Origin: Desulfofundulus kuznetsovii DSM 6115
GTDB lineage: Bacteria; Bacillota; Desulfotomaculia; Desulfotomaculales; Desulfovirgulaceae
Reading direction: 5' to 3'
DNA: 64,000 nt
Assembly (NCBI RefSeq): GCF_000214705.1
Contig: NC_015573.1
Span: 1,449,001 to 1,513,000, forward strand
A program made the position numbers and the translations under genes. Every line of letters begins with the position of its first letter. Within the stretch, counting starts at the first letter, position 1. Of the stretch, positions 1 through 64,000 are shown in pieces. The notes beneath the pieces are model-generated. The model saw only the letters and a program-made list of their open reading frames with translations, was not told the DNA's origin and did no database searches.

Positions 1-2866
1 TAAATTTCTTTTGTTGGCTGGAAGAGGCGAATCGCTCTACCTGTTGGGGCTGGTTGATTGCAGGCCAGTTGGGCTGGCTGCCGGGGTGGGCAAACCAGTG
101 AGCAATCCGCTTCATAATCAGGTGGCGGTTTCCCTGGATGTGGCTTTTTAAAGGTAGAGAATGCAAAAAATGGCGGCCGTATTTTTTGTCCAGCAGGCGT
201 CCATCTAAAACCACCACAACACCCCGGTCCTGGGCTGTCCGGATTAGCCGGCCAAAGCCCTGTTTAAAGCGAATAATGGCCTGGGGGAGGCTGAAATGGC
301 GGAAACCATCCTTCCCCTGGGAGGCCAGCTCTTCCAGGCGTGCTTCCACTACTGGAACCTGGGGAGCCCAAAAGGGGAGTTTGACCATGACCACACAGCT
401 TAAAGCCGGTCCGGGAATGTCCACACCTTCCCAGAAACTGGACGCTCCCATTAGAATAGCCCTTTGAGAAGTGCGAAATTCCTCCACGAGTTGCCAATGG
501 TTGCCGTCAAGATTATGGCCGAGGAGACAGATATCCCTTTCTTCACATACGGGCTTTAACCGGCGATAGGTTTCCTGCAGTGCCCGGTGGGAGGTATATA
601 GGACCAGCATGCGACCTCCCGTAATTTCAGCCAGATCCAGGAGCGTACTTGCCACGGTGGCGAAGTATATATCTTCTGACCCTTCTCCGGGAGTAGGCAG
701 CCCTCTCACAATGCATAGCAGGGATTGGGATTCATACCGAAATGGTGAGTCCACCTGCATGGTTACTACACGTTCGGGAGGAATAAGGTCCAAACCGGTA
801 CGTTCCATAAAATGATCAAACGATTCTTCGACCGTTAAGGTTGCCGAGGTGAAAATGATTGATTTTTTACTTTGATACAAGTGCTCGTAAAGTATTTTAT
901 TTACCTGAATTGGCGCGGCCCGCAGGCTGCAGCTGGTCTTTTCCCCTCCTTCGTGTACTTCGGCCCAGTAAACGTTTTTCTCCAGTGTACCCTGAAGAAT
1001 GGATTCCAGGTCCGCCACCATCCTGCTACCCTCTGTGGTATGGAATGATAGCTCCCAGGTCGGGCCGGCCCAGCTCTCATCTTCTATCTGGCTGGATTCC
1101 AGGTGATCTATAAGCTTTTTCAAGCCGGTCAACAAGTCCTTGAGACAGAAAAGGAGGTTTGCCTGTTCCGATTGCAGCTCGGCAGTGATATCTCCCTCTA
1201 AGCCCGGTTGTAAGCGAAGGACGTGCCTGCGTGTATTTTCTTTTTGTTGAATGGAAGCTTGCTGGATTACCAGCTGCTGCAAGGCGTTAAAGAACGACTC
1301 CGCCCCCTGGAATGCCCTGTGGCCGGCATCCCGGACCTTTTGGAGGCTGGAAAGCCAGGAAGAATCGCCCCGGGGTGGTGCCAGTTCGCTCAAGCGGATC
1401 AGGAGCCGGTTGAGCTTGTTTAACCAGCGGAAGAGCACGGTGCGCGAAATTGCGCGCCCCAGTTGTTCAGTGGCCGCGTCTTCCAGATGATGCGCTTCGT
1501 CCACCACCAGAGCGGCATATTCTGGAAGTACGCGGTTTTCAGCCCGCACATCGGAAAAGAGGAGAGAATGATTGACAATGATCAGATTAGCCCTCTCAGC
1601 CTGGCCCCGGACCCGGGAAACATAACAGGCCCGGGCGAACCACCGGCAACGGGAGCCCAGGCAGGCTTCACTATCGGCACACAGTTCCTGCCAGAGTTCC
1701 TGCTCTAAACTGGAAAGATTGAGTTCGCTCCTGTCCCCGGTGGTGGTTTCTTGTGTCCAGACCAGTATGCGGGCATAGAAAGCTGCTTCCGCAGCAGTCC
1801 AGTCACGGGTCTGCAGGGTATTTAACCAGCGCCGCAGGCACAGGTAATTTTGCCTGCCTTTAACCAGTGCCGTGCGGCAGGACCAACCGAGGGCCGCTTT
1901 CACCAGGGGGATATCCCTTTGCCATAGCTGTTCCTGCAGGTTAATGGTTCGCGTAGCAATAAGGACACGCTGCCCCCGGGAGAGGGACCAGTAAAATGCC
2001 GGGATCAAGTAGGCCATGGATTTTCCCGTTCCCGTGCCGGCTTCCATAAGCAAAAATTTTTCTTCCTCCAGGGCCCGGGTTACCGCATCTACCATACGTG
2101 CCTGTTGCGGGCGGTATTCGTAACTCTCCAGGTGGAGAGCCAGGGGACCGCCGGGCTCCAGCAAAGCGGCCAGTTCCCGGGAGGATTGAGGAAGGTTTCG
2201 CGGGCAAACCGGTTCCTGTGTTTCTTCCGGTTCAGGGGGCAAAAAGAAGGCGGGACGGGTAATCTTCCTTGAGCGGGATTGCCAGGCCAGCTGGCCTATT
2301 TCGTCTGCCCAGGCCGATCCGGCCCGCTGCAAAAAGGCGGCCAGGTATAACAACACCTGCCCCTCCATTTCCGCGGCCTTATCGAGCAGCCGGCGATAAA
2401 GGGAGACCGTGGCCAGAGCGTCATCCAGTGCCCGGTGGACGCGCCTTTGTTCTATCCCCAAAAAACGGCAAAGGTCGGCCAGTCGAAAGCCAGGGGCGTT
2501 GGGTAAAAGGATGCGGGCCAGTTCCCGGGTATCAAAAAGCTGAGCTGCGATCGGGGTGCCCGCCGCGGCTTGCAGGAAATCCCGGTCAAAGGATACGTTA
2601 TGACCCATTAAAGAGTTGTTTCCAAGGAAATCCATTACTGATGGCAAAACCTCGTCCAGTGGCGGGGCGGTGGCCAGAAGTTCATCACTTAAGCCGGTTA
2701 GACGGTGGATGGTCGCTGGGACCCGTTGCCGCGGGCGGACAAGGCTGTGGAATTGCCCGGTTATTTCTCCTTCTTCCAGCCGGAGGAGAGCTATTTCGAT
2801 GATTTCATTATGTTGAGGATTTAAACCCGTAGTTTCCACGTCACAAACTACCACCGAATATGGCAC
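1..2866 (-). CDS. dinG: DinG-family helicase with N-terminal DnaQ-like exonuclease (3' end cut by window)
   Basis: The reading frame is open from a GTG at 2866 (GGGGAG about 9 nt upstream) to the left edge, 955 codons, so the stop lies just outside. The N-terminus has a DEDD exonuclease motif (CDVETTGLNP) and GHNVSFDRDF. The helicase part has Walker A (EAGTGTGKS), a DEAHH box and FTSATL. Between them sit four cysteines spaced C-x7-C-x4-C-x5-C, like the iron-sulfur site of XPD/DinG helicases; I infer a 4Fe-4S cluster. The family unwinds DNA in a 5'-3' direction in repair, and exonuclease fusions are usual in Firmicutes at about 930 aa. A second GTG at 2875 sits too close to the ribosome site. 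Transcribed divergently from the small gene at 2962. Confidence 0.88.
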   Translation of the reverse strand, partial: MPYSVVVCDVETTGLNPQHNEIIEIALLRLEEGEITGQFHSLVRPRQRVPATIHRLTGLSDELLATAPPLDEVLPSVMDFLGNNSLMGHNVSFDRDFLQAAAGTPIAAQLFDTRELARILLPNAPGFRLADLCRFLGIEQRRVHRALDDALATVSLYRRLLDKAAEMEGQVLLYLAAFLQRAGSAWADEIGQLAWQSRSRKITRPAFFLPPEPEETQEPVCPRNLPQSSRELAALLEPGGPLALHLESYEYRPQQARMVDAVTRALEEEKFLLMEAGTGTGKSMAYLIPAFYWSLSRGQRVLIATRTINLQEQLWQRDIPLVKAALGWSCRTALVKGRQNYLCLRRWLNTLQTRDWTAAEAAFYARILVWTQETTTGDRSELNLSSLEQELWQELCADSEACLGSRCRWFARACYVSRVRGQAERANLIIVNHSLLFSDVRAENRVLPEYAALVVDEAHHLEDAATEQLGRAISRTVLFRWLNKLNRLLIRLSELAPPRGDSSWLSSLQKVRDAGHRAFQGAESFFNALQQLVIQQASIQQKENTRRHVLRLQPGLEGDITAELQSEQANLLFCLKDLLTGLKKLIDHLESSQIEDESWAGPTWELSFHTTEGSRMVADLESILQGTLEKNVYWAEVHEGGEKTSCSLRAAPIQVNKILYEHLYQSKKSIIFTSATLTVEESFDHFMERTGLDLIPPERVVTMQVDSPFRYESQSLLCIVRGLPTPGEGSEDIYFATVASTLLDLAEITGGRMLVLYTSHRALQETYRRLKPVCEERDICLLGHNLDGNHWQLVEEFRTSQRAILMGASSFWEGVDIPGPALSCVVMVKLPFWAPQVPVVEARLEELASQGKDGFRHFSLPQAIIRFKQGFGRLIRTAQDRGVVVVLDGRLLDKKYGRHFLHSLPLKSHIQGNRHLIMKRIAHWFAHPGSQPNWPAINQPQQVERFASSSQQKKF

Positions 2867-2961
2867 CGCGCACACTCTCCCCTTTTCGAATTCTGGTAGT
2901 GGGGGCAAAAAAATAAGCACACACATATATATAGTATCAAATTAAAGGAGGGGAAGAGTAG

Positions 2962-3201
2962 ATGGAAAAAACGCCTTTGGATTTGGGCATGTTGCCCGAA
3001 CCCCTGCGTAATCTGCTCCAGAACATCGATCCGGCCACACTGGAACAGATAAAGGCCGGTGTTGATCCGGCAGCTTTGATGGGTTTTTTTAGTAGTGCCA
3101 TAGAATTTATGCGCCAGTCCCTCAGTGAGCAGGATAATCAGGCATTGAACCAATTGCTGGCCAATGTGATGCAGTTAATGAACCAGCAGGGTAAAAGCTA
3201 A
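2962..3201 (+). CDS. small hypothetical protein, 79 aa
   Basis: I do not recognise this protein. It starts at an ATG with a good ribosome site (AAAGGAGGGG) and ends just before a strong terminator, so it looks like a real single-gene transcript. It is soluble in character: it lacks cysteines and a hydrophobic segment, begins with a proline/leucine-rich stretch and ends in a glutamine/asparagine-rich helix. It is divergent from dinG, leaving a short shared promoter region. No function can be assigned. Confidence 0.65.
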   Translation: MEKTPLDLGMLPEPLRNLLQNIDPATLEQIKAGVDPAALMGFFSSAIEFMRQSLSEQDNQALNQLLANVMQLMNQQGKS

Positions 3202-3209
3202 AATAAATT

Positions 3210-3240
3210 GGGGGTAGCTTTCGAAGCTACCCCCTCTTTT
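3210..3240. terminator. rho-independent terminator, probably bidirectional
   Basis: A 12-bp stem (GGGGGTAGCTTT... paired with its complement) with almost no loop is followed by CTCTTTTT on the plus strand. It separates the convergent 79-aa gene and the subtilase gene, whose stop codon it touches. The minus-strand tail (AATTTATTTT) is weaker. Confidence 0.85.
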
Positions 3241-4493
3241 TATTCTTCCCTCACTGGTCCCCGAAACAAAGGGCCAAAGTGCAGGGGTGGAAAGCGGTGG
3301 CCTGGTTCATGTACCTGATCGGCACCAGTTGTTTCCATTGCTGAGGTTTCCAGTTCTTCTCCTTTCCTCCGGCTTAGTTTTTTGCTGGCCAGATCCGCCC
3401 GTACCAGCCCCGCTCCCTGTTGTTCACGGGACAGGTCGGGCAGCCTTTCCGCCGATGAATAAAGGTTACGCAGGATTTGACCGGCATTTAGCTGGGGTGC
3501 CATGGACCATATTAAGGCCACTGTCCCGCTGACGTGAGCAGTAGCCATGGAGGTACCGCTTAATCGCCAGAACAACCCTCCGTTTCCGGTGGAAAGTACG
3601 CGGGTTCCCGGGGCGACCAGATTAATTTCCGGCCCCTGGCTGCTAAAGGAGGCCAGGCGGTTCTTTTCATCCACTGCACCTACCGCCACTACTTCCGGAT
3701 AAGCTGCGGGATAGTCCACCGAACGGGTTGTGCCGTCATTGCCGGCTGCAGCTACCACAATCATTCCCTTGCCGGTTACCTGGCGGATGATCTCATGGAG
3801 GGCCTGGCTGGGTGTGTTGGAGCCGAAGCTCAGGTTAACCACCTGGATGCCCTGTTCCAGGCACCACGCAAGAGACCGGATTACATCGGCGAAATACCCT
3901 TCGCCCTTGTGGTTGAGAACCTTTACGGCGTAAAGTTTGGCTTCGGGAGCGGCACCGACCACACCATAGTTGTTTTTTACGGCCGCAATTGTACCGCTCA
4001 CGTGGCTGCCGTGGCCGTTATCATCCTGGGGGGGAAGGTGGGGTTCCACAAAATTTACGCCCCCGGCAATATTTTCCTGTAAGTCGGGGTGGTGCAGGTC
4101 AATTCCCGTATCCAAAACGGCTACTTTCATGCCTTCTCCCGTGGCCTGGGACCAGAGCTGGTCGGCTCCAATGCGGTGAATACCCCAGGGGATGATCTGG
4201 TAACTCTCCTGTTCCAAAAAGATGTTTTTTGATTGCACCTCGAACGGATGCAGTTTTACCTGAAGATTTTCTTCCAGGACAGCCACTTCTTCCTCTTCTC
4301 TCAAGGCCTGCAACTGAATCCCTAAGGAAAAATTGCAAACTACGCCGTTTACCAAAGGCAGAGGTTCAATGCGGGTGGCGCCGTGTTTTTGGAGAAGGTC
4401 CTGGTATTCCCTGCGCAACTCCTTCCCGTCAAAAGCGGGTTTTTTAAAGAGTACTATGCTGGAGAGTTTTTCATGGCGGGCAAAAAGCTTCAT
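3240..4493 (-). CDS. S8 family serine peptidase (subtilase), no signal peptide
   Basis: Serine protease of the subtilisin family, 417 aa. Counted from the chosen start, the catalytic residues are Asp128 (VAVLDTGID), His161 (NGHGSHVSG) and Ser315 (LSGTSMATAHV), with the oxyanion Asn252 in AAAGND. About 90 residues precede the core and could be an I9-like propeptide. There is no hydrophobic signal sequence, so I infer a cytoplasmic protease, perhaps like Bacillus intracellular subtilisins. The start ATG at 4493 has AGGGAG 9 nt upstream; the longer frame (to 4532) would overlap the upstream gene. The charged, proline-containing C-tail after about residue 365 is not part of the core fold. It begins 13 nt after the coiled-coil gene stops, so the two are probably co-transcribed. 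Confidence 0.9.
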   Translation of the reverse strand: MKLFARHEKLSSIVLFKKPAFDGKELRREYQDLLQKHGATRIEPLPLVNGVVCNFSLGIQLQALREEEEVAVLEENLQVKLHPFEVQSKNIFLEQESYQIIPWGIHRIGADQLWSQATGEGMKVAVLDTGIDLHHPDLQENIAGGVNFVEPHLPPQDDNGHGSHVSGTIAAVKNNYGVVGAAPEAKLYAVKVLNHKGEGYFADVIRSLAWCLEQGIQVVNLSFGSNTPSQALHEIIRQVTGKGMIVVAAAGNDGTTRSVDYPAAYPEVVAVGAVDEKNRLASFSSQGPEINLVAPGTRVLSTGNGGLFWRLSGTSMATAHVSGTVALIWSMAPQLNAGQILRNLYSSAERLPDLSREQQGAGLVRADLASKKLSRRKGEELETSAMETTGADQVHEPGHRFPPLHFGPLFRGPVREE

Positions 4494-4506
4494 CGGCCCC
4501 ATCTCC

Positions 4507-5070
4507 CTATGCCTGCTTGCTACCGCTAACACCCGGGGTATCTTCCGAACTTGCCGTTGATTCAGCGTTACTTTTTTTTTCTATGTTTGTGGCCAGGCTC
4601 CTTAAAAAGGTGTTCATAGGTTCTAGAACCCTGGCCAGATCCAGGGAATTGATCTTGCTGCTGCGGGTGTTTTGATTGGCGGTTACCTTAAAGTCATTGA
4701 AGGTTTTCAGTATGGAATCAAACATGATCTGTACGCTGTTGGCGATGATTTCAATTACCTGACCGACTGTTCTGGTGCCGGCGATAATCTTGCGCAGTGT
4801 GAGCTCCAGATCCTTTTTTTGGGCTTCGGAACGAAAAAGAGGTTCCTTGGTCAGACGCTCCAGTTGATTAATGACTACTTCCAGCTTCTGGGTCAGTTTA
4901 TTTTCCCGTGAACGCTGTACTTCAAGATCGGCAATTAATTCCGCCAGGCGGTCCAGGCTGGCCGACACTTTTCCAGTGTCTTCAATCTGACCGCTTTTTT
5001 CTGCCTGCAGGCTTTCCAGTTTTTCCACCAGGTCATCGAGAGCTTCGTGGATGGGCTTTTCGTAGCTCAC
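4507..5070 (-). CDS. coiled-coil hypothetical protein, 187 aa
   Basis: Not recognised. Residues about 5-85 form heptad-like leucine/glutamate/lysine helices, probably a coiled coil. A second helical part follows (about 95-160) with hydrophobic stretches (GQVIEIIANSVQIMFDSIL) too polar overall to be a clear membrane segment. The C-terminus is low-complexity and serine-rich. The start is placed at the GTG at 5070 because AAAGGA lies 10 nt upstream; a GTG at 5079 is too close to it. It immediately precedes the subtilase, so it could be a substrate, chaperone or regulator of that protease; that is inference from position only. Confidence 0.7.
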   Translation of the reverse strand: MSYEKPIHEALDDLVEKLESLQAEKSGQIEDTGKVSASLDRLAELIADLEVQRSRENKLTQKLEVVINQLERLTKEPLFRSEAQKKDLELTLRKIIAGTRTVGQVIEIIANSVQIMFDSILKTFNDFKVTANQNTRSSKINSLDLARVLEPMNTFLRSLATNIEKKSNAESTASSEDTPGVSGSKQA

Positions 5071-5102
5071 GCTCTGCACATCCTTTCATCTAAGATGCGG
5101 GT

Positions 5103-5128
5103 GGAGGGCTACACTGGTGTAGCCCTCC
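5103..5128 (-). other. intercistronic hairpin without U-tract
   Basis: A perfect 12-bp inverted repeat (GGAGGGCTACAC) with a 2-nt spacer lies between the 56-aa membrane protein gene and the coiled-coil gene. No T-run follows on the minus strand, so it is more likely an RNA processing or stability element than a terminator. Confidence 0.5.
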
Positions 5129-5172
5129 TGGTTAGGAAAAGGTTCCTCACGGGCACCGGTAGCATACCGGCT

Positions 5173-5343
5173 CTAAAAGGCCAGGACAACCAGTCCTACC
5201 ACGGCAACCAGAGCACCGGCGAAGAAGAACCCGAACCTGATCAACAAAAGGCCGATTAGAATCAAGAAAATACCCGCAAAAACTTCAGTGACGCTAGTAG
5301 CCTTGGTCCCCACTTCCGGTTTTTCCACCACATCGGGCATCAT
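5173..5343 (-). CDS. small membrane protein, 56 aa
   Basis: Starts at ATG 5343 (or the next ATG, 5340) behind AGGAGG and stops at TAG 5173-5175. About 20 polar N-terminal residues (beginning MMPDVVEKPE) are followed by a continuous hydrophobic stretch from about residue 20 to 56, enough for one long or two short membrane helices with a single Arg-Phe-Gly break. No known family is recognised. The clean ribosome site and stop-to-hairpin arrangement support it being real. Confidence 0.65.
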   Translation of the reverse strand: MMPDVVEKPEVGTKATSVTEVFAGIFLILIGLLLIRFGFFFAGALVAVVGLVVLAF

Positions 5344-5481
5344 AAATTCCTCCTTTTATATGGTATTAGATTTTTCGTTTTTGAACGACACCCGGGTGCA
5401 TCGTTCTGGTTTATAATATGAGGGAAACTCGGGTGGTGTGACGCTGGTCAGGCAATTTTTAGAAGGGAAGGAAAAAAGAGA

Positions 5482-5519
5482 AACAAAAAGAGGAGGCTAC
5501 CGTTCAGGTAAGCCTCCTC
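5482..5519 (-). terminator. rho-independent terminator
   Basis: Inverted repeat GAGGAGGCT/AGCCTCCTC with a 12-nt loop, followed on the minus strand by CTTTTTGTTT. It lies just after the stop of the 88-aa gene and ends the meaB-hydrolase-88 aa unit. Confidence 0.8.
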
Positions 5520-5533
5520 TTTAACCTTCCTCT

Positions 5534-5800
5534 TTAACCTTCACATTCACACCGGTGTTCGGTAAGAACGGGTCTTACCATTAAAGCGGCCTTTTCCCCC
5601 AGATTACCGGACCCCGGGAAGAGAAAATGTAAAGCAATGGCCAGGCCGTAAATCTGCCCGTGAAGGAAGGCTGCGTAATTGGCCAGTTGCGGGTCAGGTG
5701 GGAGCGCCTGCAGCTGGTTCAGGGCCTGGTTAAACAATGTTAGGAGCTTTTGTCCCTGTTCCCGCATCCAGACCGGGTCCGGTTGGTGATTAGACTTCAT
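5534..5800 (-). CDS. hypothetical protein, 88 aa
   Basis: Not recognised. Mostly helical by appearance, with a glutamine/leucine-rich first half, a central hydrophobic patch (YGLAIALHFLFPG) and a C-terminus ending CECEG. It overlaps the end of the MBL hydrolase gene by 11 nt and is followed by a terminator, so it is the last gene of that unit. Confidence 0.65.
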   Translation of the reverse strand: MKSNHQPDPVWMREQGQKLLTLFNQALNQLQALPPDPQLANYAAFLHGQIYGLAIALHFLFPGSGNLGEKAALMVRPVLTEHRCECEG

Positions 5801-6473
5801 AGCTCTCTCCCGGGGCGAGAATGATTACCCGCGCCGGTGTTTGTGCTTCCACCGCCTGCTTGAATTCCTGGGGATCCTGTTCAATCAGGGGCCAGGTATT
5901 GTAGTGCATCGGAATGACCAGGTTTGGCTTAATCAGGTGTACTGCTTCCAGGGCGTCTTCGGGGCCCATGGTAAAGTTATCCCCGATGGGCAACAGGGCC
6001 AGGTCAATGGGATGCAGGCGTCCCACCATGGCCATGTCCCCAAATAGCCCGGTGTCTCCGGCATGATAAATGGTCTTTCCGTCCAGGGTAAAAACAAAAC
6101 CGCAGGGAGTGCCGAGATATTCAGCCGGTCCGTTGGTAATCAGTCCGCTGCCGTGCCAGGCGGGCGTTAATTTTACTTTTACCGGACCAAATTGATGGCT
6201 CCCTCCGATGTGCATGCCGTGGGCCTGTGCACCTTGACGGCTGCAATAACTGGCCAGTTCAAAAACTGAAACTACCGTTGCGCCGGACCTTTTAGCAATT
6301 TCAATTGCATCCCCCAGGTGATCGCCATGGCCGTGGCTGACCAGGATCAGGTTCGGGTGCAGATCTTCAACCCGAACGGTGGCTACCGGGTTGCCGGTAA
6401 TAAAGGGATCGATTAATACCTTGGCCTCTCCCTCCAGGAAAAAGGCTGCGTGGCCCAAAAAGGTAACCTTCAT
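5790..6473 (-). CDS. metal-dependent hydrolase, UPF0173/YtkL type (MBL fold)
   Basis: 227 aa, the normal length for UPF0173. It has the metallo-beta-lactamase motif HGHGDH (His47, His49, Asp51, His52) in LVSHGHGDHLGD, a second metal-ligand region HAGDTGLFGD, and a C-terminal PMHYNTWP histidine. The family binds two metal ions and hydrolyses unidentified substrates in the cytoplasm. It lies downstream of meaB with a 39-nt gap and overlaps the following 88-aa gene. Confidence 0.85.
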   Translation of the reverse strand: MKVTFLGHAAFFLEGEAKVLIDPFITGNPVATVRVEDLHPNLILVSHGHGDHLGDAIEIAKRSGATVVSVFELASYCSRQGAQAHGMHIGGSHQFGPVKVKLTPAWHGSGLITNGPAEYLGTPCGFVFTLDGKTIYHAGDTGLFGDMAMVGRLHPIDLALLPIGDNFTMGPEDALEAVHLIKPNLVIPMHYNTWPLIEQDPQEFKQAVEAQTPARVIILAPGESYEV

Positions 6474-6512
6474 CTGGTAACACCCACTCCTTTCAGCTCA
6501 AGAATATTTTGA

Positions 6513-7526
6513 TTATAAGTTATTATACCCAACCTTTCCTTCTTTGGTATCTATTTTAAACCCTGATCCCAGTTTTTGGTTATATTTCTCCAGCAGGTAT
6601 CTGGTTATCTCCCGTGCCCCCCGGTAAGGATCTTTTTCCCTCCTGGCAACCGCATCCAGAATGGGACTGATATACTCAAGCTCCTGGGTGATAATGCGCT
6701 GCCAGAGGTATTGCGCCACTTCCAGGGTCTCGTTTCGCGCCCGGAACCAGCGTCTTTCCCCGAGGGCTTTATCCTGGAGCAGGTACTTCCGGTGGCTTTC
6801 AATGGCCGCAAGCAGTTCGGCTACTCCCCGTCCATCCAGGGTAGAAGTCTTTACCACCGGGGGTCGCCAGTTTAAACGGTCCCCCTGCATATCCAGCATC
6901 ATTTCCACTTCGGCGGCAATTTTGTTTGCCCCCGGTAAATCGCACTTGTTGATGGCAAAGACATCGGCTATTTCCATAATACCGGCCTTAATGGTTTGAA
7001 TGGCGTCCCCTGTCCCCGGGGTTAACACCACCACAGTGGTATCGGCCAGGTGCATAATATCCAGTTCGGCCTGACCCACCCCCACTGTTTCCACTATAAT
7101 CCAGGAAAAGCCAAAAGCATCCATAGCTTTAACCACTTCCCCGGTGGTATGGGCCAGTCCACCGAGGCTCCCCCGGGTACCCATGCTCCGTATGAATACG
7201 CCCCGGTCAGTGGCGTGGTTTTGCATTCTTATACGGTCTCCCAGCAGTGCCCCTCCAGTAAAGGGACTGGTAGGATCCACTGCCACAATACCTACGGTTT
7301 CCCCTTTCTGGCGCAACAGGGTTGTGAGACGGTCCACCAGGGAGCTTTTGCCTGCACCCGGGGAACCGGTAATACCCACAATATACGCCTGGCCCGTTAG
7401 AGGATAAATCTGTTCCATAATATGTTCAACCACAGGCTCTTCATTTTCCAGGTAACTGATTACCCGGGCCAGTGCTCTGGGGTCGCCGCCCCGAAATCTT
7501 TCCATAAGGCTTGCTACATCCTTCAA
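6513..7526 (-). CDS. meaB: MeaB/ArgK-type G3E GTPase (methylmalonyl-CoA mutase chaperone)
   Basis: P-loop GTPase of the MeaB family, which protects and reloads adenosylcobalamin-dependent acyl-CoA mutases. Walker A GITGSPGAGKS is at residues 51-61, with VAVDPTSPFTGGALLGDRIRM, VETVGVGQ and the guanine-specificity motif NKCD. The start is TTG 7526 because GGGGAGGGG lies 6 nt upstream; that gives 337 aa, normal for the family. The open frame runs 66 codons further upstream but that part is low in conserved character. No mutase gene is in this window, so its client must be encoded elsewhere. The B12 link fits the cbi operon in the same window. Confidence 0.9.
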   Translation of the reverse strand: MKDVASLMERFRGGDPRALARVISYLENEEPVVEHIMEQIYPLTGQAYIVGITGSPGAGKSSLVDRLTTLLRQKGETVGIVAVDPTSPFTGGALLGDRIRMQNHATDRGVFIRSMGTRGSLGGLAHTTGEVVKAMDAFGFSWIIVETVGVGQAELDIMHLADTTVVVLTPGTGDAIQTIKAGIMEIADVFAINKCDLPGANKIAAEVEMMLDMQGDRLNWRPPVVKTSTLDGRGVAELLAAIESHRKYLLQDKALGERRWFRARNETLEVAQYLWQRIITQELEYISPILDAVARREKDPYRGAREITRYLLEKYNQKLGSGFKIDTKEGKVGYNNL

Positions 7527-7911
7527 TTCGTACCCCTCCCCCTTTTTATTATAACTGAAAAAACCACCCCCACGGCATCTATTGTTATGTGAAGAAAAGA
7601 AATTATAAAAACTATTATAAAAACTTTTGCTAACCGGGGCAGCTGGAATGCTGCAGGTATCAGTCAGATGGTTTTTATAAACTGCCGAATGGTAACCGCG
7701 AGGAAAAAAAATATGGTCCACCATGAAACGAAGGGGTCGCTGAACTGTAAGAGCTGTTATTTTCCGCTAAGGAAGTAAATATAACCGTTTGGCCGGCAAA
7801 ACTTTTCCGCTTCCGGGGTAATGGGTACAATAAGGGCAAAGGCTGACAACAACCTAATCTCCTCTCCCTTTCTCCGCTGTATCAACCGATACAGCTTCTT
7901 TTTTGGTCTTG
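7527..7911. other. intergenic region, no gene seen
   Basis: 385 nt between trxB and meaB. It is AT-rich near meaB, with two copies of TTTTTATAAT, and presumably holds the meaB promoter. An inverted repeat at 7876-7895 (GCTGTATC/GATACAGC) is followed by a T-run on the plus strand only, so it does not look like a terminator for trxB. I see no convincing open reading frame with a ribosome site. Confidence 0.5.
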
Positions 7912-8826
7912 TTACCGGTTTTGTTCCAGGTACTTTTCCGCACTGACTGCCGCAATGGCGCCATCGGCTACGGCGGTAACTACCTGGCGCAGGGACTTTT
8001 GCCGAACGTCGCCCGCGGCAAACAGGCCGGGACAGCTAGTCTGCATATTTGCGTCGGTGAGGATATAGCCCCGTTCATCCAGCTTAACAAGTTCTTTCAC
8101 TATATAAGAATTGGGGTTGTATCCAATGTAAATGAACACCCCATCAACGGGCAATTCGCTGGTTTGGCCGGTGCGGACGTCTTTAATGCGTACACCGGTT
8201 ACGGTTTCCTTGCCTGTGATTTCTTCCACTACGTTGTGCCAGATAAATTCTATGCGCGGGTTTTGCCGGGCCCGCTCTTGTACGATTTTGGTGGCTCTTA
8301 ATTCACCGCGCCGGTGAATGATAAACACCCGGGTGGCAAATTTGGTTAAAAACATGGCCTCCTCTACTGCCGCGTCTCCACCGCCCACTACCGCCACGTG
8401 TTTGTCTTTAAAAAAGGCCCCGTCACAGGTGGCACAATAAGAGACACCCCGGCCATAAAAAGTTTCTTCACCTCTGACGTTTAACCTTTGGGGTTGCGCC
8501 CCGGTGGCTACAATGACCGTACGGGCCGCGATCTCAGTGTCCTCTGTCTTTACTATGAAGTTCAGGTTTTCTTTTTTGAGGGCCTCAACATTGGAATTAA
8601 GGAATTCCAGGCCAAAACGCCTGGCCTGGGCTTCCATCCGGCTCATCAGTTCCGGGCCCCCAATGCCTTCGCTAAAACCCGGATAATTTTCGATAAATTC
8701 CGTGGTGGCTGCCAGGCCACCAGTCATACCCCGTTCAATTAACAGGCTTTTGAGTTTTGCTCGTGCAGCATAAATCCCGGCCGTTAAGCCTGCCGGGCCA
8801 CCTCCGATAATGGCTACATCGTACAT
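7912..8826 (-). CDS. trxB: thioredoxin-disulfide reductase
   Basis: 304 aa, the usual length. N-terminal FAD-binding GGGPAGLTAG (residues 8-17), redox-active CATC (Cys131, Cys134), NAD(P)-binding GGGDAAVEEA and the C-terminal FAD motif FAAGDVR. It reduces thioredoxin with electrons from a pyridine nucleotide (NADPH in most members; the cofactor is not determined here). The start ATG 8826 sits behind GGAGGGGG, which overlaps the end of livF, so trxB may be read through from the liv operon. Confidence 0.95.
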   Translation of the reverse strand: MYDVAIIGGGPAGLTAGIYAARAKLKSLLIERGMTGGLAATTEFIENYPGFSEGIGGPELMSRMEAQARRFGLEFLNSNVEALKKENLNFIVKTEDTEIAARTVIVATGAQPQRLNVRGEETFYGRGVSYCATCDGAFFKDKHVAVVGGGDAAVEEAMFLTKFATRVFIIHRRGELRATKIVQERARQNPRIEFIWHNVVEEITGKETVTGVRIKDVRTGQTSELPVDGVFIYIGYNPNSYIVKELVKLDERGYILTDANMQTSCPGLFAAGDVRQKSLRQVVTAVADGAIAAVSAEKYLEQNR

Positions 8827-8827
8827 T

Positions 8828-9550
8828 TTATGCCCCCTCCTCCACTTCGCCCAGATAGGCGCTGCGAATTTGTGGATTGGCCTGTATTTCTGCTGAGGTA
8901 CCGCTTAAGACAATGCGGCCTGTTTCCAGCACGTACGCCCGGTGAGCTATCTGCAAGGCCATATAGGCATTTTGTTCCACCAGGAGTACAGTAGTTCCCT
9001 GCTGGTTGATATTCTTGATAATTTCAAAGATCTCTTCTACCAGCAGGGGCGACAGGCCCATGGACGGTTCGTCCAGAATAAGCAAAGTGGGTTTGCTCAT
9101 CAATCCCCGGCCCATGGCCAGCATTTGTTGCTCCCCGCCGGACAGGGTGCCTGCCAGCTGTTTGGCCCGTTCCCGTAAACGGGGAAAACGGTTCAGTACT
9201 TCTTCCAGGCTTTCCTGTACCTCGGACCGGTTGCGGCGGGTGTAGGCTCCCATCAAGAGGTTTTCCATGACGGTGAGATTGGGGAATATTTGCCGCCCTT
9301 CCGGCACGTGGGAAATACCCATTCTCACTATCTGGTGGGCCGGGGTGCGATTTATTTTTTGGCCCTGGAAATATATTTCTCCCTGGCGGGGAATTAACAA
9401 CCCCGAGATGGTACGCAGGGTGGTGGATTTCCCTGCGCCATTGGCTCCGATAAGGGTAACTATTTCCCCCTTCTCGACGTAAAAGGAAATCCCCTGTAAT
9501 GCCCGGATGGAACCGTAATAAACTTCCAGATCTTTTACTTGCAGGATCAA
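8828..9550 (-). CDS. livF: branched-chain amino acid ABC transporter ATPase LivF
   Basis: 240-aa ATPase with Walker A GANGAGKST, signature LSGGEQQMLAMGRGL and Walker B LLILDEPSMGLSP. The start is TTG 9550, overlapping the livG TGA stop (TTGA), which suggests translational coupling; the open frame extends 39 codons further into livG but that part is not LivF-like. With LivG it drives uptake of leucine, isoleucine and valine or related compounds at the inner face of the membrane. Confidence 0.93.
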   Translation of the reverse strand: MILQVKDLEVYYGSIRALQGISFYVEKGEIVTLIGANGAGKSTTLRTISGLLIPRQGEIYFQGQKINRTPAHQIVRMGISHVPEGRQIFPNLTVMENLLMGAYTRRNRSEVQESLEEVLNRFPRLRERAKQLAGTLSGGEQQMLAMGRGLMSKPTLLILDEPSMGLSPLLVEEIFEIIKNINQQGTTVLLVEQNAYMALQIAHRAYVLETGRIVLSGTSAEIQANPQIRSAYLGEVEEGA

Positions 9551-10320
9551 GCCACCGTCGCCCCCTTGCCCAGGTAGGCCTCCAAAACCACCGGGTTGTT
9601 TCGGATTTCCAGGGGCGTACCTGTTGCAATAATTTGTCCAAAGTCCATGACCACAAGCCGCTCGCACAGGTTCATAACCATACCCATCTGGTGTTCAATT
9701 AGTAATACCGTCAGTTTGAATCTCTCCTTGATGTAGCGGACTAATTCCACCATGCGCTTCACTTCCGCCGGGTTCATTCCCGCCGCCGGTTCGTCCAGGA
9801 GCAGCAGTGTGGGGTGCGTGGCCAGCGCCCGGGCAATTTCCAACCGCCGTTGATCCCCGTAAGCCAGGTTGGCTGCTTTTTCATTTGCCCGGTGAGCCAG
9901 GTTCAATGCCTCCAGCAGTTCCATTGCTTCCCGGGTAACCCTTGCTTCTTCAGCGTTATACCGGGGCGTTCGTAAAAGGGCATCAAAAAAGTTATATTTA
10001 ATGCGGGGATGAAACACTGCCCGCACATTGTCCAGCACCGTGTTTCCCTTGAAAAGGCGAATATTTTGAAATGTCCTAGCTATGCCCCGCTGGGAAATTT
10101 TAAAAGGTGGTAAGCCTGTAATATCTTCTCCACAAAAATGTATGGTACCAGCGGTTGGTTTGTAAAGGCCGGTGATCAAATTGAAAATTGTGGTTTTGCC
10201 CGCACCGTTGGGGCCAATGAGGCCGACAATCTCTCCCTCATCCAGACTTAAGCTAAAATTGTTCACTGCTTTGAGGCCGCCAAAGGCTTTGGACAGGTTA
10301 CTAATTTCCAGAACCGGCAT
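9547..10320 (-). CDS. livG: branched-chain amino acid ABC transporter ATPase LivG
   Basis: 257 aa. Walker A GPNGAGKTT, LivG-type signature region LAYGDQRRLEIARAL, Walker B LLLLDEPAAGMNP and H-loop LLIEHQMGMV. It overlaps the end of livM by 20 nt and the start of livF by 4 nt, so the subunits are likely translationally coupled. Confidence 0.94.
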   Translation of the reverse strand: MPVLEISNLSKAFGGLKAVNNFSLSLDEGEIVGLIGPNGAGKTTIFNLITGLYKPTAGTIHFCGEDITGLPPFKISQRGIARTFQNIRLFKGNTVLDNVRAVFHPRIKYNFFDALLRTPRYNAEEARVTREAMELLEALNLAHRANEKAANLAYGDQRRLEIARALATHPTLLLLDEPAAGMNPAEVKRMVELVRYIKERFKLTVLLIEHQMGMVMNLCERLVVMDFGQIIATGTPLEIRNNPVVLEAYLGKGATVA

Positions 10321-11320
10321 GGGTGTGCTCCTTTCCGGTCACCATTTTCAGATGATCAGGGACTAATAACCGCAATTCCTTGCCGCTGAAAAGACCCTGG
10401 GGTCTAACGATAATCGAAACGACTAGAATGAGGGCGTAAATAACTCCGCGCCAGTCAATAAAGTTTTGTCCCAGGACCACACGCAAAACTTCCAGCAAGA
10501 AGACCCAGCCCACTGCCGTGACAATAGTGCCCGTCATGCTTCCCAGCCCGCCCAGCACCACAATGAGGAGGAAGTCAAAGGATTTCAGGAAATCAAAACT
10601 GGCCGGGTGCAAAAAGGGATAACGGTGGGCGTAAATGCCTCCGGCCAGGCCCGCTAAGGCACAGCCCAGGACAAAGGCCATGACCTTGTAACGGGTGGTA
10701 TCAATGCCCATTACATCGGCAGCAATTTCATCTTCCCGGATGGAGGTGCAGGCACGACCGTAAGTAGAAAAAATGAAATTACGCACCAGCAGAATTACAA
10801 TCAGTGTCAAGATAAAGATCAGATCGAAGTGGGCTACCTGGGGTGTGCCGCTCATCCCCGTGGCTCCACCCAGCACCGGGAACAGCTTGTTGCCGTTTTC
10901 CATGCCTACTCTAACAATAATACCAAACCCGAGGGTGGCGATGCCCAGGTAGTCGGAACGCAACCTTAAAATGGGCAGGCCGATCAGCAATGCTACCAGA
11001 CCTGCTACCGTAGCTCCGGCCAGAAGGGATAGAAAGAAAAACAGCATGTTGCCGTTTCCATAGACCTTGTCCAGGGCTCCGGCCGTATAAGCTCCCAGAC
11101 CGTAAAAAGCTGCATGGCCTAGGGAAAACTGCCCGGTGAAGCCGTAAATGATGGAAAGCCCCAGGGCACCGATGACAATAATCAGCGCCTGGTCCAGCAC
11201 CAGTTGCCAGTAGGGAGTAAGCATTCCACTAAATTGCATGGCTTTGACCAGGGCAAAGGAGACCGCTGCCCCTGCAAAGAAGAAAAACGTATTGCGTGAT
11301 AATTTCATCTGCCCCTTCAC
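10301..11320 (-). CDS. livM: branched-chain amino acid ABC transporter permease LivM
   Basis: 339 aa, with about nine hydrophobic segments and the permease motifs IYGFTGQFSLGHAAFYGLGAY and the EAA-like REDEIAADVMGID. This is one of the two membrane channels of the Liv transporter. The start ATG 11320 is 20 nt after the livH stop. Confidence 0.93.
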   Translation of the reverse strand: MKGQMKLSRNTFFFFAGAAVSFALVKAMQFSGMLTPYWQLVLDQALIIVIGALGLSIIYGFTGQFSLGHAAFYGLGAYTAGALDKVYGNGNMLFFFLSLLAGATVAGLVALLIGLPILRLRSDYLGIATLGFGIIVRVGMENGNKLFPVLGGATGMSGTPQVAHFDLIFILTLIVILLVRNFIFSTYGRACTSIREDEIAADVMGIDTTRYKVMAFVLGCALAGLAGGIYAHRYPFLHPASFDFLKSFDFLLIVVLGGLGSMTGTIVTAVGWVFLLEVLRVVLGQNFIDWRGVIYALILVVSIIVRPQGLFSGKELRLLVPDHLKMVTGKEHTHAGSGN

Positions 11321-11340
11321 CTGCTTTATGACGTTATACG

Positions 11341-12225
11341 TTATACTTTTTCTGTTTCCGTACGGCCCAACAGCCCCGTAGGCCGGAATAGGAGAACCAG
11401 AATCAAAATGGCAAAGGCAATGGCGTCTCGCATTTGGGAAGATATATAGGCGGAAGTCAGGGTTTCCACCTGACCCATTATAAGCGCGCCCAGTACTGCT
11501 CCCGGAATGATCCCGATTCCGCCCAGTACGGCGGCGGTAAAGGCCTTTAAACCGGGCATGATACCCATGAAGGGGTGAATTTGGGGATAGGCAATGGCGT
11601 ATAAAACGCCTCCCAGGGCGGCAAAGGCCGACCCGATGGCAAAGGTAATGGATATGGTGGTATCCACATTTACGCCCATCAGCCGGGCGGCGTTATGATC
11701 CACGGCCACCGTGCGCATGGCCATACCAGTTTTCGTACGGTAAATTAGTATTTGGAGCAGGATAAGCATGAACAGAACAACCACAAAAACAATCACTTGA
11801 ATATTGCTGACGGAGAGGCCTGCAATATTCCAGTGTACTTCAGGAAAAGGTCGCGGCACCACCCGGTAATTGGGGCCAAATACGAACTTAAGGCTGCTGA
11901 AGTACTCTAAAAAGAGCGATACACCGATGGCGCTAATCAGGGCGGCAATTTTCGGGGCGTAACGCAAGGGACGGTAAGCTACCCGTTCAATGATCACCCC
12001 AAGCAGGGCACAGGCCACCATGGCCGTAAGTATGGCCACGGGCAGGGGCAACCCCCATACGGCAAAGCCAAAGTAGCCGAGAAAAGCCCCCACCATAAAG
12101 ACATCACCGTGGGCGAAGTTAATCAGCTGCACCACTCCGTAAACCATGGTGTAGCCCAGGGCAATCAGGGCGTACATGAGTCCCAGTTGTAAGCCGTTCA
12201 ACACCTGTTCCAGGAAATGCTCCAC
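11341..12225 (-). CDS. livH: branched-chain amino acid ABC transporter permease LivH
   Basis: 294 aa, polytopic, with the family motif VQLINFAHGDVFMVGAF and the coupling-loop motif AVDHNAARLMGV. GTG 12225 is the likely start, with AGGAGG 9 nt upstream; the frame continues nine codons further without a ribosome site. It is separated from livK by a hairpin, which would allow more binding protein than permease to be made. Confidence 0.93.
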   Translation of the reverse strand: MEHFLEQVLNGLQLGLMYALIALGYTMVYGVVQLINFAHGDVFMVGAFLGYFGFAVWGLPLPVAILTAMVACALLGVIIERVAYRPLRYAPKIAALISAIGVSLFLEYFSSLKFVFGPNYRVVPRPFPEVHWNIAGLSVSNIQVIVFVVVLFMLILLQILIYRTKTGMAMRTVAVDHNAARLMGVNVDTTISITFAIGSAFAALGGVLYAIAYPQIHPFMGIMPGLKAFTAAVLGGIGIIPGAVLGALIMGQVETLTSAYISSQMRDAIAFAILILVLLFRPTGLLGRTETEKV

Positions 12226-12259
12226 TCCAATAAACCTCCTGCAGTCAACCAATCTGAAT

Positions 12260-12286
12260 GCGGGGAGGGGTTTCCCGCCTCCCCGC
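12260..12286 (-). other. intercistronic hairpin between livK and livH
   Basis: 9-bp GC stem GCGGGGAGG/CCTCCCCGC with a 9-nt loop, no U-tract on the minus strand. Such hairpins after periplasmic-type binding-protein genes commonly stabilise the upstream mRNA or partly stop transcription; here the role is inferred. Confidence 0.55.
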
Positions 12287-12300
12287 TTCCTGTTGCCGTT

Positions 12301-13470
12301 TTAATTGGGCTTGATGGCCGTGACGAACTTCTGCTTGCCGCCCTCAATTTTGAGTATGGTTACCGGCTTAATCGGGTTGCCGTTCTCGTCAAAGGAAACT
12401 TTCTCGCCGCTTACGATGGAGAAGTCCTTGATGTTCTGCAAGGCTTCTTTGATCTTGGCCGGGTCATCGCTATTCGCGGTTTTAATGGCATTGAGCAGCA
12501 GGTTGGTGGCGTCGTAGGTCAGAGTAGCAAAGGCGTCGGGTTCCTGACCGTATTTTTCCTTAAACTGCTTGACCCAATTTTGTACCTCGGGCCTGGGATC
12601 TTGTGCGGAGTAGTGGTTGGTGAAATAACCGCCCTCCATGGTCTTGTAATCCAGGTCGCTGGAGTCCCAACCATCGCCGCCGATAAATACGGCCTTGATG
12701 CCTTTATCCCTGGCCTGTTTACCAATTAGACTGACCTTCTGGTAGTAGTCCGGCAGGTAGAGAATGTCGGGATTTTTCTTGGCAATGTTGGTCAGCACTG
12801 CGGAGAAATCGGTATCATTCTTGGCATAGGCTTCCATGGCCAGTACCTGTCCTCCGCCGGCAGTGAAGGCTTCCTTGAAGTTGTTGGCCAGGCCAATGGT
12901 ATAGTCGTTACCCTGGTCATAAAGGATGGCGGCAGTTTTTAGCTTGAGTTCTTCCAGGGCAAACTTGGCTGCCACAGTACCCTGGGTGGGGTCAATGAAA
13001 CAGGCCCGGAAGATATATTCTTTGCGCTTGCCCTCGTCTACAGTAACCTTGGGGCTGGTGGCCGTGCCGGTAATCAAGACCACCTTGTTATCATTGGCAA
13101 ACTTGGAAATAGGAATGGTGGTTAAGGAAGTAAGGGAACCTACAATGGCCTTGACGCCATCCTGGGTAATCAGTTTGGTGGCAACGTTGACAGCTTCCGT
13201 GGCGTCGTTACGATCATCAGCTTTTACGGGTTCAATTTTAAAATCCCCTGCCTTGTAACCGGCCTGTTCTAAAGCTAGGTCAAAACCTTTCTGGGCCGAT
13301 TCGCCAAAGGTCTTTACATCGCCGGTCAAGGGGGCAATAAACCCGATCTTGATTACCTTTTCCCCCGAGGCGCCTTGGGTCCCCGTTTTACCCTGGCTGC
13401 CACAGCCCGTAACCACCAGGGCCAAACTGAGCACTACAACTAAAAGGATGGACCATAATTTCTTACGCAC
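12301..13470 (-). CDS. livK: branched-chain amino acid ABC transporter substrate-binding lipoprotein
   Basis: 389 aa. A lipoprotein signal peptide (MRKK, then a hydrophobic core, then VVTGC with Cys23) anchors it outside the membrane. The mature part is a type I periplasmic-binding fold (IKIGFIAPLTGDVKTFGES near the start, IVGSLTSLTTIPISKFA). It captures the amino acid for LivHM. First gene of livKHMGF; substrate specificity cannot be read from the sequence. Confidence 0.92.
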   Translation of the reverse strand: MRKKLWSILLVVVLSLALVVTGCGSQGKTGTQGASGEKVIKIGFIAPLTGDVKTFGESAQKGFDLALEQAGYKAGDFKIEPVKADDRNDATEAVNVATKLITQDGVKAIVGSLTSLTTIPISKFANDNKVVLITGTATSPKVTVDEGKRKEYIFRACFIDPTQGTVAAKFALEELKLKTAAILYDQGNDYTIGLANNFKEAFTAGGGQVLAMEAYAKNDTDFSAVLTNIAKKNPDILYLPDYYQKVSLIGKQARDKGIKAVFIGGDGWDSSDLDYKTMEGGYFTNHYSAQDPRPEVQNWVKQFKEKYGQEPDAFATLTYDATNLLLNAIKTANSDDPAKIKEALQNIKDFSIVSGEKVSFDENGNPIKPVTILKIEGGKQKFVTAIKPN

Positions 13471-13630
13471 GGGTCGTACCTCCTTCTTTTAAACTGCGAG
13501 CTGCCAAATAAGCTTTTGCTTCTTCCCGGGCACCGTCACCTCCACTTTGTTTTGGCTGGGTTAGTCACATTAAACGGTAAGTTAATTCCACAAAATCTTC
13601 TAAAATCCTTTTAAAACTCCTTGTGGGAGG

Positions 13631-13662
13631 ATAAAATTTTGGAGCGCCTTTATTGGCGCTCC
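13631..13662 (-). terminator. hairpin, probable terminator upstream of livK
   Basis: 8-bp stem GGAGCGCC/GGCGCTCC with a 6-nt loop, followed on the minus strand by AAAATTTTATCC. It lies between the nucleoside phosphorylase gene and livK. The stop codon of the 29-codon ORF lies in its loop. The short U-run makes it a moderate terminator at best. Confidence 0.5.
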
Positions 13663-13739
13663 ACATAGCTTTTTCCATGTTTTTTGGAGATTTCTGGACA
13701 ATTTATCAATTGTGGCAGGGAATTCTTTTCTCTTGCCAT
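13650..13739 (-). CDS. possible 29-aa small protein
   Basis: ATG 13739 preceded by an excellent ribosome site (AAGGAGGT, 2-3 nt from the ATG, so spacing is tight), ending at TAA inside the hairpin at 13641-13662. The peptide begins MAREKNSLPQ and is basic with one cysteine. It starts 67 nt after the stop of the nucleoside phosphorylase gene and could be a small protein or leader peptide. Not recognised. No other gene is visible in the 335-nt gap; 13471-13630 should hold the livK promoter. Confidence 0.35.
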   Translation of the reverse strand: MAREKNSLPQLINCPEISKKHGKSYVERQ

Positions 13740-13805
13740 CCACCTCCTTGTAGCCCGATTACACTAAAACTATATTAAATGCACCCGGCTATATTGTCTG
13801 GTAAT

Positions 13806-14636
13806 TTATTCCTTGAGCAGGGTAGGATGGCGTAAATCTGCACAACCACATTCCTGCCGGGCATCGATTTGGCGCATAGCCTCCAGGAGAATGCACCCCA
13901 TGCGGTGCGCTTCATGATAAAAAATGTCGGCCAGTTCCCGGTGCTCCCATTCCCTGACCACACCCTCGGCGTAGTTGGTCACTATATCCACCCGGCCGTA
14001 GCAGGCACCAATTTCCCTGGCCAGATAAACTTCGGGGCACATGCTCTGCCCCACTATATCAGCTCCTAAACGTCCGAGCATGGCTATCTCGGCCGGGCTT
14101 TCAAAATGACGTCCGTCGGTAACGGCATAAATCCCCCGGTCGAAAATACGCCCCCGTCCCGGGGTACTTTTTTCGGCCGCGTTGATCAGGGCGTCCCGGA
14201 GGACGGGGCAAACGGGCTGGCGCATGGTGAGCAGGAATTCACCATCGAGGCCCACGTCTTTGCGCATGGAAAAGTCCAGGTAATCCGAGGGAACCAGAAT
14301 ATCCCGGGGCTTAAGCAGGTGGTTGATGGATCCTACCCCGCCCTCGGCCAAAATTCTCTTTACACCTGCTTCCCGCAGCACCCAGAACAGTTGTTGGGAG
14401 GCCCTGCCCCGGCTTATCCCCCGGCGCCAGCCGTGCATTTTTGCGGTTAACACTTTTTTCTCCCCGAGGGTAAACAACTTTAAGGGAGGACTGTCCCCGT
14501 AGGGCGTGGGGAAAACCAGGTTTTCAGCCAGAACCTGGACATCGGGAGCACCCAGGTCTTGAGGGAAATTTAAGCTAAAGGTACTTGACCCGCCAATGAT
14601 GGCAAACTCCACCCGTGGGATGTCTGGTGCGGACAC
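13806..14636 (-). CDS. MTA phosphorylase / purine nucleoside phosphorylase family protein
   Basis: 276 aa from GTG 14636, with AAAGGAG 8 nt upstream; the frame extends upstream into the methyltransferase gene but that part is spurious. Family features: IIGGSSTFS near the N-terminus (phosphate-binding loop), MRQPVCPVLRDAL, and DIVGQSMCPEVYLAREIGACYG, like the GMSxxPExxLAxE segment of MTAP-type phosphorylases. These enzymes cleave 5'-methylthioadenosine or purine nucleosides with phosphate. The canonical HGR...PH motif is not clear, so the substrate is uncertain. The start lies 5 nt after the start of the preceding gene's stop, indicating coupling with the methyltransferase. Confidence 0.78.
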   Translation of the reverse strand: MSAPDIPRVEFAIIGGSSTFSLNFPQDLGAPDVQVLAENLVFPTPYGDSPPLKLFTLGEKKVLTAKMHGWRRGISRGRASQQLFWVLREAGVKRILAEGGVGSINHLLKPRDILVPSDYLDFSMRKDVGLDGEFLLTMRQPVCPVLRDALINAAEKSTPGRGRIFDRGIYAVTDGRHFESPAEIAMLGRLGADIVGQSMCPEVYLAREIGACYGRVDIVTNYAEGVVREWEHRELADIFYHEAHRMGCILLEAMRQIDARQECGCADLRHPTLLKE

Positions 14637-14640
14637 GCAA

Positions 14641-15381
14641 TCAACTCCTTTGGGCAATATAAAAATGACGCCGGCTTTCTGTATGAATGGGGTTAAAGGA
14701 AAAGGCATCGTAGGAAGCGAGGTGCTTAAGCTCCGCGGCTTGCAAGGCCTGCTGTATCTGCTCCGGTGTGTAGCCGTACTCCCGGTGTTGTTCGGTAAAT
14801 TTATAATAGTATTCCCCTTCCCGGACAAAGGCGGTGAGCTGAACTTCCCAGCTGCAATTCACGGGCCGGTAACAGCTCTGCCAGATTAGGGTCAAATCCG
14901 GTTCGTCCACTACGGTTACTTCAGGGGTGGTGCCGGCCAACCATTGAATGGCATTTAAATCAAAAATGAACATGCCGCCGGGCGTAAGGTTGTTTTTCAC
15001 CTGTTGAAAGGTCCTTTCCAGATCCCTGTAGTCTGCTAGATAGTTTAATCCATCATGGAAGCAGGTAATCAAGTCTACCGGTTCATTAAGCTGGAAAGAA
15101 CGCATATCTGCGGTAAAGAAATTTACCGCCAAACCCTGTTTTGCAGCCTTTTCCCTGGCAATGGCTACCATGGCCGGGGAGAGATCCAACCCCATGACCC
15201 GGTAACCCCTGCGGGCCAGGGGCAGGGTGGTATTCCCTGTACCGCACGCTAGATCAAGGATCGTACGGGGGTGATGGTTAAATCGCCGTAGAATTTCTTC
15301 CAGGTAATCGGCCCAGCCCTCAAAGTCCACCCCGGCCACTAAAAAATCGTAAATCCGTGCCAGACCGGCATAACAATGCAT
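14641..15381 (-). CDS. class I SAM-dependent methyltransferase
   Basis: 246 aa. The SAM-binding motif is ILDLACGTGNTTLPLARRGY, followed by GLDLSPAMVAIAREKA and a middle motif ADMRSFQL...DLITCFHDGLNYL. Overall it looks like the YcgJ/Smt-type small-molecule or protein methyltransferases with a C-terminal beta-rich part. Start ATG 15381 has GAAAGGG 7 nt upstream. The methyl acceptor is unknown. It is coupled to the nucleoside phosphorylase downstream. Confidence 0.83.
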   Translation of the reverse strand: MHCYAGLARIYDFLVAGVDFEGWADYLEEILRRFNHHPRTILDLACGTGNTTLPLARRGYRVMGLDLSPAMVAIAREKAAKQGLAVNFFTADMRSFQLNEPVDLITCFHDGLNYLADYRDLERTFQQVKNNLTPGGMFIFDLNAIQWLAGTTPEVTVVDEPDLTLIWQSCYRPVNCSWEVQLTAFVREGEYYYKFTEQHREYGYTPEQIQQALQAAELKHLASYDAFSFNPIHTESRRHFYIAQRS

Positions 15382-15411
15382 GACCATTCCCTTTCACGGG
15401 TTAAGTTAAAT

Positions 15412-15438
15412 GTGCCCCCGCTGAAATTCGGGGGCTTT
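15412..15438 (-). terminator. probable terminator after adk
   Basis: 7-bp stem GCCCCCG/CGGGGGC with an 8-nt loop between the adk stop and the methyltransferase start. The minus-strand tail is only ACATTT, so termination is likely partial. Confidence 0.5.
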
Positions 15439-15456
15439 GAGATCCTAATTACCTTA

Positions 15457-16140
<684 letters not shown>

Positions 16141-16183
16141 TTATAGCATGGATTACTCACCAGGGAAACAGGTTTATCAAGCG

Positions 16184-16213
16184 ACAAAAACAAAACCCGG
16201 GTCTGACCCGGGT
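16184..16213 (-). terminator. terminator of tRNA-Pro
   Basis: Two copies of the self-complementary octamer ACCCGGGT separated by 3 nt form a tight hairpin, followed on the minus strand by TTTTGTTTTTG. It ends the tRNA-Pro transcript before adk. Confidence 0.8.
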
Positions 16214-16234
16214 CACCTTCGCTATAAAAAATAC

Positions 16235-16312
16235 TGGTCGGGATGACAGGATTTGAACCTGCGACCTCACGGTCCCGAACCGTGCGCTCTAGCCAAACTG
16301 AGCTACATCCCG
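16235..16312 (-). tRNA. tRNA-Pro (anticodon CGG)
   Basis: Complete cloverleaf: acceptor CGGGATG/CATCCCG, D-arm GCTC...GAGC, anticodon stem CACGG/CCGTG with loop TTCGGGA (anticodon CGG, codon CCG), T-arm GGTTCAAAT, discriminator A and encoded CCA. Confidence 0.95.
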
Positions 16313-16349
16313 CCCGCAAAGAATATTATCCTATAAGGTTTAAGAAAAG

Positions 16350-16997
16350 TCAAGGGTTTTTCCCGAGCCAATCCACTGCCTGCCGCGCCGGCTGGATAAA
16401 GGCTATGAGCTTGTGGGCCAGTTCCACACCCAGTACCCAGAGGGCGGCGGTGGTTAAATGGGTGGGTGCTACGGCGTCAAAAAGAATATTGGCCCGGGGC
16501 GGGAATTCCTCGTCGCCGGCCCAGATGGTGACGGCCAGAGGCAGTTTGGGCAGGGCCGGGATTTTAGCACCCGCATCTCCCATGTTCAGGGGTTCGCCTC
16601 CCAGATGCCTGGTGGCGCGGCGAAAATCCTCCAACCTGGTACCAAAGGCTTCCGCCAGGGGGTTAAGGGCGTCGGTGTGGAAGGGCGCATTGTGGTGGGC
16701 GCCATCGGGTAATTCCAGGAAGGACAACCAGTGCCCCCGGGGCGGCAAACCGCTGGCCGAGCACAGGTATTGCAGAATCAGGGTGCGGTCGTTGTAGGGT
16801 ACTACTCCGGGGGATCCCTGCCTTTGCACATTGCCAGCGAGATCAATTTCGTAAATCTGCCCAAAATAGGATAATAAGAAAATTTTTCTCTGGCCATCAA
16901 AGGAGGCACCGGTGCGTAAAACCACGGCTTCCGGTTCGCTGGCCAGGGATGCGAAGTTCCGCACTGCTTCACTTAAAGCGTTAAGCTGATTAACCAT
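16350..16997 (-). CDS. DUF3786-like protein
   Basis: 215 aa, start ATG 16997 with GAGGTGGG upstream. It resembles DUF3786 proteins of anaerobes: an N-terminal strand-rich part (KIFLLSYFGQIYEIDLAG) and a C-terminal part with LPLAVTIWAGDEEFPP and ANILFDAVAPTHLTTAAL. Function unknown; several family members sit near corrinoid or iron-sulfur genes, which is not the case here. No cysteines for metal binding are visible in the conserved part. It follows the 143-aa membrane-anchored gene by 21 nt and may be co-transcribed with it. Confidence 0.65.
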   Translation of the reverse strand: MVNQLNALSEAVRNFASLASEPEAVVLRTGASFDGQRKIFLLSYFGQIYEIDLAGNVQRQGSPGVVPYNDRTLILQYLCSASGLPPRGHWLSFLELPDGAHHNAPFHTDALNPLAEAFGTRLEDFRRATRHLGGEPLNMGDAGAKIPALPKLPLAVTIWAGDEEFPPRANILFDAVAPTHLTTAALWVLGVELAHKLIAFIQPARQAVDWLGKNP

Positions 16998-17018
16998 TTT
17001 CCCACCTCATCAGGATTT

Positions 17019-17450
17019 TTAGCGGCCCGCAAGGTACAGGACGATGGCCGTAATGATTACTACCAGGAAAAGAACCATGGAAAGCCCGCCGAAGTTTGTT
17101 AGAGCCTTTAAACGAATGCCTTCATTCTCTGCCCTTTCCCGCAAACTCTTGTAGACCTGTAACCGGCCGATCACATCCATAACCAGGCTGTCGGCCAGAT
17201 CCGGGTCGCCTCCTTTTTCCAGGAGGCTTTGCACGGTGGTGTCCATCCATTTCTGCCGTCCTCCTTCATCCAGGAGGGCGTACTTTTCCTTCAGGAAGAG
17301 TTTGAACTCCCTTTCCCTTGGTTTTAGTTGCTCGAAATAGGTACGCCGTTCCAGGCGGGAGAGCTGCCGGATGTTCTTTCCCAACAGGGCAACCTCTTGC
17401 TCGTTGAGACGGAACTGTTTACCTATGACGGCGGCAAATTCCCGGGACAA
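17019..17450 (-). CDS. hypothetical protein with C-terminal membrane anchor
   Basis: 143 aa from TTG 17450 (GGGG about 8 nt upstream); GTG 17459 is the alternative start. Residues 1-115 are charged and helical; about 119-141 are a hydrophobic segment (SMVLFLVVIITAIVLYL) ending in AGR, so it is a tail-anchored-type membrane protein with most of its mass in the cytoplasm. Not recognised. Located between the PBP gene and the DUF3786 gene. Confidence 0.65.
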   Translation of the reverse strand: MSREFAAVIGKQFRLNEQEVALLGKNIRQLSRLERRTYFEQLKPREREFKLFLKEKYALLDEGGRQKWMDTTVQSLLEKGGDPDLADSLVMDVIGRLQVYKSLRERAENEGIRLKALTNFGGLSMVLFLVVIITAIVLYLAGR

Positions 17451-17533
17451 GATTCCCACCCCTTGTGTTGTGCGGCGTTATTGCCTCAATGATTTTCTTT
17501 CTCCATACCAGGGTCCAGATCCTTTAAGGTTTT

Positions 17534-19492
17534 TCATAATTCTTCCGGTGAAAAGTTCACGTCCTGTTGCAGCAGATCCCGCAGTTTTAAACCCCAGGGG
17601 GTGGTGCTGCCCCAGAAACTGGGGAGGGCTGGTTCCGTGCCTTTCACAAAGGCTGCCTTAATCACCCGGGAACTGAAAGGGGTGGCCCGCAGTCCATCAT
17701 CGGCGCAAATGTCGACAAAGACAATGTCTTCGGGTACAGGGAAATCATCCTTAGGTTCATCCCGTAGAGCCGTGGCCATGAACTTGGCCCAGAGCGGGGC
17801 AGCCAGCTGGCCTCCGGTGGCTCCCACCGATCTCGATTTATCATCGTAACCAATATACACGGCGGTTACCAGTTGCGGAGTGTAACCGACAAACCAGGCA
17901 TCCCGGAAATGGGCGGTGGTTCCGGTTTTCCCCGCCGCCGGCCGGTCCAGGAGGGCGCCGGCCGCTGCCGCCGTGCCTCCCGGTTCAAGCACCCCTTTCA
18001 GCATGTCGGTAACAATATAGGCCGTCTTAGGGTCAAGCACCTGTTGTAGTTGAGGGCTGTTTTCTTCCAGCAACCTGCCCTTTTGGTCCAGGATTTTGGT
18101 AATCAACAAAGGTCTGGCCAGTACACCTCCATTGGCCAGGGGACCATAGGCGCGGACCATTTCCAGCGGAGTCACCTCCGAGGTGCCCAGGGCCAGGGAA
18201 AGGTAAGGTCTCAGGGGGCTCGTAATGCCCATGCGCCGGGCGTATGCCACCAGGGTCTGCGGCTTCAGGCGGTTGTTCAGTTCCACAGCCACCACATTAT
18301 CCGATGTGTAGAGGGCCTCTTTAAGGGTAAAGGGCCGGTTATGATAGCCTCCGTTAAAATCCCGCGGCTGGTAAGGTGGTTGGCCCGGTATTTCGTAGCT
18401 GACCGGTTTGCACTCCACGGTGGTGGCTGCCGTGTAGCCCCGGTCGATGGCGGCGGCATAAAGAAAAGGTTTAAAGGCCGAGCCCGGCTGATTTCTGGCC
18501 AGGGCCCGGTTAAACTGGGACCGGCTGAAGTCTTTGCCTCCAATCATGGCTTTGACATGGCCGGTTCTGGGATCATAAGCCACCAGGGCTCCTTCCAGTG
18601 CCGGGTCCTGTTGCGCAAAGCCTTCCTGGAATGTTTTTTCTGCCGCCTCTTGCACATCTAAATCCAGTGTGGTGTGTATATGCAGCCCGCCCGTATAAGC
18701 CAGGTCCGGTTGGTCGGAAAATTTTTCCTGCAGGTATTTCACTATTTCAGCTACAAAGTAAGCGGCGCGGGTTTGCCCGGCCAGCCGGTTTTGGGGGTGC
18801 AGGGGCTTCTGCCTGGCTTCCCTGGCCTCTTCAGGAGTAATCATACCCAGTTCCACCATACGCTGGAGAACCAGTGATTGCCTTTCCCTGGCGCCATTCA
18901 AATTGATCGCCGGGTTATACAGGCTGGGTGCCCGCACAATTCCAGCCAGCATGGCGCTCTCACCCAGATCCAGTTCCCGGGCTGACTTATCAAAATATGT
19001 GCGGGCGGCCATTTCAATGCCGTAAGCCCCCTGGCCAAAATAAATCTGGTTCAGATACATCTGCAGTATTTCCTGCTTACTATAACGCCTTTCCAGCTGG
19101 ATGGTTAACCACAATTCCTTTATTTTGCGCCTGGCGGTCCGTTCCGGGCTCAGGAACATGTTTTTGGCCAGTTGCTGGGTGATGGTGCTCCCCCCTTCCA
19201 CTATTTTCCCCGCCCGAATATTATGATATAGTGCGCGCAAAAGGCCTACCAGGTCAATACCGTGGTGCTGGTAAAAGCGGGCATCTTCAATAGCCACTAT
19301 GGCCTGCTGCATGTAGGGGGAGATGTCTTTTAAGGGTACCGGTATACGCTTTTGGGGAGAAAGGGTGGCAATCAGCCGCCCCTGGGCATCAAATACTTTC
19401 GAAGGGGTGGGTAATTCAGGCGGCAGGGCCAGGCTTGTACATCCGGCAAGCAGGCCCACTAGAATGAGGAGCAGCAGAAGCATTCTTTTCAT
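17534..19492 (-). CDS. class A penicillin-binding protein with lipoprotein-type signal
   Basis: 652 aa bifunctional peptidoglycan synthase of the PBP1A type. Transglycosylase: EDARFYQHHGID with catalytic Glu69 and EGGSTITQQLAKN (99-111). Transpeptidase: SAFK (Ser338, Lys341), SDN (397-399), KTGT (522-525). The N-terminus is unusual: instead of a plain transmembrane anchor it has MKR, a leucine-rich core and LLAGC with Cys18, a good lipobox. The protein may therefore be anchored by a lipid on Cys18 outside the membrane. Start ATG 19492 follows GGGAG. It acts in cell-wall or spore-wall synthesis. Confidence 0.92.
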   Translation of the reverse strand: MKRMLLLLLILVGLLAGCTSLALPPELPTPSKVFDAQGRLIATLSPQKRIPVPLKDISPYMQQAIVAIEDARFYQHHGIDLVGLLRALYHNIRAGKIVEGGSTITQQLAKNMFLSPERTARRKIKELWLTIQLERRYSKQEILQMYLNQIYFGQGAYGIEMAARTYFDKSARELDLGESAMLAGIVRAPSLYNPAINLNGARERQSLVLQRMVELGMITPEEAREARQKPLHPQNRLAGQTRAAYFVAEIVKYLQEKFSDQPDLAYTGGLHIHTTLDLDVQEAAEKTFQEGFAQQDPALEGALVAYDPRTGHVKAMIGGKDFSRSQFNRALARNQPGSAFKPFLYAAAIDRGYTAATTVECKPVSYEIPGQPPYQPRDFNGGYHNRPFTLKEALYTSDNVVAVELNNRLKPQTLVAYARRMGITSPLRPYLSLALGTSEVTPLEMVRAYGPLANGGVLARPLLITKILDQKGRLLEENSPQLQQVLDPKTAYIVTDMLKGVLEPGGTAAAAGALLDRPAAGKTGTTAHFRDAWFVGYTPQLVTAVYIGYDDKSRSVGATGGQLAAPLWAKFMATALRDEPKDDFPVPEDIVFVDICADDGLRATPFSSRVIKAAFVKGTEPALPSFWGSTTPWGLKLRDLLQQDVNFSPEEL

Positions 19493-19675
19493 TCTTAAGG
19501 CACTCCCAGGGAAGGCCTCATGGCCTTTTGTTTTTTAAAAATGGAGATACTTCCGGTTGGTATAGTATTTTATCCCATTTCAACCGGGCGCATCTACCAC
19601 TAATTTGACTCTAAAAAAGGAAAGTGGTTTATGTACGTAGAAATGTCCTTTTTACGTTATTTTGGAGGGAACAAC

Positions 19676-20512
19676 GTGGAAGTTTACGCCCTGGTAGGTC
19701 CCAGCGGCACCGGAAAGAGTTTCCGGGCCATTGCTACCGCTCATGAATGTGGCGCAGAATTGATTATTGACGACGGTCTTTTGATTAAAGGCAATCGAAT
19801 CCTGGGGGGTATATCGGCAAAACGACAGTCAACCCGTATTGGAGCCATTAAGGCCGCCCTTTTCATGGACGAAGAGCACGCCCGGCAGGCCCGGGCGGTG
19901 CTGGAAAAGGTAAAACCGTCCCGGGTTCTAATTCTGGGCACTTCGGTGGGGATGGTGCAAAAAATTGCCGCCCGGTTGGGCCTGCCCCCGGTTTCCCGGG
20001 TCATTTCCATTGAAGAAATAGCTTCTCCCCGCGAAATCCGTCAGGCCCTGACCACGCGCGCCCGGTACAGCAAACATGTCATTCCCGCTCCTACGGTGGA
20101 GGTCAAAAAAAGATTTCCAGATATATTTGCCGATTCCTTAAGGATTTTTCTGGGCCGTAAAGGTCCGCAGGGTAAGCGTAGCTGGCTGGAACAATCGGTG
20201 GTGCGCCCCACCTTTACTTATTACGGTAAACTAACCATCACCACCAGCGCTCTGGTGGCTATTGTATCCCGGGCGGCAGAAGAAGTGCCGGGAGTAAAAA
20301 GTGCCGGGCGGGTGACCGTACAGAGGGATGCGGACGGGGTAGTTATCGAGGTGCATCCGGTTTTGTACTACGGTTACGTATTAAACCAGGCGGGCCGGGG
20401 AATCCAGGTGGCGGTGAAGAGGCGGGTGGAGGAAATGACCGGCCTGGTGGTCAAGTCCGTAAACATCCTGGTGCGGGAGTTGTCTTTCCCCCGGGGGAAA
20501 GAGCCGGTCTAA
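19676..20512 (+). CDS. P-loop ATPase fused to an Asp23/Gls24-like domain
   Basis: 278 aa from GTG 19676 with GGAGGG 6 nt upstream; the frame extends 15 codons further without a ribosome site. Residues 8-15 are a Walker A loop (GPSGTGKS) followed by a small nucleotide-binding domain to about residue 150 (LIIDDGLLIKG, SRVLILGTS). Residues about 180-278 resemble an alkaline-shock Asp23/Gls24 domain (TITTSALVAIVSRAAEEVPGV ... IQVAVKRRVEEMTG ... VNILVREL). Asp23-type proteins sit at the membrane in envelope stress responses; what the ATPase does is unknown. Transcribed opposite to its neighbours, ending at a shared terminator. Confidence 0.78.
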   Translation: MEVYALVGPSGTGKSFRAIATAHECGAELIIDDGLLIKGNRILGGISAKRQSTRIGAIKAALFMDEEHARQARAVLEKVKPSRVLILGTSVGMVQKIAARLGLPPVSRVISIEEIASPREIRQALTTRARYSKHVIPAPTVEVKKRFPDIFADSLRIFLGRKGPQGKRSWLEQSVVRPTFTYYGKLTITTSALVAIVSRAAEEVPGVKSAGRVTVQRDADGVVIEVHPVLYYGYVLNQAGRGIQVAVKRRVEEMTGLVVKSVNILVRELSFPRGKEPV

Positions 20513-20528
20513 CGGCCGGCTCTTTTTT
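20500..20528. terminator. rho-independent terminator between convergent genes
   Basis: Stem AGAGCCGG(TC)/(GG)CCGGCTCT with a short loop containing the TAA stop of the plus-strand gene, followed by TTTTTT on the plus strand; AAAGAC on the other side gives a weaker minus-strand tail (TCTTTCC). Confidence 0.85.
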
Positions 20529-21216
20529 AGGTTTTGGTAGCGAATACATGGTTGCCTATGCGGGTGACCACCGGCAGGGTACGGATCCAGCGGTCCGTGG
20601 CAGTACGGGGGTTATAGAAGAACAAAGCTCCGTTGGTCGGATCCCGCCCCGCCAGAGCCTCCAGAGCAGCATTAATGGCCGTTTCATCCGGTTCCAGGTA
20701 GATGGAGCCGTCCTCCACCGGGGAAAACTGGAAGACGTTTTTATCTTTCTGAAAGATTACTTCCCGGATGGTTTTGGGAAAGCCCGGACTGGCTACCCGG
20801 TTGAGGATTACTGCCCCCACGGCCACTTGACCGGTGAAGCTTTCCCCCCGGGCTTCGGCGTGGATCAGCCTGGCCAGGAGCATCAACTCCTCCCGGGAAA
20901 TACCTCCGCGGGAAAGTACTGCCGGGACGTTGTTGCTGACCCGGTCCGGTACCAGCAATACATCGCCGGGCCTGATGATGGTGTCCTTTAGTTTATTGGT
21001 GTCCATCAGTTTTGCCAGAGGTACATCGTAAACTCTGGCTATATCGTACAGGGTATCTCCTGACCTGACGGTATAGCAAAGCAGATATTTGTAGTGGGTC
21101 AGGTTGCTGCCACTACCCCAAGATGTGCTGGCTTCTACCTGTTTTCCGGCTGCAACCCAGGTTAACACAACAAAAAAGGTAACCACGCCAGCATATCTGG
21201 TTAGTTTACTGCCCAT
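20527..21216 (-). CDS. LysM and SleB-type cell wall hydrolase
   Basis: 229 aa from ATG 21216 (AAAGGAGG 5 nt upstream). Signal-like hydrophobic N-terminus (YAGVVTFFVVLTWVAAGKQVEA), a LysM peptidoglycan-binding domain (YTVRSGDTLYDIARVYDVP ... VLLVPD, about 45-92), then a Hydrolase_2/SleB catalytic domain (LLARLIHAEARGE ... GAVILNRVASPGFPKTI ... VFQFSPV ... GALFFYNP) with the conserved glutamate in HAEARGE. SleB/CwlJ enzymes are lytic transglycosylases acting on cortex peptidoglycan at spore germination; the exact stage here is inferred. Confidence 0.88.
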   Translation of the reverse strand: MGSKLTRYAGVVTFFVVLTWVAAGKQVEASTSWGSGSNLTHYKYLLCYTVRSGDTLYDIARVYDVPLAKLMDTNKLKDTIIRPGDVLLVPDRVSNNVPAVLSRGGISREELMLLARLIHAEARGESFTGQVAVGAVILNRVASPGFPKTIREVIFQKDKNVFQFSPVEDGSIYLEPDETAINAALEALAGRDPTNGALFFYNPRTATDRWIRTLPVVTRIGNHVFATKT

Positions 21217-21308
21217 TGTGTCCTCCTTTCCGGCCACATACTATTTTAAACAGGCCGGGGAGGAATTATACACGGGCATCATTTTTGACTTTGATAAGTT
21301 TCCAAAAC

Positions 21309-21929
21309 TTAAGCCATGAGCAAAAGGGCATTGATCACTGTCGCGGCAATGGTGCTGCCCCCTCTGGTGCCGGTCATGGTGATATAAGGAATATCAAGGG
21401 ATATCAATTCTTCTTTGGATTCGGCCGCGCCCACGAAGCCCACGGGTGTTCCCACTACAAGGGCCGGTTTGGCCTGTCCGGTAGAGATCAACCGGCACAG
21501 GGTGAAAAGCGCCGTAGGAGCGTTGCCAATGGCAATGATACCCCCTTCTATTTTGGGGGCGCCCAGTTCCATGGCTACCATGGCCCGGGTAGTTCCCCTG
21601 GCCCGGGCGCGGCTAACTACCTCCGGATGGTTAATCAAACAATCTACTGCCACCCCCAGGGCTGCCAGACGATCTTTAATCAAGCCGCTGCGAACCATGT
21701 TGACATCGGTAAGGATGGGTTTTCCTGCCCTGAGGGCACTTAAACCACTTTCCACAGCCCGGGGGTGAAAACGCATGAGCTGGGCGCAGGAAAGATCGCC
21801 GGTGGTGTGCACCACCCGCTTGACAATAGCCCTTTCCCCTGCCGGCAGCCTGGCCAGGTCGGGCAAATGATCCTCAATAATGCGCATGCTCTGCTCCTCA
21901 ATGGCCCTGGGGTTAGTAATTAATTGCAT
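21309..21929 (-). CDS. cbiC: cobalt-precorrin-8 methylmutase CbiC
   Basis: 206 aa. Moves the methyl group from C-11 to C-12 to give cobyrinate. Conserved segments: VKRVVHTTGDLSC (with the catalytic His), ILTDVNMVRSGL, GTTRAMVAMELGAP, GNAPTALF and GTPVGFVGAAESKE. Start set at ATG 21929; a GTG at 21938 lies only 3 nt from GGGAGG. Overlaps the end of cbiX. Last gene of the cbi operon seen here. Confidence 0.95.
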   Translation of the reverse strand: MQLITNPRAIEEQSMRIIEDHLPDLARLPAGERAIVKRVVHTTGDLSCAQLMRFHPRAVESGLSALRAGKPILTDVNMVRSGLIKDRLAALGVAVDCLINHPEVVSRARARGTTRAMVAMELGAPKIEGGIIAIGNAPTALFTLCRLISTGQAKPALVVGTPVGFVGAAESKEELISLDIPYITMTGTRGGSTIAATVINALLLMA

Positions 21930-22299
21930 GCTGGTCACTTACCTCCCGGATCCGTTCCATGATTATTTCGGCCAGTTTGCGGTGGGCACCGATGTTGCCG
22001 GTCATAACAATATCCATGTGGGGATAACGGGCCTTCTCCCTGGCCAGAATTTCCGGTATGTCCTCTTTCATATGCACCCCCTGCGACAGGAACAGGGGTA
22101 CAACCACAACCCTTTTCATTCCCCGGGCCGCCATGGTAGCCAGAGCTGCGGGCAAGTCCGGTTGGTTGAATTGCAGGGAGGCCCCCTCCACCAGATCATA
22201 GGAGCTTTCCTGGGCCACCAGCTCCTTTAAAAGATGCAGGGTAGCCTGGGCTTCCGGGAGGCGACTGCCGTGGACCAAAAGAATGATACCCGTCTTCAT
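21913..22299 (-). CDS. cbiX: sirohydrochlorin cobaltochelatase CbiX (short type)
   Basis: 128 aa, the single-domain CbiXS form that works as a dimer. N-terminal LLVHGSRLPEA carries one metal-site histidine and VVPLFLSQGVHMKEDIPEI carries the other. It inserts cobalt into sirohydrochlorin, the entry step of the anaerobic pathway. Start ATG overlaps the cbiJ TGA (ATGA). Confidence 0.93.
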   Translation of the reverse strand: MKTGIILLVHGSRLPEAQATLHLLKELVAQESSYDLVEGASLQFNQPDLPAALATMAARGMKRVVVVPLFLSQGVHMKEDIPEILAREKARYPHMDIVMTGNIGAHRKLAEIIMERIREVSDQHAINY

Positions 22300-23069
22300 G
22301 CCTCATGAACATCCTTTCTTTTACGGATTTTCTCCAGGAGTTCTTCACGAGTGGTTATTGCCCCTTCCTGCTCCCGGGGCCGGTTAATCACCACCACCGG
22401 CAGGGCCAGTTCCAGTGCCGCCGCTATCTTGGTATCTGTACCCCCCACGACCCCACTGTTTTTGGTGACTACCACCTCGGCCCCATATTGTTTGAACAGG
22501 GCACGATTCAGTTCCAGGCTAAAGGGGCCCTGCATGGCTACAATATCGGCGGGGCTCAGTCCCAGCTGGCGGCAGCGCTGGATTACCGCAGGTTCGGGGA
22601 GTACCCGTACCACCAGGCGGCATCCATGCCGGCGGGCGGCAGTTAAAAAGATATCCAGGGTTTTGCTGCCCGTGGTAAGAAAAATTACTTTTCCCAAACG
22701 CGTGGCTTGTTGAGCTGCTTCCTCATATCCGGCGGTACAATGGATCAAGGGGTGCCGGGGCAAATTGGTTTCCCCCCGCTGGTAGCGCAGGTAAGGGATT
22801 TGTGTTTGGGCACAGGCCTGGCGGGCAATTTCAGAGACCCGCTGGGCGTAGGGGTGGGTTGCATCAACTAAAAGCTCAATGCGGCGTTTTTTGATCAGGG
22901 CAACCATTTCGTCCAGGGCCAGGGGGCCGGTAATGATCTCGGCGCCGTGCCGGGCCAGCAGCTCTCCGCCGTACGGCGTGGCTGCCGAGGCCAGCACGGT
23001 GTAACCACTGGCTACCAGGTCCTGTACAATCAGGCGTCCGTCGGCGGTTCCGCTTAAGACCAGAATCAT
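22296..23069 (-). CDS. cbiJ: cobalt-precorrin-6A reductase CbiJ
   Basis: 257 aa. Motifs ILVLSGTADGR at the N-terminus, LLVDATHPYAQRVSEIA, PYLRYQRGE, IFLTTGSKTLDIF and VVVTKNSGVVGGTDTKI are characteristic of CbiJ/CobK. Reduces cobalt-precorrin-6A with a nicotinamide cofactor. ATGA overlaps join it to cbiH and cbiX. Confidence 0.94.
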   Translation of the reverse strand: MILVLSGTADGRLIVQDLVASGYTVLASAATPYGGELLARHGAEIITGPLALDEMVALIKKRRIELLVDATHPYAQRVSEIARQACAQTQIPYLRYQRGETNLPRHPLIHCTAGYEEAAQQATRLGKVIFLTTGSKTLDIFLTAARRHGCRLVVRVLPEPAVIQRCRQLGLSPADIVAMQGPFSLELNRALFKQYGAEVVVTKNSGVVGGTDTKIAAALELALPVVVINRPREQEGAITTREELLEKIRKRKDVHEA

Positions 23070-23788
23070 AAGGCATATCCCCTGGGTGTAACCAGAAAGT
23101 TGCCCATCCTTTGGGTCTGGTTGTTGCCAATGATCACAATGCTAAACATATCAAGGGGGTGGTCGATCATATGTTCCAGATCCGTAATTACCACCTCTTC
23201 CCCGTCCCGGTAAGCTTTGCGAACAATCCCCACCGGTGTGCTGGCCTTTTTATGCTGGAGCAAGAGTTCCCTGGCCCGGCGGATTTGGGATGTTCTTTTG
23301 TGGCTGGCCGGGTTGTACAAAACCACTACAAAGTCCCCCTGGGCGGCCAGGGCCAGCCTTTTTTCAATTACTTCCCAGGGGGTCAGGAGATCGCTTAAAC
23401 TCATCACCACAAAGTCGTGCATCAATGGTGCGCCCAGAAGAGCTGCTGCAGCGGTAGCGGAGGTGATGCCGGGGATGATCTCAACCTCGACCTGGTCAAG
23501 CAGGTTTTCCCGGTGCAAGATTTCTAAAGCCAGTCCGGCCATACCGTAAACCCCAGGATCTCCGCTGGATACCAGGGCTACCTTCTGCCCTCCCCTGGCC
23601 CGCTGAATGGCCGCGCGGCAGCGCTCAACTTCCCGGGTCATACCCGTACTGATGATTTCTTTCCCTTCCACTATAGGGGCAATGAGTTCAATATAGGTTT
23701 TGTACCCGGCAATTACGTCGGCTTCCTGCAGGGCCTTCAATGCCCTTGGACTTAAATGTTCTATACTTCCCGGTCCCGTTCCCACCAC
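23066..23788 (-). CDS. cbiH: cobalt-precorrin-3 C17-methyltransferase CbiH
   Basis: 240 aa from GTG 23788 with GAGGAAAG about 7 nt upstream, overlapping the end of cbiG by 28 nt. Start VVGTGPGSIEHLSPRA, then GYKTYIELI, VSSGDPGVYGMAGL and NPASHKRTSQI match CbiH/CobJ, which methylates C-17 and contracts the ring. The longer upstream frame lies entirely in cbiG and is spurious. Confidence 0.94.
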   Translation of the reverse strand: MVGTGPGSIEHLSPRALKALQEADVIAGYKTYIELIAPIVEGKEIISTGMTREVERCRAAIQRARGGQKVALVSSGDPGVYGMAGLALEILHRENLLDQVEVEIIPGITSATAAAALLGAPLMHDFVVMSLSDLLTPWEVIEKRLALAAQGDFVVVLYNPASHKRTSQIRRARELLLQHKKASTPVGIVRKAYRDGEEVVITDLEHMIDHPLDMFSIVIIGNNQTQRMGNFLVTPRGYAL

Positions 23789-24843
23789 CCATAGCTTTCC
23801 TCGGCTAAGGCTACCGTCACGCCCTCCCAGCTGGTTTTGGGGAGAATCAGTTTGGCCTGGGGGGCAGCTGCCAGCAGGGCAACCGGTTCGCATACACCAC
23901 CAACTCCTATTTTTCCCTGGACAAAGGATGAATGATGAAGGTTGGGTTTTTGAGCAAAAATGGAACGAATTTGTTCTCTCGTGAAACTAAACAGGGGGAT
24001 ACCCATCTCCCGGGCAACCAACTGCAAACCCCGTTCCTGTACCCGCAAGTTCACCGTCGCCAGTGCCCGCAGGCTGGCGGGGCTGCGCCGGGCAAGATCC
24101 AGGGCATGCAAAATAGCTCGTCTGACCCTTTCCGGGGCTATTTCCTTGCGGCAGCCTATGCCGGCTACCAGGTTTCGTGGCCTCAGGAAAAGGGTCTTTT
24201 CATGGGGCAACGACATCACGCGGTTGGTGATTACCACCAGCCACCCTCGCGGCCGGGTGGCGGGCAAGTCTTCCCACGAGATTAACCGCAGACCCGGGGT
24301 TTGGGTGAGAGGGAGGGGCCGTTCGCTGCAAAGGGTGACCGTCTCACCGTTTACCAGGGCGGCATTCACCTGTTTTACGGCGGTGAATGGTTCCATGGTC
24401 AAGTTATATTTGCGGGCCAGGACGTCCACCGCGGGCAGGCCGTGTACATCGGTGGCGGTGGTGATCACCGGCACTGCCTGGAGAGCCCCGGCCAGCTGTT
24501 GGGCCAGCTCATTGGCTCCTCCCAGATGACCGCTTAGAGTGCTGATTACGAACTGTCCCTTTTCATCCAAGACCACTACAGCCGGATCGGAGCGCTTATC
24601 CCTGATCAGGGGAGCAAGCAATCTCACCACAATGCCCAGGGCCATGATAAAGACCAGTCCCTGGCACCGGTAGAATTCCTCCGCCACCACCCGGGACACC
24701 GGACCGGTAAAGGGTTCTCCCTCCCCCGGAAAACGGGCGGGCCTGAACATGCGCACCTGGTGCCCCGCTTGCTGTAAATGCCGGGATACCTTTGCCGCCA
24801 GTTCAATACCGTTTTTGGTAATGGCGAATACGGCAATGTTCAT
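23761..24843 (-). CDS. cbiG: cobalt-precorrin-5A hydrolase CbiG
   Basis: 360 aa. N-terminal domain with FIMALGIVVRLLAPLIRDKRSDPAVVV and STLSGHLGGANELA, then a C-terminal CbiG_C domain with VAGIGCRKE and a GVGGVCEPVALLAA motif. Opens the delta-lactone, releasing the C-20 carbon as acetaldehyde. Complete two-domain length. Its ATG overlaps the cbiF TGA. Confidence 0.94.
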   Translation of the reverse strand: MNIAVFAITKNGIELAAKVSRHLQQAGHQVRMFRPARFPGEGEPFTGPVSRVVAEEFYRCQGLVFIMALGIVVRLLAPLIRDKRSDPAVVVLDEKGQFVISTLSGHLGGANELAQQLAGALQAVPVITTATDVHGLPAVDVLARKYNLTMEPFTAVKQVNAALVNGETVTLCSERPLPLTQTPGLRLISWEDLPATRPRGWLVVITNRVMSLPHEKTLFLRPRNLVAGIGCRKEIAPERVRRAILHALDLARRSPASLRALATVNLRVQERGLQLVAREMGIPLFSFTREQIRSIFAQKPNLHHSSFVQGKIGVGGVCEPVALLAAAPQAKLILPKTSWEGVTVALAEESYGWWERDREV

Positions 24844-25595
24844 GTCCTGCTACTCCGGTAACCATGGCAGAATTGGGGGTCATAGAGCTGCGACAACTGG
24901 TAGGGGGAGTTGAAAACATCTCCCACCAGCACTAGGGCGGTGCGGGTGATGCCTGCTTCCTTGACTTGATCAGCGATATCGGCCAGCGTACCCCGCAACA
25001 ACCGTTCCTCGGGCCAGGAGGCCTTTTCCACTACCAGCACCGGGGTTTGGGGGGTATAACCTCCGGCAAGCAGTTCTTCAACCACCTGATCCATCTGGTG
25101 TACGGAAAGAAAGATGCACATGGTGCTTTTGTGGCGGGCCAGTTCCCTTAGTTTTTCCCGCTCGGGTACCGGGGTACGCCCTTCCAGCCGGGTAAGGATC
25201 ACGGTCTGGGTTACCCCCGGCAGGGTCAGTTCGTGGGGGATGGCGGCGGCAGCAGCTAGAAAGGAACTCACCCCCGGCACAACCTCAAAAGGTATGCCCA
25301 GGGCTGCCAGGGCATCCATTTGCTCCTGGATGGCCCCGTACAAAGCGGGGTCACCGGTATGTACCCGGGCTACAGTTAATTGCTCCTGGTGTGCCCGGCG
25401 TATCACGGCCAGTACCTCATCCCGGGTCATGGTGGCGCTGTTGTATATCTCTACTCCGGGGCGGCAATATTCCAGTATTTTCGGATTAACCAGGGAGCCG
25501 GCATAAATGACCACATCGGCCTGCTGCAGCAACTTTGCTCCCTTAACGGTAATCAATTCGGGATCTCCCGGTCCGGCACCAATAAAGTAAATCAC
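24840..25595 (-). CDS. cbiF: cobalt-precorrin-4 C11-methyltransferase CbiF
   Basis: 251 aa from GTG 25595 (AAGGGGG upstream). FIGAGPGDPELITVKGAKLL, ARVHTGDPALYGAIQEQMDAL and VVPGVSSFLAAAAAIPHELTLPG are CbiF/CobM signatures. SAM-dependent methylation of C-11. The N-terminal part of the long frame overlaps cbiL and is not CbiF-like. Confidence 0.95.
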   Translation of the reverse strand: MIYFIGAGPGDPELITVKGAKLLQQADVVIYAGSLVNPKILEYCRPGVEIYNSATMTRDEVLAVIRRAHQEQLTVARVHTGDPALYGAIQEQMDALAALGIPFEVVPGVSSFLAAAAAIPHELTLPGVTQTVILTRLEGRTPVPEREKLRELARHKSTMCIFLSVHQMDQVVEELLAGGYTPQTPVLVVEKASWPEERLLRGTLADIADQVKEAGITRTALVLVGDVFNSPYQLSQLYDPQFCHGYRSSRT

Positions 25596-25611
25596 TTCTA
25601 CGTCCCCCTTG

Positions 25612-26322
25612 TTAACGGCCTCCCTTGTGGATGACCAGAATCGACATGTAATCAAGCTTCTGTCCGGCCAGATCGGTGACCTCCCGGCTTACCATTTGAT
25701 CGGGATGACCGCAGCGGCTCACCAGGGCGGCCCGTTCGGTTAAACCCTTCTCCCGTAAGAGTTCCAACACCCGATCGAAATAACGGTTTACCTTCATGAG
25801 CACCACGTTGTCAAACCTGTCCAGCACCTCTTCCAGGCGCTTTAGGTTATAGGCCGCTGGTATTACGGCCAGGCTTTCTTCTCCTGTGGCCAGTGGTTCT
25901 TCCAGCGCGGCCGCACAGGCGCTCATGGCGGTGATCCCCGGAATGGTTTCCACGGGCAGGTCGGGATAATTTTTTTGCAGGTAAGCCCGTACGTAACCAT
26001 AGGTGCTGTAAAACATCGGGTCACCGATGGTGACAAAGGCTACCTTCTGCCCCTCCCGTACCAGTTGGGCCACCCTTTCACCGGCCCTGGCCCAGTGCTC
26101 TTCGAGTATTTGGCGATCCCGGGACATGGGGAAAGATAGCTCCACGGTTGTAAACTGGCGCTTGATAACCCTGTTGATGATAGACAGGGCCAGGCTTTCC
26201 CGGTCGGCGGCCGATTTGGGTACACACACTACATCCACTTCCTGTAAAACACGGTAGGCCTTCAGGGTGAGCAACTCCGGATCCCCGGGACCAACGCCGA
26301 TGCCGTAAAACTTACCCGCCAC
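25612..26322 (-). CDS. cbiL: cobalt-precorrin-2 C20-methyltransferase CbiL
   Basis: 236 aa. YGIGVGPGDPELLTLKAYRVL, VAFVTIGDPMFYSTYGYV and IPGITAMSACAA identify CbiL/CobI. GTG 26322 is 9 nt after AAAGGAGG and is the preferred start; ATG 26328 is the alternative. Overlaps the end of cbiT by 11 nt. Confidence 0.94.
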   Translation of the reverse strand: MAGKFYGIGVGPGDPELLTLKAYRVLQEVDVVCVPKSAADRESLALSIINRVIKRQFTTVELSFPMSRDRQILEEHWARAGERVAQLVREGQKVAFVTIGDPMFYSTYGYVRAYLQKNYPDLPVETIPGITAMSACAAALEEPLATGEESLAVIPAAYNLKRLEEVLDRFDNVVLMKVNRYFDRVLELLREKGLTERAALVSRCGHPDQMVSREVTDLAGQKLDYMSILVIHKGGR

Positions 26323-26917
26323 CCTCATCCCCCTCCTTTTGGGCAGTGATGATCCACACAGGGTTTAAAGCATGCATCAGGTGATAATGGCCCCGGGATA
26401 CCGTGCGGGCTACGGAAACCTGCACCACCTCTTTTTCCCAGGGAGGGCCAAGCAAAGCGAGGGACCGGGTTAATGTTTCCAGGGTCAGGGCGTTGATGAC
26501 CAGTCTTGCCCCCGGAGCAAGCCTTTCCGCCAGCAACCGGACTATCTCCCCTAACTGGCCGCCCGAGCCGCCGATGAAGACCCGGTGGGGGGGCGGGAGC
26601 GGGAGCAGTGCTTCGGGGGCACGGCCTTCCACCACCTGGATGTTCTTCTGGTCAAAGCGACGCATGTTTTCCCGGATCAGCTCTACTGCCGCAGGTTTTT
26701 GCTCTACGGCATAAACGATGCCGTCACCGATCAGCCGGGCTGCTTCGATGGCAATGGAGCCGGTGCCACTGCCAATATCCCACACCACCTGGCCCGGTCC
26801 CAGCCGGGCCTTGGCCAGGGTAACGGCACGAATTTCTTCCTTGGTCATGGGGATACTCCCCCGGATAAACAGGTCATCGGGAATCCCCGGAGTTACATAG
26901 GGCCAAGCTTTTTTCAT
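26312..26917 (-). CDS. cbiT: cobalt-precorrin-6B C15-methyltransferase (decarboxylating) CbiT
   Basis: 201 aa. GIPDDLFIRGSIPMTKEEIRA near the start, SAM motif VWDIGSGTGSIAIEAARL and FIGGSGGQLGEIV. It methylates C-15 and decarboxylates the C-12 acetate chain; in some bacteria it is fused to CbiE (CobL), here it is separate but overlaps cbiE. Start ATG 26917 preferred over TTG 26920. Confidence 0.94.
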   Translation of the reverse strand: MKKAWPYVTPGIPDDLFIRGSIPMTKEEIRAVTLAKARLGPGQVVWDIGSGTGSIAIEAARLIGDGIVYAVEQKPAAVELIRENMRRFDQKNIQVVEGRAPEALLPLPPPHRVFIGGSGGQLGEIVRLLAERLAPGARLVINALTLETLTRSLALLGPPWEKEVVQVSVARTVSRGHYHLMHALNPVWIITAQKEGDEGGG

Positions 26918-27536
26918 CAATGATCACCATGACGCAATTATTTTGCCCGGAAAAGTCCCGGCGGGCCAGTTCACCGGGTGTGGTTTCCAGGATTTCCTCC
27001 TCTGGATAACCCAGGTTACAACAACAAAAAACTTTTCGATCAGCTATTTCCGCCTTTACGAGCAGGCTGGCGATGTGGTTGGGTGGAGCTCCCGGGCCGG
27101 TGAGGAGGGCTACCTTCCCCTGGTGGCGCACCAGATTTACCAGGTCCTCGACGGGCCTTCCGTGAGCACTCAGGATCAGCGCATCATGCCAGGGTATGGC
27201 CAGGCGGGCAAAGGCCAGTTGCACCGAACTGATTCCGGGGATAACCTCCAACTCCTCCGGGGTGAAATATTGACGCAGGTAATTCAAAATTCCGTACAGT
27301 CCGGGATCACCTGAAGCTAGAACGGCTACCCCTTCCTCCCGGTGTGAGCGGATGAAATCCACCATGGCCGCAAGATTATTTTTAATTACAAAAGTTTTTT
27401 GTTCCTCCCGGGCCAGATAGGACAGGTGGCGCTGGCCGCCTACCAGTACCCGGGCGCTGGCCAAAGCCCTTTGGGCGGCAGGGGTGATATAATCCATGTT
27501 GCCCGGTCCTACGCCAATCACCTTAATTCGCGGCAT
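26874..27536 (-). CDS. cbiE: cobalt-precorrin-7 C5-methyltransferase CbiE
   Basis: 220 aa from ATG 27536 (GGGAGGG 7 nt upstream). IKVIGVGPGNMDYITPAAQRAL, VAVLASGDPGLYGIL and VIPGISSVQLAFARLAIPW are CbiE features. Methylates C-5. Overlaps cbiD by 19 nt and cbiT by 44 nt. Confidence 0.94.
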   Translation of the reverse strand: MPRIKVIGVGPGNMDYITPAAQRALASARVLVGGQRHLSYLAREEQKTFVIKNNLAAMVDFIRSHREEGVAVLASGDPGLYGILNYLRQYFTPEELEVIPGISSVQLAFARLAIPWHDALILSAHGRPVEDLVNLVRHQGKVALLTGPGAPPNHIASLLVKAEIADRKVFCCCNLGYPEEEILETTPGELARRDFSGQNNCVMVIIDEKSLALCNSGDSR

Positions 27537-28621
27537 CCCAGCGCCCTCCCGATTTCCCGTGCCTGATGGTCCCAACCAAGGAGTTTGCCATCCAGGGTCA
27601 AAAGGACTGTTCCCACCTTTAAACGGTGGTGGACGTACTCCATGGCCCTCCGGCTGGCCCGGCAGGCCAGCTGGTGGTAAACAGACAGGAAATTGTGTTC
27701 CGCCAGCAACTCTACCACACTTTCAATAGTGCTGGCTTCCATAATGCGAGCGATGAGGCCCCTGTCTGCACCCATCAGGGCGGCGTGACTGGCCAGGGTT
27801 TCCCGCCGGGCGTCGGCAACGCGGCTGTGGGTATGAAAAATGCCGGCGGCCACCTTTAAAAGCTTTCCGTGGTGCCCCCAGAGCAAAACGCCGGAAAAGC
27901 CTTTTTCCACACAGCTTTCCAGCATAAAACCCACGAAATTGCTCATCTCCACTACGGCTTCGGCCGGGAATCCGTATCCATCTACCGCTGTCCGGGCGCC
28001 CAATCGTCCCGGGGTAAGAACCACCTGATCAAAGCCTGCTGCCCTGGCCATGTCCAGAAGGGGCAGCAGGGAATCCTTAAACGCTTCCTCGGACATGGGC
28101 CGGACTATGCCTGTGGTTCCCAGTATGGATATGCCCCCCACAATTCCCAGACGGGGGTTCAGGGTGCGCCTGGCTACCAATTCCCCCCCGGGTACGCTGA
28201 TCATTAGTTCTACTCCCCGTTCGGGAGGGAGAACGCCGGCCACAGCATCCTTAATCATTTGCCGGGGAACGGGGTTAATGGCCGGTTCGCCTACGGCCAC
28301 CGCCAGCCCCGGTTTGGTTACCCGCCCTACTCCAGGCCCCCCGTACAGGCGAATCCCGTTTGGGGCGGGGCGGGCTTCGACCACGACGGGCAGACCGTGA
28401 GTAACGTCGGGATCATCCCCTCCGTCTTTAATTACCACTGCCCTGGTGCCGCCGGGTATTGCCTCTACCTGGTGGATGGGCACTGTTAAGGGCTGGCCCA
28501 TGGGGTTGACCAAAGTGACCTGATCAGGTTTTATACCGTGAAAAAGCAACTCCGTGGCAGCCCGGGCAGCCGCAGCGGCACAGGCTCCTGTCGTAATCCC
28601 GTTTCGTAAAGGCTTAGCCAC
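27518..28621 (-). CDS. cbiD: cobalt-precorrin-5B C1-methyltransferase CbiD
   Basis: 367 aa from GTG 28621; CAGGGGG is the ribosome site and lies just after the riboswitch terminator. LRNGITTGACAAAAARAA, VIKDGGDDPDVTHGLPV, GGPGVGRVTKPGLAVAVGEPAINPVPR and GISILGTTGIVRPMSEEA are diagnostic. First gene of the ten-gene cbiDETLFGHJXC operon, methylating C-1. The upstream extension of the frame runs through the riboswitch and is spurious. Confidence 0.95.
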   Translation of the reverse strand: MAKPLRNGITTGACAAAAARAATELLFHGIKPDQVTLVNPMGQPLTVPIHQVEAIPGGTRAVVIKDGGDDPDVTHGLPVVVEARPAPNGIRLYGGPGVGRVTKPGLAVAVGEPAINPVPRQMIKDAVAGVLPPERGVELMISVPGGELVARRTLNPRLGIVGGISILGTTGIVRPMSEEAFKDSLLPLLDMARAAGFDQVVLTPGRLGARTAVDGYGFPAEAVVEMSNFVGFMLESCVEKGFSGVLLWGHHGKLLKVAAGIFHTHSRVADARRETLASHAALMGADRGLIARIMEASTIESVVELLAEHNFLSVYHQLACRASRRAMEYVHHRLKVGTVLLTLDGKLLGWDHQAREIGRALGCRELR

Positions 28622-28634
28622 CTTGTTTCCCCCT

Positions 28635-28668
28635 GAAAAAAACACGCCCGGCAAAAGTAGGGGCGTGT
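28635..28668 (-). terminator. terminator of the cobalamin riboswitch (expression platform)
   Basis: Stem ACACGCCC/GGGCGTGT with an 11-nt loop followed on the minus strand by a run of seven T. It sits between the aptamer and the cbiD ribosome site, exactly where a B12-dependent off-switch terminator is expected. Another hairpin (CTATCTT/AAGATAG, 28688-28708) lies between it and the aptamer. Confidence 0.85.
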
Positions 28669-28760
28669 GGAGAGTCTTTACGCCTGCTATCTTTCGCGCG
28701 AAGATAGAAAGGCCTGTCACTGGCTTTTTGCCCTTTGGTAAAGGACATGTTCCAGTGAAA

Positions 28761-29013
28761 GGGGCAGGCAGGTCTCCTGGCTCCCGGATCTTTGGATGCC
28801 CGCGCCTTCCCGGTCCAGCACTCACCAGTGACATCGTTAAACCGTGTCGTTATGAACAAGCGTCCCATTGGATGTAGCAGCTCATCAGTGAGTGCAGGGC
28901 CAGTGGCACCTTGCGGGTTCCTCCCCGGTTACAGTGGCGGGACCGCGCCGGCTTAAGCAGGGTCCACCTGCTCCCCGGTCTTCCCTATTATCCCCCGTTG
29001 GGGACCTGCCCCG
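28761..29013 (-). promoter_or_regulatory. cobalamin riboswitch upstream of cbiD
   Basis: On the minus strand the segment carries the features of the B12-box family: GATAATAGGGAA near the 5' end, GCCACTG followed by GTAACCGGGGAGGAA, a second GCCACTGG, and the 3' B12 box AGCCAGGAGACCTGCC. The 5' segment GGGGCAGGT pairs with ACCTGCC of the B12 box to close the aptamer. It starts only 15 nt after the dnaI stop, so the promoter is inside dnaI or transcription reads through from it. Expected to shut off the cbi operon when adenosylcobalamin is abundant. Confidence 0.93.
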
Positions 29014-29027
29014 CACATATTTAGTTT

Positions 29028-29771
29028 TTAACCTTCCCGGAGCCTTTCCCTGCGCTGGACCATGCGAATGTCATCTTCAACCGGCAACCGGTAAGGCCAG
29101 CACATCTGGCAAATGCGGGAAGTGGTTCTTTCCCCTAAATACTCGCCTAAATCCTCCAGGCTGATGTTGGTGGTAATGATTACGGGGAGGCGGTGGTTGA
29201 CGCGGTAATTTAAGATCGAATAAAGTTTATTTTTGGTCCATTCGGTGTAATTATGGGCTCCCAGATCGTCTAAAAACAAAAGAGGCACTTCCCTTGCCGC
29301 ATCCAGGAGATCCTTTTCCGAATAATAATCTGTACCCTGGCGGTTCTGGTCATAAGTAGAACGCAGGCGATCCAGCAAGTCCGGTACAACCACAAACAAT
29401 AACAGCACTTCGGTTTCCAACAGGGCGTTGGCTATGCAGGCGGCCAGGAATGTTTTTCCACTGCCCACGGGGCCGGTAATCAACAGACCGTCGATATGCC
29501 GGTCGTTCTTAAAATTACGGACAAAGTCTTGCGCCGCCTGAAAGGTGCGCCGGGCCGATTCGTAATAAGTGATTTTGCGTTCCGGATCTACCCGCAATCG
29601 CGAATAATACTTGAAGTTAAATTTGTCAAAGGTGTGGTTACGCAACCCCTCCGGTAACCCTGCTTCTTTAAAACGGTTGACCAGGGCCCTCTGCTTGTTA
29701 CACGGGCAGGGAACGGCCACGTTATTTTTGATCACCACACCCCGATCCTCACATACAGGACAGGCCTTCAC
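29028..29771 (-). CDS. DnaI/DnaC-type helicase loader
   Basis: 247 aa from GTG 29771 (AAAGGA upstream). N-terminal zinc-like cysteines (CPVCEDRG ... CPCNK), then an AAA+ domain with Walker A LLITGPVGSGKTFLA, Walker B VPLLFLDDLGA, sensor motif VIITTNISLEDLG and arginine finger region GERTTSRI. Loads the replicative helicase at origins or restart sites. It follows the dnaD-domain gene by 20 nt, together forming a primosome unit. Confidence 0.86.
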   Translation of the reverse strand: MKACPVCEDRGVVIKNNVAVPCPCNKQRALVNRFKEAGLPEGLRNHTFDKFNFKYYSRLRVDPERKITYYESARRTFQAAQDFVRNFKNDRHIDGLLITGPVGSGKTFLAACIANALLETEVLLLFVVVPDLLDRLRSTYDQNRQGTDYYSEKDLLDAAREVPLLFLDDLGAHNYTEWTKNKLYSILNYRVNHRLPVIITTNISLEDLGEYLGERTTSRICQMCWPYRLPVEDDIRMVQRRERLREG

Positions 29772-29790
29772 TGGCCAGCATCCTTTCTAA

Positions 29791-30567
29791 TTAACTGAGG
29801 TATAGCGTTTTTAAAAGTGCTTTCTTCCGTTCATCCACCTTTGAAGGGGGGTGTTTGCCTGAACGCCGTTTCTTAAATTGTGCGTCATAGGCGTTTATTT
29901 CCTCGACGGTACGCAGGTTGTTCTTTTTCCATTCCAGAATAATACTATCGATATACTTAAAATTATGCTTGCCCATCAGGACGGCCCGGCGTAAAGCTTC
30001 CAGAACCAGCGTGTGGTCCAGTTCCTCGGTCCACTGGCGGATTTGTTCGACCTCCATGGGGGAAACAGGTCGCCCAAATTCCTGTTCAAAGGCCCGGATG
30101 ATCAGGGCAAATTCTTGCGCTGTTGTCTCTAAAGGCCTTTTTTCCAGCAGGCTGCGGGTTCGTTCAATTTCCTTGACCCTGATGCTGGCCCAGATCTCCG
30201 AGAGCTTTTCCAACAGCGGTTCAAAGTCATATCCTTTGAGGATCTGATCTTTACTTTCGTCATAATACTGGGTTACGGCCAGAACTTCCTTTTCTATTAG
30301 CCTGTTCAGGTTTTGCTGCACCCGGGTTACATCCTGGGCCGTGCACGCGGCCAGGGTGGAGGCGGAAGGAAACAGGTTCTTTTCCTCTACCTGCAACCGG
30401 AGAAGCTGAATGAGAAGGATCATTTCTTCGTCGGTTATATCAAGGTGACGGTACAAGCGGAGTAAAAGATTCGGGATGGTGGTAGTGCCCTGGAGCAACA
30501 GGTCGGCACCAAAGGCAGCGGTAATGTTCCCCTCCCGGTATCTTTTCACCGTTCTGCCATTCATCAT
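29791..30567 (-). CDS. DnaD-domain replication initiation protein
   Basis: 258 aa. N-terminal winged-helix part (TIPNLLLRLYRHLDITDEEMILLIQLLRL), a C-terminal DnaD/DnaB2 domain (FEQEFGRPVSPMEVEQIRQW ... LVLEALRRAVLMGKHNFKYIDSIILEW) and the YxxxIxxxW signature, followed by a basic tail. DnaD primes helicase loading with DnaI. Start ATG 30567, with GGGGAGGAAG upstream. Confidence 0.88.
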   Translation of the reverse strand: MMNGRTVKRYREGNITAAFGADLLLQGTTTIPNLLLRLYRHLDITDEEMILLIQLLRLQVEEKNLFPSASTLAACTAQDVTRVQQNLNRLIEKEVLAVTQYYDESKDQILKGYDFEPLLEKLSEIWASIRVKEIERTRSLLEKRPLETTAQEFALIIRAFEQEFGRPVSPMEVEQIRQWTEELDHTLVLEALRRAVLMGKHNFKYIDSIILEWKKNNLRTVEEINAYDAQFKKRRSGKHPPSKVDERKKALLKTLYLS

Positions 30568-30634
30568 GCTCTTCCTCCCCCGCTAGTGAATATTTTATGG
30601 TAAGGGAGGAAGTTTGTCCAGGCAAAAAAAACCG

Positions 30635-31486
30635 TTAAAGTGGGCAAGGTTGACGAGAAGTAAATGTATACACCGCGAACCCCATTTCTTCTAACATTAA
30701 TACCGCCTGGTCTGTATACGCTCCTAGTTCAGATAGCCGGTGGGCATCGGAGCCCACGGTGAATATTTTGACGCCACATTCCCGGGCCTGTAAGAGGATT
30801 TCCCGGCTGGGATGAAATTCGGTCAGTCCCCGCCGCAGGCTGGAGGTATTTACTTCCAGACCCATATTTCGCCGTGCCATTTCCTTAAGAATCGGTTCGA
30901 CCATTCCTTTATGGGCACTTCCCAGGGTTGTACCCAGGAGGCGTTCTCCGTGGCGTCGATAAAGATCCAGGTGACCGATACAGTCAAAAAGGTTGCTTTC
31001 CACGGCTTCCTTTAAGACTTGAAAGTATTCGCCACATGCCTCTTCCGCAGTGTGGGAGGAGAAGTAGATCCGGCTTTCCTCCCAGGATGATATGGATTGG
31101 TGTTCAAGGCAATGGATGGAACCCAGCACGTAATCAAAGGGATAATTGTTTAAGATTTTTTCAATGGTTTTCTCGCAGCCCCGTTCATAGCCAACTTCCA
31201 GACCAGCCTTTATTTTCAGTTTCCGGTCATGCAGTTGGCTACGGGCTTCCTCAATGTCCCGGAAATAATGATCAAGCCACCCTAAATCCTCCATGGGGTG
31301 AAGTTTTCCGTTTACCCGCACGAACCAGTCCAACCGGCGCCGTACCGGGTCCACTTCCAGGTGGGGGGTGAAACAGATCTCCCTCAACCCCAGTTTCATG
31401 GCCTGCTGGCAGTAATCCAGAATGCTGTAATCTTCGGCGTCTATAGAATAGCCGGGGTGGATGTGGTAGTCCAAAAGGAGTTTCAT
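30635..31486 (-). CDS. PHP-domain phosphoesterase, histidinol-phosphatase type
   Basis: 283 aa. Metal-binding motifs of the PHP fold: DYHIHPGYSIDAED at the start, FTPHLEVDP, AGLEVGYE, GSIHCLEH, CIGHLDLY, LEVNTSS and VGSDAHRLSELG. Closest in pattern to HisK-type histidinol-phosphate phosphatases and COG1387 proteins; no other his genes are nearby, so the substrate is open. Its ATG overlaps the stop of the cysteine hydrolase gene (TAATG), indicating coupling. Confidence 0.83.
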   Translation of the reverse strand: MKLLLDYHIHPGYSIDAEDYSILDYCQQAMKLGLREICFTPHLEVDPVRRRLDWFVRVNGKLHPMEDLGWLDHYFRDIEEARSQLHDRKLKIKAGLEVGYERGCEKTIEKILNNYPFDYVLGSIHCLEHQSISSWEESRIYFSSHTAEEACGEYFQVLKEAVESNLFDCIGHLDLYRRHGERLLGTTLGSAHKGMVEPILKEMARRNMGLEVNTSSLRRGLTEFHPSREILLQARECGVKIFTVGSDAHRLSELGAYTDQAVLMLEEMGFAVYTFTSRQPCPL

Positions 31487-32019
31487 TAAATGATCTCCGC
31501 TCCCAGAACCGTTTCCATTTGTTTTAGCGCCCACCGGTGAGCTTCTTCATCGAAGCTGGCCACCCCTTTGGTATACACCACTGTCCGGTAGTCCCGGTTG
31601 CGCAGTTCTTCCACCGTATACAGGACGCAGATATTGGTACAAACCCCCACGACGTGGACTACAGCCGGATTGAGATCTTCCAGGATTTTGTTTAAATTAG
31701 TACGGAAAAAGCCACTGTAACGGGTTTTCGGCACCTTGATGGCAAAGGGGTATTCCTCCACCATTGAAGCAAGCTCATCGATGAGCCCTGCTCCCGGGGT
31801 GCCGTAAACGCAGTGGACGGGGAAACGGGAGAATTCCGGATCTTCGGGGTCATGGGCATCCATGACAAAGATTACCGGCTCCTTTTGGGCCATGAACTCT
31901 TTTACCTTTTCCACTACAAAGGGTACAATCTCCCTGCCTTTTTCGCCACAATTCAGGGCGCCGTCGGCGTCGATGAAATCCTTGAGCATGTCTATGACTA
32001 TTAAAACGTTGCGGGACAT
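31486..32019 (-). CDS. cysteine hydrolase, nicotinamidase/isochorismatase family
   Basis: 177 aa from ATG 32019 (AAGGAG 8 nt upstream). Catalytic triad visible: Asp10 in VIDMLKDF, Lys in IKVPKTRYSGFF, Cys in VGVCTNICV. A DAHDP segment is like the nicotinamidase metal site (D-x-H). Nicotinamide deamidation to nicotinate is likely; the family also includes other amidases. Coupled with the PHP gene. Confidence 0.83.
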   Translation of the reverse strand: MSRNVLIVIDMLKDFIDADGALNCGEKGREIVPFVVEKVKEFMAQKEPVIFVMDAHDPEDPEFSRFPVHCVYGTPGAGLIDELASMVEEYPFAIKVPKTRYSGFFRTNLNKILEDLNPAVVHVVGVCTNICVLYTVEELRNRDYRTVVYTKGVASFDEEAHRWALKQMETVLGAEII

Positions 32020-32122
32020 AGGATCACTCCTTTTTTCAAAAGGACTATAGTGATCATTCTTTTTGGCCAAGCCGCAAAGCTAATAATATTTTAGCACATC
32101 TTACTAACCGCCGGTAACTTTT

Positions 32123-32437
32123 TTAAACAACTTGGACGGCTGTGCCACTGGCGGTGACCATGAGCATGCCTTCGCGGATTACTTCATAATCGAGGTCAAT
32201 ACCGACCACCGCGTTGGCCCCTAAACGGCGGGCCTGGGTGGCCATTTCCTCCAGGGCAATCTGGCGGGCCTGGGAGAGTTTGGCCTCATAAGCGCCGGAA
32301 CGCCCACCCACAATATCGGTAATGGTAGCAAACAGATCCCGCACTATGTTGGCACCCATAATTGCCTCTCCGGTCACGATGCCCAGGTAAGCTAAAATTT
32401 TTTTCCCTTCCACGTTTGGAGTGGTGGTTAAAATCAT
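32123..32437 (-). CDS. YbjQ/UPF0145 family protein
   Basis: 104 aa from ATG 32437 (GAGGAGG 8 nt upstream). Complete YbjQ fold signature: [60 protein letters not shown]. Function unknown; the family forms pentamers and has been called a heavy-metal-binding domain on weak grounds. A perfect TTGACA at 32484-32489 (minus strand) is a candidate -35, but the -10 (near 32462-32467) is poor. Confidence 0.9.
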
Positions 32438-32646
32438 ATGGCAGACCTCCTCATTTAAGGGCATACAAATAAAGCAATGCCCGTGTCAAATTGCTTTTTT
32501 TATACATTAATATTCTCTGTAAGATACTCTTTATCCTTTCCCTAACTGGAAAGTGCACGCCATATATCAATTTTAAGGAAAATTGACGGGTAATTCTGGA
32601 TTCTGGACTAACTATTGCCCGTAAAGGGCTGATTATGTTATTTTAA

Positions 32647-33741
<1,095 letters not shown>

Positions 33742-33786
33742 GTTGGTATTTTTCCCTGGAACGACAGGCTCTTCCGGTAAAACAAT

Positions 33787-33820
33787 AAAAACCCCCGCTC
33801 ATTACGCGGGGGTTTAGTTT
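33787..33820. terminator. bidirectional terminator between gap and metF
   Basis: AAACCCCCGC/GCGGGGGTTT stem with a 7-nt loop; T-runs flank it on both strands (TTTAGTTTT on plus, TTTTTATTG on minus). It closes both convergent units. Confidence 0.9.
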
Positions 33821-33824
33821 TCTC

Positions 33825-34748
33825 TTATTCCACTTTGGGCCGCGGGAAAAGACCGGACCGTTCCACGATTTCCGGCACCACTTCTTCCCAGGCAATGGCC
33901 ATGATGTGTACGCCGTGTACGCCGGGAATGTTGCGAATGTGCTTGATTTGCTCGATGCAGATCTCAATTCCTTCTCGCTTGGGATCCTCCGCTTTTTTCA
34001 GCCTTTCCACGATATCATCGGGTACAATCATACCCGAGACGCTGGTTTGCAGGTATTTTGCCGCCCGCCAGCTTTTCAGTGGGGTGACCCCGGCCAGGAT
34101 GTGTACCCGTTCGTGAATGCCCCTCTCCCGGACCATTTCCATGAAGCGCTCAAAACGCTCCATATCAAAAATACATTGGGTCTGGATAAACTCCGCCCCG
34201 GCCTCCACTTTTTTCTCCAACCGGGCCACCCGGAACTCAAAGGGATCCGCAAAGGGGTTGGCCACCGCTCCAATGAAGAAGCGGGGTTCATGCTCTTTAA
34301 TGGGTTCGCCGGAGAAGAACAGCTTTTCCTCCCGCATACGGCGCATCAAATAGATTAGTTGTATGGAGTCAATATCGTAAACGTTTTTAGCCGAGGGCTC
34401 GTTGCCAAACTTCTGATGGTCGCCCGACAGGCAGAGCAGGTTCCGGACCCCCAGGCTGTAGGCACCCAGCAGATCGCTTTGGATGGCAATGCGGTTTCTG
34501 TCCCGGCAGGTCATCTGCACAATTGGCTCCAGGCCGCAATCAAGGATATGCACGGCAGAAGCAATGCTGGAGAGCCGTACTATGGCCGTCTGGCAGTCGG
34601 TAATATTGGTTGCATCCACGTAGTCCTTCAACATGTGGGCATGGTGGCGGATACCATGGGCGGATGCATGCTTGGGCGGCCCGATTTCTGCAGTCACCGC
34701 AAAGTGGCCGCTGTCAAGGAGCTTTTGCAGTTTGCTTTCTGTTTTCAC
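33825..34748 (-). CDS. metF: 5,10-methylenetetrahydrofolate reductase MetF
   Basis: 307 aa TIM-barrel flavoprotein: AVTAEIGPPKHAS, DATNITDCQTAIVRLSS, LCLSGDHQKFGN, GAEFIQTQCIFDMERF and HILAGVTPLKSWRAAKYL. It reduces methylene- to methyl-tetrahydrofolate, the last step of the methyl branch. GTG 34748 overlaps the metV TGA. Last gene of the hdr-flx-met cluster; like Moorella MetF it lacks an obvious NAD(P)H domain of its own, so electrons must come through MetV and Hdr partners (inference). Confidence 0.94.
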   Translation of the reverse strand: MKTESKLQKLLDSGHFAVTAEIGPPKHASAHGIRHHAHMLKDYVDATNITDCQTAIVRLSSIASAVHILDCGLEPIVQMTCRDRNRIAIQSDLLGAYSLGVRNLLCLSGDHQKFGNEPSAKNVYDIDSIQLIYLMRRMREEKLFFSGEPIKEHEPRFFIGAVANPFADPFEFRVARLEKKVEAGAEFIQTQCIFDMERFERFMEMVRERGIHERVHILAGVTPLKSWRAAKYLQTSVSGMIVPDDIVERLKKAEDPKREGIEICIEQIKHIRNIPGVHGVHIMAIAWEEVVPEIVERSGLFPRPKVE

Positions 34749-35416
34749 CCGATCATCACATCCTCCCTGATGGCTTTGCGCGGCCCTCCGTCACGGGACT
34801 TGGACCAATCCTTGGGCGGCTGAATTTCAAGCAATTTGTCCAGCTTGCCCAGAGCTTTCATGCGGTCGTAGATCAGTTGCCAGGCACAGTCCACATCCTT
34901 GCTGATCTCACACTTGCCGTACTGGGAACCGCCACAGGGACCGTTTAAGATGCTCTTGGAGCAGCGGATAATGGGGCAGATACCGCCGGTGCGGTGGAGG
35001 ATGCAGTCGCCGCAAAGACCGCACCTCTCTTCCCACACGCCGTGGGCCGTGGAACCACCCACAAACATGGTGTTCTGGGCAGGTACCACCCACTTGTCAT
35101 GAAACCGCTCGGCGATGTACTGTACGCCCACTCCACAGGCAAGGGAAACTACGGCATCGACGTCTTTAACCAGATTTTCCAGGGCCTCAATGTATTCCGG
35201 GTCGCACTGCCTGGTGGCGGTATAGGTAACTGTTTCCAGGTGGTTGCCCTGTAACCGGCGCATGATGCGCAGGGATGAAGCTAAAACTTCGGTTTCTTTC
35301 TCGCCCCCCGACAGGCAGACGGTAACACAACCGGCACAGCCAACCAGGAGGACCTTTTTGCAGTCAGCAATCATTGCGGCAATATCTTTAATTGGCTTTT
35401 GTTGTGCTATGATCAT
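34745..35416 (-). CDS. metV: MetV, zinc/iron-sulfur partner subunit of MetF
   Basis: 223 aa. Matches the methylene-tetrahydrofolate reductase C-terminal/MetV family: VLLVGCAGCVTVCLSGGEKE, SLACGVGVQYIAERF, ERCGLCGDCILHRTGGICPI, CSKSILNGPCGGSQYGKCEI. The many cysteines should bind 4Fe-4S clusters (two in Moorella MetV, from memory). In Moorella it forms a tight complex with MetF. ATGA overlap with the mvhD stop upstream indicates coupling. Confidence 0.93.
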   Translation of the reverse strand: MIIAQQKPIKDIAAMIADCKKVLLVGCAGCVTVCLSGGEKETEVLASSLRIMRRLQGNHLETVTYTATRQCDPEYIEALENLVKDVDAVVSLACGVGVQYIAERFHDKWVVPAQNTMFVGGSTAHGVWEERCGLCGDCILHRTGGICPIIRCSKSILNGPCGGSQYGKCEISKDVDCAWQLIYDRMKALGKLDKLLEIQPPKDWSKSRDGGPRKAIREDVMIG

Positions 35417-35862
35417 GCCACGTCACCTTCTTTCTCCGTGGTCCCCGCATTTTGTTTTTTAAGGGGATTGGGGCCCAGGCGGCGGATACGTTCGGTCATC
35501 TCGTTGGCTATTTCCGCAAAACGGGGTCCCATGGCCGCCGAAAGGTTGTACATTTCCAGGCGTTCGCCGCCCACTCCAATTTCATCGAGCAGTTTTTTAA
35601 CCGCATTTACCCGCTTCTTGGCGCGATAGTTTCCTTTTTGGAAGTGACAGTCGCCTTCCATGCAGCCGGCAACGAACACGCCGTCGGCGCCATCTTCAAA
35701 GGCCTGCAGGAGCACCCGGTGATCGATAGTGCCCGAGCAGGGCATTTCGACAATGCGAATGTTTGGAGAATATTGCAGTCGCATCGAACCTGCCAGGTCC
35801 GCTGCGGAGTAGGCTCAGTAGTGGCAGCAAAATGCTACGATTTTAGGCTCAAATTCCCCCAC
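35413..35862 (-). CDS. mvhD: MvhD-type delta subunit, selenoprotein (Sec16 from in-frame TGA)
   Basis: 149 codons from GTG 35862 (GGGAGG 6-7 nt upstream, 3 nt after the hdrA stop) to TGA 35413. An in-frame TGA at 35815-35817 lies in AFCCHY-U-AYSAADLAG. The paralog at 43.6 kb has [16 protein letters not shown], so the TGA stands at a conserved cysteine. The rest is a complete MvhD: VEMPCSGTIDHRVLLQAF, GVFVAGCMEGDCHFQKGNY, RRLGPNPL. MvhD carries a 2Fe-2S cluster and passes electrons to HdrA. A hairpin follows the TGA (separate entry). A plain gene caller would start this protein at Met27 (35784) and lose the first Cys/Sec motif. Confidence 0.88.
35775..35817 (-). promoter_or_regulatory. candidate SECIS hairpin of mvhD (metV-linked)
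   Basis: Starting right after the UGA (35815-35817), 20 nt lead to a GGC apical loop (35792-35794) closed by the 7-bp stem CGGACCU/AGGUUCG. GCAG/CUGC can extend it below. Bacterial SECIS hairpins sit inside the coding region at about this distance from the UGA and bind SelB. Confidence 0.65.
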
Positions 35863-35865
35863 TGG

Positions 35866-38800
35866 TTACACCTCCCTGAATAAAGCTTTGCTCATGGACA
35901 TTTGCATATGGTCTTTATAACCCTGGAGGGTGATGGCCTTGTTGGGACATTCTCCGGCGCAGGTACCACAGCCCTGGCAGAGCAATGGTTCAATCTCGGC
36001 GGCGTAATTTCTAATTTTAGGCGCATTGTAGGGGCAGAGCCTGACACATGTGAGGCAGGCGGCACATTTATCCTGCTGCACCACTGCTACCACACCGTGG
36101 GATTCCAGATGATCCTTGCTGAGAATGGTAGATGCCCTGCCCGCTGCCGCTTTGGCCTGGGCAATATTTTCCTCCAGATTTTTCGGTCCATGGGCCAAAC
36201 CGGCCATGAAAATACCCTCAGAAGTGAAGTCCACCGGGCGTAACTTCATGTGGGCCTCCAGGAAGAAGCCGTCTTCATTCAAAGGCACCTTAAAGAGCTG
36301 GCTCAGCTGGCGGTTGCTTTCAGGAGCCACGATAGCCGCCGCCAGTCCGATTACATCGGCCTCAATGACTACCGGTACACTCAGGACGTGGTCGGTTACG
36401 GAAACCTTTAGCAAGCCGTTTTTCTTTTCAACCAGCGGCTTGTTTTCAGGGTTATAACGGATGAATAACACGCCCTTGCGGCGGGCTTCCTGGTAATAGT
36501 CCTCCAGGAAACCATAGGTACGAATGTCCCGGTAGAGCACGAATACGTTGGCTGAGGGATTTTTTTCTTTGAGCTTTAAGGCCAGCTTGACGGACTTGCC
36601 GCAGCATACCCGGCTGCAGTAAGGGCGCTCGGGTTCCCGGGAACCGACGCACTGGATGAGCACAAATGTCTTGGCGTTCTCAATGCGCGGGTCTCCCGCT
36701 GCGAGGGCTTCTTCCAGCTCCAGCTGGGTAAATACCCGGTCACTTTCGCCATAAAGATATTCCGTGGGTTTGTATTCCTCACCGCCTGTGGCAATAACAG
36801 CCACGCCATGCTGCAGTTCCTTGCCGTCTGTCAAAGTGGTGACAAAATTACCCACATAACCGGCCACGGCTTGAACTTCTGTGCCTGTGTAAACCTCAAT
36901 ATTGGGGTGGGACATTACTTTGGCCACAAGATCATTTAGGAAGGGCTGTACTTCCTCACCCTTTAAACCGTGCCTGATGCGCCGGGCCATTCCGCCCAGT
37001 TGCTGCTCCTTTTCCACCAGGTGTACCCGGTAACCCAAGTCAGCCAGTGAAAGGGCACTGGTCATGCCCGATACGCCGCCGCCGATGACCAGGGCAGCTT
37101 TGGTTACACCGGCTGCGATTTGGGGAATCGGTTCCAGCAGGGCAGCTTTAGCCACCACCATTTTTACCAGATCCTTGGCTTTTTCCGTGGCCTTTACCGG
37201 TTCATGCATGTGTACCCAGGAGCACTGGTCGCGGATGTTGGCCATTTCAAACAGGGCCCGGTTTAATCCGGCTTCCCGGACGGTTTCCTGGAAGAGGGGT
37301 TTGTGGGTCCGCGGACTGCACGAGGCAACCACCACCCTGTTCAGGCCGTATTCTTCAATGATTTGTTTCATGGCCGCCTGGCTGTCCTGGGAGCACGCGT
37401 AGAGGTATTCGCCGGCATAAACCACGTTGGGCAGATTCCTGGCCATTTCCACCACTTCGGGCACATTGACCACACTGCCAATGTTCACACCACAGTGACA
37501 GACAAACACGCCAATACGCGGTGGCTGGCCACTGACGTCTTTCTCCGGCGGGAATTCCTTTTCCTTCACCAGGGTACCCCGGGCTTCCGCCAGGAGGCTG
37601 GCCGAGGCGCCGGCGGCAGCACTGGCCTGCATGACCGTTTCCGGGATGTCTTTGGGTGCGCTGAAAGCGCCGGCTACGAAAATGCCCGGTTTATTTGTCC
37701 CTACACCGGTAAGGGGGGCGGGTTCCGCAAATCCGTACTTGTTCAGTGTAAGTTCCAGCTTCCGGCACAATTCCATTACGCCCGGGGAGGGTTCAAGGCC
37801 AACGGACAGAACGACTAGATCAAATTCCTCTTCACAGATGGTACCGTCTTCCTCGGCATAGCGAATGCGCAAATTTTTGCTTTCATCTTCCACTTCCGTA
37901 ATTTCATAAACCCGTGAACGGATAAACCTGACCCCTTGTTCGTCCTTGGCCCGGTTGTAGTACTTCTCAAAACCCTTGCCGTAGGTGCGCATATCCATGT
38001 AAAAGATGGTGGTCTCCAGGGGCTCTTTGCTATGTTCCTTAGCAATAACCGCTTCCTTGATGGCATACATGCAGCACACCGAGGAGCAATAACCGTGGTC
38101 TATCCGGCAGTTACGGGACCCCACGCACTGAATCCAGGCAATGCGCCGGGGTTCTTTTTTATCGTAGGGTCTGACCAGGTGTCCCTGGAAGGGACCGGAA
38201 GCGCTTAGAATGCGTTCAAATTCCAAGCTGGTCAAAACATTGGGATATTTACCGTAACCATAATAGGTTAGCTGGGAGGGGTCAAACTTCTGAAATCCCG
38301 GGCAGAGAACCACGGCCCCCACATTCAGCTCAATGGTTTCCTCTTCCATGGAATGGTCGATGGCGCCGGCCTGGCAGGCTTCCTCGCAGGCACCGCACTC
38401 GATGCAGTTTTCCTTATCAATGACATATGCATTGGGAAAGGCCTGGGCGTAAGGTTTATAAATGGCCTTGCGCTCCCCGATTCCCTGGTCGAACTCCGAA
38501 GGGACATCAATGGGGCAGGCTTCGGCGCATTCGCCACATCCCTTACATTTATCCACATCGACGTAGCGGGGGCGTTGACGGATGGTTACGGTAAAATTCC
38601 CCGGCTCGCCCTGCACGTCCACCACATCGGCGCAGGTGTAGGTTTTGATATTCAGGTGACGGCCGCATTCCACCAGCTTGGGGGAAAGGATGCACATGGA
38701 ACAGTCATTGGTGGGAAAGGTCTTATCCAGCATGGGCATGGTGCCGCCAATGGCCGGAGAACTTTCCACCAGGTAGACCAAGTAGCCCGATTCGGCAAGA

Positions 38801-38871
38801 TCCAGGGAGGCCTGGATGCCGGCGATACCCGCTCCCACCACCAGTACCGACCCTGCTTTCTTAGCGCTCAT
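35866..38871 (-). CDS. hdrA: double-length HdrA (two HdrA-like FAD modules)
   Basis: 1001 aa. First module: FAD motif VLVVGAGIAGIQASLDLAES, FPTNDCSMCILSPKL, ferredoxin-like CKGCGECAEACP and CIECGACEEACQ, CVGSR. Then a linker GVFVCHCGVNIGSVVNV with CSPRTHKPLFQETV. Second module: VIGGGVSGMTSALSLAD, then CVGSREPERPYCSRVCC. C-terminus: CAACLTCVRLCP and CQGCGTCAGECP clusters. HdrA holds the FAD that splits electrons in bifurcating complexes. Two FAD modules in one chain match the long HdrA of MetFV-linked gene sets rather than the 669-aa HdrA at 45.3 kb. mvhD follows 3 nt after the stop. Confidence 0.93.
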   Translation of the reverse strand: MSAKKAGSVLVVGAGIAGIQASLDLAESGYLVYLVESSPAIGGTMPMLDKTFPTNDCSMCILSPKLVECGRHLNIKTYTCADVVDVQGEPGNFTVTIRQRPRYVDVDKCKGCGECAEACPIDVPSEFDQGIGERKAIYKPYAQAFPNAYVIDKENCIECGACEEACQAGAIDHSMEEETIELNVGAVVLCPGFQKFDPSQLTYYGYGKYPNVLTSLEFERILSASGPFQGHLVRPYDKKEPRRIAWIQCVGSRNCRIDHGYCSSVCCMYAIKEAVIAKEHSKEPLETTIFYMDMRTYGKGFEKYYNRAKDEQGVRFIRSRVYEITEVEDESKNLRIRYAEEDGTICEEEFDLVVLSVGLEPSPGVMELCRKLELTLNKYGFAEPAPLTGVGTNKPGIFVAGAFSAPKDIPETVMQASAAAGASASLLAEARGTLVKEKEFPPEKDVSGQPPRIGVFVCHCGVNIGSVVNVPEVVEMARNLPNVVYAGEYLYACSQDSQAAMKQIIEEYGLNRVVVASCSPRTHKPLFQETVREAGLNRALFEMANIRDQCSWVHMHEPVKATEKAKDLVKMVVAKAALLEPIPQIAAGVTKAALVIGGGVSGMTSALSLADLGYRVHLVEKEQQLGGMARRIRHGLKGEEVQPFLNDLVAKVMSHPNIEVYTGTEVQAVAGYVGNFVTTLTDGKELQHGVAVIATGGEEYKPTEYLYGESDRVFTQLELEEALAAGDPRIENAKTFVLIQCVGSREPERPYCSRVCCGKSVKLALKLKEKNPSANVFVLYRDIRTYGFLEDYYQEARRKGVLFIRYNPENKPLVEKKNGLLKVSVTDHVLSVPVVIEADVIGLAAAIVAPESNRQLSQLFKVPLNEDGFFLEAHMKLRPVDFTSEGIFMAGLAHGPKNLEENIAQAKAAAGRASTILSKDHLESHGVVAVVQQDKCAACLTCVRLCPYNAPKIRNYAAEIEPLLCQGCGTCAGECPNKAITLQGYKDHMQMSMSKALFREV

Positions 38872-38978
38872 CAAACATCACATCCGTCCTTTCGAAAATA
38901 AAGGTGGCAATACCCACCCCTGCAGGCCGTCCCAGGGGTTAACTTTGCTGGGAGCAGAAGTGGGTGTATTCGGCTGGC

Positions 38979-40202
38979 CTAAGCTTTGGGTTCTTTTTCG
39001 GGTATAATCAGGGCTCTTTCAACAATGCTGCAGATATGTTCCATCTTCATGCCCAGCTTGTAATGTTTGTTGAGGTCATTGAACTGGTCCATGCAGTTGT
39101 GGCAGGGAATAGCCACAATTTTAGCTCCTGTGGCCAGAAGCTGGTCCACTTTGCGCTTGCCCTTGATTAAACGCTGTTCCGTATATTCAGGCATGGCCAG
39201 AGCACCGCCTCCGGCACCGCAGCAATAATTCCACCGCCCGTTGGGAAACATTTCCCGGAAGTCCATTACTGCAGCCTTTAATACCCGGCGCTGCGGTTCT
39301 ACTACCCCTTCTTTGCGCACCAGGTTGCAGGGATCATGGAGAGTGACCGGTTCGGGGTTCTTGGTGGGGTCCAGCTTAATCCGCCCTTGCTGGATCCACT
39401 CGTCCAGGACCTCCAGAATGCTGCGGATGGGGAACTGCGGTCCCTTCCAGAAGGTGCGGTAACCCCAGCGTACGGAACGGAAGGCGTGGCCGCATTCGGT
39501 AACAACCAATTCCTTGGCCTTTAGCCGTACCACTTCCTGAAGCATTGGTTCAGTGATTTTCCAGAAATCTTCGTCCTTACCACTGAAAAGGGCCAGGTTA
39601 GTGGCATCCCACTTTTGGGAGCTCAGGGTATAATTGGCCCCGGCGGCATAGAAAATCTTCAGGATGTTCTGCAACTCGTTGGGGTAATACTTTACCTCCC
39701 GGGCGTTGAAGCCAAAGAGGAAGTCGGCTCCCTCCACATCAACAGGAATGCGATAATCAGGATCACCCAGTTCAGCCTGCAGTTCTTCCTGGAGCCACTC
39801 CAGTGTTTCCATGTATTCATCGGGCTGTACATCCATCTGGTTGCCGGACCTGATGGTGTCGTCAACCACCTTTTGGAGGAAACCGGGTGAATCGGTGCGG
39901 AAATTGCCGCGAATAGCCCTGGTAACGGCAGCAATGTTCACGCACATGGGACACTCCACCGTACACCGTTCACACATGGTGCAGTACCAGATGAAGGGAT
40001 CACTTAAAATTTCTTCCCGCATCCCCAGGATTACCTTGCGCAGCATTTTGCGGGGATCATTATCGGGGTGCAGGTCGGAGAAAGCGCACCCGGCCGTACA
40101 CGCACCGCAGGCTAAACAGTTGGCAAAGTCCAAACTTTTCATCTTTTCCGCTAACTCATCCCGGAAAGTGGGGTCCAGTTCTGCGGCCACGATGGCTTTC
40201 AT
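38979..40202 (-). CDS. HdrC-HdrB fusion (HdrD-like Fe-S protein)
   Basis: 407 aa from ATG 40202 (GGGGAGG upstream). Residues about 25-110 hold two 4Fe-4S motifs (CLACGACTAGCAF and CTMCERCTVECPMCV), as in HdrC. The C-terminal half is HdrB-like: the second CCG domain is complete (LHDPCNLVRK ... YCCGAGGGAL ... IPCHNC), the first is reduced to VVTECGH without its CC pair. So at most one of the two noncubane-type sites of HdrB is present. Lies between the Flx-type subunit and the long hdrA, so it probably feeds that HdrA/MvhD/MetVF module. Confidence 0.86.
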   Translation of the reverse strand: MKAIVAAELDPTFRDELAEKMKSLDFANCLACGACTAGCAFSDLHPDNDPRKMLRKVILGMREEILSDPFIWYCTMCERCTVECPMCVNIAAVTRAIRGNFRTDSPGFLQKVVDDTIRSGNQMDVQPDEYMETLEWLQEELQAELGDPDYRIPVDVEGADFLFGFNAREVKYYPNELQNILKIFYAAGANYTLSSQKWDATNLALFSGKDEDFWKITEPMLQEVVRLKAKELVVTECGHAFRSVRWGYRTFWKGPQFPIRSILEVLDEWIQQGRIKLDPTKNPEPVTLHDPCNLVRKEGVVEPQRRVLKAAVMDFREMFPNGRWNYCCGAGGGALAMPEYTEQRLIKGKRKVDQLLATGAKIVAIPCHNCMDQFNDLNKHYKLGMKMEHICSIVERALIIPEKEPKA

Positions 40203-40250
40203 ATTAGAAACCTCCCCTCTGGGGCTTTTTGATTGACCATCCCACACACA

Positions 40251-40305
40251 CAACCCTGCGGCCTTGCGCCGGTCTTACCTTTAAGCCGGCGCAAGCCGGG
40301 GGTTG
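40251..40305 (-). other. long intercistronic hairpin in the flx-hdr cluster
   Basis: CTTGCGCCGG/CCGGCGCAAG 10-bp stem with a 13-nt loop, extended by CCGG/GCCG and CAACCC/GGGTTG. It follows the Flx FAD subunit stop and precedes the HdrCB fusion by about 50 nt. No U-tract on the minus strand follows it. It may be an mRNA processing or stability boundary. Confidence 0.6.
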
Positions 40306-40316
40306 TTTTTATCTTT

Positions 40317-41156
40317 CTAGTATTCGTTAGGTAACTGGTTAAGTTGGGCCCGGGTAAAGACCGGACCATCTTTACAGACGTATTTATTGCCCACGTTACA
40401 CCGGCCGCACATGCCGATGCCGCATTTCATCCGGTTTTCCAGGGACATGATGATCCGCTCGGGGGAAAAGCCCAGTTCCTCGAGCACCGGCATGGTGAAC
40501 TTAATCATCACCGGTGGGCCGCAAATTACCGCGTACGCATTTTCCGCGCTGGGAGCTACTTCCTTGGTTACTGCCGGTACAAAACCCACCCGGCCGTTCC
40601 ATCCCTCTACCGGGCGGTCAATGGTGCAGATCAGATTGATGTCCGAACGCTTTTCCCATTCGGCCAGCTCGTCCTTGTAGAGCAAGAGGCCTGGATTGCG
40701 GGCGCCATAAATTACCGTCAGTTCTCCGTAGTCTCCCCTGTGGTCGGGATGGAGAATGTAGGTAATTAGCGATCTTAATGTGGTGAAGGCAAAGCCACCG
40801 CCAATTACTACCAGGTTCTTGCCCTTGAACTCCTCTATGGGATAGTTGTTGCCCAGTGGTCCCCGCACACCCAGGATGGTGCCTTCAGGGAGCTGGTGCA
40901 GGGTTGTGGTCACCACACCTACTTTGGCCACCGAAAACTTCAGGTGCCCGGGTTCTGTGGGTGAAGAGGCAATGCCGAAGGGAGCTTCACCTACACCAAA
41001 TACGGATACCTCGGCAAATTGGCCGGGTAAATATTGGAATGACTTCTCGTCTTCTTCATTTAGGAACTCCAGGGTAAAGGTATGAATAAGCTTATCCTCG
41101 GTTTCCACAAAGTTTTTAACCAGCCGCATGGGAAGTGGAAGATAGGGGTTTTTCAT
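40317..41156 (-). CDS. Flx/Asr-type FAD-NAD(P)H oxidoreductase subunit
   Basis: 279 aa, ferredoxin-NADP-reductase fold. FAD part: YLPGQFAEVSVFGVGEAPFGIASSPT and VRGPLGNNYPI. NAD(P) part: NLVVIGGGFAFTTLRSLITYIL and VICGPPVMIKFTMPVLEELGF. C-terminal cysteine cluster CGIGMCGRCNVGNKYVC for a 2Fe-2S centre. Similar to sulfhydrogenase gamma, AsrB and the flavin subunit of Flx complexes. It should take electrons from NAD(P)H. ATGA overlap with the preceding iron-sulfur gene. Confidence 0.88.
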   Translation of the reverse strand: MKNPYLPLPMRLVKNFVETEDKLIHTFTLEFLNEEDEKSFQYLPGQFAEVSVFGVGEAPFGIASSPTEPGHLKFSVAKVGVVTTTLHQLPEGTILGVRGPLGNNYPIEEFKGKNLVVIGGGFAFTTLRSLITYILHPDHRGDYGELTVIYGARNPGLLLYKDELAEWEKRSDINLICTIDRPVEGWNGRVGFVPAVTKEVAPSAENAYAVICGPPVMIKFTMPVLEELGFSPERIIMSLENRMKCGIGMCGRCNVGNKYVCKDGPVFTRAQLNQLPNEY

Positions 41157-42178
41157 TGCTTATCAGACCTCACTTCCGAACCCTGGATCTCCGCTAACAC
41201 TTCCCGGATGTCCAGATTAACAGGGCAGTTTATAATACACCTGCCGCAGCCTACACAGGCTATGGCGTTGAAATTGTCCACGAAGTACTTGAATTTATGC
41301 ATGACCCGTTGCCGGAACCGTTCCTTACCCGTCGGGCGGGGGTTGTGGCCGGAACCGTGGAGGGTAAAGAGCGGGAACATGCAGGCATCCCAATTGCGTA
41401 TCCGGCAGCCTTCGTTTCCCTCAGCTTCGTCTACAATGTCAAAGCAGTGGCACGTGGGACAGGTGTAAGTGCAGGCGGCACACCCCAGGCACTTCTCATG
41501 GATCAGGTCCCAGATGGGGTCATAGAAAATAACATCCAGCTTGGACTTTAACCCTTCCAGATTTACTTGGGTAGAGAGCGCCGCACCTTCTTTCACTCTT
41601 CGGGCAGTTTCCTTCGCCTCCTGGTCGGCGGCGGGCAGCTCCATTCCGGCGAGCAATTCTCGACCTCTGTCCGTCAGCACCTCCACCACGTATCGGTCAC
41701 CGATGTCCACCAGCAAGAGGTCCAGGCCTTCGGTGGCAAAAGGACCCCCGCCCAGCGAAGTGCAGAAGCAGGTGGATGCCGGTTGATTACACCCCAAGCC
41801 CACCAGTACGGTGTTGTTCCTTCTGGTCAGGTAGTAAGGATCATGATATTTATCACTCTTAAAGACGCCGTCCAGAAGGAGAAAGCTTTTGGCGTCGCAG
41901 GGCCTTAAGCCGACGATAATTTTTTTGCTTTCATCAATTTGCTCTGTTAATTGCACGCCATCGTTTTCACAGCGATAGCAGAAGAGTTTTTCCGAACGTG
42001 GAAAGAGAACCTCTTTGGGTGGGACCTTGGAGTTGGTATAATTCAAGGTTGCCTGGTCGCCGGAGTTAATTTGCTTGAAGCAGAAATAGTCACCCTCTTT
42101 TATCGGGGCAAATACCTGATAAGCCTGCATCAACTGATTGAGCCAATCGGTAAGCTGGCCTTTATTTAAAAGCAACAC
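41153..42178 (-). CDS. Flx/Asr-type 4Fe-4S dicluster subunit
   Basis: 341 aa, GTG 42178 with GGGAGGTG upstream. N-terminal half: IIVGLRPCDAKSFLLLDGVF, TVLVGLGCNQPASTCFCTSLGG. C-terminal half: two ferredoxin-like clusters CLGCAACTYTCPTCHCFDI and CVGCGRCIINCPVNLD. This is the AsrA/sulfhydrogenase-beta type and resembles one of the iron-sulfur subunits of Flx complexes. It should carry electrons between the FAD subunit and Hdr proteins. Confidence 0.86.
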   Translation of the reverse strand: MLLLNKGQLTDWLNQLMQAYQVFAPIKEGDYFCFKQINSGDQATLNYTNSKVPPKEVLFPRSEKLFCYRCENDGVQLTEQIDESKKIIVGLRPCDAKSFLLLDGVFKSDKYHDPYYLTRRNNTVLVGLGCNQPASTCFCTSLGGGPFATEGLDLLLVDIGDRYVVEVLTDRGRELLAGMELPAADQEAKETARRVKEGAALSTQVNLEGLKSKLDVIFYDPIWDLIHEKCLGCAACTYTCPTCHCFDIVDEAEGNEGCRIRNWDACMFPLFTLHGSGHNPRPTGKERFRQRVMHKFKYFVDNFNAIACVGCGRCIINCPVNLDIREVLAEIQGSEVRSDKQ

Positions 42179-42182
42179 TCTC

Positions 42183-43145
42183 TCACCTCCCGTCTTGATT
42201 AAAAGTGGCCGGGCTTGTTGTATTAATTGGTGCAGCTAACGGAGGTTTTTGATCCAAGCTGACCCCGGCGGTATAACCAAACAGCTCCTGAACATCCTTC
42301 ACCATTTTGCGGGTTAAGGTACGCAAATCAATGCCCATGGGGCAGGCACGGTCGCATGCTCCACAGTCCACGCAGCGCCCGGCCAGGTGAAGTGCCCTTA
42401 CGGCCTGGAAAAAGACGTTATCCTGAACATTCAGGGATGACTTGCTAAGCCACTGGGGCATGGAGCAATCGACAAAGCATTCTTCACAGAAGCACATGGG
42501 GCAGGCCTGCCGGCAGGCATAACAGCGAATACAACGGGACAGTTCCTGGATAAGATAGGCCCGTTTTTCCGCCGGTGCCTTGACTTCAAAATTAGCCACG
42601 TCGACAAAACTGTCGGCTTCCTTCACCGGAACCGGCTCGCCCATCATGATGTCGAACAATACCGGGTTTGGGTGCTGGCAGGTTAAACAGGTATCGTGAA
42701 GCAGTTGTTCAAGGGGAACAGATTCGCTAAATTCTTTTCCTTTTAATACAACCTGGCCGTCCCTTATTTCTGCTTCCAGCAACTCCTTTCCTGCCAGCAG
42801 ACGGGTTACTTTCTTGCGGTCAATCATCCCCCGGCAAGGTACACCAATAACCACCAGTTTGTTGCGGTCGATCTGGTTTTCTTTTATAAGCTCTACTATG
42901 GAGCGGCTGTCGCAACCCTTGGCCACCACGGCCACTTTTTCCGGCCTCTGGCGCAGGTAGTTAGCCAGGTTGTTTTCGCAGCCATAGCCCCAGACCAGCC
43001 TTTGTGCCTCCTCTGGTTGGCGAACAAAACAGGGGGTATTGCGCAAAGGGAGACTCCCCTCTGCAAAACCCACCACTAGCTCAACTTCCTTGTTTTGCAG
43101 GAGTTTTTGTGCCGTTTCTTGAATCGCCCTGGTTAATTCGCTCAT
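42183..43145 (-). CDS. Flx-type 4Fe-4S subunit with FrhB-like N-terminal domain
   Basis: 320 aa from ATG 43145. N-terminal half resembles the beta subunits of F420 hydrogenase-like proteins (VVAKGCDSRSIVELIKENQI, VVIGVPCRGMID). C-terminal half has CIRCYACRQACPMCFCEECF and CVDCGACDRACPMGID. It sits between mvhD and the dicluster subunit, completing a three-gene Flx-like set with mvhD as the fourth member. Which Flx letter applies is uncertain. Confidence 0.8.
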   Translation of the reverse strand: MSELTRAIQETAQKLLQNKEVELVVGFAEGSLPLRNTPCFVRQPEEAQRLVWGYGCENNLANYLRQRPEKVAVVAKGCDSRSIVELIKENQIDRNKLVVIGVPCRGMIDRKKVTRLLAGKELLEAEIRDGQVVLKGKEFSESVPLEQLLHDTCLTCQHPNPVLFDIMMGEPVPVKEADSFVDVANFEVKAPAEKRAYLIQELSRCIRCYACRQACPMCFCEECFVDCSMPQWLSKSSLNVQDNVFFQAVRALHLAGRCVDCGACDRACPMGIDLRTLTRKMVKDVQELFGYTAGVSLDQKPPLAAPINTTSPATFNQDGR

Positions 43146-43320
43146 TATTATAAACACCCCGCCTTCTTGACCCGACCTTTATTGGGACTCGGTTCCTTCA
43201 CCGAGGTAAGTACTCCGTTTACCTCTAGATTTTTAACCTTCCCTCCTGCATTAAGGAGCTTTGGGCAAGACCGACAACTCGTTTGTAGGTGCCTTTCCTT
43301 AACCCTTACAAGGGGTCCCG

Positions 43321-43773
43321 TTAAACCGCGGTTCCCTCAATTCCTTTCTCCTGGCCATTCGTGATACGCAACGGGTTGGGACCCAGTTCCTGCAGCTGAG
43401 TAGTGAAATCTCTTACCGTCTCGGCAAACTTGGCCCCTTCCGAAGCGGAAATCCAGGCCAACCGGAGCCGCTCCCGCTCAATTCCCAGTGTATCTAAAAG
43501 CCGCTGGGTAATCTTGGTGCGCCGTTCAGCATTATAATTGCCACTACCATAGTGGCAGTCTCCGGGGTGTCACCCGCCTACCAGCACACCGTCAGCGCCG
43601 GCAAAAAGGGCTTTCAGTATAAATAACGGGGAAACCCTTCCAGAGCAGGGCACCCTGATAATCGTCACATTCGGGGGGTACTGGAACCTGAGAGACCCGG
43701 CCAGGTCTGCACCTGCGTAACTGCACCAGTTACATAAAAAGGCAATAATTTTTGGTTCAAACTCTGTCCGCAT
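43321..43773 (-). CDS. mvhD: MvhD-type delta subunit, selenoprotein (Sec68 from in-frame TGA)
   Basis: 150 codons from ATG 43773 to TAA 43321. The TGA at 43570-43572 follows GVLVGG and precedes [12 protein letters not shown]; the paralog at 35.4 kb has GVFVAGC-MEGDCHF there, so TGA again stands at a conserved cysteine. The frame continues 82 codons to a full MvhD end (ELGPNPLR). The first motif here is intact Cys ([14 protein letters not shown]). A strong hairpin follows the TGA. The protein should accept electrons from the Flx-type subunits and hand them to HdrABC. A plain gene caller would report a 67-aa fragment. Confidence 0.9.
43539..43572 (-). promoter_or_regulatory. candidate SECIS hairpin of mvhD (flx-linked)
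   Basis: After the UGA (43570-43572) 12 nt precede a perfect 8-bp stem UGCCACUA/UAGUGGCA with loop UGG (43547-43549). The loop starts 20 nt after the UGA, the same distance as in the other mvhD gene. Confidence 0.72.
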
Positions 43774-43859
43774 TACCCTTTTTCACTCCTTTCACTGCCC
43801 AAAGAAAAGCCAGAAGCTGAGAAAAGCTTCAGTTAATTAAAGGCAGAGATGATCTTTTA

Positions 43860-44750
43860 TCATCCTTCCAAAATCCTGTTTACAACGCGACTTACATCCG
43901 TTTTCGCCAGACCGGTAACCTTCTCCGGATCGGCTCCCAGGCATAACGCCAGGACCTGCATGATGTGGAGGACGGGAATCTCGAAATTAATCTTCTTGCC
44001 GCTACGCAGGAGTTCCTGGGCTGTGTCGAACTGGATTAAGCAGGAACTGCAACCGGTCACAATCAGGTCGGGATTAACCTCGTTTTTCATGGAGATAAGC
44101 TTTTTCTCCACAAGCTTTAAGGATTTTTCCATGTCGGTGCTCCGCATAGCACCCATACCGCAACAGTCGATCAAGCGGGTATAATGACCAACTGTAGCGC
44201 CCAAGGCCTCACACATTTCCTTAAGCACCCTGGGGTGGAAGGGATCTTCTTCCTTGTCATAGTAAACTTTGCTTGGCCAGAGGGTGTGACAACCGGGCTG
44301 AAGAGCCACTGTAAGGCCGTCGAGTTTATATTTAACGGCCTCTTTAATCCTGTCAGGTCCAAGCTCATGGTATAGATAATAGAAAGCGAGCCTGACATTG
44401 CTGGTTCCCTTATATTCCCTGCCAATATCCTTAAGAATCTCGTTGACCTGGGCCTTTATCTCCGGGTGGGTATCCATCTTGTACTTTGATTCAGCCAGGC
44501 TGCCGTAACAGCTGCCGCACACGGTGACTATGTCCAGGCCCTTTTCCTCAGCTATGGTATGGTTTCTAGCTCCAACGGCGCACCAGCCCACCACGTCTAC
44601 GGAGGGCATCGTCCCCCAACTGGGACAGCACGACTGTCCTTCAAGGTCGTCCAGTTCAATCCCCAGTGCCGGGAACGCATACCGTACCGCCTGCTCTAAA
44701 TCCGGTCTATTAAACGCCGTGTTGCAGCCGACAAAAAAACCTACCTTCAT
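43860..44750 (-). CDS. hdrB: heterodisulfide reductase subunit B
   Basis: 296 aa with two complete CCG domains: SCCPSWGTMPS ... VTVCGSCYGSL, then LQPGCHTLWPS ... IDCCGMGAMRS ... VTGCSSCLIQF. These bind the noncubane 4Fe-4S clusters that reduce disulfides in methanogen HdrB. The natural electron acceptor in this organism is not known; in Flx-Hdr of Desulfovibrio it is thought to be DsrC or a related protein, inferred only. Preceded by hdrC with a 3-nt gap. Confidence 0.93.
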   Translation of the reverse strand: MKVGFFVGCNTAFNRPDLEQAVRYAFPALGIELDDLEGQSCCPSWGTMPSVDVVGWCAVGARNHTIAEEKGLDIVTVCGSCYGSLAESKYKMDTHPEIKAQVNEILKDIGREYKGTSNVRLAFYYLYHELGPDRIKEAVKYKLDGLTVALQPGCHTLWPSKVYYDKEEDPFHPRVLKEMCEALGATVGHYTRLIDCCGMGAMRSTDMEKSLKLVEKKLISMKNEVNPDLIVTGCSSCLIQFDTAQELLRSGKKINFEIPVLHIMQVLALCLGADPEKVTGLAKTDVSRVVNRILEG

Positions 44751-44753
44751 TGG

Positions 44754-45326
44754 CTACACCTCACAAGTTTCCTTTACGCCGGACTCGTCCATGGGGATAA
44801 TCCCCAGGTCGGCCAGGGCTGTTTTTCGTATGACCGCCTGCAGTTCTTTCAAAGCTTCCGGGTTCGCGACCGTGGAAGGCGGCTTTTCCGGCAGACCAAC
44901 TTTTGCCCGCGTGTTTCCAGCTCCCGCCAGGTAAACGGCATGGCCGGTATCGTAAAGGGACTTAAGACCTTCAATGGAAAGGGTAGGCAGGGCAAACTCC
45001 CTTATCGCCACTCGCCGCATGGCTTGAATGATTTCAAAGGGGTTAACCTCCCGTGGACATACTTCGGTGCAGCGATTGCAGGACTGACAGGCCCAAATGG
45101 ATGAATCGTCCAGCAATGCGTCGCGCAACCCCAGGAAGATCGCTTGAATAATCCGCTTGTTGAAAAAGGGAAAGCCAGCCAGCACCATTGGGCAGGCGGC
45201 GGCGCATTTGGCGCACTGGATGCATTCCATCAATTCCTCGCCGCCTAACTCTTTTATCTCATTAACTAGACTGGAATCGCCTTCCGAGAGGTTGATTACC
45301 CCCGTTGCTACTTGATCGCTAGACAC
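44754..45326 (-). CDS. hdrC: heterodisulfide reductase subunit C
   Basis: 190 aa, with two 4Fe-4S motifs: CIQCAKCAAACPMVLAG and CQSCNRCTEVCPREVNPFE. Links HdrA to HdrB. GTG 45326 has GGGGG about 8 nt upstream and is preferred over GTG 45335. Lies 17 nt after hdrA and 3 nt before hdrB. Confidence 0.93.
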   Translation of the reverse strand: MSSDQVATGVINLSEGDSSLVNEIKELGGEELMECIQCAKCAAACPMVLAGFPFFNKRIIQAIFLGLRDALLDDSSIWACQSCNRCTEVCPREVNPFEIIQAMRRVAIREFALPTLSIEGLKSLYDTGHAVYLAGAGNTRAKVGLPEKPPSTVANPEALKELQAVIRKTALADLGIIPMDESGVKETCEV

Positions 45327-45343
45327 TCGTACCACCCCCGAAC

Positions 45344-47353
45344 TCAGCAGGCTAAAGCTTTAATTTGTGCGTGGATCTGGGCGTTGGTAAAGCCGTGCAG
45401 CGTGATGACTCCCGACGGGCAAGCCGCTGCACATACGCCGCAGCCGGCACACAGGGCTTCGTCAATTTTGGACCGCAGCCTTCCTTTATCCTCCACCAGG
45501 CTGATGGCCGAATACGGACACAACTGCACGCAAGTACCGCAGCCGGAGCACTTCCTCTGGCTCACTTCAGAAATCAGCGGCTCCACAATTACCTTTCCTA
45601 AGGTGAGAGGTACTGCGGCCGCTGAAGAAGCAGCCCGTGCCTGGGATACCGATTCGGGAATGTCTTTGGGACCCTGCGCACAACCGGCGATGTAAATGCC
45701 CTTCACTGACGTTTCCACCGGATAGAGCTTGGTGTGCAACTCCTTCATGAACCCTTCGCTGCCGCACGTGATACCCAGCTTCCGGCCGAGTTCTTCGAGG
45801 CCCGGCGCAGGCTCAATAGCCGTGGCCAGGACCACCAGGTCGGCCTCCAATTCTACGGGCGCACCCAGGTCAACGTCGTAGGCGCGCACCCTTAACCTGT
45901 CGCCTGGCAACTCGTCTACCGCCCCGACACGGCCGCGAAGCATCTTGATGCCGAGATCACGGCAGTAGTTGTAGTACTCCTCGAAGTCTTTACCGCCGGT
46001 TCGCACGTCAATGAAGAAAATGTAAATGTCAATATGGGGGTACTTCTCCTTGATCAACCGGGCTTCCTTGAGCATGTACATGCAGCAGACCTTGGAACAA
46101 TAGGTGTGGTATCTCTTATCCCGGCTGCCAACACAGGAGATAAAGGCGATGGTCTTGGGCTTTTCACCGTCCGACGGGCGTTTCAATTGGCCTTCCGTGG
46201 GACCGGTTGCCGATAGGATGCGCTCAAGTTGCATGGCCGTGATAACGTTGGGTGATTGCGGCGAATACTCTTTGAACGGCGTTTTGTCCATCACCTTGTA
46301 ACCGGCAGCCACAATGATGGTACCCACGTTGAGCTCGACGATCTCGCCTTCGGGGTTATACGCCCTTGAACGGTCACACGCACCGGTTTTGCATGCCTTC
46401 TCACACGGGGCAAGGATGGGTTCACCAGTTTTGGAATGGGTCCTCGGCTGGGTACCGATAATGCGCTTCGCGCAGTTAAGGCAGTGCGCAATATCCACAA
46501 CCGCCCGTTTCGGTACGGCCTGCGGAAACTCAATATAAATAGCCTTGCGGTTATTCATGCCCTCGTTGAAGTCGTTGGGCACCTTGGCCGGGCAGGCATT
46601 CACGCAGTCGCCGCATCCGGTACACTTATCCCAGTCAATATACGTCTGTTTCTTTCTTACTTTCACTTTGAAGTTGCCGACGGAACCCTCTACGGATTCC
46701 ACTTCGGAGTAAGTTAGAAGTTCAATATTCGGATGGGTGCCCACCTGTACCATGATGGGGGTCAGGATACAGGCCGAACAGTCATTGGTGGGGAAGGTTT
46801 TATCGAGCTTGGCCATATTGCCACCAACGGAGGGGTTTTTTTCCACCAGGTAGACCTTATAGCCCATATTGGCCAGATCGAGCGCTGCGAACATACCGGC
46901 AACGCCACCGCCAACTACCAGCGACGCGCGCGTTACTTCCACAAATCTGTCCTCCAGGGGCTCCAGGAAAGCCGCCTTCGCTACGGCGCTGGCAACCAGT
47001 TTTTTCGCTTTTGCGGTGGCTCCCTCCTTGTCTTGCCAGTGCGGCCAGCTGTCCTGGTCACGAATGTTCGCCATTTCGAGAAGGTACTTGTTGAGCCCTC
47101 CGTCCTCCACCGCCTTACGGAAGATTGGCTCGTGGGTGCGGGGAGTACAGGCTGCCACCACCACCCGGTCAATGAGGCCGTTCCTAATATCCTGCTTGAT
47201 TAATTCCTGTCCCGGATCCGAACACATGAAAAGATAGTTCCGTGCAAGGACTACCCCGGGGAGCTTCTCGGCGTATTTTCTCACCTCTTCTACATTCACA
47301 GCACCGGCGATATTCTCGCCGCAATGGCAGATGTAGACGCCAATCCTAGGCAC
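45344..47353 (-). CDS. hdrA: heterodisulfide reductase subunit A
   Basis: 669 aa from GTG 47353 (GGGAGGGG upstream); the 51-codon upstream extension lacks HdrA features. N-terminus IGVYICHCGENIAGAVNV, CTPRTHEPIFRKAV, FAD motif VVGGGVAGMFAALDLANMG, FPTNDCSACILTP, 4Fe-4S CTGCGDCVNACP, then CLNCAKR... with an insertion before EPILAPCEKACKTGAC, CVGSR, and C-terminal CSGCGTCVQLCP and CAGCGVCAAACP. FAD-containing electron-splitting subunit. First gene of the hdr-flx-met cluster, behind its own terminator-separated start. Confidence 0.95.
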   Translation of the reverse strand: MPRIGVYICHCGENIAGAVNVEEVRKYAEKLPGVVLARNYLFMCSDPGQELIKQDIRNGLIDRVVVAACTPRTHEPIFRKAVEDGGLNKYLLEMANIRDQDSWPHWQDKEGATAKAKKLVASAVAKAAFLEPLEDRFVEVTRASLVVGGGVAGMFAALDLANMGYKVYLVEKNPSVGGNMAKLDKTFPTNDCSACILTPIMVQVGTHPNIELLTYSEVESVEGSVGNFKVKVRKKQTYIDWDKCTGCGDCVNACPAKVPNDFNEGMNNRKAIYIEFPQAVPKRAVVDIAHCLNCAKRIIGTQPRTHSKTGEPILAPCEKACKTGACDRSRAYNPEGEIVELNVGTIIVAAGYKVMDKTPFKEYSPQSPNVITAMQLERILSATGPTEGQLKRPSDGEKPKTIAFISCVGSRDKRYHTYCSKVCCMYMLKEARLIKEKYPHIDIYIFFIDVRTGGKDFEEYYNYCRDLGIKMLRGRVGAVDELPGDRLRVRAYDVDLGAPVELEADLVVLATAIEPAPGLEELGRKLGITCGSEGFMKELHTKLYPVETSVKGIYIAGCAQGPKDIPESVSQARAASSAAAVPLTLGKVIVEPLISEVSQRKCSGCGTCVQLCPYSAISLVEDKGRLRSKIDEALCAGCGVCAAACPSGVITLHGFTNAQIHAQIKALAC

Positions 47354-47502
47354 TATATCCCCTCCCGAAAAGAACAAAAATAAGAGTGCGTTGCGATTCA
47401 ACTCGTGGCTTGAGGGATTAAAGCGTGCGGCTTTTGTGAATACAGGTATTATAATTCGTCCATGGATCCTGCAAATCCTGCAAATGTCCTTAAAATTTTT
47501 AA

Positions 47503-47544
47503 ACAAACCAAGGGGAAAACGGCCTGCAACCGACCGCTTTCCCC
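47503..47544 (-). terminator. terminator separating acs operon from hdr-flx-met cluster
   Basis: GGGGAAA/TTTCCCC stem with an internal CGG/CCG extension, followed on the minus strand by TTGGTTTGTTT. Sits right after the acsE stop, so the two operons are separately transcribed, with the hdrA promoter in 47354-47500. Confidence 0.65.
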
Positions 47545-47560
47545 TTTTGAGGCCGTGACC

Positions 47561-48355
47561 TTACCGCTGCCTGAAGGTCTTTAAGAAGGAGTCGCAGTAA
47601 ATGTCCTTATTCAGGAGGATATTGGCGGCAGCCACGGCATCCAGCAATTCCTGGTCTTCCAGGTCGGCAATGGCTGAATCCAACCCCGCGGCCATGCACA
47701 TAATAAGGAAAGTCCTGTTTATCAGATGACGGTTGGTGCAACGCTGGGAGGAATTGCTCAGGCCCAGTGTGGTCCGGGGCGGTGGAGCGGCCAGGGTTTT
47801 GATCTGGCGAATGGCTTCCAGCACTTCGGGTCCATGGTCCTGGGCTACGTTGCAGGGCAGCATCAGGGGATCAATGTACAGGTCTTCCATGGGGATGCCA
47901 TGGGCGTCGGCATTAACCACAATTTCCATGGCCAGGGCAACCCGGTCGGCCGCACTCTTGGGTACGCCCTTCTCATTCATGGCCAGGCCAATGATGGCAG
48001 CATTGTATTTCTTGGCCATGGGGAAATAGATGTCCATTTTCCACTGGTCGGCACTGGTAGAGTTGATCATGGCCTTACCCTTGTGTACGGCCAAACCGGC
48101 CTCGATGGCTTCCGGGTTGGTCGAGTCAATGCAGCAGGGCAGGGGTACGGTTTCCTGGGCGACTTTTACCAGCCACTCCATTACCGCCGGCTGGTCCTTG
48201 GGGTCCACGGTGGGGCCGGTGTTAATGTCCAGGTAAGCGGCACAGTTTTCATACTGGCGTTTGGCCCAGTAACGGACGGGTTCCGGGTCCTTGTTTAATA
48301 TGGCTTCCCGGATATCCTTGAACATGCCATTGATCCGCTCACCAATGAGGATCAT
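47561..48355 (-). CDS. acsE: methyltetrahydrofolate:corrinoid/iron-sulfur protein methyltransferase AcsE
   Basis: 264 aa pterin-binding TIM barrel: LIGERINGMFKDI at the N-terminus, YLDINTGPTVDPKDQPAVMEWL, CIDSTNPEAIEAGL, MINSTSADQWKM, and TTLGLSNSSQRC. It transfers the methyl group from methyl-tetrahydrofolate to the cobalt of the AcsCD corrinoid protein. The ribosome site AAGGAAGG is upstream of ATG 48355. Last gene of the acs operon. Confidence 0.96.
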   Translation of the reverse strand: MILIGERINGMFKDIREAILNKDPEPVRYWAKRQYENCAAYLDINTGPTVDPKDQPAVMEWLVKVAQETVPLPCCIDSTNPEAIEAGLAVHKGKAMINSTSADQWKMDIYFPMAKKYNAAIIGLAMNEKGVPKSAADRVALAMEIVVNADAHGIPMEDLYIDPLMLPCNVAQDHGPEVLEAIRQIKTLAAPPPRTTLGLSNSSQRCTNRHLINRTFLIMCMAAGLDSAIADLEDQELLDAVAAANILLNKDIYCDSFLKTFRQR

Positions 48356-48384
48356 GTTTTAACACCTTCCTTTGCTTTTTTTAA

Positions 48385-49335
48385 TTAATTGGCATTGGAC
48401 TGCATCAATTTGTCGATATGGGCCCGGAATTGTTTGAGTGATTCGGGATGCCGCATGACAAACAGGGATCCGCCCGCCTGGGCAAAAGCCACGGCAGTGG
48501 TTACTTCCCAGAGGATGGCCCGGCGCTCCTGGTTCCCCCATTCCGGCGCCTCCTCCGTGGTGCTCTTGGCCTCCTTGGTTTTCCAAACCTCCTGGCCCAG
48601 CAGGCAGATGACAGGCATGGCCATCATTTTGTCGCCCGTAAGGGCACCGATACGGGTCCGTTCCATGATGGAATAGGCATATTCGATGCCGTAACCCAGG
48701 GCGCCCACTGAGGGGTCAATGACAATGCGGTTGGCGGCCAGGTTCATTTCCGTAATTAAAATGTTCAACTGCTTTTCCAGGTTGATGTCCAGGGGGCTGG
48801 AAGCAATGATGTTGTGGCCGTGTACCATGCAGGCAGCAGTAATTGTCTTGTAGTTTTCCTGCGTGGCACAACCCAGGAGGAAGTTCCGGCCGGATAGGGC
48901 TTCGGCCACTTTTTCCAGCACCTGGGCATCTTTTTCTTCTACACCGCAGCCAAGGATGATCAAGGGAACATTTACGGCGTCGGCCACCGCCTTGGCCACC
49001 TGGGCGCATTCCTCCGGACTGGTGTTTTTATTGTCCGGATGAGCACTGACCATGGTCAGGCAGACCAGATCCGCCCCGTATTCCACACACTTTTTTGCCC
49101 AGGCTACGGGGTCGTTTAATACACCGGCGTAGGCGCTGGTCAGAACTTCCGGCCAGCCGGTGGGTTCCATGTCCCAGACTTCCAGGGCCACCGCAGGCCG
49201 GTTGGGCATTTCTCCTTCAAAGTGCAGGAAGGGCAGGGTGCTCTCGCCCCCGATTTTAACGATGTTCGGCTCGGTTCCCAAAACCACTTCTGCAACCTTG
49301 TTAGTCCACCTTTCTTTGGCTATGGTAACGGCCAT
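48385..49335 (-). CDS. acsD: corrinoid/iron-sulfur protein small (delta) subunit AcsD
   Basis: 316 aa. TIM-barrel corrinoid partner: LGTEPNIVKIGGESTLPFLHFEGE, VCLTMVSAHPDNKNTSPEECA, IIASSPLDINLEKQLNILI, IDPSVGALGYGIEYAYS and PVICLLGQEVWKTKEAK. Pairs with AcsC to carry the methyl group to acetyl-CoA synthase. Start ATG 49335 behind GAAAGGAG. Confidence 0.96.
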   Translation of the reverse strand: MAVTIAKERWTNKVAEVVLGTEPNIVKIGGESTLPFLHFEGEMPNRPAVALEVWDMEPTGWPEVLTSAYAGVLNDPVAWAKKCVEYGADLVCLTMVSAHPDNKNTSPEECAQVAKAVADAVNVPLIILGCGVEEKDAQVLEKVAEALSGRNFLLGCATQENYKTITAACMVHGHNIIASSPLDINLEKQLNILITEMNLAANRIVIDPSVGALGYGIEYAYSIMERTRIGALTGDKMMAMPVICLLGQEVWKTKEAKSTTEEAPEWGNQERRAILWEVTTAVAFAQAGGSLFVMRHPESLKQFRAHIDKLMQSNAN

Positions 49336-49375
49336 GGTAGACGCTCCTTTCTCTTAGATAAGTAAATGCATGAAA

Positions 49376-50134
49376 TTAGAGGATGGCTGTTTTACGCATT
49401 ATCTCCGTAACGGCAGCAACTACGAGGGAATCATCGGGTAGCTCGACCAGTGGCTTGCCCTGCAGGTCATACTGGAAAACCTGCTCATCCCGCGGAACAG
49501 CGCCAATTAACTCCAGGCCTGTTTTCTGGATCTCGTCCTGCAGGGCTTCCACTGAGCCATCGTTAACTTTGGTTACCACCAGGTACATTTTTTTGATCTC
49601 CAGGGCCAGGGATTCCACCAGCTCCTTTACCCGGCCGGCCGAGCGGATACCCCGGGCGCTGGCGTCGCTGGTTACAAAGAGAATATCCACATTCTGCGTG
49701 GTACGCCGGCTCAAATGTTCCAGACCTGCTTCGTTATCCATAACTACAAACGGGTAATTGTTACTCAGTTCCTGCATGAAGCCCCGCACCAGATTATTGA
49801 CGTAGCAATAACAACCCGGTCCTTCGGGGCCACCCATTACCAGGAGATCCACTTCATCTCCTTCGGCTAAAGACTGGTGTACCCGGAAAGCTACGTACTG
49901 GTCCTTGGTCATGCCCGCCGGTAGCGGTTCCAGGTTGTTATTGATCCGGGCCATAATGTTCGCGATGGTATCTTCCACCTCGATACCCAGGGCTTCGTGC
50001 AGGTTGGCGTTGGCGTCGGCATCCACAGCCAGGATGGGCCCCTTACCTGCCTGGATCAGCTGTCTGATTAAAAGGGCGGCCAGCGTGGTCTTACCCGTTC
50101 CACCTTTACCGGCAATGGCAATGGTAAAGGCCAT
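49376..50134 (-). CDS. acsF: CooC/AcsF-type maturation ATPase
   Basis: 252 aa from ATG 50134; GTG 50143 is possible. Deviant Walker A GKGGTGKTTLAALL, VVMDNEAGLEHLSRRTTQ and LFVTSDASARGIRSAGRV identify the MinD-like CooC/AcsF family, which helps insert nickel into CODH or ACS. Its position between acsC and acsD matches acsF of acetogens. A paralog, cooC, lies upstream of cooS. Confidence 0.9.
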   Translation of the reverse strand: MAFTIAIAGKGGTGKTTLAALLIRQLIQAGKGPILAVDADANANLHEALGIEVEDTIANIMARINNNLEPLPAGMTKDQYVAFRVHQSLAEGDEVDLLVMGGPEGPGCYCYVNNLVRGFMQELSNNYPFVVMDNEAGLEHLSRRTTQNVDILFVTSDASARGIRSAGRVKELVESLALEIKKMYLVVTKVNDGSVEALQDEIQKTGLELIGAVPRDEQVFQYDLQGKPLVELPDDSLVVAAVTEIMRKTAIL

Positions 50135-50280
50135 GAGTACCACTTCCCTTCTGGTGATTATTGTTCCGTTATATTCAGGTCGGGTAGCAGGAACGGTAAC
50201 TTTTTACCAGGCAGTGCCCATACAGTGAAAAGCGCCCGACCAGCCACGTTTTACCGCCAGAGCCCGCTGACCAGTCCTGG

Positions 50281-51618
50281 CTAGGCGTTCCAGCGTTGCT
50301 TCAGGAAGGAAGGAATACCTGCAGATTCCCGCGGTCCCACCAGTACTTCCCAGCCGGAGAGTTCCTGGAGTTTGCCGCTCAGCACGGCCACCCCCCCGGG
50401 GATGATTACCTTGCGATGGGATACCTTTTCAGCAATACCGGAGTTTTTGAGCATCTCGGCAATTTTCTCGGCGGTGAATTTTCCGGCTGCCCATCCGGTA
50501 AGGACGGAAATGCCGTCGGTGTCTACGGGGAGAATATAACCCGGTACGCGGCTGGCTTCCACGTCCCCGGCCACACAGAAATAGGTGAGGGAGAAGTTGG
50601 TGGTGATGTAAACCGGGGAATCGGGGCCGGGATTGCCAATCTCGTAAATCTTGGATTCCACGGCGATTGGTTTCTGAGGGTCGGTGTAAATATTCAGACG
50701 CAGGGTGATCAGCGATAAAATGTCCGCCGGATCGGCCGTTTGAAGCACCACAATCCCCGCATACTTACAAATGTACACTGTGGCATCGGCCACGGCCTGA
50801 ATGGGGTCTTCGTTGGTAACAAAGGTAATGGTGGGATAGCCAAAGGGGCGGAAACGCTTCAATGCCTGGCGGCGGATCTGGGTCTGGTCGGCCAGGACCT
50901 TATGGACTTCCCGGGCGCCTGAATCCAAAATCAGTTGTTTGTAACCCAGGGCCACTACCTTTTCCACCAACTCGGCCAGTCCATTGAGGTCGGTTCCCTT
51001 GACCACCATGGGGGCCTCATACTTCTTGGCCAGCGCGGTCATACCTTCGTAGTTGGCCGCGGTAGCCCCGCACAGCAGCGGCTTCTTACTGCCCACAACT
51101 TCCAGAGCTTTTTCCATGGCCGCCGTGTCTTCGGTAATCAAGATCAGGGGATATGCGGTGTTTTCAGCCACCACCTTCACTGCCGCGGCAAACTTATCCG
51201 CATCACCGGAATCATTTGTGACGGCTACCAGGTTCACACTGTGGAGCTGGCCAACCCGGTCAAAGACAAGCTTATTGATCTGGCCTACACGGGCGGCAAT
51301 TTCTTCTTCGCCGGCGGTGTCGCTCACAGTGATGGCAATTCCCGTGGGATGTTCAAAACGCTTGTCATGGCGGAAGAGCACGGTTTCATTACCCAGCGTC
51401 AGCTCTTTTTCGCCTGTGCCAATCTTTACCAGGGCCACTGGCGGAGCGGAAGCAGCGCCCAGGGCTTCCTTTGCTGCTTCACTTACGTGGGGGCACTGGT
51501 CGAGACCAGCTTTACCGGCCGCCATGGCCATAGCAAAGGCCAGACAGGTCGGGTGACCGCAGTCCTTGCAGTTGGTCTTGGGCAGTTGCTTAAAAATTTC
51601 CAAACCTGTTAAACCCAT
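50281..51618 (-). CDS. acsC: corrinoid/iron-sulfur protein large (gamma) subunit AcsC
   Basis: 445 aa. N-terminal 4Fe-4S motif NCKDCGHPTCLAFAMAMAAGK, a central TIM barrel (PLILITEDTAAMEKALEV, KPLLCGATAANYEGM) and a C-terminal B12-binding Rossmann domain (VYITTNFSLTYFCVAGDVEAS, DTDGISVLTGWAAGKF). Carries cobalamin for methyl transfer to AcsB. Start ATG 51618 behind GAAAGGAG. Separated from acsB by a long hairpin. Confidence 0.96.
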   Translation of the reverse strand: MGLTGLEIFKQLPKTNCKDCGHPTCLAFAMAMAAGKAGLDQCPHVSEAAKEALGAASAPPVALVKIGTGEKELTLGNETVLFRHDKRFEHPTGIAITVSDTAGEEEIAARVGQINKLVFDRVGQLHSVNLVAVTNDSGDADKFAAAVKVVAENTAYPLILITEDTAAMEKALEVVGSKKPLLCGATAANYEGMTALAKKYEAPMVVKGTDLNGLAELVEKVVALGYKQLILDSGAREVHKVLADQTQIRRQALKRFRPFGYPTITFVTNEDPIQAVADATVYICKYAGIVVLQTADPADILSLITLRLNIYTDPQKPIAVESKIYEIGNPGPDSPVYITTNFSLTYFCVAGDVEASRVPGYILPVDTDGISVLTGWAAGKFTAEKIAEMLKNSGIAEKVSHRKVIIPGGVAVLSGKLQELSGWEVLVGPRESAGIPSFLKQRWNA

Positions 51619-51651
51619 TCTCCTCTTCTCCTTTCTCGTAATTAATTAACA

Positions 51652-51695
51652 CATATCCGGAGGACACCTGCTATACAGGTGTCCTCCAGGATATG
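51652..51695 (-). other. 19-bp intercistronic hairpin between acsB and acsC
   Basis: CATATCC, a one-nt bulge, then GGAGGACACCTG pairs with CAGGTGTCCTCC and GGATATG across a 5-nt loop. The minus-strand tail is TGTTAATTAATT, not a U-tract. This very stable structure between subunits needed in different amounts points to mRNA processing or 3'-end protection. Confidence 0.7.
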
Positions 51696-51743
51696 CTCAT
51701 TTCTAAATCCTACAAATTGATTTAGTTGCGCGATTTAGGTTAT

Positions 51744-53945
51744 TTAAAGCAGCGGTGGGAGGCTCAGGGCCGGGTGCCCCTTCTCCTCCAGGAAGGGCAG
51801 GATCTCTTCGCCGCTGGTGCCCACAGTTTCATCGGCAATCTTATCCACAAAGTCCCTGCCCAGGCCGGCTGCTTCGGCGGCTTCTTCCAGTTGCGGCCGC
51901 AGCTGGTCTTTCAGCGCCTTGGGCATCCACACCACCCGGGCCAGGCCGCCGTCGGCCGGGACAAACTTGCGGGATGCCAGGTAGGACTTACTGATACCCA
52001 TGAACCCGGGCATCTGGGCACCGCCGCCAATGGTGCCGGCCATGGTGGAGAAGGTCATCCCCGAGGGGGTCATGCCGCCGTGCTCCCGGTTGACCACCAT
52101 AAAGCCGTTGCACTCCGGCACCATGGCCAGGATGCATTCGAAGCAGCCGCAGGAAGTCATGGGATATTCCATGATGGTGTAGAAGTTGACCGCCTCGATG
52201 GTCCGCTGGGAGTTGGCGTGAACAAATTCGTTGACTGACTTCCACTGTCCTTTGACCGGATCTATGAGCCCCTCCAGCTTGATGGGCTGGTTTGGCCCGT
52301 GGGGGTTGATTTCATAGGAAGCCTTGGCGTCCAGCCAGCTCACCGCACCGCACAGGCCCGTCCGTTCGGGAGGAACGATGCACACGTGGGTGGGGGCAAA
52401 GGACTGACACAGGGTGCAGGAGTAGAAGGTGTCCACGGTTTCATCCTTCAACTCCTTCAACCGGTCATCCCGTTTCTTGTAGTACTGCCGGGCCAGTTCC
52501 CGCATCTCCAGTACCTTTTGCTCGTCGGTGTAAATGGTTACCTGCACCCGGTCCACCACCGCGGCAAATTCCGATTTGAACTTGGCGTAGAGGATATTGC
52601 CCAGATGTTTTAAGCGGAAGCCTTTGGCAAAAGCGCCGTTGCTTATACGCACCCACATGATGTCCCGCTGGGCCACATGCCACAGACCTTCCCCGTAGTT
52701 GGTGAAGTAGTGGATGCGCCGCTCCAGCACGGGCTCGAAGTCTTCCTGCATCTTACGCCCGTAAACATCCACGATGATACCCAGGGGCATGGCGCTTCCC
52801 GGTTGTACGGTGTCGATGTCGGGACCAATAACCTCCACCTTGCCGTCTTCCACTTCGTCCGGGCCGGCCATGCGCACCAGTTCGAAGCTGGGAGTCCTGG
52901 TGCCGCCGAATTCCACATACATGTCCTTCTTGCGGATGGACTCACCCTCGAAGGCCGGGCCGACGGTGATGGGTGCATCGATTTCTATGCTGGTAATCTT
53001 AATTTCGCGCAGCTCCATGCCCAGCTGGATGGCTTTTTCCAGATCCGGCTCGTAGATAAACCAGTCCTTTATTTGCTTGTCTTCAGGCAGGGGCTGGTCG
53101 GTGATAATGGGAATGCCGATGTTGATTGCCCCCATGCAGGCGGCCGTCTTGACCATATCGTGCTCGCCCAGGTAGAGCACGAAAGCACGGATCCGCCGGC
53201 GCTGGTAGTCCCTCTGGGCATCCCTCAAGCCCGGCTTGATGCCGCCGAACATCATGCCGGCCCGCAGGGCGTAGTTGGCGCAGTGGACCACCTGGGTGAA
53301 GTTGCCCAGGGGGTAGGCAATCAGATCGACGCCCAGCTTGACCCCTTCTTCCAGCAGCTGTTCGATAACCTCGTCACAGAGGAAAAGCATGAAGCCCATG
53401 CCCATTAACTTATTGACCACCCGGGCCAGTTCCTTGGGGTCCCTGGCCCGGCCCAGGATCAGGACTTCGCCGGGGATAGTCCAGTCCACCATCTTGGTGC
53501 CGTACTGGCGCACCACCGGGTCGCCGATAAAGCCGGTCCAGGGTGGGACGTGCAGGGGGTTCTCCGGGCTATACTGAAGGTAGCGAATGGCCTCGATAAT
53601 GTCCGCCGCGTACCAGGTGGCCTCGCCGGCCAGCCGGGCATTGGTGAAGTCACGGAAGTCTTCCCTCACCTGGGCCCTAACCCGGTTCAGGATGGGAACC
53701 ATATCGCCGAGAGTCTTAACCTCTTCTCCGCTCAAGCAGCGAATCACCGGCAGGTAATATGCCGTATCGGGATAACCCACCGGGTGGTCCGCCCCGTAGG
53801 TGCGAATGGCCTGGTTGAGCAGTATCTCGGCATAGCTCAACGCGGTGATAGTTCCTTCATAGGTCTCTTTAAAGAGCCGTTTGGGTTCTTTCCCCGGCTC
53901 GATCGCTCCTTCAAAAATCTGGTCAAAGTTGATTTGCTCAGGCAT
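51744..53945 (-). CDS. acsB: CO-methylating acetyl-CoA synthase AcsB
   Basis: 733 aa, same length class as the Moorella enzyme. A-cluster cysteines visible: CTLCQSFAPTHVCIVPP ... GLCGAVSW for the 4Fe-4S cluster and the Cys-Gly-Cys SCGCFECI that holds the distal nickel. Condenses CO, CoA and the corrinoid-bound methyl to acetyl-CoA. N-terminal CODH-binding domain intact. Start ATG 53945 behind GAAAGGAGG. Follows cooS by 27 nt. Confidence 0.97.
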   Translation of the reverse strand: MPEQINFDQIFEGAIEPGKEPKRLFKETYEGTITALSYAEILLNQAIRTYGADHPVGYPDTAYYLPVIRCLSGEEVKTLGDMVPILNRVRAQVREDFRDFTNARLAGEATWYAADIIEAIRYLQYSPENPLHVPPWTGFIGDPVVRQYGTKMVDWTIPGEVLILGRARDPKELARVVNKLMGMGFMLFLCDEVIEQLLEEGVKLGVDLIAYPLGNFTQVVHCANYALRAGMMFGGIKPGLRDAQRDYQRRRIRAFVLYLGEHDMVKTAACMGAINIGIPIITDQPLPEDKQIKDWFIYEPDLEKAIQLGMELREIKITSIEIDAPITVGPAFEGESIRKKDMYVEFGGTRTPSFELVRMAGPDEVEDGKVEVIGPDIDTVQPGSAMPLGIIVDVYGRKMQEDFEPVLERRIHYFTNYGEGLWHVAQRDIMWVRISNGAFAKGFRLKHLGNILYAKFKSEFAAVVDRVQVTIYTDEQKVLEMRELARQYYKKRDDRLKELKDETVDTFYSCTLCQSFAPTHVCIVPPERTGLCGAVSWLDAKASYEINPHGPNQPIKLEGLIDPVKGQWKSVNEFVHANSQRTIEAVNFYTIMEYPMTSCGCFECILAMVPECNGFMVVNREHGGMTPSGMTFSTMAGTIGGGAQMPGFMGISKSYLASRKFVPADGGLARVVWMPKALKDQLRPQLEEAAEAAGLGRDFVDKIADETVGTSGEEILPFLEEKGHPALSLPPLL

Positions 53946-53972
53946 GCTGGTTCCTCCTTTCGTCCTGGCTAA

Positions 53973-55988
53973 TTAATAGTTCTGGCACAGGGCAGTTTCA
54001 AAGTCCTCGGCCACTTTGCGGTGCACGCCCAGTTTCCAGGTACGATATTCTAAAGCGCTGAGCATCTTTTGAGCGGCCACGTTGGGATCCATTTCAAAAA
54101 TGAAGTACCCACCGTAGACGTCGCTGGCTACCTGGGTAAGGATGCTGTAAATGAGATCGCTGCCTTCTACGGGCGGCATGGAGCCCACGTGTACCGGTGT
54201 GCCCATGGCTACAAACCAGGAACCGATGGCCACTGCCTTGCCGCTCATAGCCTCGGGGGCGGATGCAACGAAAGGCACCTTGGGTGTATCTACGCCCAGC
54301 GTGTTGGCCATATCCATGAGCAGGTCGGAGGCCCGGGTGTTGTCCACGCAGGAGCCCATGTGGAAAATGGGCGGCAGCGGAGTGCTCAAATTGGCCTTTT
54401 CACTGATCCGGGTCAGGAATTTTTTCAGCCCTTCGCCGGCAAACTCCATGGCTTCGGGAGCCAGCAGCCCCAGCTTGGCGCAGGCCTGGGCGGCACAACC
54501 GGTAGCTACGGTAAAGACATCATTTTTAATCATTTCCTTAGCAATGGTGATATGGGTGTCATCCTGGAAGCGTTTCAGGTTATTGCAACCTGCCAGCAGG
54601 GCCACCCCTTTGAGCTCGCCATTTAAAATTGCATCGGTAAGGGCCTTCACAGGATTGTCTGGCTCCACGGTGCGGAAGAGTTCATAAAGGGCTTCCAAAC
54701 TCCAGCCGGCCACCACCTTATTCTTGATATTGGGAATGTGTACTTTGTTGGGGTCTCTTTGCTTAAAGGCTTCAATGGCCAGCCGGATTGCCTGTTTGGC
54801 ATTTTCGATCGCTTTGGTGGTTTGGAAGTCCAGGTAATAAGATCCAGGAATTTTGGCAATAGGTGAAGTGGTGATAATCACGGTATGGAAGCACTCAGCA
54901 ACGGTGCGGATCGACGGCATGATGCACTGCACGTCCACCACCATGGCATCGATGGCTCCGGTAGTAATGGCCAGTTCCTGGGAAGCAAAGGAGGTAACCA
55001 GAGGTACACCATGACGCATGAGCACCTCGTTGCCGGTACAGCAGATACCCATCAGATTGATGCCCGCGGCTCCGGCAGCCCTGGCTTCGTCTTCCATTTC
55101 CCTGGCGGCCTGGACAATAATGTCTGAGAGGATCGGGTTATGCCCGTGGAGGACGATGTTTACTTTAGCCGGGTCAATGACTCCCATATTGGCTTCGCTG
55201 ACCACCGGTTTTGGGGTGCCAAAGAGAACGTCGGAAAGGTCGGTGCCCACGTGCATTCCCGTATAATCCGCCAGCGCTACCCGCAGGGCGCTAAAGATAA
55301 TGTTTACCGGGTCGTTATCCATACCGATATGTGCCTGGCTGACCAGTTCAGAAATGGTATTGTAAACACCGCTGGGCATAATGTTATGGGTGCGGAATTT
55401 TTCCAACCTTCCAGGGGTAATGGTAGTTTTTACCCAGGTGGACTCACCAAAGCCTTTTAACCGGCTGTAGTCGGCCAGGGCTGCTTCGGCCACTTCCTTG
55501 GCCAGTGTTATATCATCCTTGCCTTCAGTTTCTATACCAATGCGCCTGGCAATGCGGCGTAACTTATCGGGATCCTTGACCGTATAGTCTGGAGCATGCC
55601 CCTCTGCGCACTCCAGGAGTGTATGGGCCATATGGCTGGCATGCTCGCTGTGGGAAGCTGCACCGGTAAGCAGCATCAGGCCGACGCTGCGGGCCACAAC
55701 GGTCCATACGGAAGCGCCACAAATTCCTTTGCTGGCGGGACCTTCATCGGCTTTAATCCGGCAGGGACCCATCATACAAAAACGGCAGCAAATTCCTTTG
55801 TAGCCAAACTGACATTGGGGTTGCTGTGCCACCACCCGGTCAAAGGTGGTAATTACTCCCCTTTCCTTGGCTACATCGATCATTTCTATCACTGCCGGAT
55901 CTATGGACCTTTTTACAACCTTCGGATCAACAACCCGGGGGGCATCCGAGGGCCGGCAGGTATGGCTGGGATCTCTAAACCTTGGCAT
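53973..55988 (-). CDS. acsA: carbon monoxide dehydrogenase catalytic subunit
   Basis: 671 aa NiFe CODH. N-terminal D/B-cluster cysteines CQFGYKGICCRFCMMGPCRI, HSEHASHMAHTL (proton-channel histidines), C-cluster region residues in NIVLHGHNP and GICCTGNEVLMRHG, VDVQCIMPS, LLAGCNNLK, VATGCAAQA and MGSCVDNTRASD. Interconverts CO2 and CO; with AcsB it forms the bifunctional complex. Start ATG 55988 with AAGGAGG 7 nt upstream. Also called cooS. Confidence 0.97.
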   Translation of the reverse strand: MPRFRDPSHTCRPSDAPRVVDPKVVKRSIDPAVIEMIDVAKERGVITTFDRVVAQQPQCQFGYKGICCRFCMMGPCRIKADEGPASKGICGASVWTVVARSVGLMLLTGAASHSEHASHMAHTLLECAEGHAPDYTVKDPDKLRRIARRIGIETEGKDDITLAKEVAEAALADYSRLKGFGESTWVKTTITPGRLEKFRTHNIMPSGVYNTISELVSQAHIGMDNDPVNIIFSALRVALADYTGMHVGTDLSDVLFGTPKPVVSEANMGVIDPAKVNIVLHGHNPILSDIIVQAAREMEDEARAAGAAGINLMGICCTGNEVLMRHGVPLVTSFASQELAITTGAIDAMVVDVQCIMPSIRTVAECFHTVIITTSPIAKIPGSYYLDFQTTKAIENAKQAIRLAIEAFKQRDPNKVHIPNIKNKVVAGWSLEALYELFRTVEPDNPVKALTDAILNGELKGVALLAGCNNLKRFQDDTHITIAKEMIKNDVFTVATGCAAQACAKLGLLAPEAMEFAGEGLKKFLTRISEKANLSTPLPPIFHMGSCVDNTRASDLLMDMANTLGVDTPKVPFVASAPEAMSGKAVAIGSWFVAMGTPVHVGSMPPVEGSDLIYSILTQVASDVYGGYFIFEMDPNVAAQKMLSALEYRTWKLGVHRKVAEDFETALCQNY

Positions 55989-56232
55989 TGCTTTAACCTC
56001 CTTGGCTAAAAAATTAGCTGGTTAGCAATTTTGCTCTTTAATTTAGCTTAAGCTCCTGGGATCTACCCTTTTGCAGCTGGAATTACCTCTTTTAAACCAG
56101 TGGCTGTCTTTGGCGGCGTTGTTTTTCCGGCATCCAGTGTGGCTGGTGCCGGGGTCACCGAACTGTAACTCACCCTTTAGGCAGGGACGAATTAATATAA
56201 AAACTGCAGTTCTCCTCTCCCAACCCCGGTGT
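55989..56232 (-). promoter_or_regulatory. structured leader between cooC and cooS
   Basis: 244-nt non-coding gap. A strong hairpin at 56127-56152 (CCGGCA/TGCCGG outside, CCAG/CTGG inside, one bulged base) is followed on the minus strand by AAAAACAACGCCGCC and ACAGCCACTGG. An RNA element regulating acs genes is possible; I could not match it to a riboswitch class. A 66-codon frame here has no ribosome site or family character. Confidence 0.45.
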
Positions 56233-56994
56233 TTACCGATCACCTGCCTCTCGCAGTATTTTTTCGCGAACCTCCCTCATGCCGGCTAACAGTTCTCCCG
56301 CTGCATCTGAGTTCGGTTCCATAGCTTTTTCCCATATTTCGTTGTTGAACTCGATGAAACCCAATATCTCTTCCGGTGAAAAATGATTTTCTATATATTC
56401 CTTTTCCCGTGCAGTGCGAATCTTATTGCCAATGATCCTTACTTTGCGAATCCCCAGGTCGGCCGCTAACCGCTTGACCAGGTGCGCGGTATTTATGCTG
56501 TTGCGGCTAGGCTCCACCACCACCAGCATCAGGTCTACGCCTCTAGCTGTCCCACGGGACAAGTGTTCGATGCCGGCCCCCATATCCATAATTACTACTT
56601 CATTGCTATCCAGAAGCAAGGAAGAAACCACGGCGTTAAGGAAGGTATTTTCGCGGCAATAGCATTCGGAACCGCCTTTTTTAATCCCACCCATGCGGAT
56701 AAATTTGATGTTTTTATACTGGTAGCTGTAATCATCCAGCACATCGTTCACTTGCGGGTTGAGAGTATAAAAGGCACCCTCTCCGGTTTTGGCCCGGATG
56801 AGATCCCGCATTTCCACGATGGGTTTTAATTCGCTGGCAACCTCCTCGGGGATCCCTATGGCGGCAGCCAGGCAGGCATCGGGATCGGCGTCAATGGCAT
56901 AGACGGTTTGGTGGGTTTCCGCAAAGGACTTGGCCAGTGCAGCAGCGATGGTGGTTTTGCCGACACCGCCCTTTCCGGAGATGGCCAGCTTCAT
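56233..56994 (-). CDS. cooC: CODH nickel-insertion ATPase CooC
   Basis: 253 aa MinD-like ATPase: GKGGVGKTTIAAALA, IDADPDACLAAAIG, a central cysteine pair region SECYCRENTF, VIMDMGAGIEHLSRGTARGVDLMLVVVEPS and GNKIRTAREKEYI. Inserts nickel into the CODH C-cluster. First gene of the acs operon (cooC, acsA, acsB, acsC, acsF, acsD, acsE). ATG 56994 follows GAGGTG. Confidence 0.93.
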   Translation of the reverse strand: MKLAISGKGGVGKTTIAAALAKSFAETHQTVYAIDADPDACLAAAIGIPEEVASELKPIVEMRDLIRAKTGEGAFYTLNPQVNDVLDDYSYQYKNIKFIRMGGIKKGGSECYCRENTFLNAVVSSLLLDSNEVVIMDMGAGIEHLSRGTARGVDLMLVVVEPSRNSINTAHLVKRLAADLGIRKVRIIGNKIRTAREKEYIENHFSPEEILGFIEFNNEIWEKAMEPNSDAAGELLAGMREVREKILREAGDR

Positions 56995-57225
56995 TAAGTT
57001 TCACCTCGGGCGTATTTCATAAATACTTTTTCCATCTGCTGGGCTATAATTATAAGGTAACTAAATGTGTTTTTTCTACAAAGCCGGGGGTAATTCCTGC
57101 TTCATCTTTATATTTTTAAAATTTTGAAGTTACGATTTCGACGTGGCTATTATTTTTCCTGCTGGCGCAAAGAAAAATTTTGAACTCATGCAGGTTTATA
57201 TTCTATCGTTACCGGTGTGTTGAGC

Positions 57226-57537
57226 TCAGGTCTCGTTTTGTTTCTGTGACAGTTGTTCTTCCAGGCGGGCGACCCTGTTTTTAAGTTCCTCTATTTCCGC
57301 TCTGGTAACCAGACCCAGATCTTCTCTTAATTGGGAGATCTCCCGGCGCAGGGTTTCCGCAAGGTTAGCCTTTTCCTGCTCCCCTTTTGCGATTAGTTCC
57401 TGCAGAAAATTGCGTGCTTCTTCTCTGCTCATTTGTCCCCTTTCCACCAGCTCGTTGATCATTTTTTCTGCCCTTTCGGCGGTTAAAGCCAGGGCACCAA
57501 TGCCGGCCAGGATTAACCTTTCGGCTGTCTTAAACAT
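57226..57537 (-). CDS. phasin-like coiled-coil protein
   Basis: 103 aa. An alanine-rich hydrophobic helix (LILAGIGALALTAERAEKMINELVERG) followed by QMSREEARNFLQELIAKGEQEKANL and a C-terminal leucine-zipper-like coiled coil. Pattern of clostridial proteins annotated as polyhydroxyalkanoate synthesis regulator or phasin; no PHA genes are nearby and the function is unknown. Start ATG 57537 with AAGGAGG upstream. Confidence 0.75.
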   Translation of the reverse strand: MFKTAERLILAGIGALALTAERAEKMINELVERGQMSREEARNFLQELIAKGEQEKANLAETLRREISQLREDLGLVTRAEIEELKNRVARLEEQLSQKQNET

Positions 57538-57617
57538 GTGTTTCCGCCTCCTTAAAGGTTATTGGGTTATCATTACCAAGTATAACACGTGTCAGGTAGC
57601 TTTTTAGGGATAGATTT

Positions 57618-57647
57618 TTGTAATTTTTACTTGAATAGGTATATAAA
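57618..57647 (+). promoter_or_regulatory. candidate promoter of a small RNA
   Basis: TTGTAA, 18 nt, TATAAA on the plus strand, in an AT-rich stretch. It is followed about 80 nt later by a perfect terminator and no open reading frame. Confidence 0.4.
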
Positions 57648-57653
57648 AGACTT

Positions 57654-57730
57654 TGCCGGGAAATACTAAGAATACTCCGCTTTGGTGAGTTCTATCTCTC
57701 CCCGTCCAGCGCAAAGCTGGACTTTTTTTT
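57654..57730 (+). ncRNA. candidate small RNA of about 77 nt
   Basis: Defined by the promoter-like sequence at 57618-57647 and by a strong terminator at 57704-57730 (GTCCAGC/GCTGGAC, loop GCAAA, eight T). No plus-strand gene lies upstream for which this terminator could serve; the nearest gene is on the minus strand. It is immediately upstream of the tRNA promoter. Not matched to a known RNA family. Confidence 0.4.
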
Positions 57731-57743
57731 GATCCTGGTACCC

Positions 57744-57772
57744 TTGACGCCGGCGGTAGGGGAGATTATAAT
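57744..57772 (+). promoter_or_regulatory. promoter of the tRNA-Pro/tRNA-Lys operon
   Basis: TTGACG, exactly 17 nt, TATAAT; a near-perfect housekeeping promoter 38 nt upstream of tRNA-Pro. Confidence 0.85.
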
Positions 57773-57809
57773 TAAATTTGTATCATTAAAGTTTGGCTTG
57801 TATTACTAG

Positions 57810-57887
57810 CGGGATGTGGCGCAGTTTGGTTAGCGCGCTTGCCTTGGGAGCAAGAGGCCGGGGGTTCAAATCCCTCCATCCCGACCA
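57810..57887 (+). tRNA. tRNA-Pro (anticodon TGG)
   Basis: Acceptor CGGGATG/CATCCCG, anticodon stem CTTGC/GCAAG with loop CTTGGGA (anticodon TGG, codon CCA), T-arm GGTTCAAAT, discriminator A and encoded CCA. Complements tRNA-Pro(CGG) at 16.2 kb. Confidence 0.95.
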
Positions 57888-57963
57888 GGGCCATTAGCTC
57901 AACTGGTAGAGCAGGCGACTCTTAATCGTCAGGTTGGGGGTTCGATTCCCTCATGGCCCACCA
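57888..57963 (+). tRNA. tRNA-Lys (anticodon CTT)
   Basis: Acceptor GGGCCAT/ATGGCCC, anticodon stem GGCGA/TCGTC with loop CTCTTAA (anticodon CTT, codon AAG), T-loop GGTTCGATT, encoded CCA. It begins on the base after the CCA of tRNA-Pro, so the two must be cut from one transcript without a spacer. Confidence 0.95.
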
Positions 57964-58037
57964 GATAAGGCTTTCAGGGCTCAGGGGCGACCGGTTTACG
58001 ACAATCTTACGACAATGCGGAAGCCCCTGGCACGTCC

Positions 58038-58178
58038 TTATTTCTTCCCTTCCTTCGCGGAAGGGCTTTTCTTTTGCCCAAACACTGCATCCAGCTTCTC
58101 CGCCGCCTGCTCCATCAGTTCCGGCACCAGATGGTTGTGTGTGTCAAGGGTTATGGCGATCTTTGAGTGTCCGAGCAT
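58038..58178 (-). pseudogene. C-terminal remnant of a tyrosine recombinase (integrase)
   Basis: A 46-codon frame on the minus strand (ATG 58178 to TAA 58038) reads MLGHSKIAITLDTHNHLVPE and continues as a helix rich in E/A/K (ELMEQAAEKLDAVFG). This matches the end of phage-type integrases, where LGHSSI...T...Y is the active-site region; here the catalytic Tyr position is His (LDTHNHL). A stop codon lies directly before the ATG and the rest of the gene is absent. Located 75 nt from the 3' end of tRNA-Lys, a typical integration site. Confidence 0.75.
58047..58075 (+). terminator. possible terminator of the tRNA operon
   Basis: CCCTTCC/GGAAGGG stem with a 5-nt loop followed by CTTTTCTTTTG on the plus strand, about 85 nt after tRNA-Lys. 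It lies inside the antisense integrase remnant. Confidence 0.6.
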
Positions 58179-58506
58179 TTAGACTTGGAAACCCCCGGGA
58201 AGAGTTAACTTCCCTGCCGGCAGTTAGGTACTGGGCCTGTTAACGCCAGAAATACGTGTTCTTTTTTTATATTCCGCCGCGTACCCCATATCCCATACCG
58301 GCCGGTATCCGGTGCTGGTGGAACCTGGTATGCGGTACCGACGGATTACCCCCTGAATGCGCCTTCTGATCAAAATAAGCCCTCCTTCTAAGCTTTTTGT
58401 TAGTATTTTGTCTTGCCGCAATGTATTTTATTTTAAAAACTTTGGGAGGAATTTTTCCCGGGCTGTAGAAAGGGTACATACTAATGTTTATTAAGGGGGG
58501 GTTTTC
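58179..58506. other. intergenic region, nothing recognised
   Basis: 328 nt between the integrase remnant and the ferredoxin gene. Two minus-strand frames cross it without ribosome sites or family features. The last 100 nt are AT-rich and should hold the ferredoxin promoter (TTGTCT at about 58410 is a weak candidate -35). Confidence 0.4.
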
Positions 58507-58716
58507 TTGACAAAACCAAAGAAGTTTAAGTTTAATTACCAGATTAACCAGGAGCTTTGCATGTCCTGTGCGGCCTGTGAGCTGGAATGTAAGGATGGGG
58601 GCATTTATATTGACGACACGGTACACTATAATATTAACCTGGACAATTGTACCCGCTGTGGTCGTTGTTACCGTGCCTGCCCGGCAGGGGCAATTAGTAG
58701 AGTACCCAATCCTTAA
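58507..58716 (+). CDS. small 2[4Fe-4S] ferredoxin
   Basis: 69 aa from TTG 58507, 6 nt after a G-run ribosome site. Two cluster motifs: CMSCAACELECKDGG and CTRCGRCYRACPAGAI. The first has a three-residue gap before its last Cys with no proline after it (ECKD), unlike a standard CP ending. Electron carrier; single gene on the plus strand. Partners could include CODH or the Hdr systems, by inference only. Confidence 0.9.
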   Translation: MTKPKKFKFNYQINQELCMSCAACELECKDGGIYIDDTVHYNINLDNCTRCGRCYRACPAGAISRVPNP

Positions 58717-58744
58717 CGCATGAATGGTTGATGAACGCGGGTGC

Positions 58745-59899
58745 CTAACCTTTGACTACTCCCAGGGGCTGCAACCTGATCTTGATCTCCACCAAATCCC
58801 TCTGGTCTTCCATTACCTGATCAATATCCTTGTAGGCCTGGCGGCACTCTTCCGCCAGGTCTCCCTTTTTGGCCTTAAATAGCTCAACTCCCAGAGCCTG
58901 CATTTCTTTAATAACTTTTTCCACCGGTATGCGCCGGCGGGCTTCATTGCGACCCATTACCCGTCCTGCCCCATGGGAACAGCTGGCAAAACTTTCCGGA
59001 TTGGCCAGGCCGCGGCAGATGTAAGACGGGCTGCCCATGGACCCGGGTACGATTACGTCCCCTACCGCCCGCACGGCCCCCTTGCGGTGTACCATCACCT
59101 GCTGGCCAAAGTGTTTTTCTAAAAAGGCGTAATTATGGTGCACGTCCAGTTCTTCTCCCCAGGTAAAATCAGGCAACAGGGAATGACAGATTTCCAGAAT
59201 TGCTTTCATCATATGAGCCCGGTTTTCCCGGGCAAATTCCAGGCAATACTGCATGGCCGCCAGGTAATTTTGTCCTTCATGGGTATCTAAAGGCAAATAA
59301 GCCAGTTGCCATTCCCGGGGTACTGGGGGACCATACCTCTCGTTTAAGTTTATGGCCAGGCGGTTGTAATAATCGGCCACTTTTTTGCCAAAGTTCCGCG
59401 AACCGGAATGCAGCATGATCCATACATGATCCTGGTCGTCCCTCTGGATTTCGATAAAGTGATTTCCGCCGCCCAGCGTACCCAGCTGGTACCTGGCGTT
59501 TTCCAGTTCTTCCCGGATTACCGGTACATCCGGGGCGCGGTGAAAAAGGGGGCTGCTTTGAGGTTTTTTATGATGGTTAAAGCCGGTGGGAATAGCCCGC
59601 TGGATCTGGTTTAGGATATCCCTTAAACGGGGCCGTACAGCTTCCACCGTCTGATTTGTTCTCACTGCCCGCACCCCGCACCCCACGTCCACCCCTACGG
59701 CGTTAGGGATGATTACCCCTTCCGTGGCCAGCACTCCTCCGATAGGCATGCCGTAACCCTGGTGGACGTCGGGCATCAGGGCAATGTGATGGCGGGCATA
59801 CGGGTGATTGGCCAGGTGGCGGGCCTGTTCCAGGGCGCCCTCTTCCACCTCCCGGGCCCAAATTTTAATGGGTAGCCTTTCAGTTGTAATAATCCTCAT
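58745..59899 (-). CDS. rtcB: RNA-splicing ligase RtcB
   Basis: 384 aa from ATG 59899 (GAGGTGAGG upstream); the frame extends 33 codons further. Motifs: ALMPDVHQGYGMPIGGVLAT, GVDVGCGVRAVRT with the metal-binding Cys, LGTLGGGNHFIEIQ, MLHSGSRNFGKKVADYYN, VHHNYAF and SHGAGRVMGRNEARR with the guanylated histidine. Ligates RNA 2',3'-cyclic phosphate or 3'-phosphate to 5'-OH with GTP. Short bacterial form; no archease nearby. Confidence 0.95.
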   Translation of the reverse strand: MRIITTERLPIKIWAREVEEGALEQARHLANHPYARHHIALMPDVHQGYGMPIGGVLATEGVIIPNAVGVDVGCGVRAVRTNQTVEAVRPRLRDILNQIQRAIPTGFNHHKKPQSSPLFHRAPDVPVIREELENARYQLGTLGGGNHFIEIQRDDQDHVWIMLHSGSRNFGKKVADYYNRLAINLNERYGPPVPREWQLAYLPLDTHEGQNYLAAMQYCLEFARENRAHMMKAILEICHSLLPDFTWGEELDVHHNYAFLEKHFGQQVMVHRKGAVRAVGDVIVPGSMGSPSYICRGLANPESFASCSHGAGRVMGRNEARRRIPVEKVIKEMQALGVELFKAKKGDLAEECRQAYKDIDQVMEDQRDLVEIKIRLQPLGVVKG

Positions 59900-60071
59900 T
59901 GTCCTCACCTCGCCAGCGACAGAACCTATTATAACATGGCCTCCCATAAAAAGCCAGGAAGGTTTTTGGAGGATTTTTAGGATATAGTTTGTTTTCATTG
60001 TACATACTTTAAGGGGACAAATTATATTCCGTGCAGGTAAAAGGCATGAGTATTAAGGAGGTTTTAAGCCC

Positions 60072-60308
60072 GTGAGCTGGTTGGACTTTTTGGACAACCG
60101 CCCCAATCCCGGCATCCAAAGGCAGCAGATGTCCTTTCATGTGCGGGAAGCGCAGAAAGCCGCCTATGAGATGGGGGTAATGCTCAGCCAGTTGGCCGCA
60201 TCCCAGCCTCACCTGTCCCAGCAATTTAGCCAACTGCAACAATTAAACGCCCGGGTGGGCGACCTGCTTCAGCAGGTACAGCAACAACTGGATCCACCCC
60301 AGTCTTAG
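60072..60308 (+). CDS. small hypothetical protein, 78 aa
   Basis: GTG 60072 with AAGGAGG 10 nt upstream. Not recognised: a short N-terminal part (beginning MSWLDFLDNR) followed by a glutamine-rich amphipathic helix that could form a coiled coil. No cysteines, no membrane segment. Divergent from rtcB; a hairpin follows it. Confidence 0.6.
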   Translation: MSWLDFLDNRPNPGIQRQQMSFHVREAQKAAYEMGVMLSQLAASQPHLSQQFSQLQQLNARVGDLLQQVQQQLDPPQS

Positions 60309-60332
60309 TCGGATTTGCGAAAAAATAGCGGA

Positions 60333-60367
60333 TAAAGTCTTATCGCTTGGACGGGCGATAGACTTTA
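60333..60367 (+). other. strong hairpin after the 78-aa gene
   Basis: TAAAGTC, one-nt bulge, TATCGC pair with GCGATA and GACTTTA across an 8-nt loop. No U-tract follows on the plus strand. A second short palindrome (CCCGGG ... CCCGGG, about 60453-60472) lies downstream. Function unknown; perhaps a 3'-end structure. Confidence 0.45.
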
Positions 60368-60520
60368 CAAACGGCAGGCAAAGGCCAGCTAAAAACCTGG
60401 CGTAGCTGAAATGGACTGGCTGGTGCCTCGAAATGCCTGATGTGCGCTTGACCCGGGGCTAAAATCCCGGGACTAAGCGGTATGGTCGCCTGCCGCAATT
60501 TTGCTAGTGCATCTTCGTTG

Positions 60521-60560
60521 AAAAATAAAAGGCTTTCAGGTATTATCCCAAAAGCCTTTA
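60521..60560 (-). terminator. terminator of the frd-hdr-like operon
   Basis: AAAGGCTTT/AAAGCCTTT stem with a 14-nt loop, followed on the minus strand by TATTTTTC, 23 nt after the FrdA stop. Confidence 0.85.
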
Positions 60561-60582
60561 ACCATTTCAAAGTAAGTAATTG

Positions 60583-62184
60583 CTAACCACTGATTTTACC
60601 GCGATAGTCCGGGAGTAAAATCGGGGCGACCTTCTGGCCAAGACCTTCTTTCCGCAGTTCCTCATGGTAGCGTTTGACGTGATCGAGGGTAAGCCTGCCT
60701 AATTTTACGCTTTTTGCCCTTTCGGCGGCATTCATGCCGGCCCGGCGGCCAAACACGATGATATCCAGCAGGGAGTTGCCCATAAGCCGGTTGCGCCCGT
60801 GTACTCCCCCGGATGCTTCGCCGGCCACGTAGAGATTGGGGATGCTTGTTTCGGCCCGGTCGTTAATCAAAATGCCGCCATTTTGGTAGTGAAGAGTTGG
60901 GTAAACCAGGATGGGTTGTTCGGCCATATTTATATTGAAACGTTTATACTGGCGAAACATGGCCGGCAGTTCTCTTTCCACCGTGCCCTTGCCGTGAATA
61001 ATATCGATCATGGGGGAATCAAGCCACACGCCATGCATGCCGCTGGGCGTGGTTATTCCTTTCTTCCGTTCTTTACATTCCCGGATGATTGCCGATGAAA
61101 CCGCATCCCTGGTTTCCAACGGGTAGACAAATTGCTCACCTTCCGCATTAACCAGCTGGGCGCCGAGACCCCGCACCTTTTCGGTTACCAGTTGCCCGAC
61201 GATTTGTTCGGGAAAGGCCACGCCCGTCGGGTGGAACTGGGTGGCGTCCAGATAAATTAACTTTGCCCCTGCCCGGTAAGCCATGACAATGCCGTCCGCC
61301 GTGGCACCGTAGTGGTTGGTGGTGGGGAAACCGCCAATGTGCAGGCGGCCGGAACCGCCGGTGGCAATAATCACTGTTTTTGCCCTTACCACCAGGTACT
61401 GTTCGGTTTCTAGATTGTACAGTACAGCTCCGGCACACTGCCCGTATTCATCAATAATTAGCTCCACGGCCGGGGAAAATTCAATAACGGGAATACCCCG
61501 GTTGCGGGCCTCATCCCGCAGGGTGCGCATAATCTCCGCGCCTGAATAGTCATGGGCAAAATGCATGCGTTTGCGGGAGGTGCCCCCGCCATGAATGGTA
61601 TGCATGGTGCCGTCGGGGAATTTGCTGAACATGCAGCCCAGGCTTTCCAACCACTGGATGCACAGGGGTGCGTCTTTTACTAAAGCGGCGACCAGTTCGG
61701 GGATATTATAATAACCTCCGCCGCCCATCACGTCCAGGTAGTGGATGGCCGGGGAGTCGTTTTCTTTGTCTGCTGCCTGGATGCCTCCTTCAGCCATCAT
61801 GGTGTTGGCATCGCCGTGGCGCAACTTGGTAGCGATCAGTACACTGGCTCCCGCTTCGTGGGCTAAAAGCGCTGCCGATGTACCGGCGCCGCCACCGCCA
61901 ATAACCAGGACATCCACGTCGAAATCTATATTGTCCAGGGAAAAAGTATCGGGATCAAGCATACTGCGGCTTTCCAGCAGGTCGGCATGTTCGTGGGTAA
62001 ATTTTTCGCCTTTATTGGGGCCTACCTTTACCGGCCTGGTGGCTTCAGGCATATAGTCCGGATGGTAGGAGCGCAAAAGATTTTCTTTCTCTTCCGGCTT
62101 TAGACGGGGGAAAGTTTCCTTTAAACGCCGTTCCCTGGTTTGTTCCACGAGTTTAATAGCTTCCAGCATTTCCTGAGTATACAT
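60583..62184 (-). CDS. fumarate reductase / succinate dehydrogenase flavoprotein subunit
   Basis: 533 aa from ATG 62184 (AAGGAAG 9 nt upstream). FAD motif VLVIGGGGAGTSAALLAHEAGA at about residue 92, MMAEGGIQAAD, HIHGGGTSRKRMHFAHD, ATGGSGRLH, DATQFHPTGVAFPEQ (active-site region), and GEASGGVHGRNRLMGNSLLDIIVFGRRAG. The usual Ser-His-Thr loop for covalent FAD is replaced by LRHGDANTMMAEGG, as in thiol:fumarate reductase-like enzymes, so FAD attachment is uncertain. Reduces fumarate or oxidises succinate with the iron-sulfur partner next door. Confidence 0.9.
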   Translation of the reverse strand: MYTQEMLEAIKLVEQTRERRLKETFPRLKPEEKENLLRSYHPDYMPEATRPVKVGPNKGEKFTHEHADLLESRSMLDPDTFSLDNIDFDVDVLVIGGGGAGTSAALLAHEAGASVLIATKLRHGDANTMMAEGGIQAADKENDSPAIHYLDVMGGGGYYNIPELVAALVKDAPLCIQWLESLGCMFSKFPDGTMHTIHGGGTSRKRMHFAHDYSGAEIMRTLRDEARNRGIPVIEFSPAVELIIDEYGQCAGAVLYNLETEQYLVVRAKTVIIATGGSGRLHIGGFPTTNHYGATADGIVMAYRAGAKLIYLDATQFHPTGVAFPEQIVGQLVTEKVRGLGAQLVNAEGEQFVYPLETRDAVSSAIIRECKERKKGITTPSGMHGVWLDSPMIDIIHGKGTVERELPAMFRQYKRFNINMAEQPILVYPTLHYQNGGILINDRAETSIPNLYVAGEASGGVHGRNRLMGNSLLDIIVFGRRAGMNAAERAKSVKLGRLTLDHVKRYHEELRKEGLGQKVAPILLPDYRGKISG

Positions 62185-62198
62185 ATTATTCACCTTCC

Positions 62199-62882
62199 TT
62201 AAGGTTCAATATCCCGGGCGTTGTATAGCTTTTGTAGTTCCTCTTTATCCATCTTCATCAGCCTGTCCAGTTCCTCATCAAACTTCCCGGCCTTGATTTC
62301 TTCTACCCGTTTGGCCAGGTGTTGGGCCGGTGGGGCAATATGGCGGCCATAGAGCCGGCGAGCCAGAATGGCCACATTATATTGAACGATTTCAGCGGGA
62401 CAGCGGGAAGCACAGAGACCGCACATAATACAATCGAAGGATAAATGGGCCACTTTTTCAATATCTCCCCGCTGGGCCGCGGCTATATAGTCCATTACCT
62501 TTAATTCCTGGGGACAGATCCTGGTACACTGGTTGCAACCAAGGCAGCGGGTTGTTTCAGGATAGTACCGCAACAATGTGGCCAGGGTGGGAGTGAGTTC
62601 TTCCAGGTTATAGGTGGCTTTATTGGCCGGGTAAAAGGGGATCTGGGTCAAATACATGTTGTCTTCCACCATGGTTTGACAGGCCAGGCCCACTTTTAGC
62701 CTGAAATCTCCCGGTTTGCGGTAAACCGTACCACAGGCACCGCAAAAACCCCCCCGGCAGCCGCAGCCCCGGATAAAACGGTAGCCCGCGTATTCCATGG
62801 CTTTCATAATCGTCAGGCCATAGGGCACCTTATAATGTTTACCCATAATGTATATGTTTACCATTTCTCTTTCTTCGGCCAT
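62199..62882 (-). CDS. fumarate reductase iron-sulfur subunit (TfrB/FrdB-like)
   Basis: 227 aa from ATG 62882 (AAGGAGG upstream). N-terminal 2Fe-2S: GCGCRGGFCGACGTVYRKPGD ... LACQT. C-terminal clusters: CLGCNQCTRICPQ and CIMCGLCASRCPAEI. This has the two ferredoxin-type clusters of FrdB/TfrB but no membrane anchor. The HdrB-like CCG part that is fused in methanogen TfrB is a separate gene upstream here. Confidence 0.88.
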   Translation of the reverse strand: MAEEREMVNIYIMGKHYKVPYGLTIMKAMEYAGYRFIRGCGCRGGFCGACGTVYRKPGDFRLKVGLACQTMVEDNMYLTQIPFYPANKATYNLEELTPTLATLLRYYPETTRCLGCNQCTRICPQELKVMDYIAAAQRGDIEKVAHLSFDCIMCGLCASRCPAEIVQYNVAILARRLYGRHIAPPAQHLAKRVEEIKAGKFDEELDRLMKMDKEELQKLYNARDIEP

Positions 62883-62907
62883 AATTCTTTCCTCCTTCAA
62901 GGCAGAT

Positions 62908-63771
62908 CTACGCTCCCACCAGTAAAGGTCTGGGATCTACATAGTGTTGATCCAGCCCAAGGCTTTCCTGGGGGAGTTCCAGAGCTAAACCCAAAAGCTG
63001 GGTAAAATACAAAACGGGGATTTTTTGAAAACCGGCGTTCTTCTGGAGGATTTTTTCCTGCGACCAGTCCAGGTTAAACTGGCAAAGGGGGCAACTGGTG
63101 ATGATTGCTTCCGCTCCCTTGGCAGTGGCAGAGTTCAGTATTTCCTCCACCTTTTGCATTACCAAATCGTTATCATACAGTATTTGATACGAACCACAGC
63201 AGGTTGTTTTATAGGAATATTCTACCACCTCCGCGCCTATGGCACTAACTAGCTCTTCCATGATGGTGGGGTTTTCCGGATCGTCGAAATTCATTTCCGA
63301 AGCCGGCCGGACAAGCATGCAACCATAATAACAGGCAACTTTAAGCCCCTTTAGGTTTCTTGTTGCCTTGTCCCTGATTGCATCAAGCCCAACATTTTCC
63401 TTACAGATTTGCAGCGGGTGGACGGGTTCAATTTCCCCGGCATAATTTTCTTCTAAATAATCATTTAGTTTTTTTCTGGCTTCAAGGTTGTTTTTTATGA
63501 CATAATTGACCCTTTTTAGTACGTGATAGCAGAAGGAGCAAACCGTAACGAGCTTGCCCCCCTCTTCTTTGGCCGCATTGGCTAAAATGCGTGCTGCCGC
63601 GACCATGCCGATGTAATTGTCCTGGGCCAGGGGAAATACCGTGCCGCAGCAGGTCCATTGGGGCAGTTCAGTTAATTCGATGCCTAAAGCGGCCAGGGAG
63701 CCCCGGGTAGAATCATCCAGACCCTTTGCTTTGCTGTGCAAGGTGCATCCTGGAAAGTATGGGATCCTCAT
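62908..63771 (-). CDS. HdrB-like CCG-domain protein
   Basis: 287 aa with two complete CCG domains: PYFPGCTLHSKAKG ... TCCGTVFPLAQ ... VTVCSFCYHVL and YYGCMLVRPASEM ... TTCCGSYQILYD ... ITSCPLCQFNL. These bind noncubane 4Fe-4S clusters that act on disulfides or quinone-like acceptors. Placed before frdB/frdA, it is the separate equivalent of the TfrB C-terminus, suggesting thiol- or disulfide-linked fumarate/succinate chemistry (inference). Confidence 0.88.
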   Translation of the reverse strand: MRIPYFPGCTLHSKAKGLDDSTRGSLAALGIELTELPQWTCCGTVFPLAQDNYIGMVAAARILANAAKEEGGKLVTVCSFCYHVLKRVNYVIKNNLEARKKLNDYLEENYAGEIEPVHPLQICKENVGLDAIRDKATRNLKGLKVACYYGCMLVRPASEMNFDDPENPTIMEELVSAIGAEVVEYSYKTTCCGSYQILYDNDLVMQKVEEILNSATAKGAEAIITSCPLCQFNLDWSQEKILQKNAGFQKIPVLYFTQLLGLALELPQESLGLDQHYVDPRPLLVGA

Positions 63772-63785
63772 CCTTGTCCCCCCTT

Positions 63786-64000
63786 TTACGCGCTTAGCTT
63801 GCGAAAACCACTGGTTAAGGCCATCTGTGGAACTTCCGTGAGCAATTCTAACGGGATTTTTTCGGCAACCAGTACTTCCCTGCCCTGGCGCAGGTTAATT
63901 ACCCGCAGGGCTTCCATCAACCGGGCAATGTCTATGCCCCGGGGGCAGCGGGCGGTACAAATTAAACAAGTGCTGCACACCCAGATGGATTTTAAATTTA
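63786..64000 (-). CDS. HdrC-like Fe-S protein (5' part outside window)
   Basis: 71 codons visible, open at the right edge. One cluster motif is visible: CSTCLICTARCPRGID followed by IARLMEALRVINLRQG, as in the second cluster of HdrC. Followed 14 nt later by the HdrB-like gene, so it is the HdrC partner of this set. Confidence 0.82.
   Translation of the reverse strand, partial: NLKSIWVCSTCLICTARCPRGIDIARLMEALRVINLRQGREVLVAEKIPLELLTEVPQMALTSGFRKLSA

Follow-up and report, generated by a model that had tools for sequence, protein, structure and literature searches.

Two MvhD paralogs with selenocysteine at different sites in one Hdr-Flx-MetVF gene run of Desulfofundulus kuznetsovii

The sequence of Desulfofundulus kuznetsovii DSM 6115 indicates that one operon encodes two selenoproteins of the MvhD family, each with selenocysteine (Sec) where the other has cysteine. 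One lies beside FlxCBA-like genes and has Sec at residue 68 (68U), and the other lies beside metVF and has Sec at the site homologous to residue 17 (17U). We regard it as probable, though well short of certain, that Sec68 is a cluster ligand whereas Sec17 is a non-ligating neighbor, so that selenium would do two different jobs in the two electron connectors.

Two mvhD genes and the operon around them

All coordinates are positions in the window, i.e. the whole 64,000-nt stretch analyzed (NC_015573.1:1,449,001-1,513,000). Each mvhD frame contains one in-frame UGA and, with UGA read as Sec, both products match the PF02662 profile over its full length (1-123 of 123, cut-off 22.3; Table 1). The two genes are as the first-pass annotation had described them, with UGA at codon 68 of the Flx-linked gene (GGU-HPGDC; Cys at 14, 17, 43, and 73) and at codon 16 of the MetV-linked gene (CHYU; Cys at the other four sites), so all five candidate cluster-site residues are Cys or Sec in both proteins. 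The placement of the second Sec in a CxxC-type motif near residue 16 was also right, with the refinement that the second Cys of the motif is the one replaced, i.e. CxxU, at homologous site 17. Both UGA codons fall at positions that are Cys in homologs. The MetV-linked frame also ends in UGA (35413-35415, overlapping the metV ATG), and with an internal and a terminal UGA this codon would thus stand for both Sec and stop within one gene.

Table 1. Features of the gene run and their positions in the window.
Feature	Position	Strand	Remarks
Terminator-like hairpin past metF	33789..33815	-	10 pairs, T-rich tail; consensus match only
MetF, methylene-THF reductase homolog	33825..34748	-	best NCBIfam matches below cut-off
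MetV, methylene-THF reductase C-terminal domain	34745..35416	-	PF12225 129.9 bits, cut-off 23
MvhD/FlpD, MetV-linked (17U)	35413..35862	-	ORF with TGA=U; PF02662 176.9 bits
SECIS-like hairpin, MetV-linked MvhD	35785..35801	-	7 bp, loop GGC, start 14 nt past UGA
In-frame UGA, codon 16 of MetV-linked MvhD	35815..35817	-	
HdrA-type flavoprotein, large form	35866..38874	-	1002 aa, without internal UGA; named by domain make-up
HdrC-HdrB-like fusion (Fer4 + CCG)	38979..40253	-	domains
FlxA-like NAD/FAD oxidoreductase	40317..41156	-	PF00175, PF10418; Flx name by domain make-up
FlxB-like 4Fe-4S protein	41153..42178	-	PF17179 113.6 bits
FlxC-like FrhB/FdhB + 4Fe-4S protein	42183..43157	-	PF04432, PF13187
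MvhD/FlpD, Flx-linked (68U)	43321..43773	-	ORF with TGA=U; PF02662 185.9 bits
SECIS-like hairpin, Flx-linked MvhD	43540..43556	-	7 bp, loop UGG, start 14 nt past UGA
In-frame UGA, codon 68 of Flx-linked MvhD	43570..43572	-	
HdrB, two CCG stretches	43860..44750	-	domains
HdrC	44754..45335	-	domains
HdrA	45344..47506	-	720 aa; NF040770 813.7 bits, below cut-off 1100

The paralogs lie next to different redox modules: one adjoins FlxCBA-like genes and the other metVF, and the pair recurs in operons of other genomes. The top NCBIfam matches of MetF are methylene-THF reductases with scores below their cut-offs (e.g. TIGR00676, 93.7 vs. 293.7), and the terminator-like hairpin past this gene belongs to a scan with 27 such hairpins against 21.1 in shuffles. 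The hdrA-mvhD-metV-metF order is present in the window and its relatives, and is shared with the Hdr-type methylene-THF reductase of Moorella and Sporomusa (hdr-mvhD-metVF); in Sporomusa ovata, the available text reports that MvhD was pulled down with HdrA, HdrB, and MetF (PMC9430772). Compared with that system, the window's run adds, at the level of genes, an Flx-like module and a second MvhD, and both of its MvhD have an in-frame UGA. The co-occurring FlxA/B/C-like, FlxD (MvhD), and HdrABC domains would fit FlxABCD-HdrABC, the names being given by domain content, and similar Flx-Hdr loci are discussed for D. reducens in the text available to us (PMC4759654). Unlike FlxABCD-HdrABC, the window has Sec68 in its FlxD homolog, and its gene run extends into HdrBC-HdrA-MvhD-MetVF.

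In the favored reading, both MvhD proteins of the operon would act as electron connectors that serve HdrA-type bifurcating flavoproteins, with the Flx-linked MvhD placed between HdrCB and the NAD(H)-linked Flx-like module, and the MetV-linked MvhD between HdrA and the MetVF methylene-THF reductase.

Selenocysteine decoding and recurrence of the pair

Profile matches for the Sec machinery, i.e. tRNA-Sec, selA, selB, and selD, are all present in the genome. The protein genes score well above their cut-offs (selA 631.5 bits vs. 267.9; selB 377.3 vs. 242.25; selD 399.2 vs. 125), and the best tRNA-Sec match reaches 74.8 bits (cut-off 47), 22 bits clear of the rest, with a model that is not specific because four more tRNA-like matches attain the cut-off (47-53).

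Downstream of the UGA, the presumed SECIS loops are equally spaced in the two genes, in agreement with the first-pass annotation: both hairpins start 14 nt past the UGA and have 7 pairs and a 3-nt loop, and both loops contain G. The MetV-linked hairpin falls within the codons for ADLAG. Using synonymous recoding as a control, we find stems of at least 6 pairs in 95 of 96 68U homologs (14.2 expected) and in 88 of 133 17U homologs (17.5 expected), compared with 14 of 199 (16.6 expected) and 25 of 130 (20.3 expected) among the Cys forms; the hairpin excess is limited to Sec forms. Under the rule used, 45 of the 133 17U sequences are without such a stem, and the 17U copy of homolog L209 has no hairpin at the usual place, while two Cys orthologs (L055 and L255) retain stems of 6 or 5 bp. 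Covariation in the Sec68 stem of homologs is no higher than in shuffles for 2 of 5 measures.

Swapped Sec17/Sec68 pairs in one operon are found in 16 of the 22 genomes for which both MvhD copies were read in one stretch, D. kuznetsovii included. Elsewhere among these genomes, Cys17 stands beside Sec68 in five, and Ser17 occurs with Cys68 in one. The genome of Desulfotruncus arcticus also has one copy with Sec17 and one with Sec68, which lie about 9 kb from each other on a single contig. Among relatives, differences in the codons past the UGA lie mostly at third positions. Standard-code translation cuts both frames: the 17U gene gives only a 123-aa piece, and the 68U gene none of at least 80 aa. 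Such an outcome would be expected of broken genes in which one or both UGA are true stops or artifacts of sequencing. This explanation has a negligible probability, and chance or error in the TGA codons is excluded because 16 of 22 genomes share both UGA, downstream differences favor third positions, and the hairpin excess is confined to Sec forms; the Sec machinery of the genome argues against it as well.

Rarity of the swapped pair, of which the first-pass annotation knew no other example, is not supported. Such pairs recur in relatives and are also present in other lineages, which rules out uniqueness, and single proteins can have both Sec: 8 of 129 domains in one homolog set are double-Sec MvhD, and five listed matches of another homolog search have two TGA each, ruling out strict mutual exclusion. 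In a quick tree built with columns 17 and 68 masked, the MetV-linked copies form a well supported Sec17 clade, while the Flx-linked D. kuznetsovii MvhD falls outside it, among Sec68 forms at an open fork. A single clade for all Sec68 forms is not recovered in this tree.

Sec in the MvhD family is already known, and both window proteins belong with the MvhD/VhuD/FrhD selenoproteins (PF02662). From the text available for each source, Sec-containing FrhD are reported in Desulfotomaculum reducens (2), Moorella thermoacetica (1), and Syntrophobacter fumaroxidans (8) (PMC1794560). Desulfobacterium autotrophicum is reported to have four Sec MvhD (PMC2702500), and some archaeal FrhD/VhuD multiple Sec (PMC13188914). 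In a table of the latter 2026 review, the figure 2 stands beside the motif CxxU, and we take this as up to two Sec. In the text passages covered by our literature search, one-operon paralogs with different Sec sites are not described, and the accessible texts on MvhD/VhuD/FrhD selenoproteins describe no link between the Sec site and neighboring genes.

Site conservation and the predicted cluster ligands

In a table of 303 full MvhD domains, drawn from 311 distinct stretches, site 68 is Cys (203) or Sec (100) in 303 of 303, as a ligand pair conserved at both sites would predict. At site 17, however, Cys (132) or Sec (130) is found in only 262 of 303, the others being Asp (38), Ser (1), His (1), and Ala (1), and this counts against the earlier proposal that Sec replaces alternate ligands of the same cluster. 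It also goes part of the way to an outcome that the first-pass annotation had named as a refutation, a homolog survey in which one site lacks conserved Cys. Cys14 and Cys73 are each present in 303 of 303 domains and Cys43 in 302, the latter not being absolute because the distant domain L007 has Thr43, together with Ala17. Long frames with Asp17, which are HdrA-type fusions where checked, keep the other four Cys (positions 14, 43, 68, and 73) in 37 of 37 domains read. For an HdrA-type fusion, the iron and sulfide measured fit one Fe2S2 cluster in the MvhD domain, according to the available text (PMC5296606). As these fusions retain four Cys and one Fe2S2 was measured in such a fusion, we infer that residues 14, 43, 68, and 73 are the ligands and that 17 is extra. 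Likewise, the invariance of site 68 against the variability of site 17 suggests that the residue at 68 probably binds the [2Fe-2S] cluster, and that 17 is probably a fifth residue beside the cluster rather than an alternate ligand. An explicit statement of the MvhD cluster ligands was sought in the full texts accessible to us, and none was found.

Structure models indicate that both proteins have the MvhD fold, the same as that of MvhD in the Mvh-Hdr structure 5ODC, whose chain D has Cys at all five sites while the window proteins have one Sec each. The AF2 model of the 68U protein (pLDDT 91.5) is matched by Foldseek to 5odh_D and 5odc_D (rmsd 0.9), and the protein lies at 0.9 A and 61% identity from MvhD of 5ODC. 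For the 17U protein (pLDDT 92.1; the model is one residue too long at its C-terminus, where the stop UGA was included), the match to 5odc_D has a Z of 22.8 and 44% identity. In the 68U model, residue 14 ends strand 1, 17 is just ahead of helix 1, 43 is two residues past strand 2, and 68 is just past strand 3; this secondary structure would fit one shared site at one sheet edge.

Iron can also be bound by Asp, Ser, and His, and site 17 might thus be a ligand that varies. That sites 17 and 68 both bind the same [2Fe-2S], with the Sec swap tuning the potential of two electron routes, is nevertheless quite unlikely: the modeled sheet edge in both proteins, the site-17 replacements, and the different modules beside the paralogs would all suit it, but the Asp17 fusion domains keep the four other Cys without exception, and double-Sec proteins exist.

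What selenium may do in the two connectors

Sec and Cys might also be largely interchangeable; the swapped sites would then be historical accidents of each lineage, held in place by overlapping SECIS constraints, and the paralogs would differ little in function. On the quick tree, site 68 needs at least 15 state changes and site 17 at least 8, which would agree with this, as would the genomes with Cys17 beside Sec68 or Ser17 with Cys68, and the three Sec-to-Cys and three Cys-to-Sec changes given for FrhD in the available text of Zhang et al. 2006 (PMC1794560). Yet the position of Sec is not free, since no Sec occurs at any other column, 14, 43, and 73 included, in the matched domains of the 311 distinct stretches, and Sec68 is present in 81 of 117 domains of one set, a figure overstated by a fetch that preferred TGA-bearing matches. 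We consider interchangeability somewhat unlikely.

Under the favored reading, Sec68 of the Flx type most likely substitutes for one of the four cysteines binding [2Fe-2S], and selenium would probably act there by bonding to iron in the first shell (Fe-Se). Sec17 of the MetV type would most likely be a fifth selenol that lies beside the cluster where helix 1 begins and binds it only transiently or not at all; it would probably be a reactive, low-pKa neighbor with a role in proton transfer, redox, or cluster protection. A bolder extension, which we hold to be unlikely, is that the position of Sec serves as a functional label of the connector, with first-shell Sec68 on the NAD(H)/Flx arm and second-shell Sec17 on the MetVF arm setting different gating or potentials in one Hdr-Flx-MetVF supercomplex.

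To our knowledge, the behavior of Sec as a ligand or close neighbor of an iron-sulfur cluster is poorly understood. The operon offers paired connectors, its close relatives have Sec, Cys, or Ser at these sites, double-Sec proteins exist, and the gain and loss of SECIS lets their history be read. With these, one can test why selenium is required in an electron-transfer subunit and how the methyl branch of the Wood-Ljungdahl pathway is wired to NAD(H). If the Sec position were indeed a functional label, the operon would be a natural experiment on selenium as ligand vs. neighbor of the same cluster.

Selenocysteine codons and their hairpins

The window's genome (G000) has seven PF02662 domains, four in short frames with one in-frame TGA each and three in long frames with no TGA. 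Selenocysteine (Sec) falls at site 68 in three of the four short-frame MvhD proteins and at site 17 in one, the MetV-linked copy, with sites numbered after the Flx-linked paralog MvhD-68U, whose five cysteine sites are 14, 17, 43, 68, and 73. The UGA is codon 68 in MvhD-68U and codon 16 in the MetV-linked paralog MvhD-17U, aligned to position 17 of the former, as in the first-pass annotation, which gave each paralog Sec where the other has Cys. Its equally spaced SECIS loops are likewise found—i.e. in both genes a hairpin of 7 pairs, with a 3-nt loop containing G, begins 14 nt after the UGA. The MvhD-17U gene has a second UGA, a true stop that overlaps the metV start codon (ATGA), and UGA serves as both Sec and stop within this gene.

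The window covers 1449001-1513000 of a single 3,601,386-base contig, and acetyl-CoA synthase/CO dehydrogenase genes lie upstream of the Hdr-Flx-MetVF run. One extra Sec68 copy of this genome, located ~3.8 kb outside the window on its left side, has HdrA-, FlxC-, and FlxB-like genes next to it.

Features of the paired MvhD region and related genes (window positions, except those marked G000, which are genome positions)
Feature	Position	Strand	Remark
MvhD-68U (Flx-linked)	43321-43773	-	MvhD/FlpD, PF02662
MvhD-17U (MetV-linked)	35413-35862	-	MvhD/FlpD, PF02662
Stop UGA of MvhD-17U	35413-35415	-	
Run, first half: HdrA (720 aa), HdrC, HdrB, MvhD-68U, FlxC-, FlxB-, FlxA-like		-	domain matches; Flx names assigned by domain make-up
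Run, second half: HdrC-HdrB fusion, large HdrA-type (1002 aa), MvhD-17U, MetV, MetF		-	domain matches
Terminator-like hairpin	33815-33789	-	after MetF
Cobalamin riboswitch	28750-29024	-	114.3 bits
Sec68 MvhD copy (L002)	G000 1444806-1445174		beyond window
Sec68 MvhD copy (L003)	G000 202228-202596		beyond window
selD	G000 2621043-2621966		one in-frame TGA

Fetched sequences were scored for a contiguous stem of at least 6 pairs whose loop starts 17–26 nt after the codon; the control was synonymous recoding, repeated 40 times. Stems occur in 95 of 96 Sec68 forms (14.2 expected under recoding) and 88 of 133 Sec17 forms (17.5 expected), compared with 14 of 199 Cys68 forms (16.6) and 25 of 130 Cys17 forms (20.3), so the excess is confined to Sec forms; by the same rule, 45 of the 133 Sec17 forms lack a stem. 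In a second set of rows, chosen around MetV-linked copies, 14 of 15 Sec rows have 6–7 pairs, the exception being the L209 Sec copy, a member of the other Sec17 clade and not the MetV-linked one. Five of the seven Cys rows in this set have no pairs from the loop outward (L055 keeps 6 and L255 keeps 5), and the Ser row has no stem.

An alignment of 44 Sec68 hairpins has 89.0% of cells paired versus 19.5–61.7% when slid, and at one pair the compensatory changes number 12. Of five covariation measures, three lie above all 500 shuffles, while no excess is seen in pairs changed on both sides (2, reached by 156 of 500 shuffles) or in further pair types (5, reached by 497 of 500). Downstream of the UGA, the window's copies differ from seven orthologs mostly in the third base of codons: differences at third, first, and second codon positions number 91, 37, and 22 for MvhD-68U and 100, 15, and 2 for MvhD-17U. 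The genome encodes selA, selB, selD, and tRNA-Sec (best match 74.8 bits vs 52.6 for the next). Four weaker hits of the tRNA-Sec model also pass its cut-off, and the assignment is based on the top-scoring one. Given its in-frame TGA, selD is probably also a selenoprotein.

Site conservation and probable cluster ligands

PF02662 was searched in 60 genomes (G000 and 59 relatives), and a chosen part of the matches listed was fetched, favouring TGA-bearing ones. Coded by residues at sites 14, 17, 43, 68, and 73, these 117 domains are CCCUC (81), CCCCC (21), CUCCC (11), CDCCC (2), CSCCC (1), and CATCC (1). Scanning species genomes with a DNA pattern of the Sec17 motif returned at least 117 stretches, a set rich in Sec17 by design. 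Among the matches listed for this pattern, Deltaproteobacteria-type names form most of 80 titles, and 129 domains comprise CUCCC (103), CUCUC (8), CCCUC (6), CCCCC (4), and others (8). Sec17 without Sec68 is thus a common form. The eight proteins with Sec at both sites among these listed matches (L107, L108, L138, L162, L182, L191, L197, and L208) mostly have a hairpin behind each UGA, and their Sec68 hairpins are mostly unlike those of the window's relatives in sequence, with the loop 2–3 nt further on.

The tabulation of both sites outlined in the first-pass annotation, applied to 303 full domains from 311 distinct stretches, finds Cys or Sec at site 68 in all 303, whereas site 17 has Cys (132), Sec (130), Asp (38), Ser (1), His (1), or Ala (1). 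Sites 14 and 73 are Cys in all 303 and site 43 in 302, and no Sec was found at columns other than 17 and 68 across these domains. The annotation had taken sites 17 and 68 for alternate ligands of the same cluster. The constancy of site 68 agrees with a ligand role there, but all 37 CDCCC-type domains read, each in a long frame (676–806 aa), have Asp17 and keep the other four cysteines, which makes a ligand role for site 17 less likely. An economical reading is that residues 14, 43, 68, and 73 would bind the cluster, with 17 as an extra residue beside it.

The HdrA of the window matches in front of the domain in 32 of 39 CDCCC cases (the 37 plus 2 of the 117-domain set); for the remaining seven, just 900 bases each were fetched. 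Two of the long frames were tested, and their best match is HdrA2, under its cut-off. In an HdrA2-MvhD fusion, compared here by fusion type, the measured iron and sulfide agree with a single Fe2S2 in the MvhD domain, according to portions of PMC5296606. AF2 models are confident (pLDDT 91.5 for MvhD-68U and 92.1 for MvhD-17U), and both match solved MvhD. The MvhD-fold model m2ef986810471 also matches the HdrA N-terminal domain (8rvy chain A 11-142, Z 7.5), though this resemblance may simply be a widespread arrangement; a section of PMC9430772 mentions that HdrA contains an MvhD-like domain.

The pair among relatives and its clades

Stretches chosen from the matches listed cover both Flx-linked and MetV-linked MvhD in 22 genomes. 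The Sec68 and Sec17 pair is present in 16, including the window itself (G000–G006, G008, G023, G027, G035, G037, G042, G045, G050, and G058), Sec68 with Cys17 in five (G007, G017, G019, G031, and G033), and Cys68 with Ser17 in one (G025). Order from FlxC to MetF follows the window's save in L039, L052, and L056 (HdrC-HdrB fusion unmatched), L042 (HdrA ahead of the second MvhD unmatched), and L055. The latter, from G042, contains two adjacent hdrA-mvhD-metVF blocks instead of one, and these differ in having Sec17 or Cys17; the Cys17 copy retains a 6-bp stem and may reflect a recent change from Sec to Cys or be an isoform that spares Se. Ahead of the first MvhD, close relatives have HdrB and the others an HdrA, and stretches from five further genomes (L048, L049, L050, L053, and L054) have two tandem Sec68 copies. 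The first-pass annotation knew of no paralog pair with swapped Sec, yet adjacent Sec68 and Sec17 paralogs also occur in L128, L155, and L203; a Sec68 copy adjoins a double-Sec copy in L108, L138, and L182.

On a quick maximum-likelihood tree (137 rows, columns 17 and 68 masked), the MetV-linked copies kept form one clade (35 rows, SH-aLRT 99), including a few rows without MetV in their short stretch. A second Sec17 clade is separate (36 rows, SH-aLRT 97), and most order-level Sec68/Cys68 forms group together (33 rows, SH-aLRT 91). MvhD-68U, with L058, L059, and L067, branches at an open fork next to the second Sec17 clade and the Sec68/Cys68 group. Taken together, Sec68 forms make no single clade on this tree, where 56 of 134 forks are open because the protein is short. 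The fewest state changes are 15 at site 68 and 8 at site 17; within the MetV-linked clade, site 17 flips among the states Sec, Cys, and Ser, and in one protein, L191, site 68 is Sec as well. Because Sec68 forms, unlike MetV-linked ones, are not one clade, our confidence is slightly reduced, and we regard two Sec connectors, with 68 a cluster ligand and 17 its neighbour, as a reasonably probable explanation.

Two probable electron arms and the possible place of selenium

Sec in the MvhD family is already known: it is listed under FrhD for Desulfotomaculum reducens and Moorella in parts of Zhang et al. 2006 (PMC1794560), and the table of a 2026 review gives CxxU with the number 2 (PMC13188914, in part). 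In the portions of the literature searched, we found no description of a Sec site tied to paralog and neighbour genes, or of the probable ligand/neighbour difference between sites. As family Sec is known and the site-paralog link is undescribed in those portions, the pair is a variant within a known Sec family and not a new kind.

The [2Fe-2S] cluster of MvhD links an electron donor module to HdrA (sections of PMC12350162 and PMC6019823), and in Sporomusa ovata a pull-down recovered MvhD together with HdrA, HdrB, and MetF (PMC9430772, in part). Each window MvhD adjoins a different module, so the two likely serve two electron arms, whose direction and partners we infer, and in which selenium may tune the potential, ease electron transfer, or protect the cluster.
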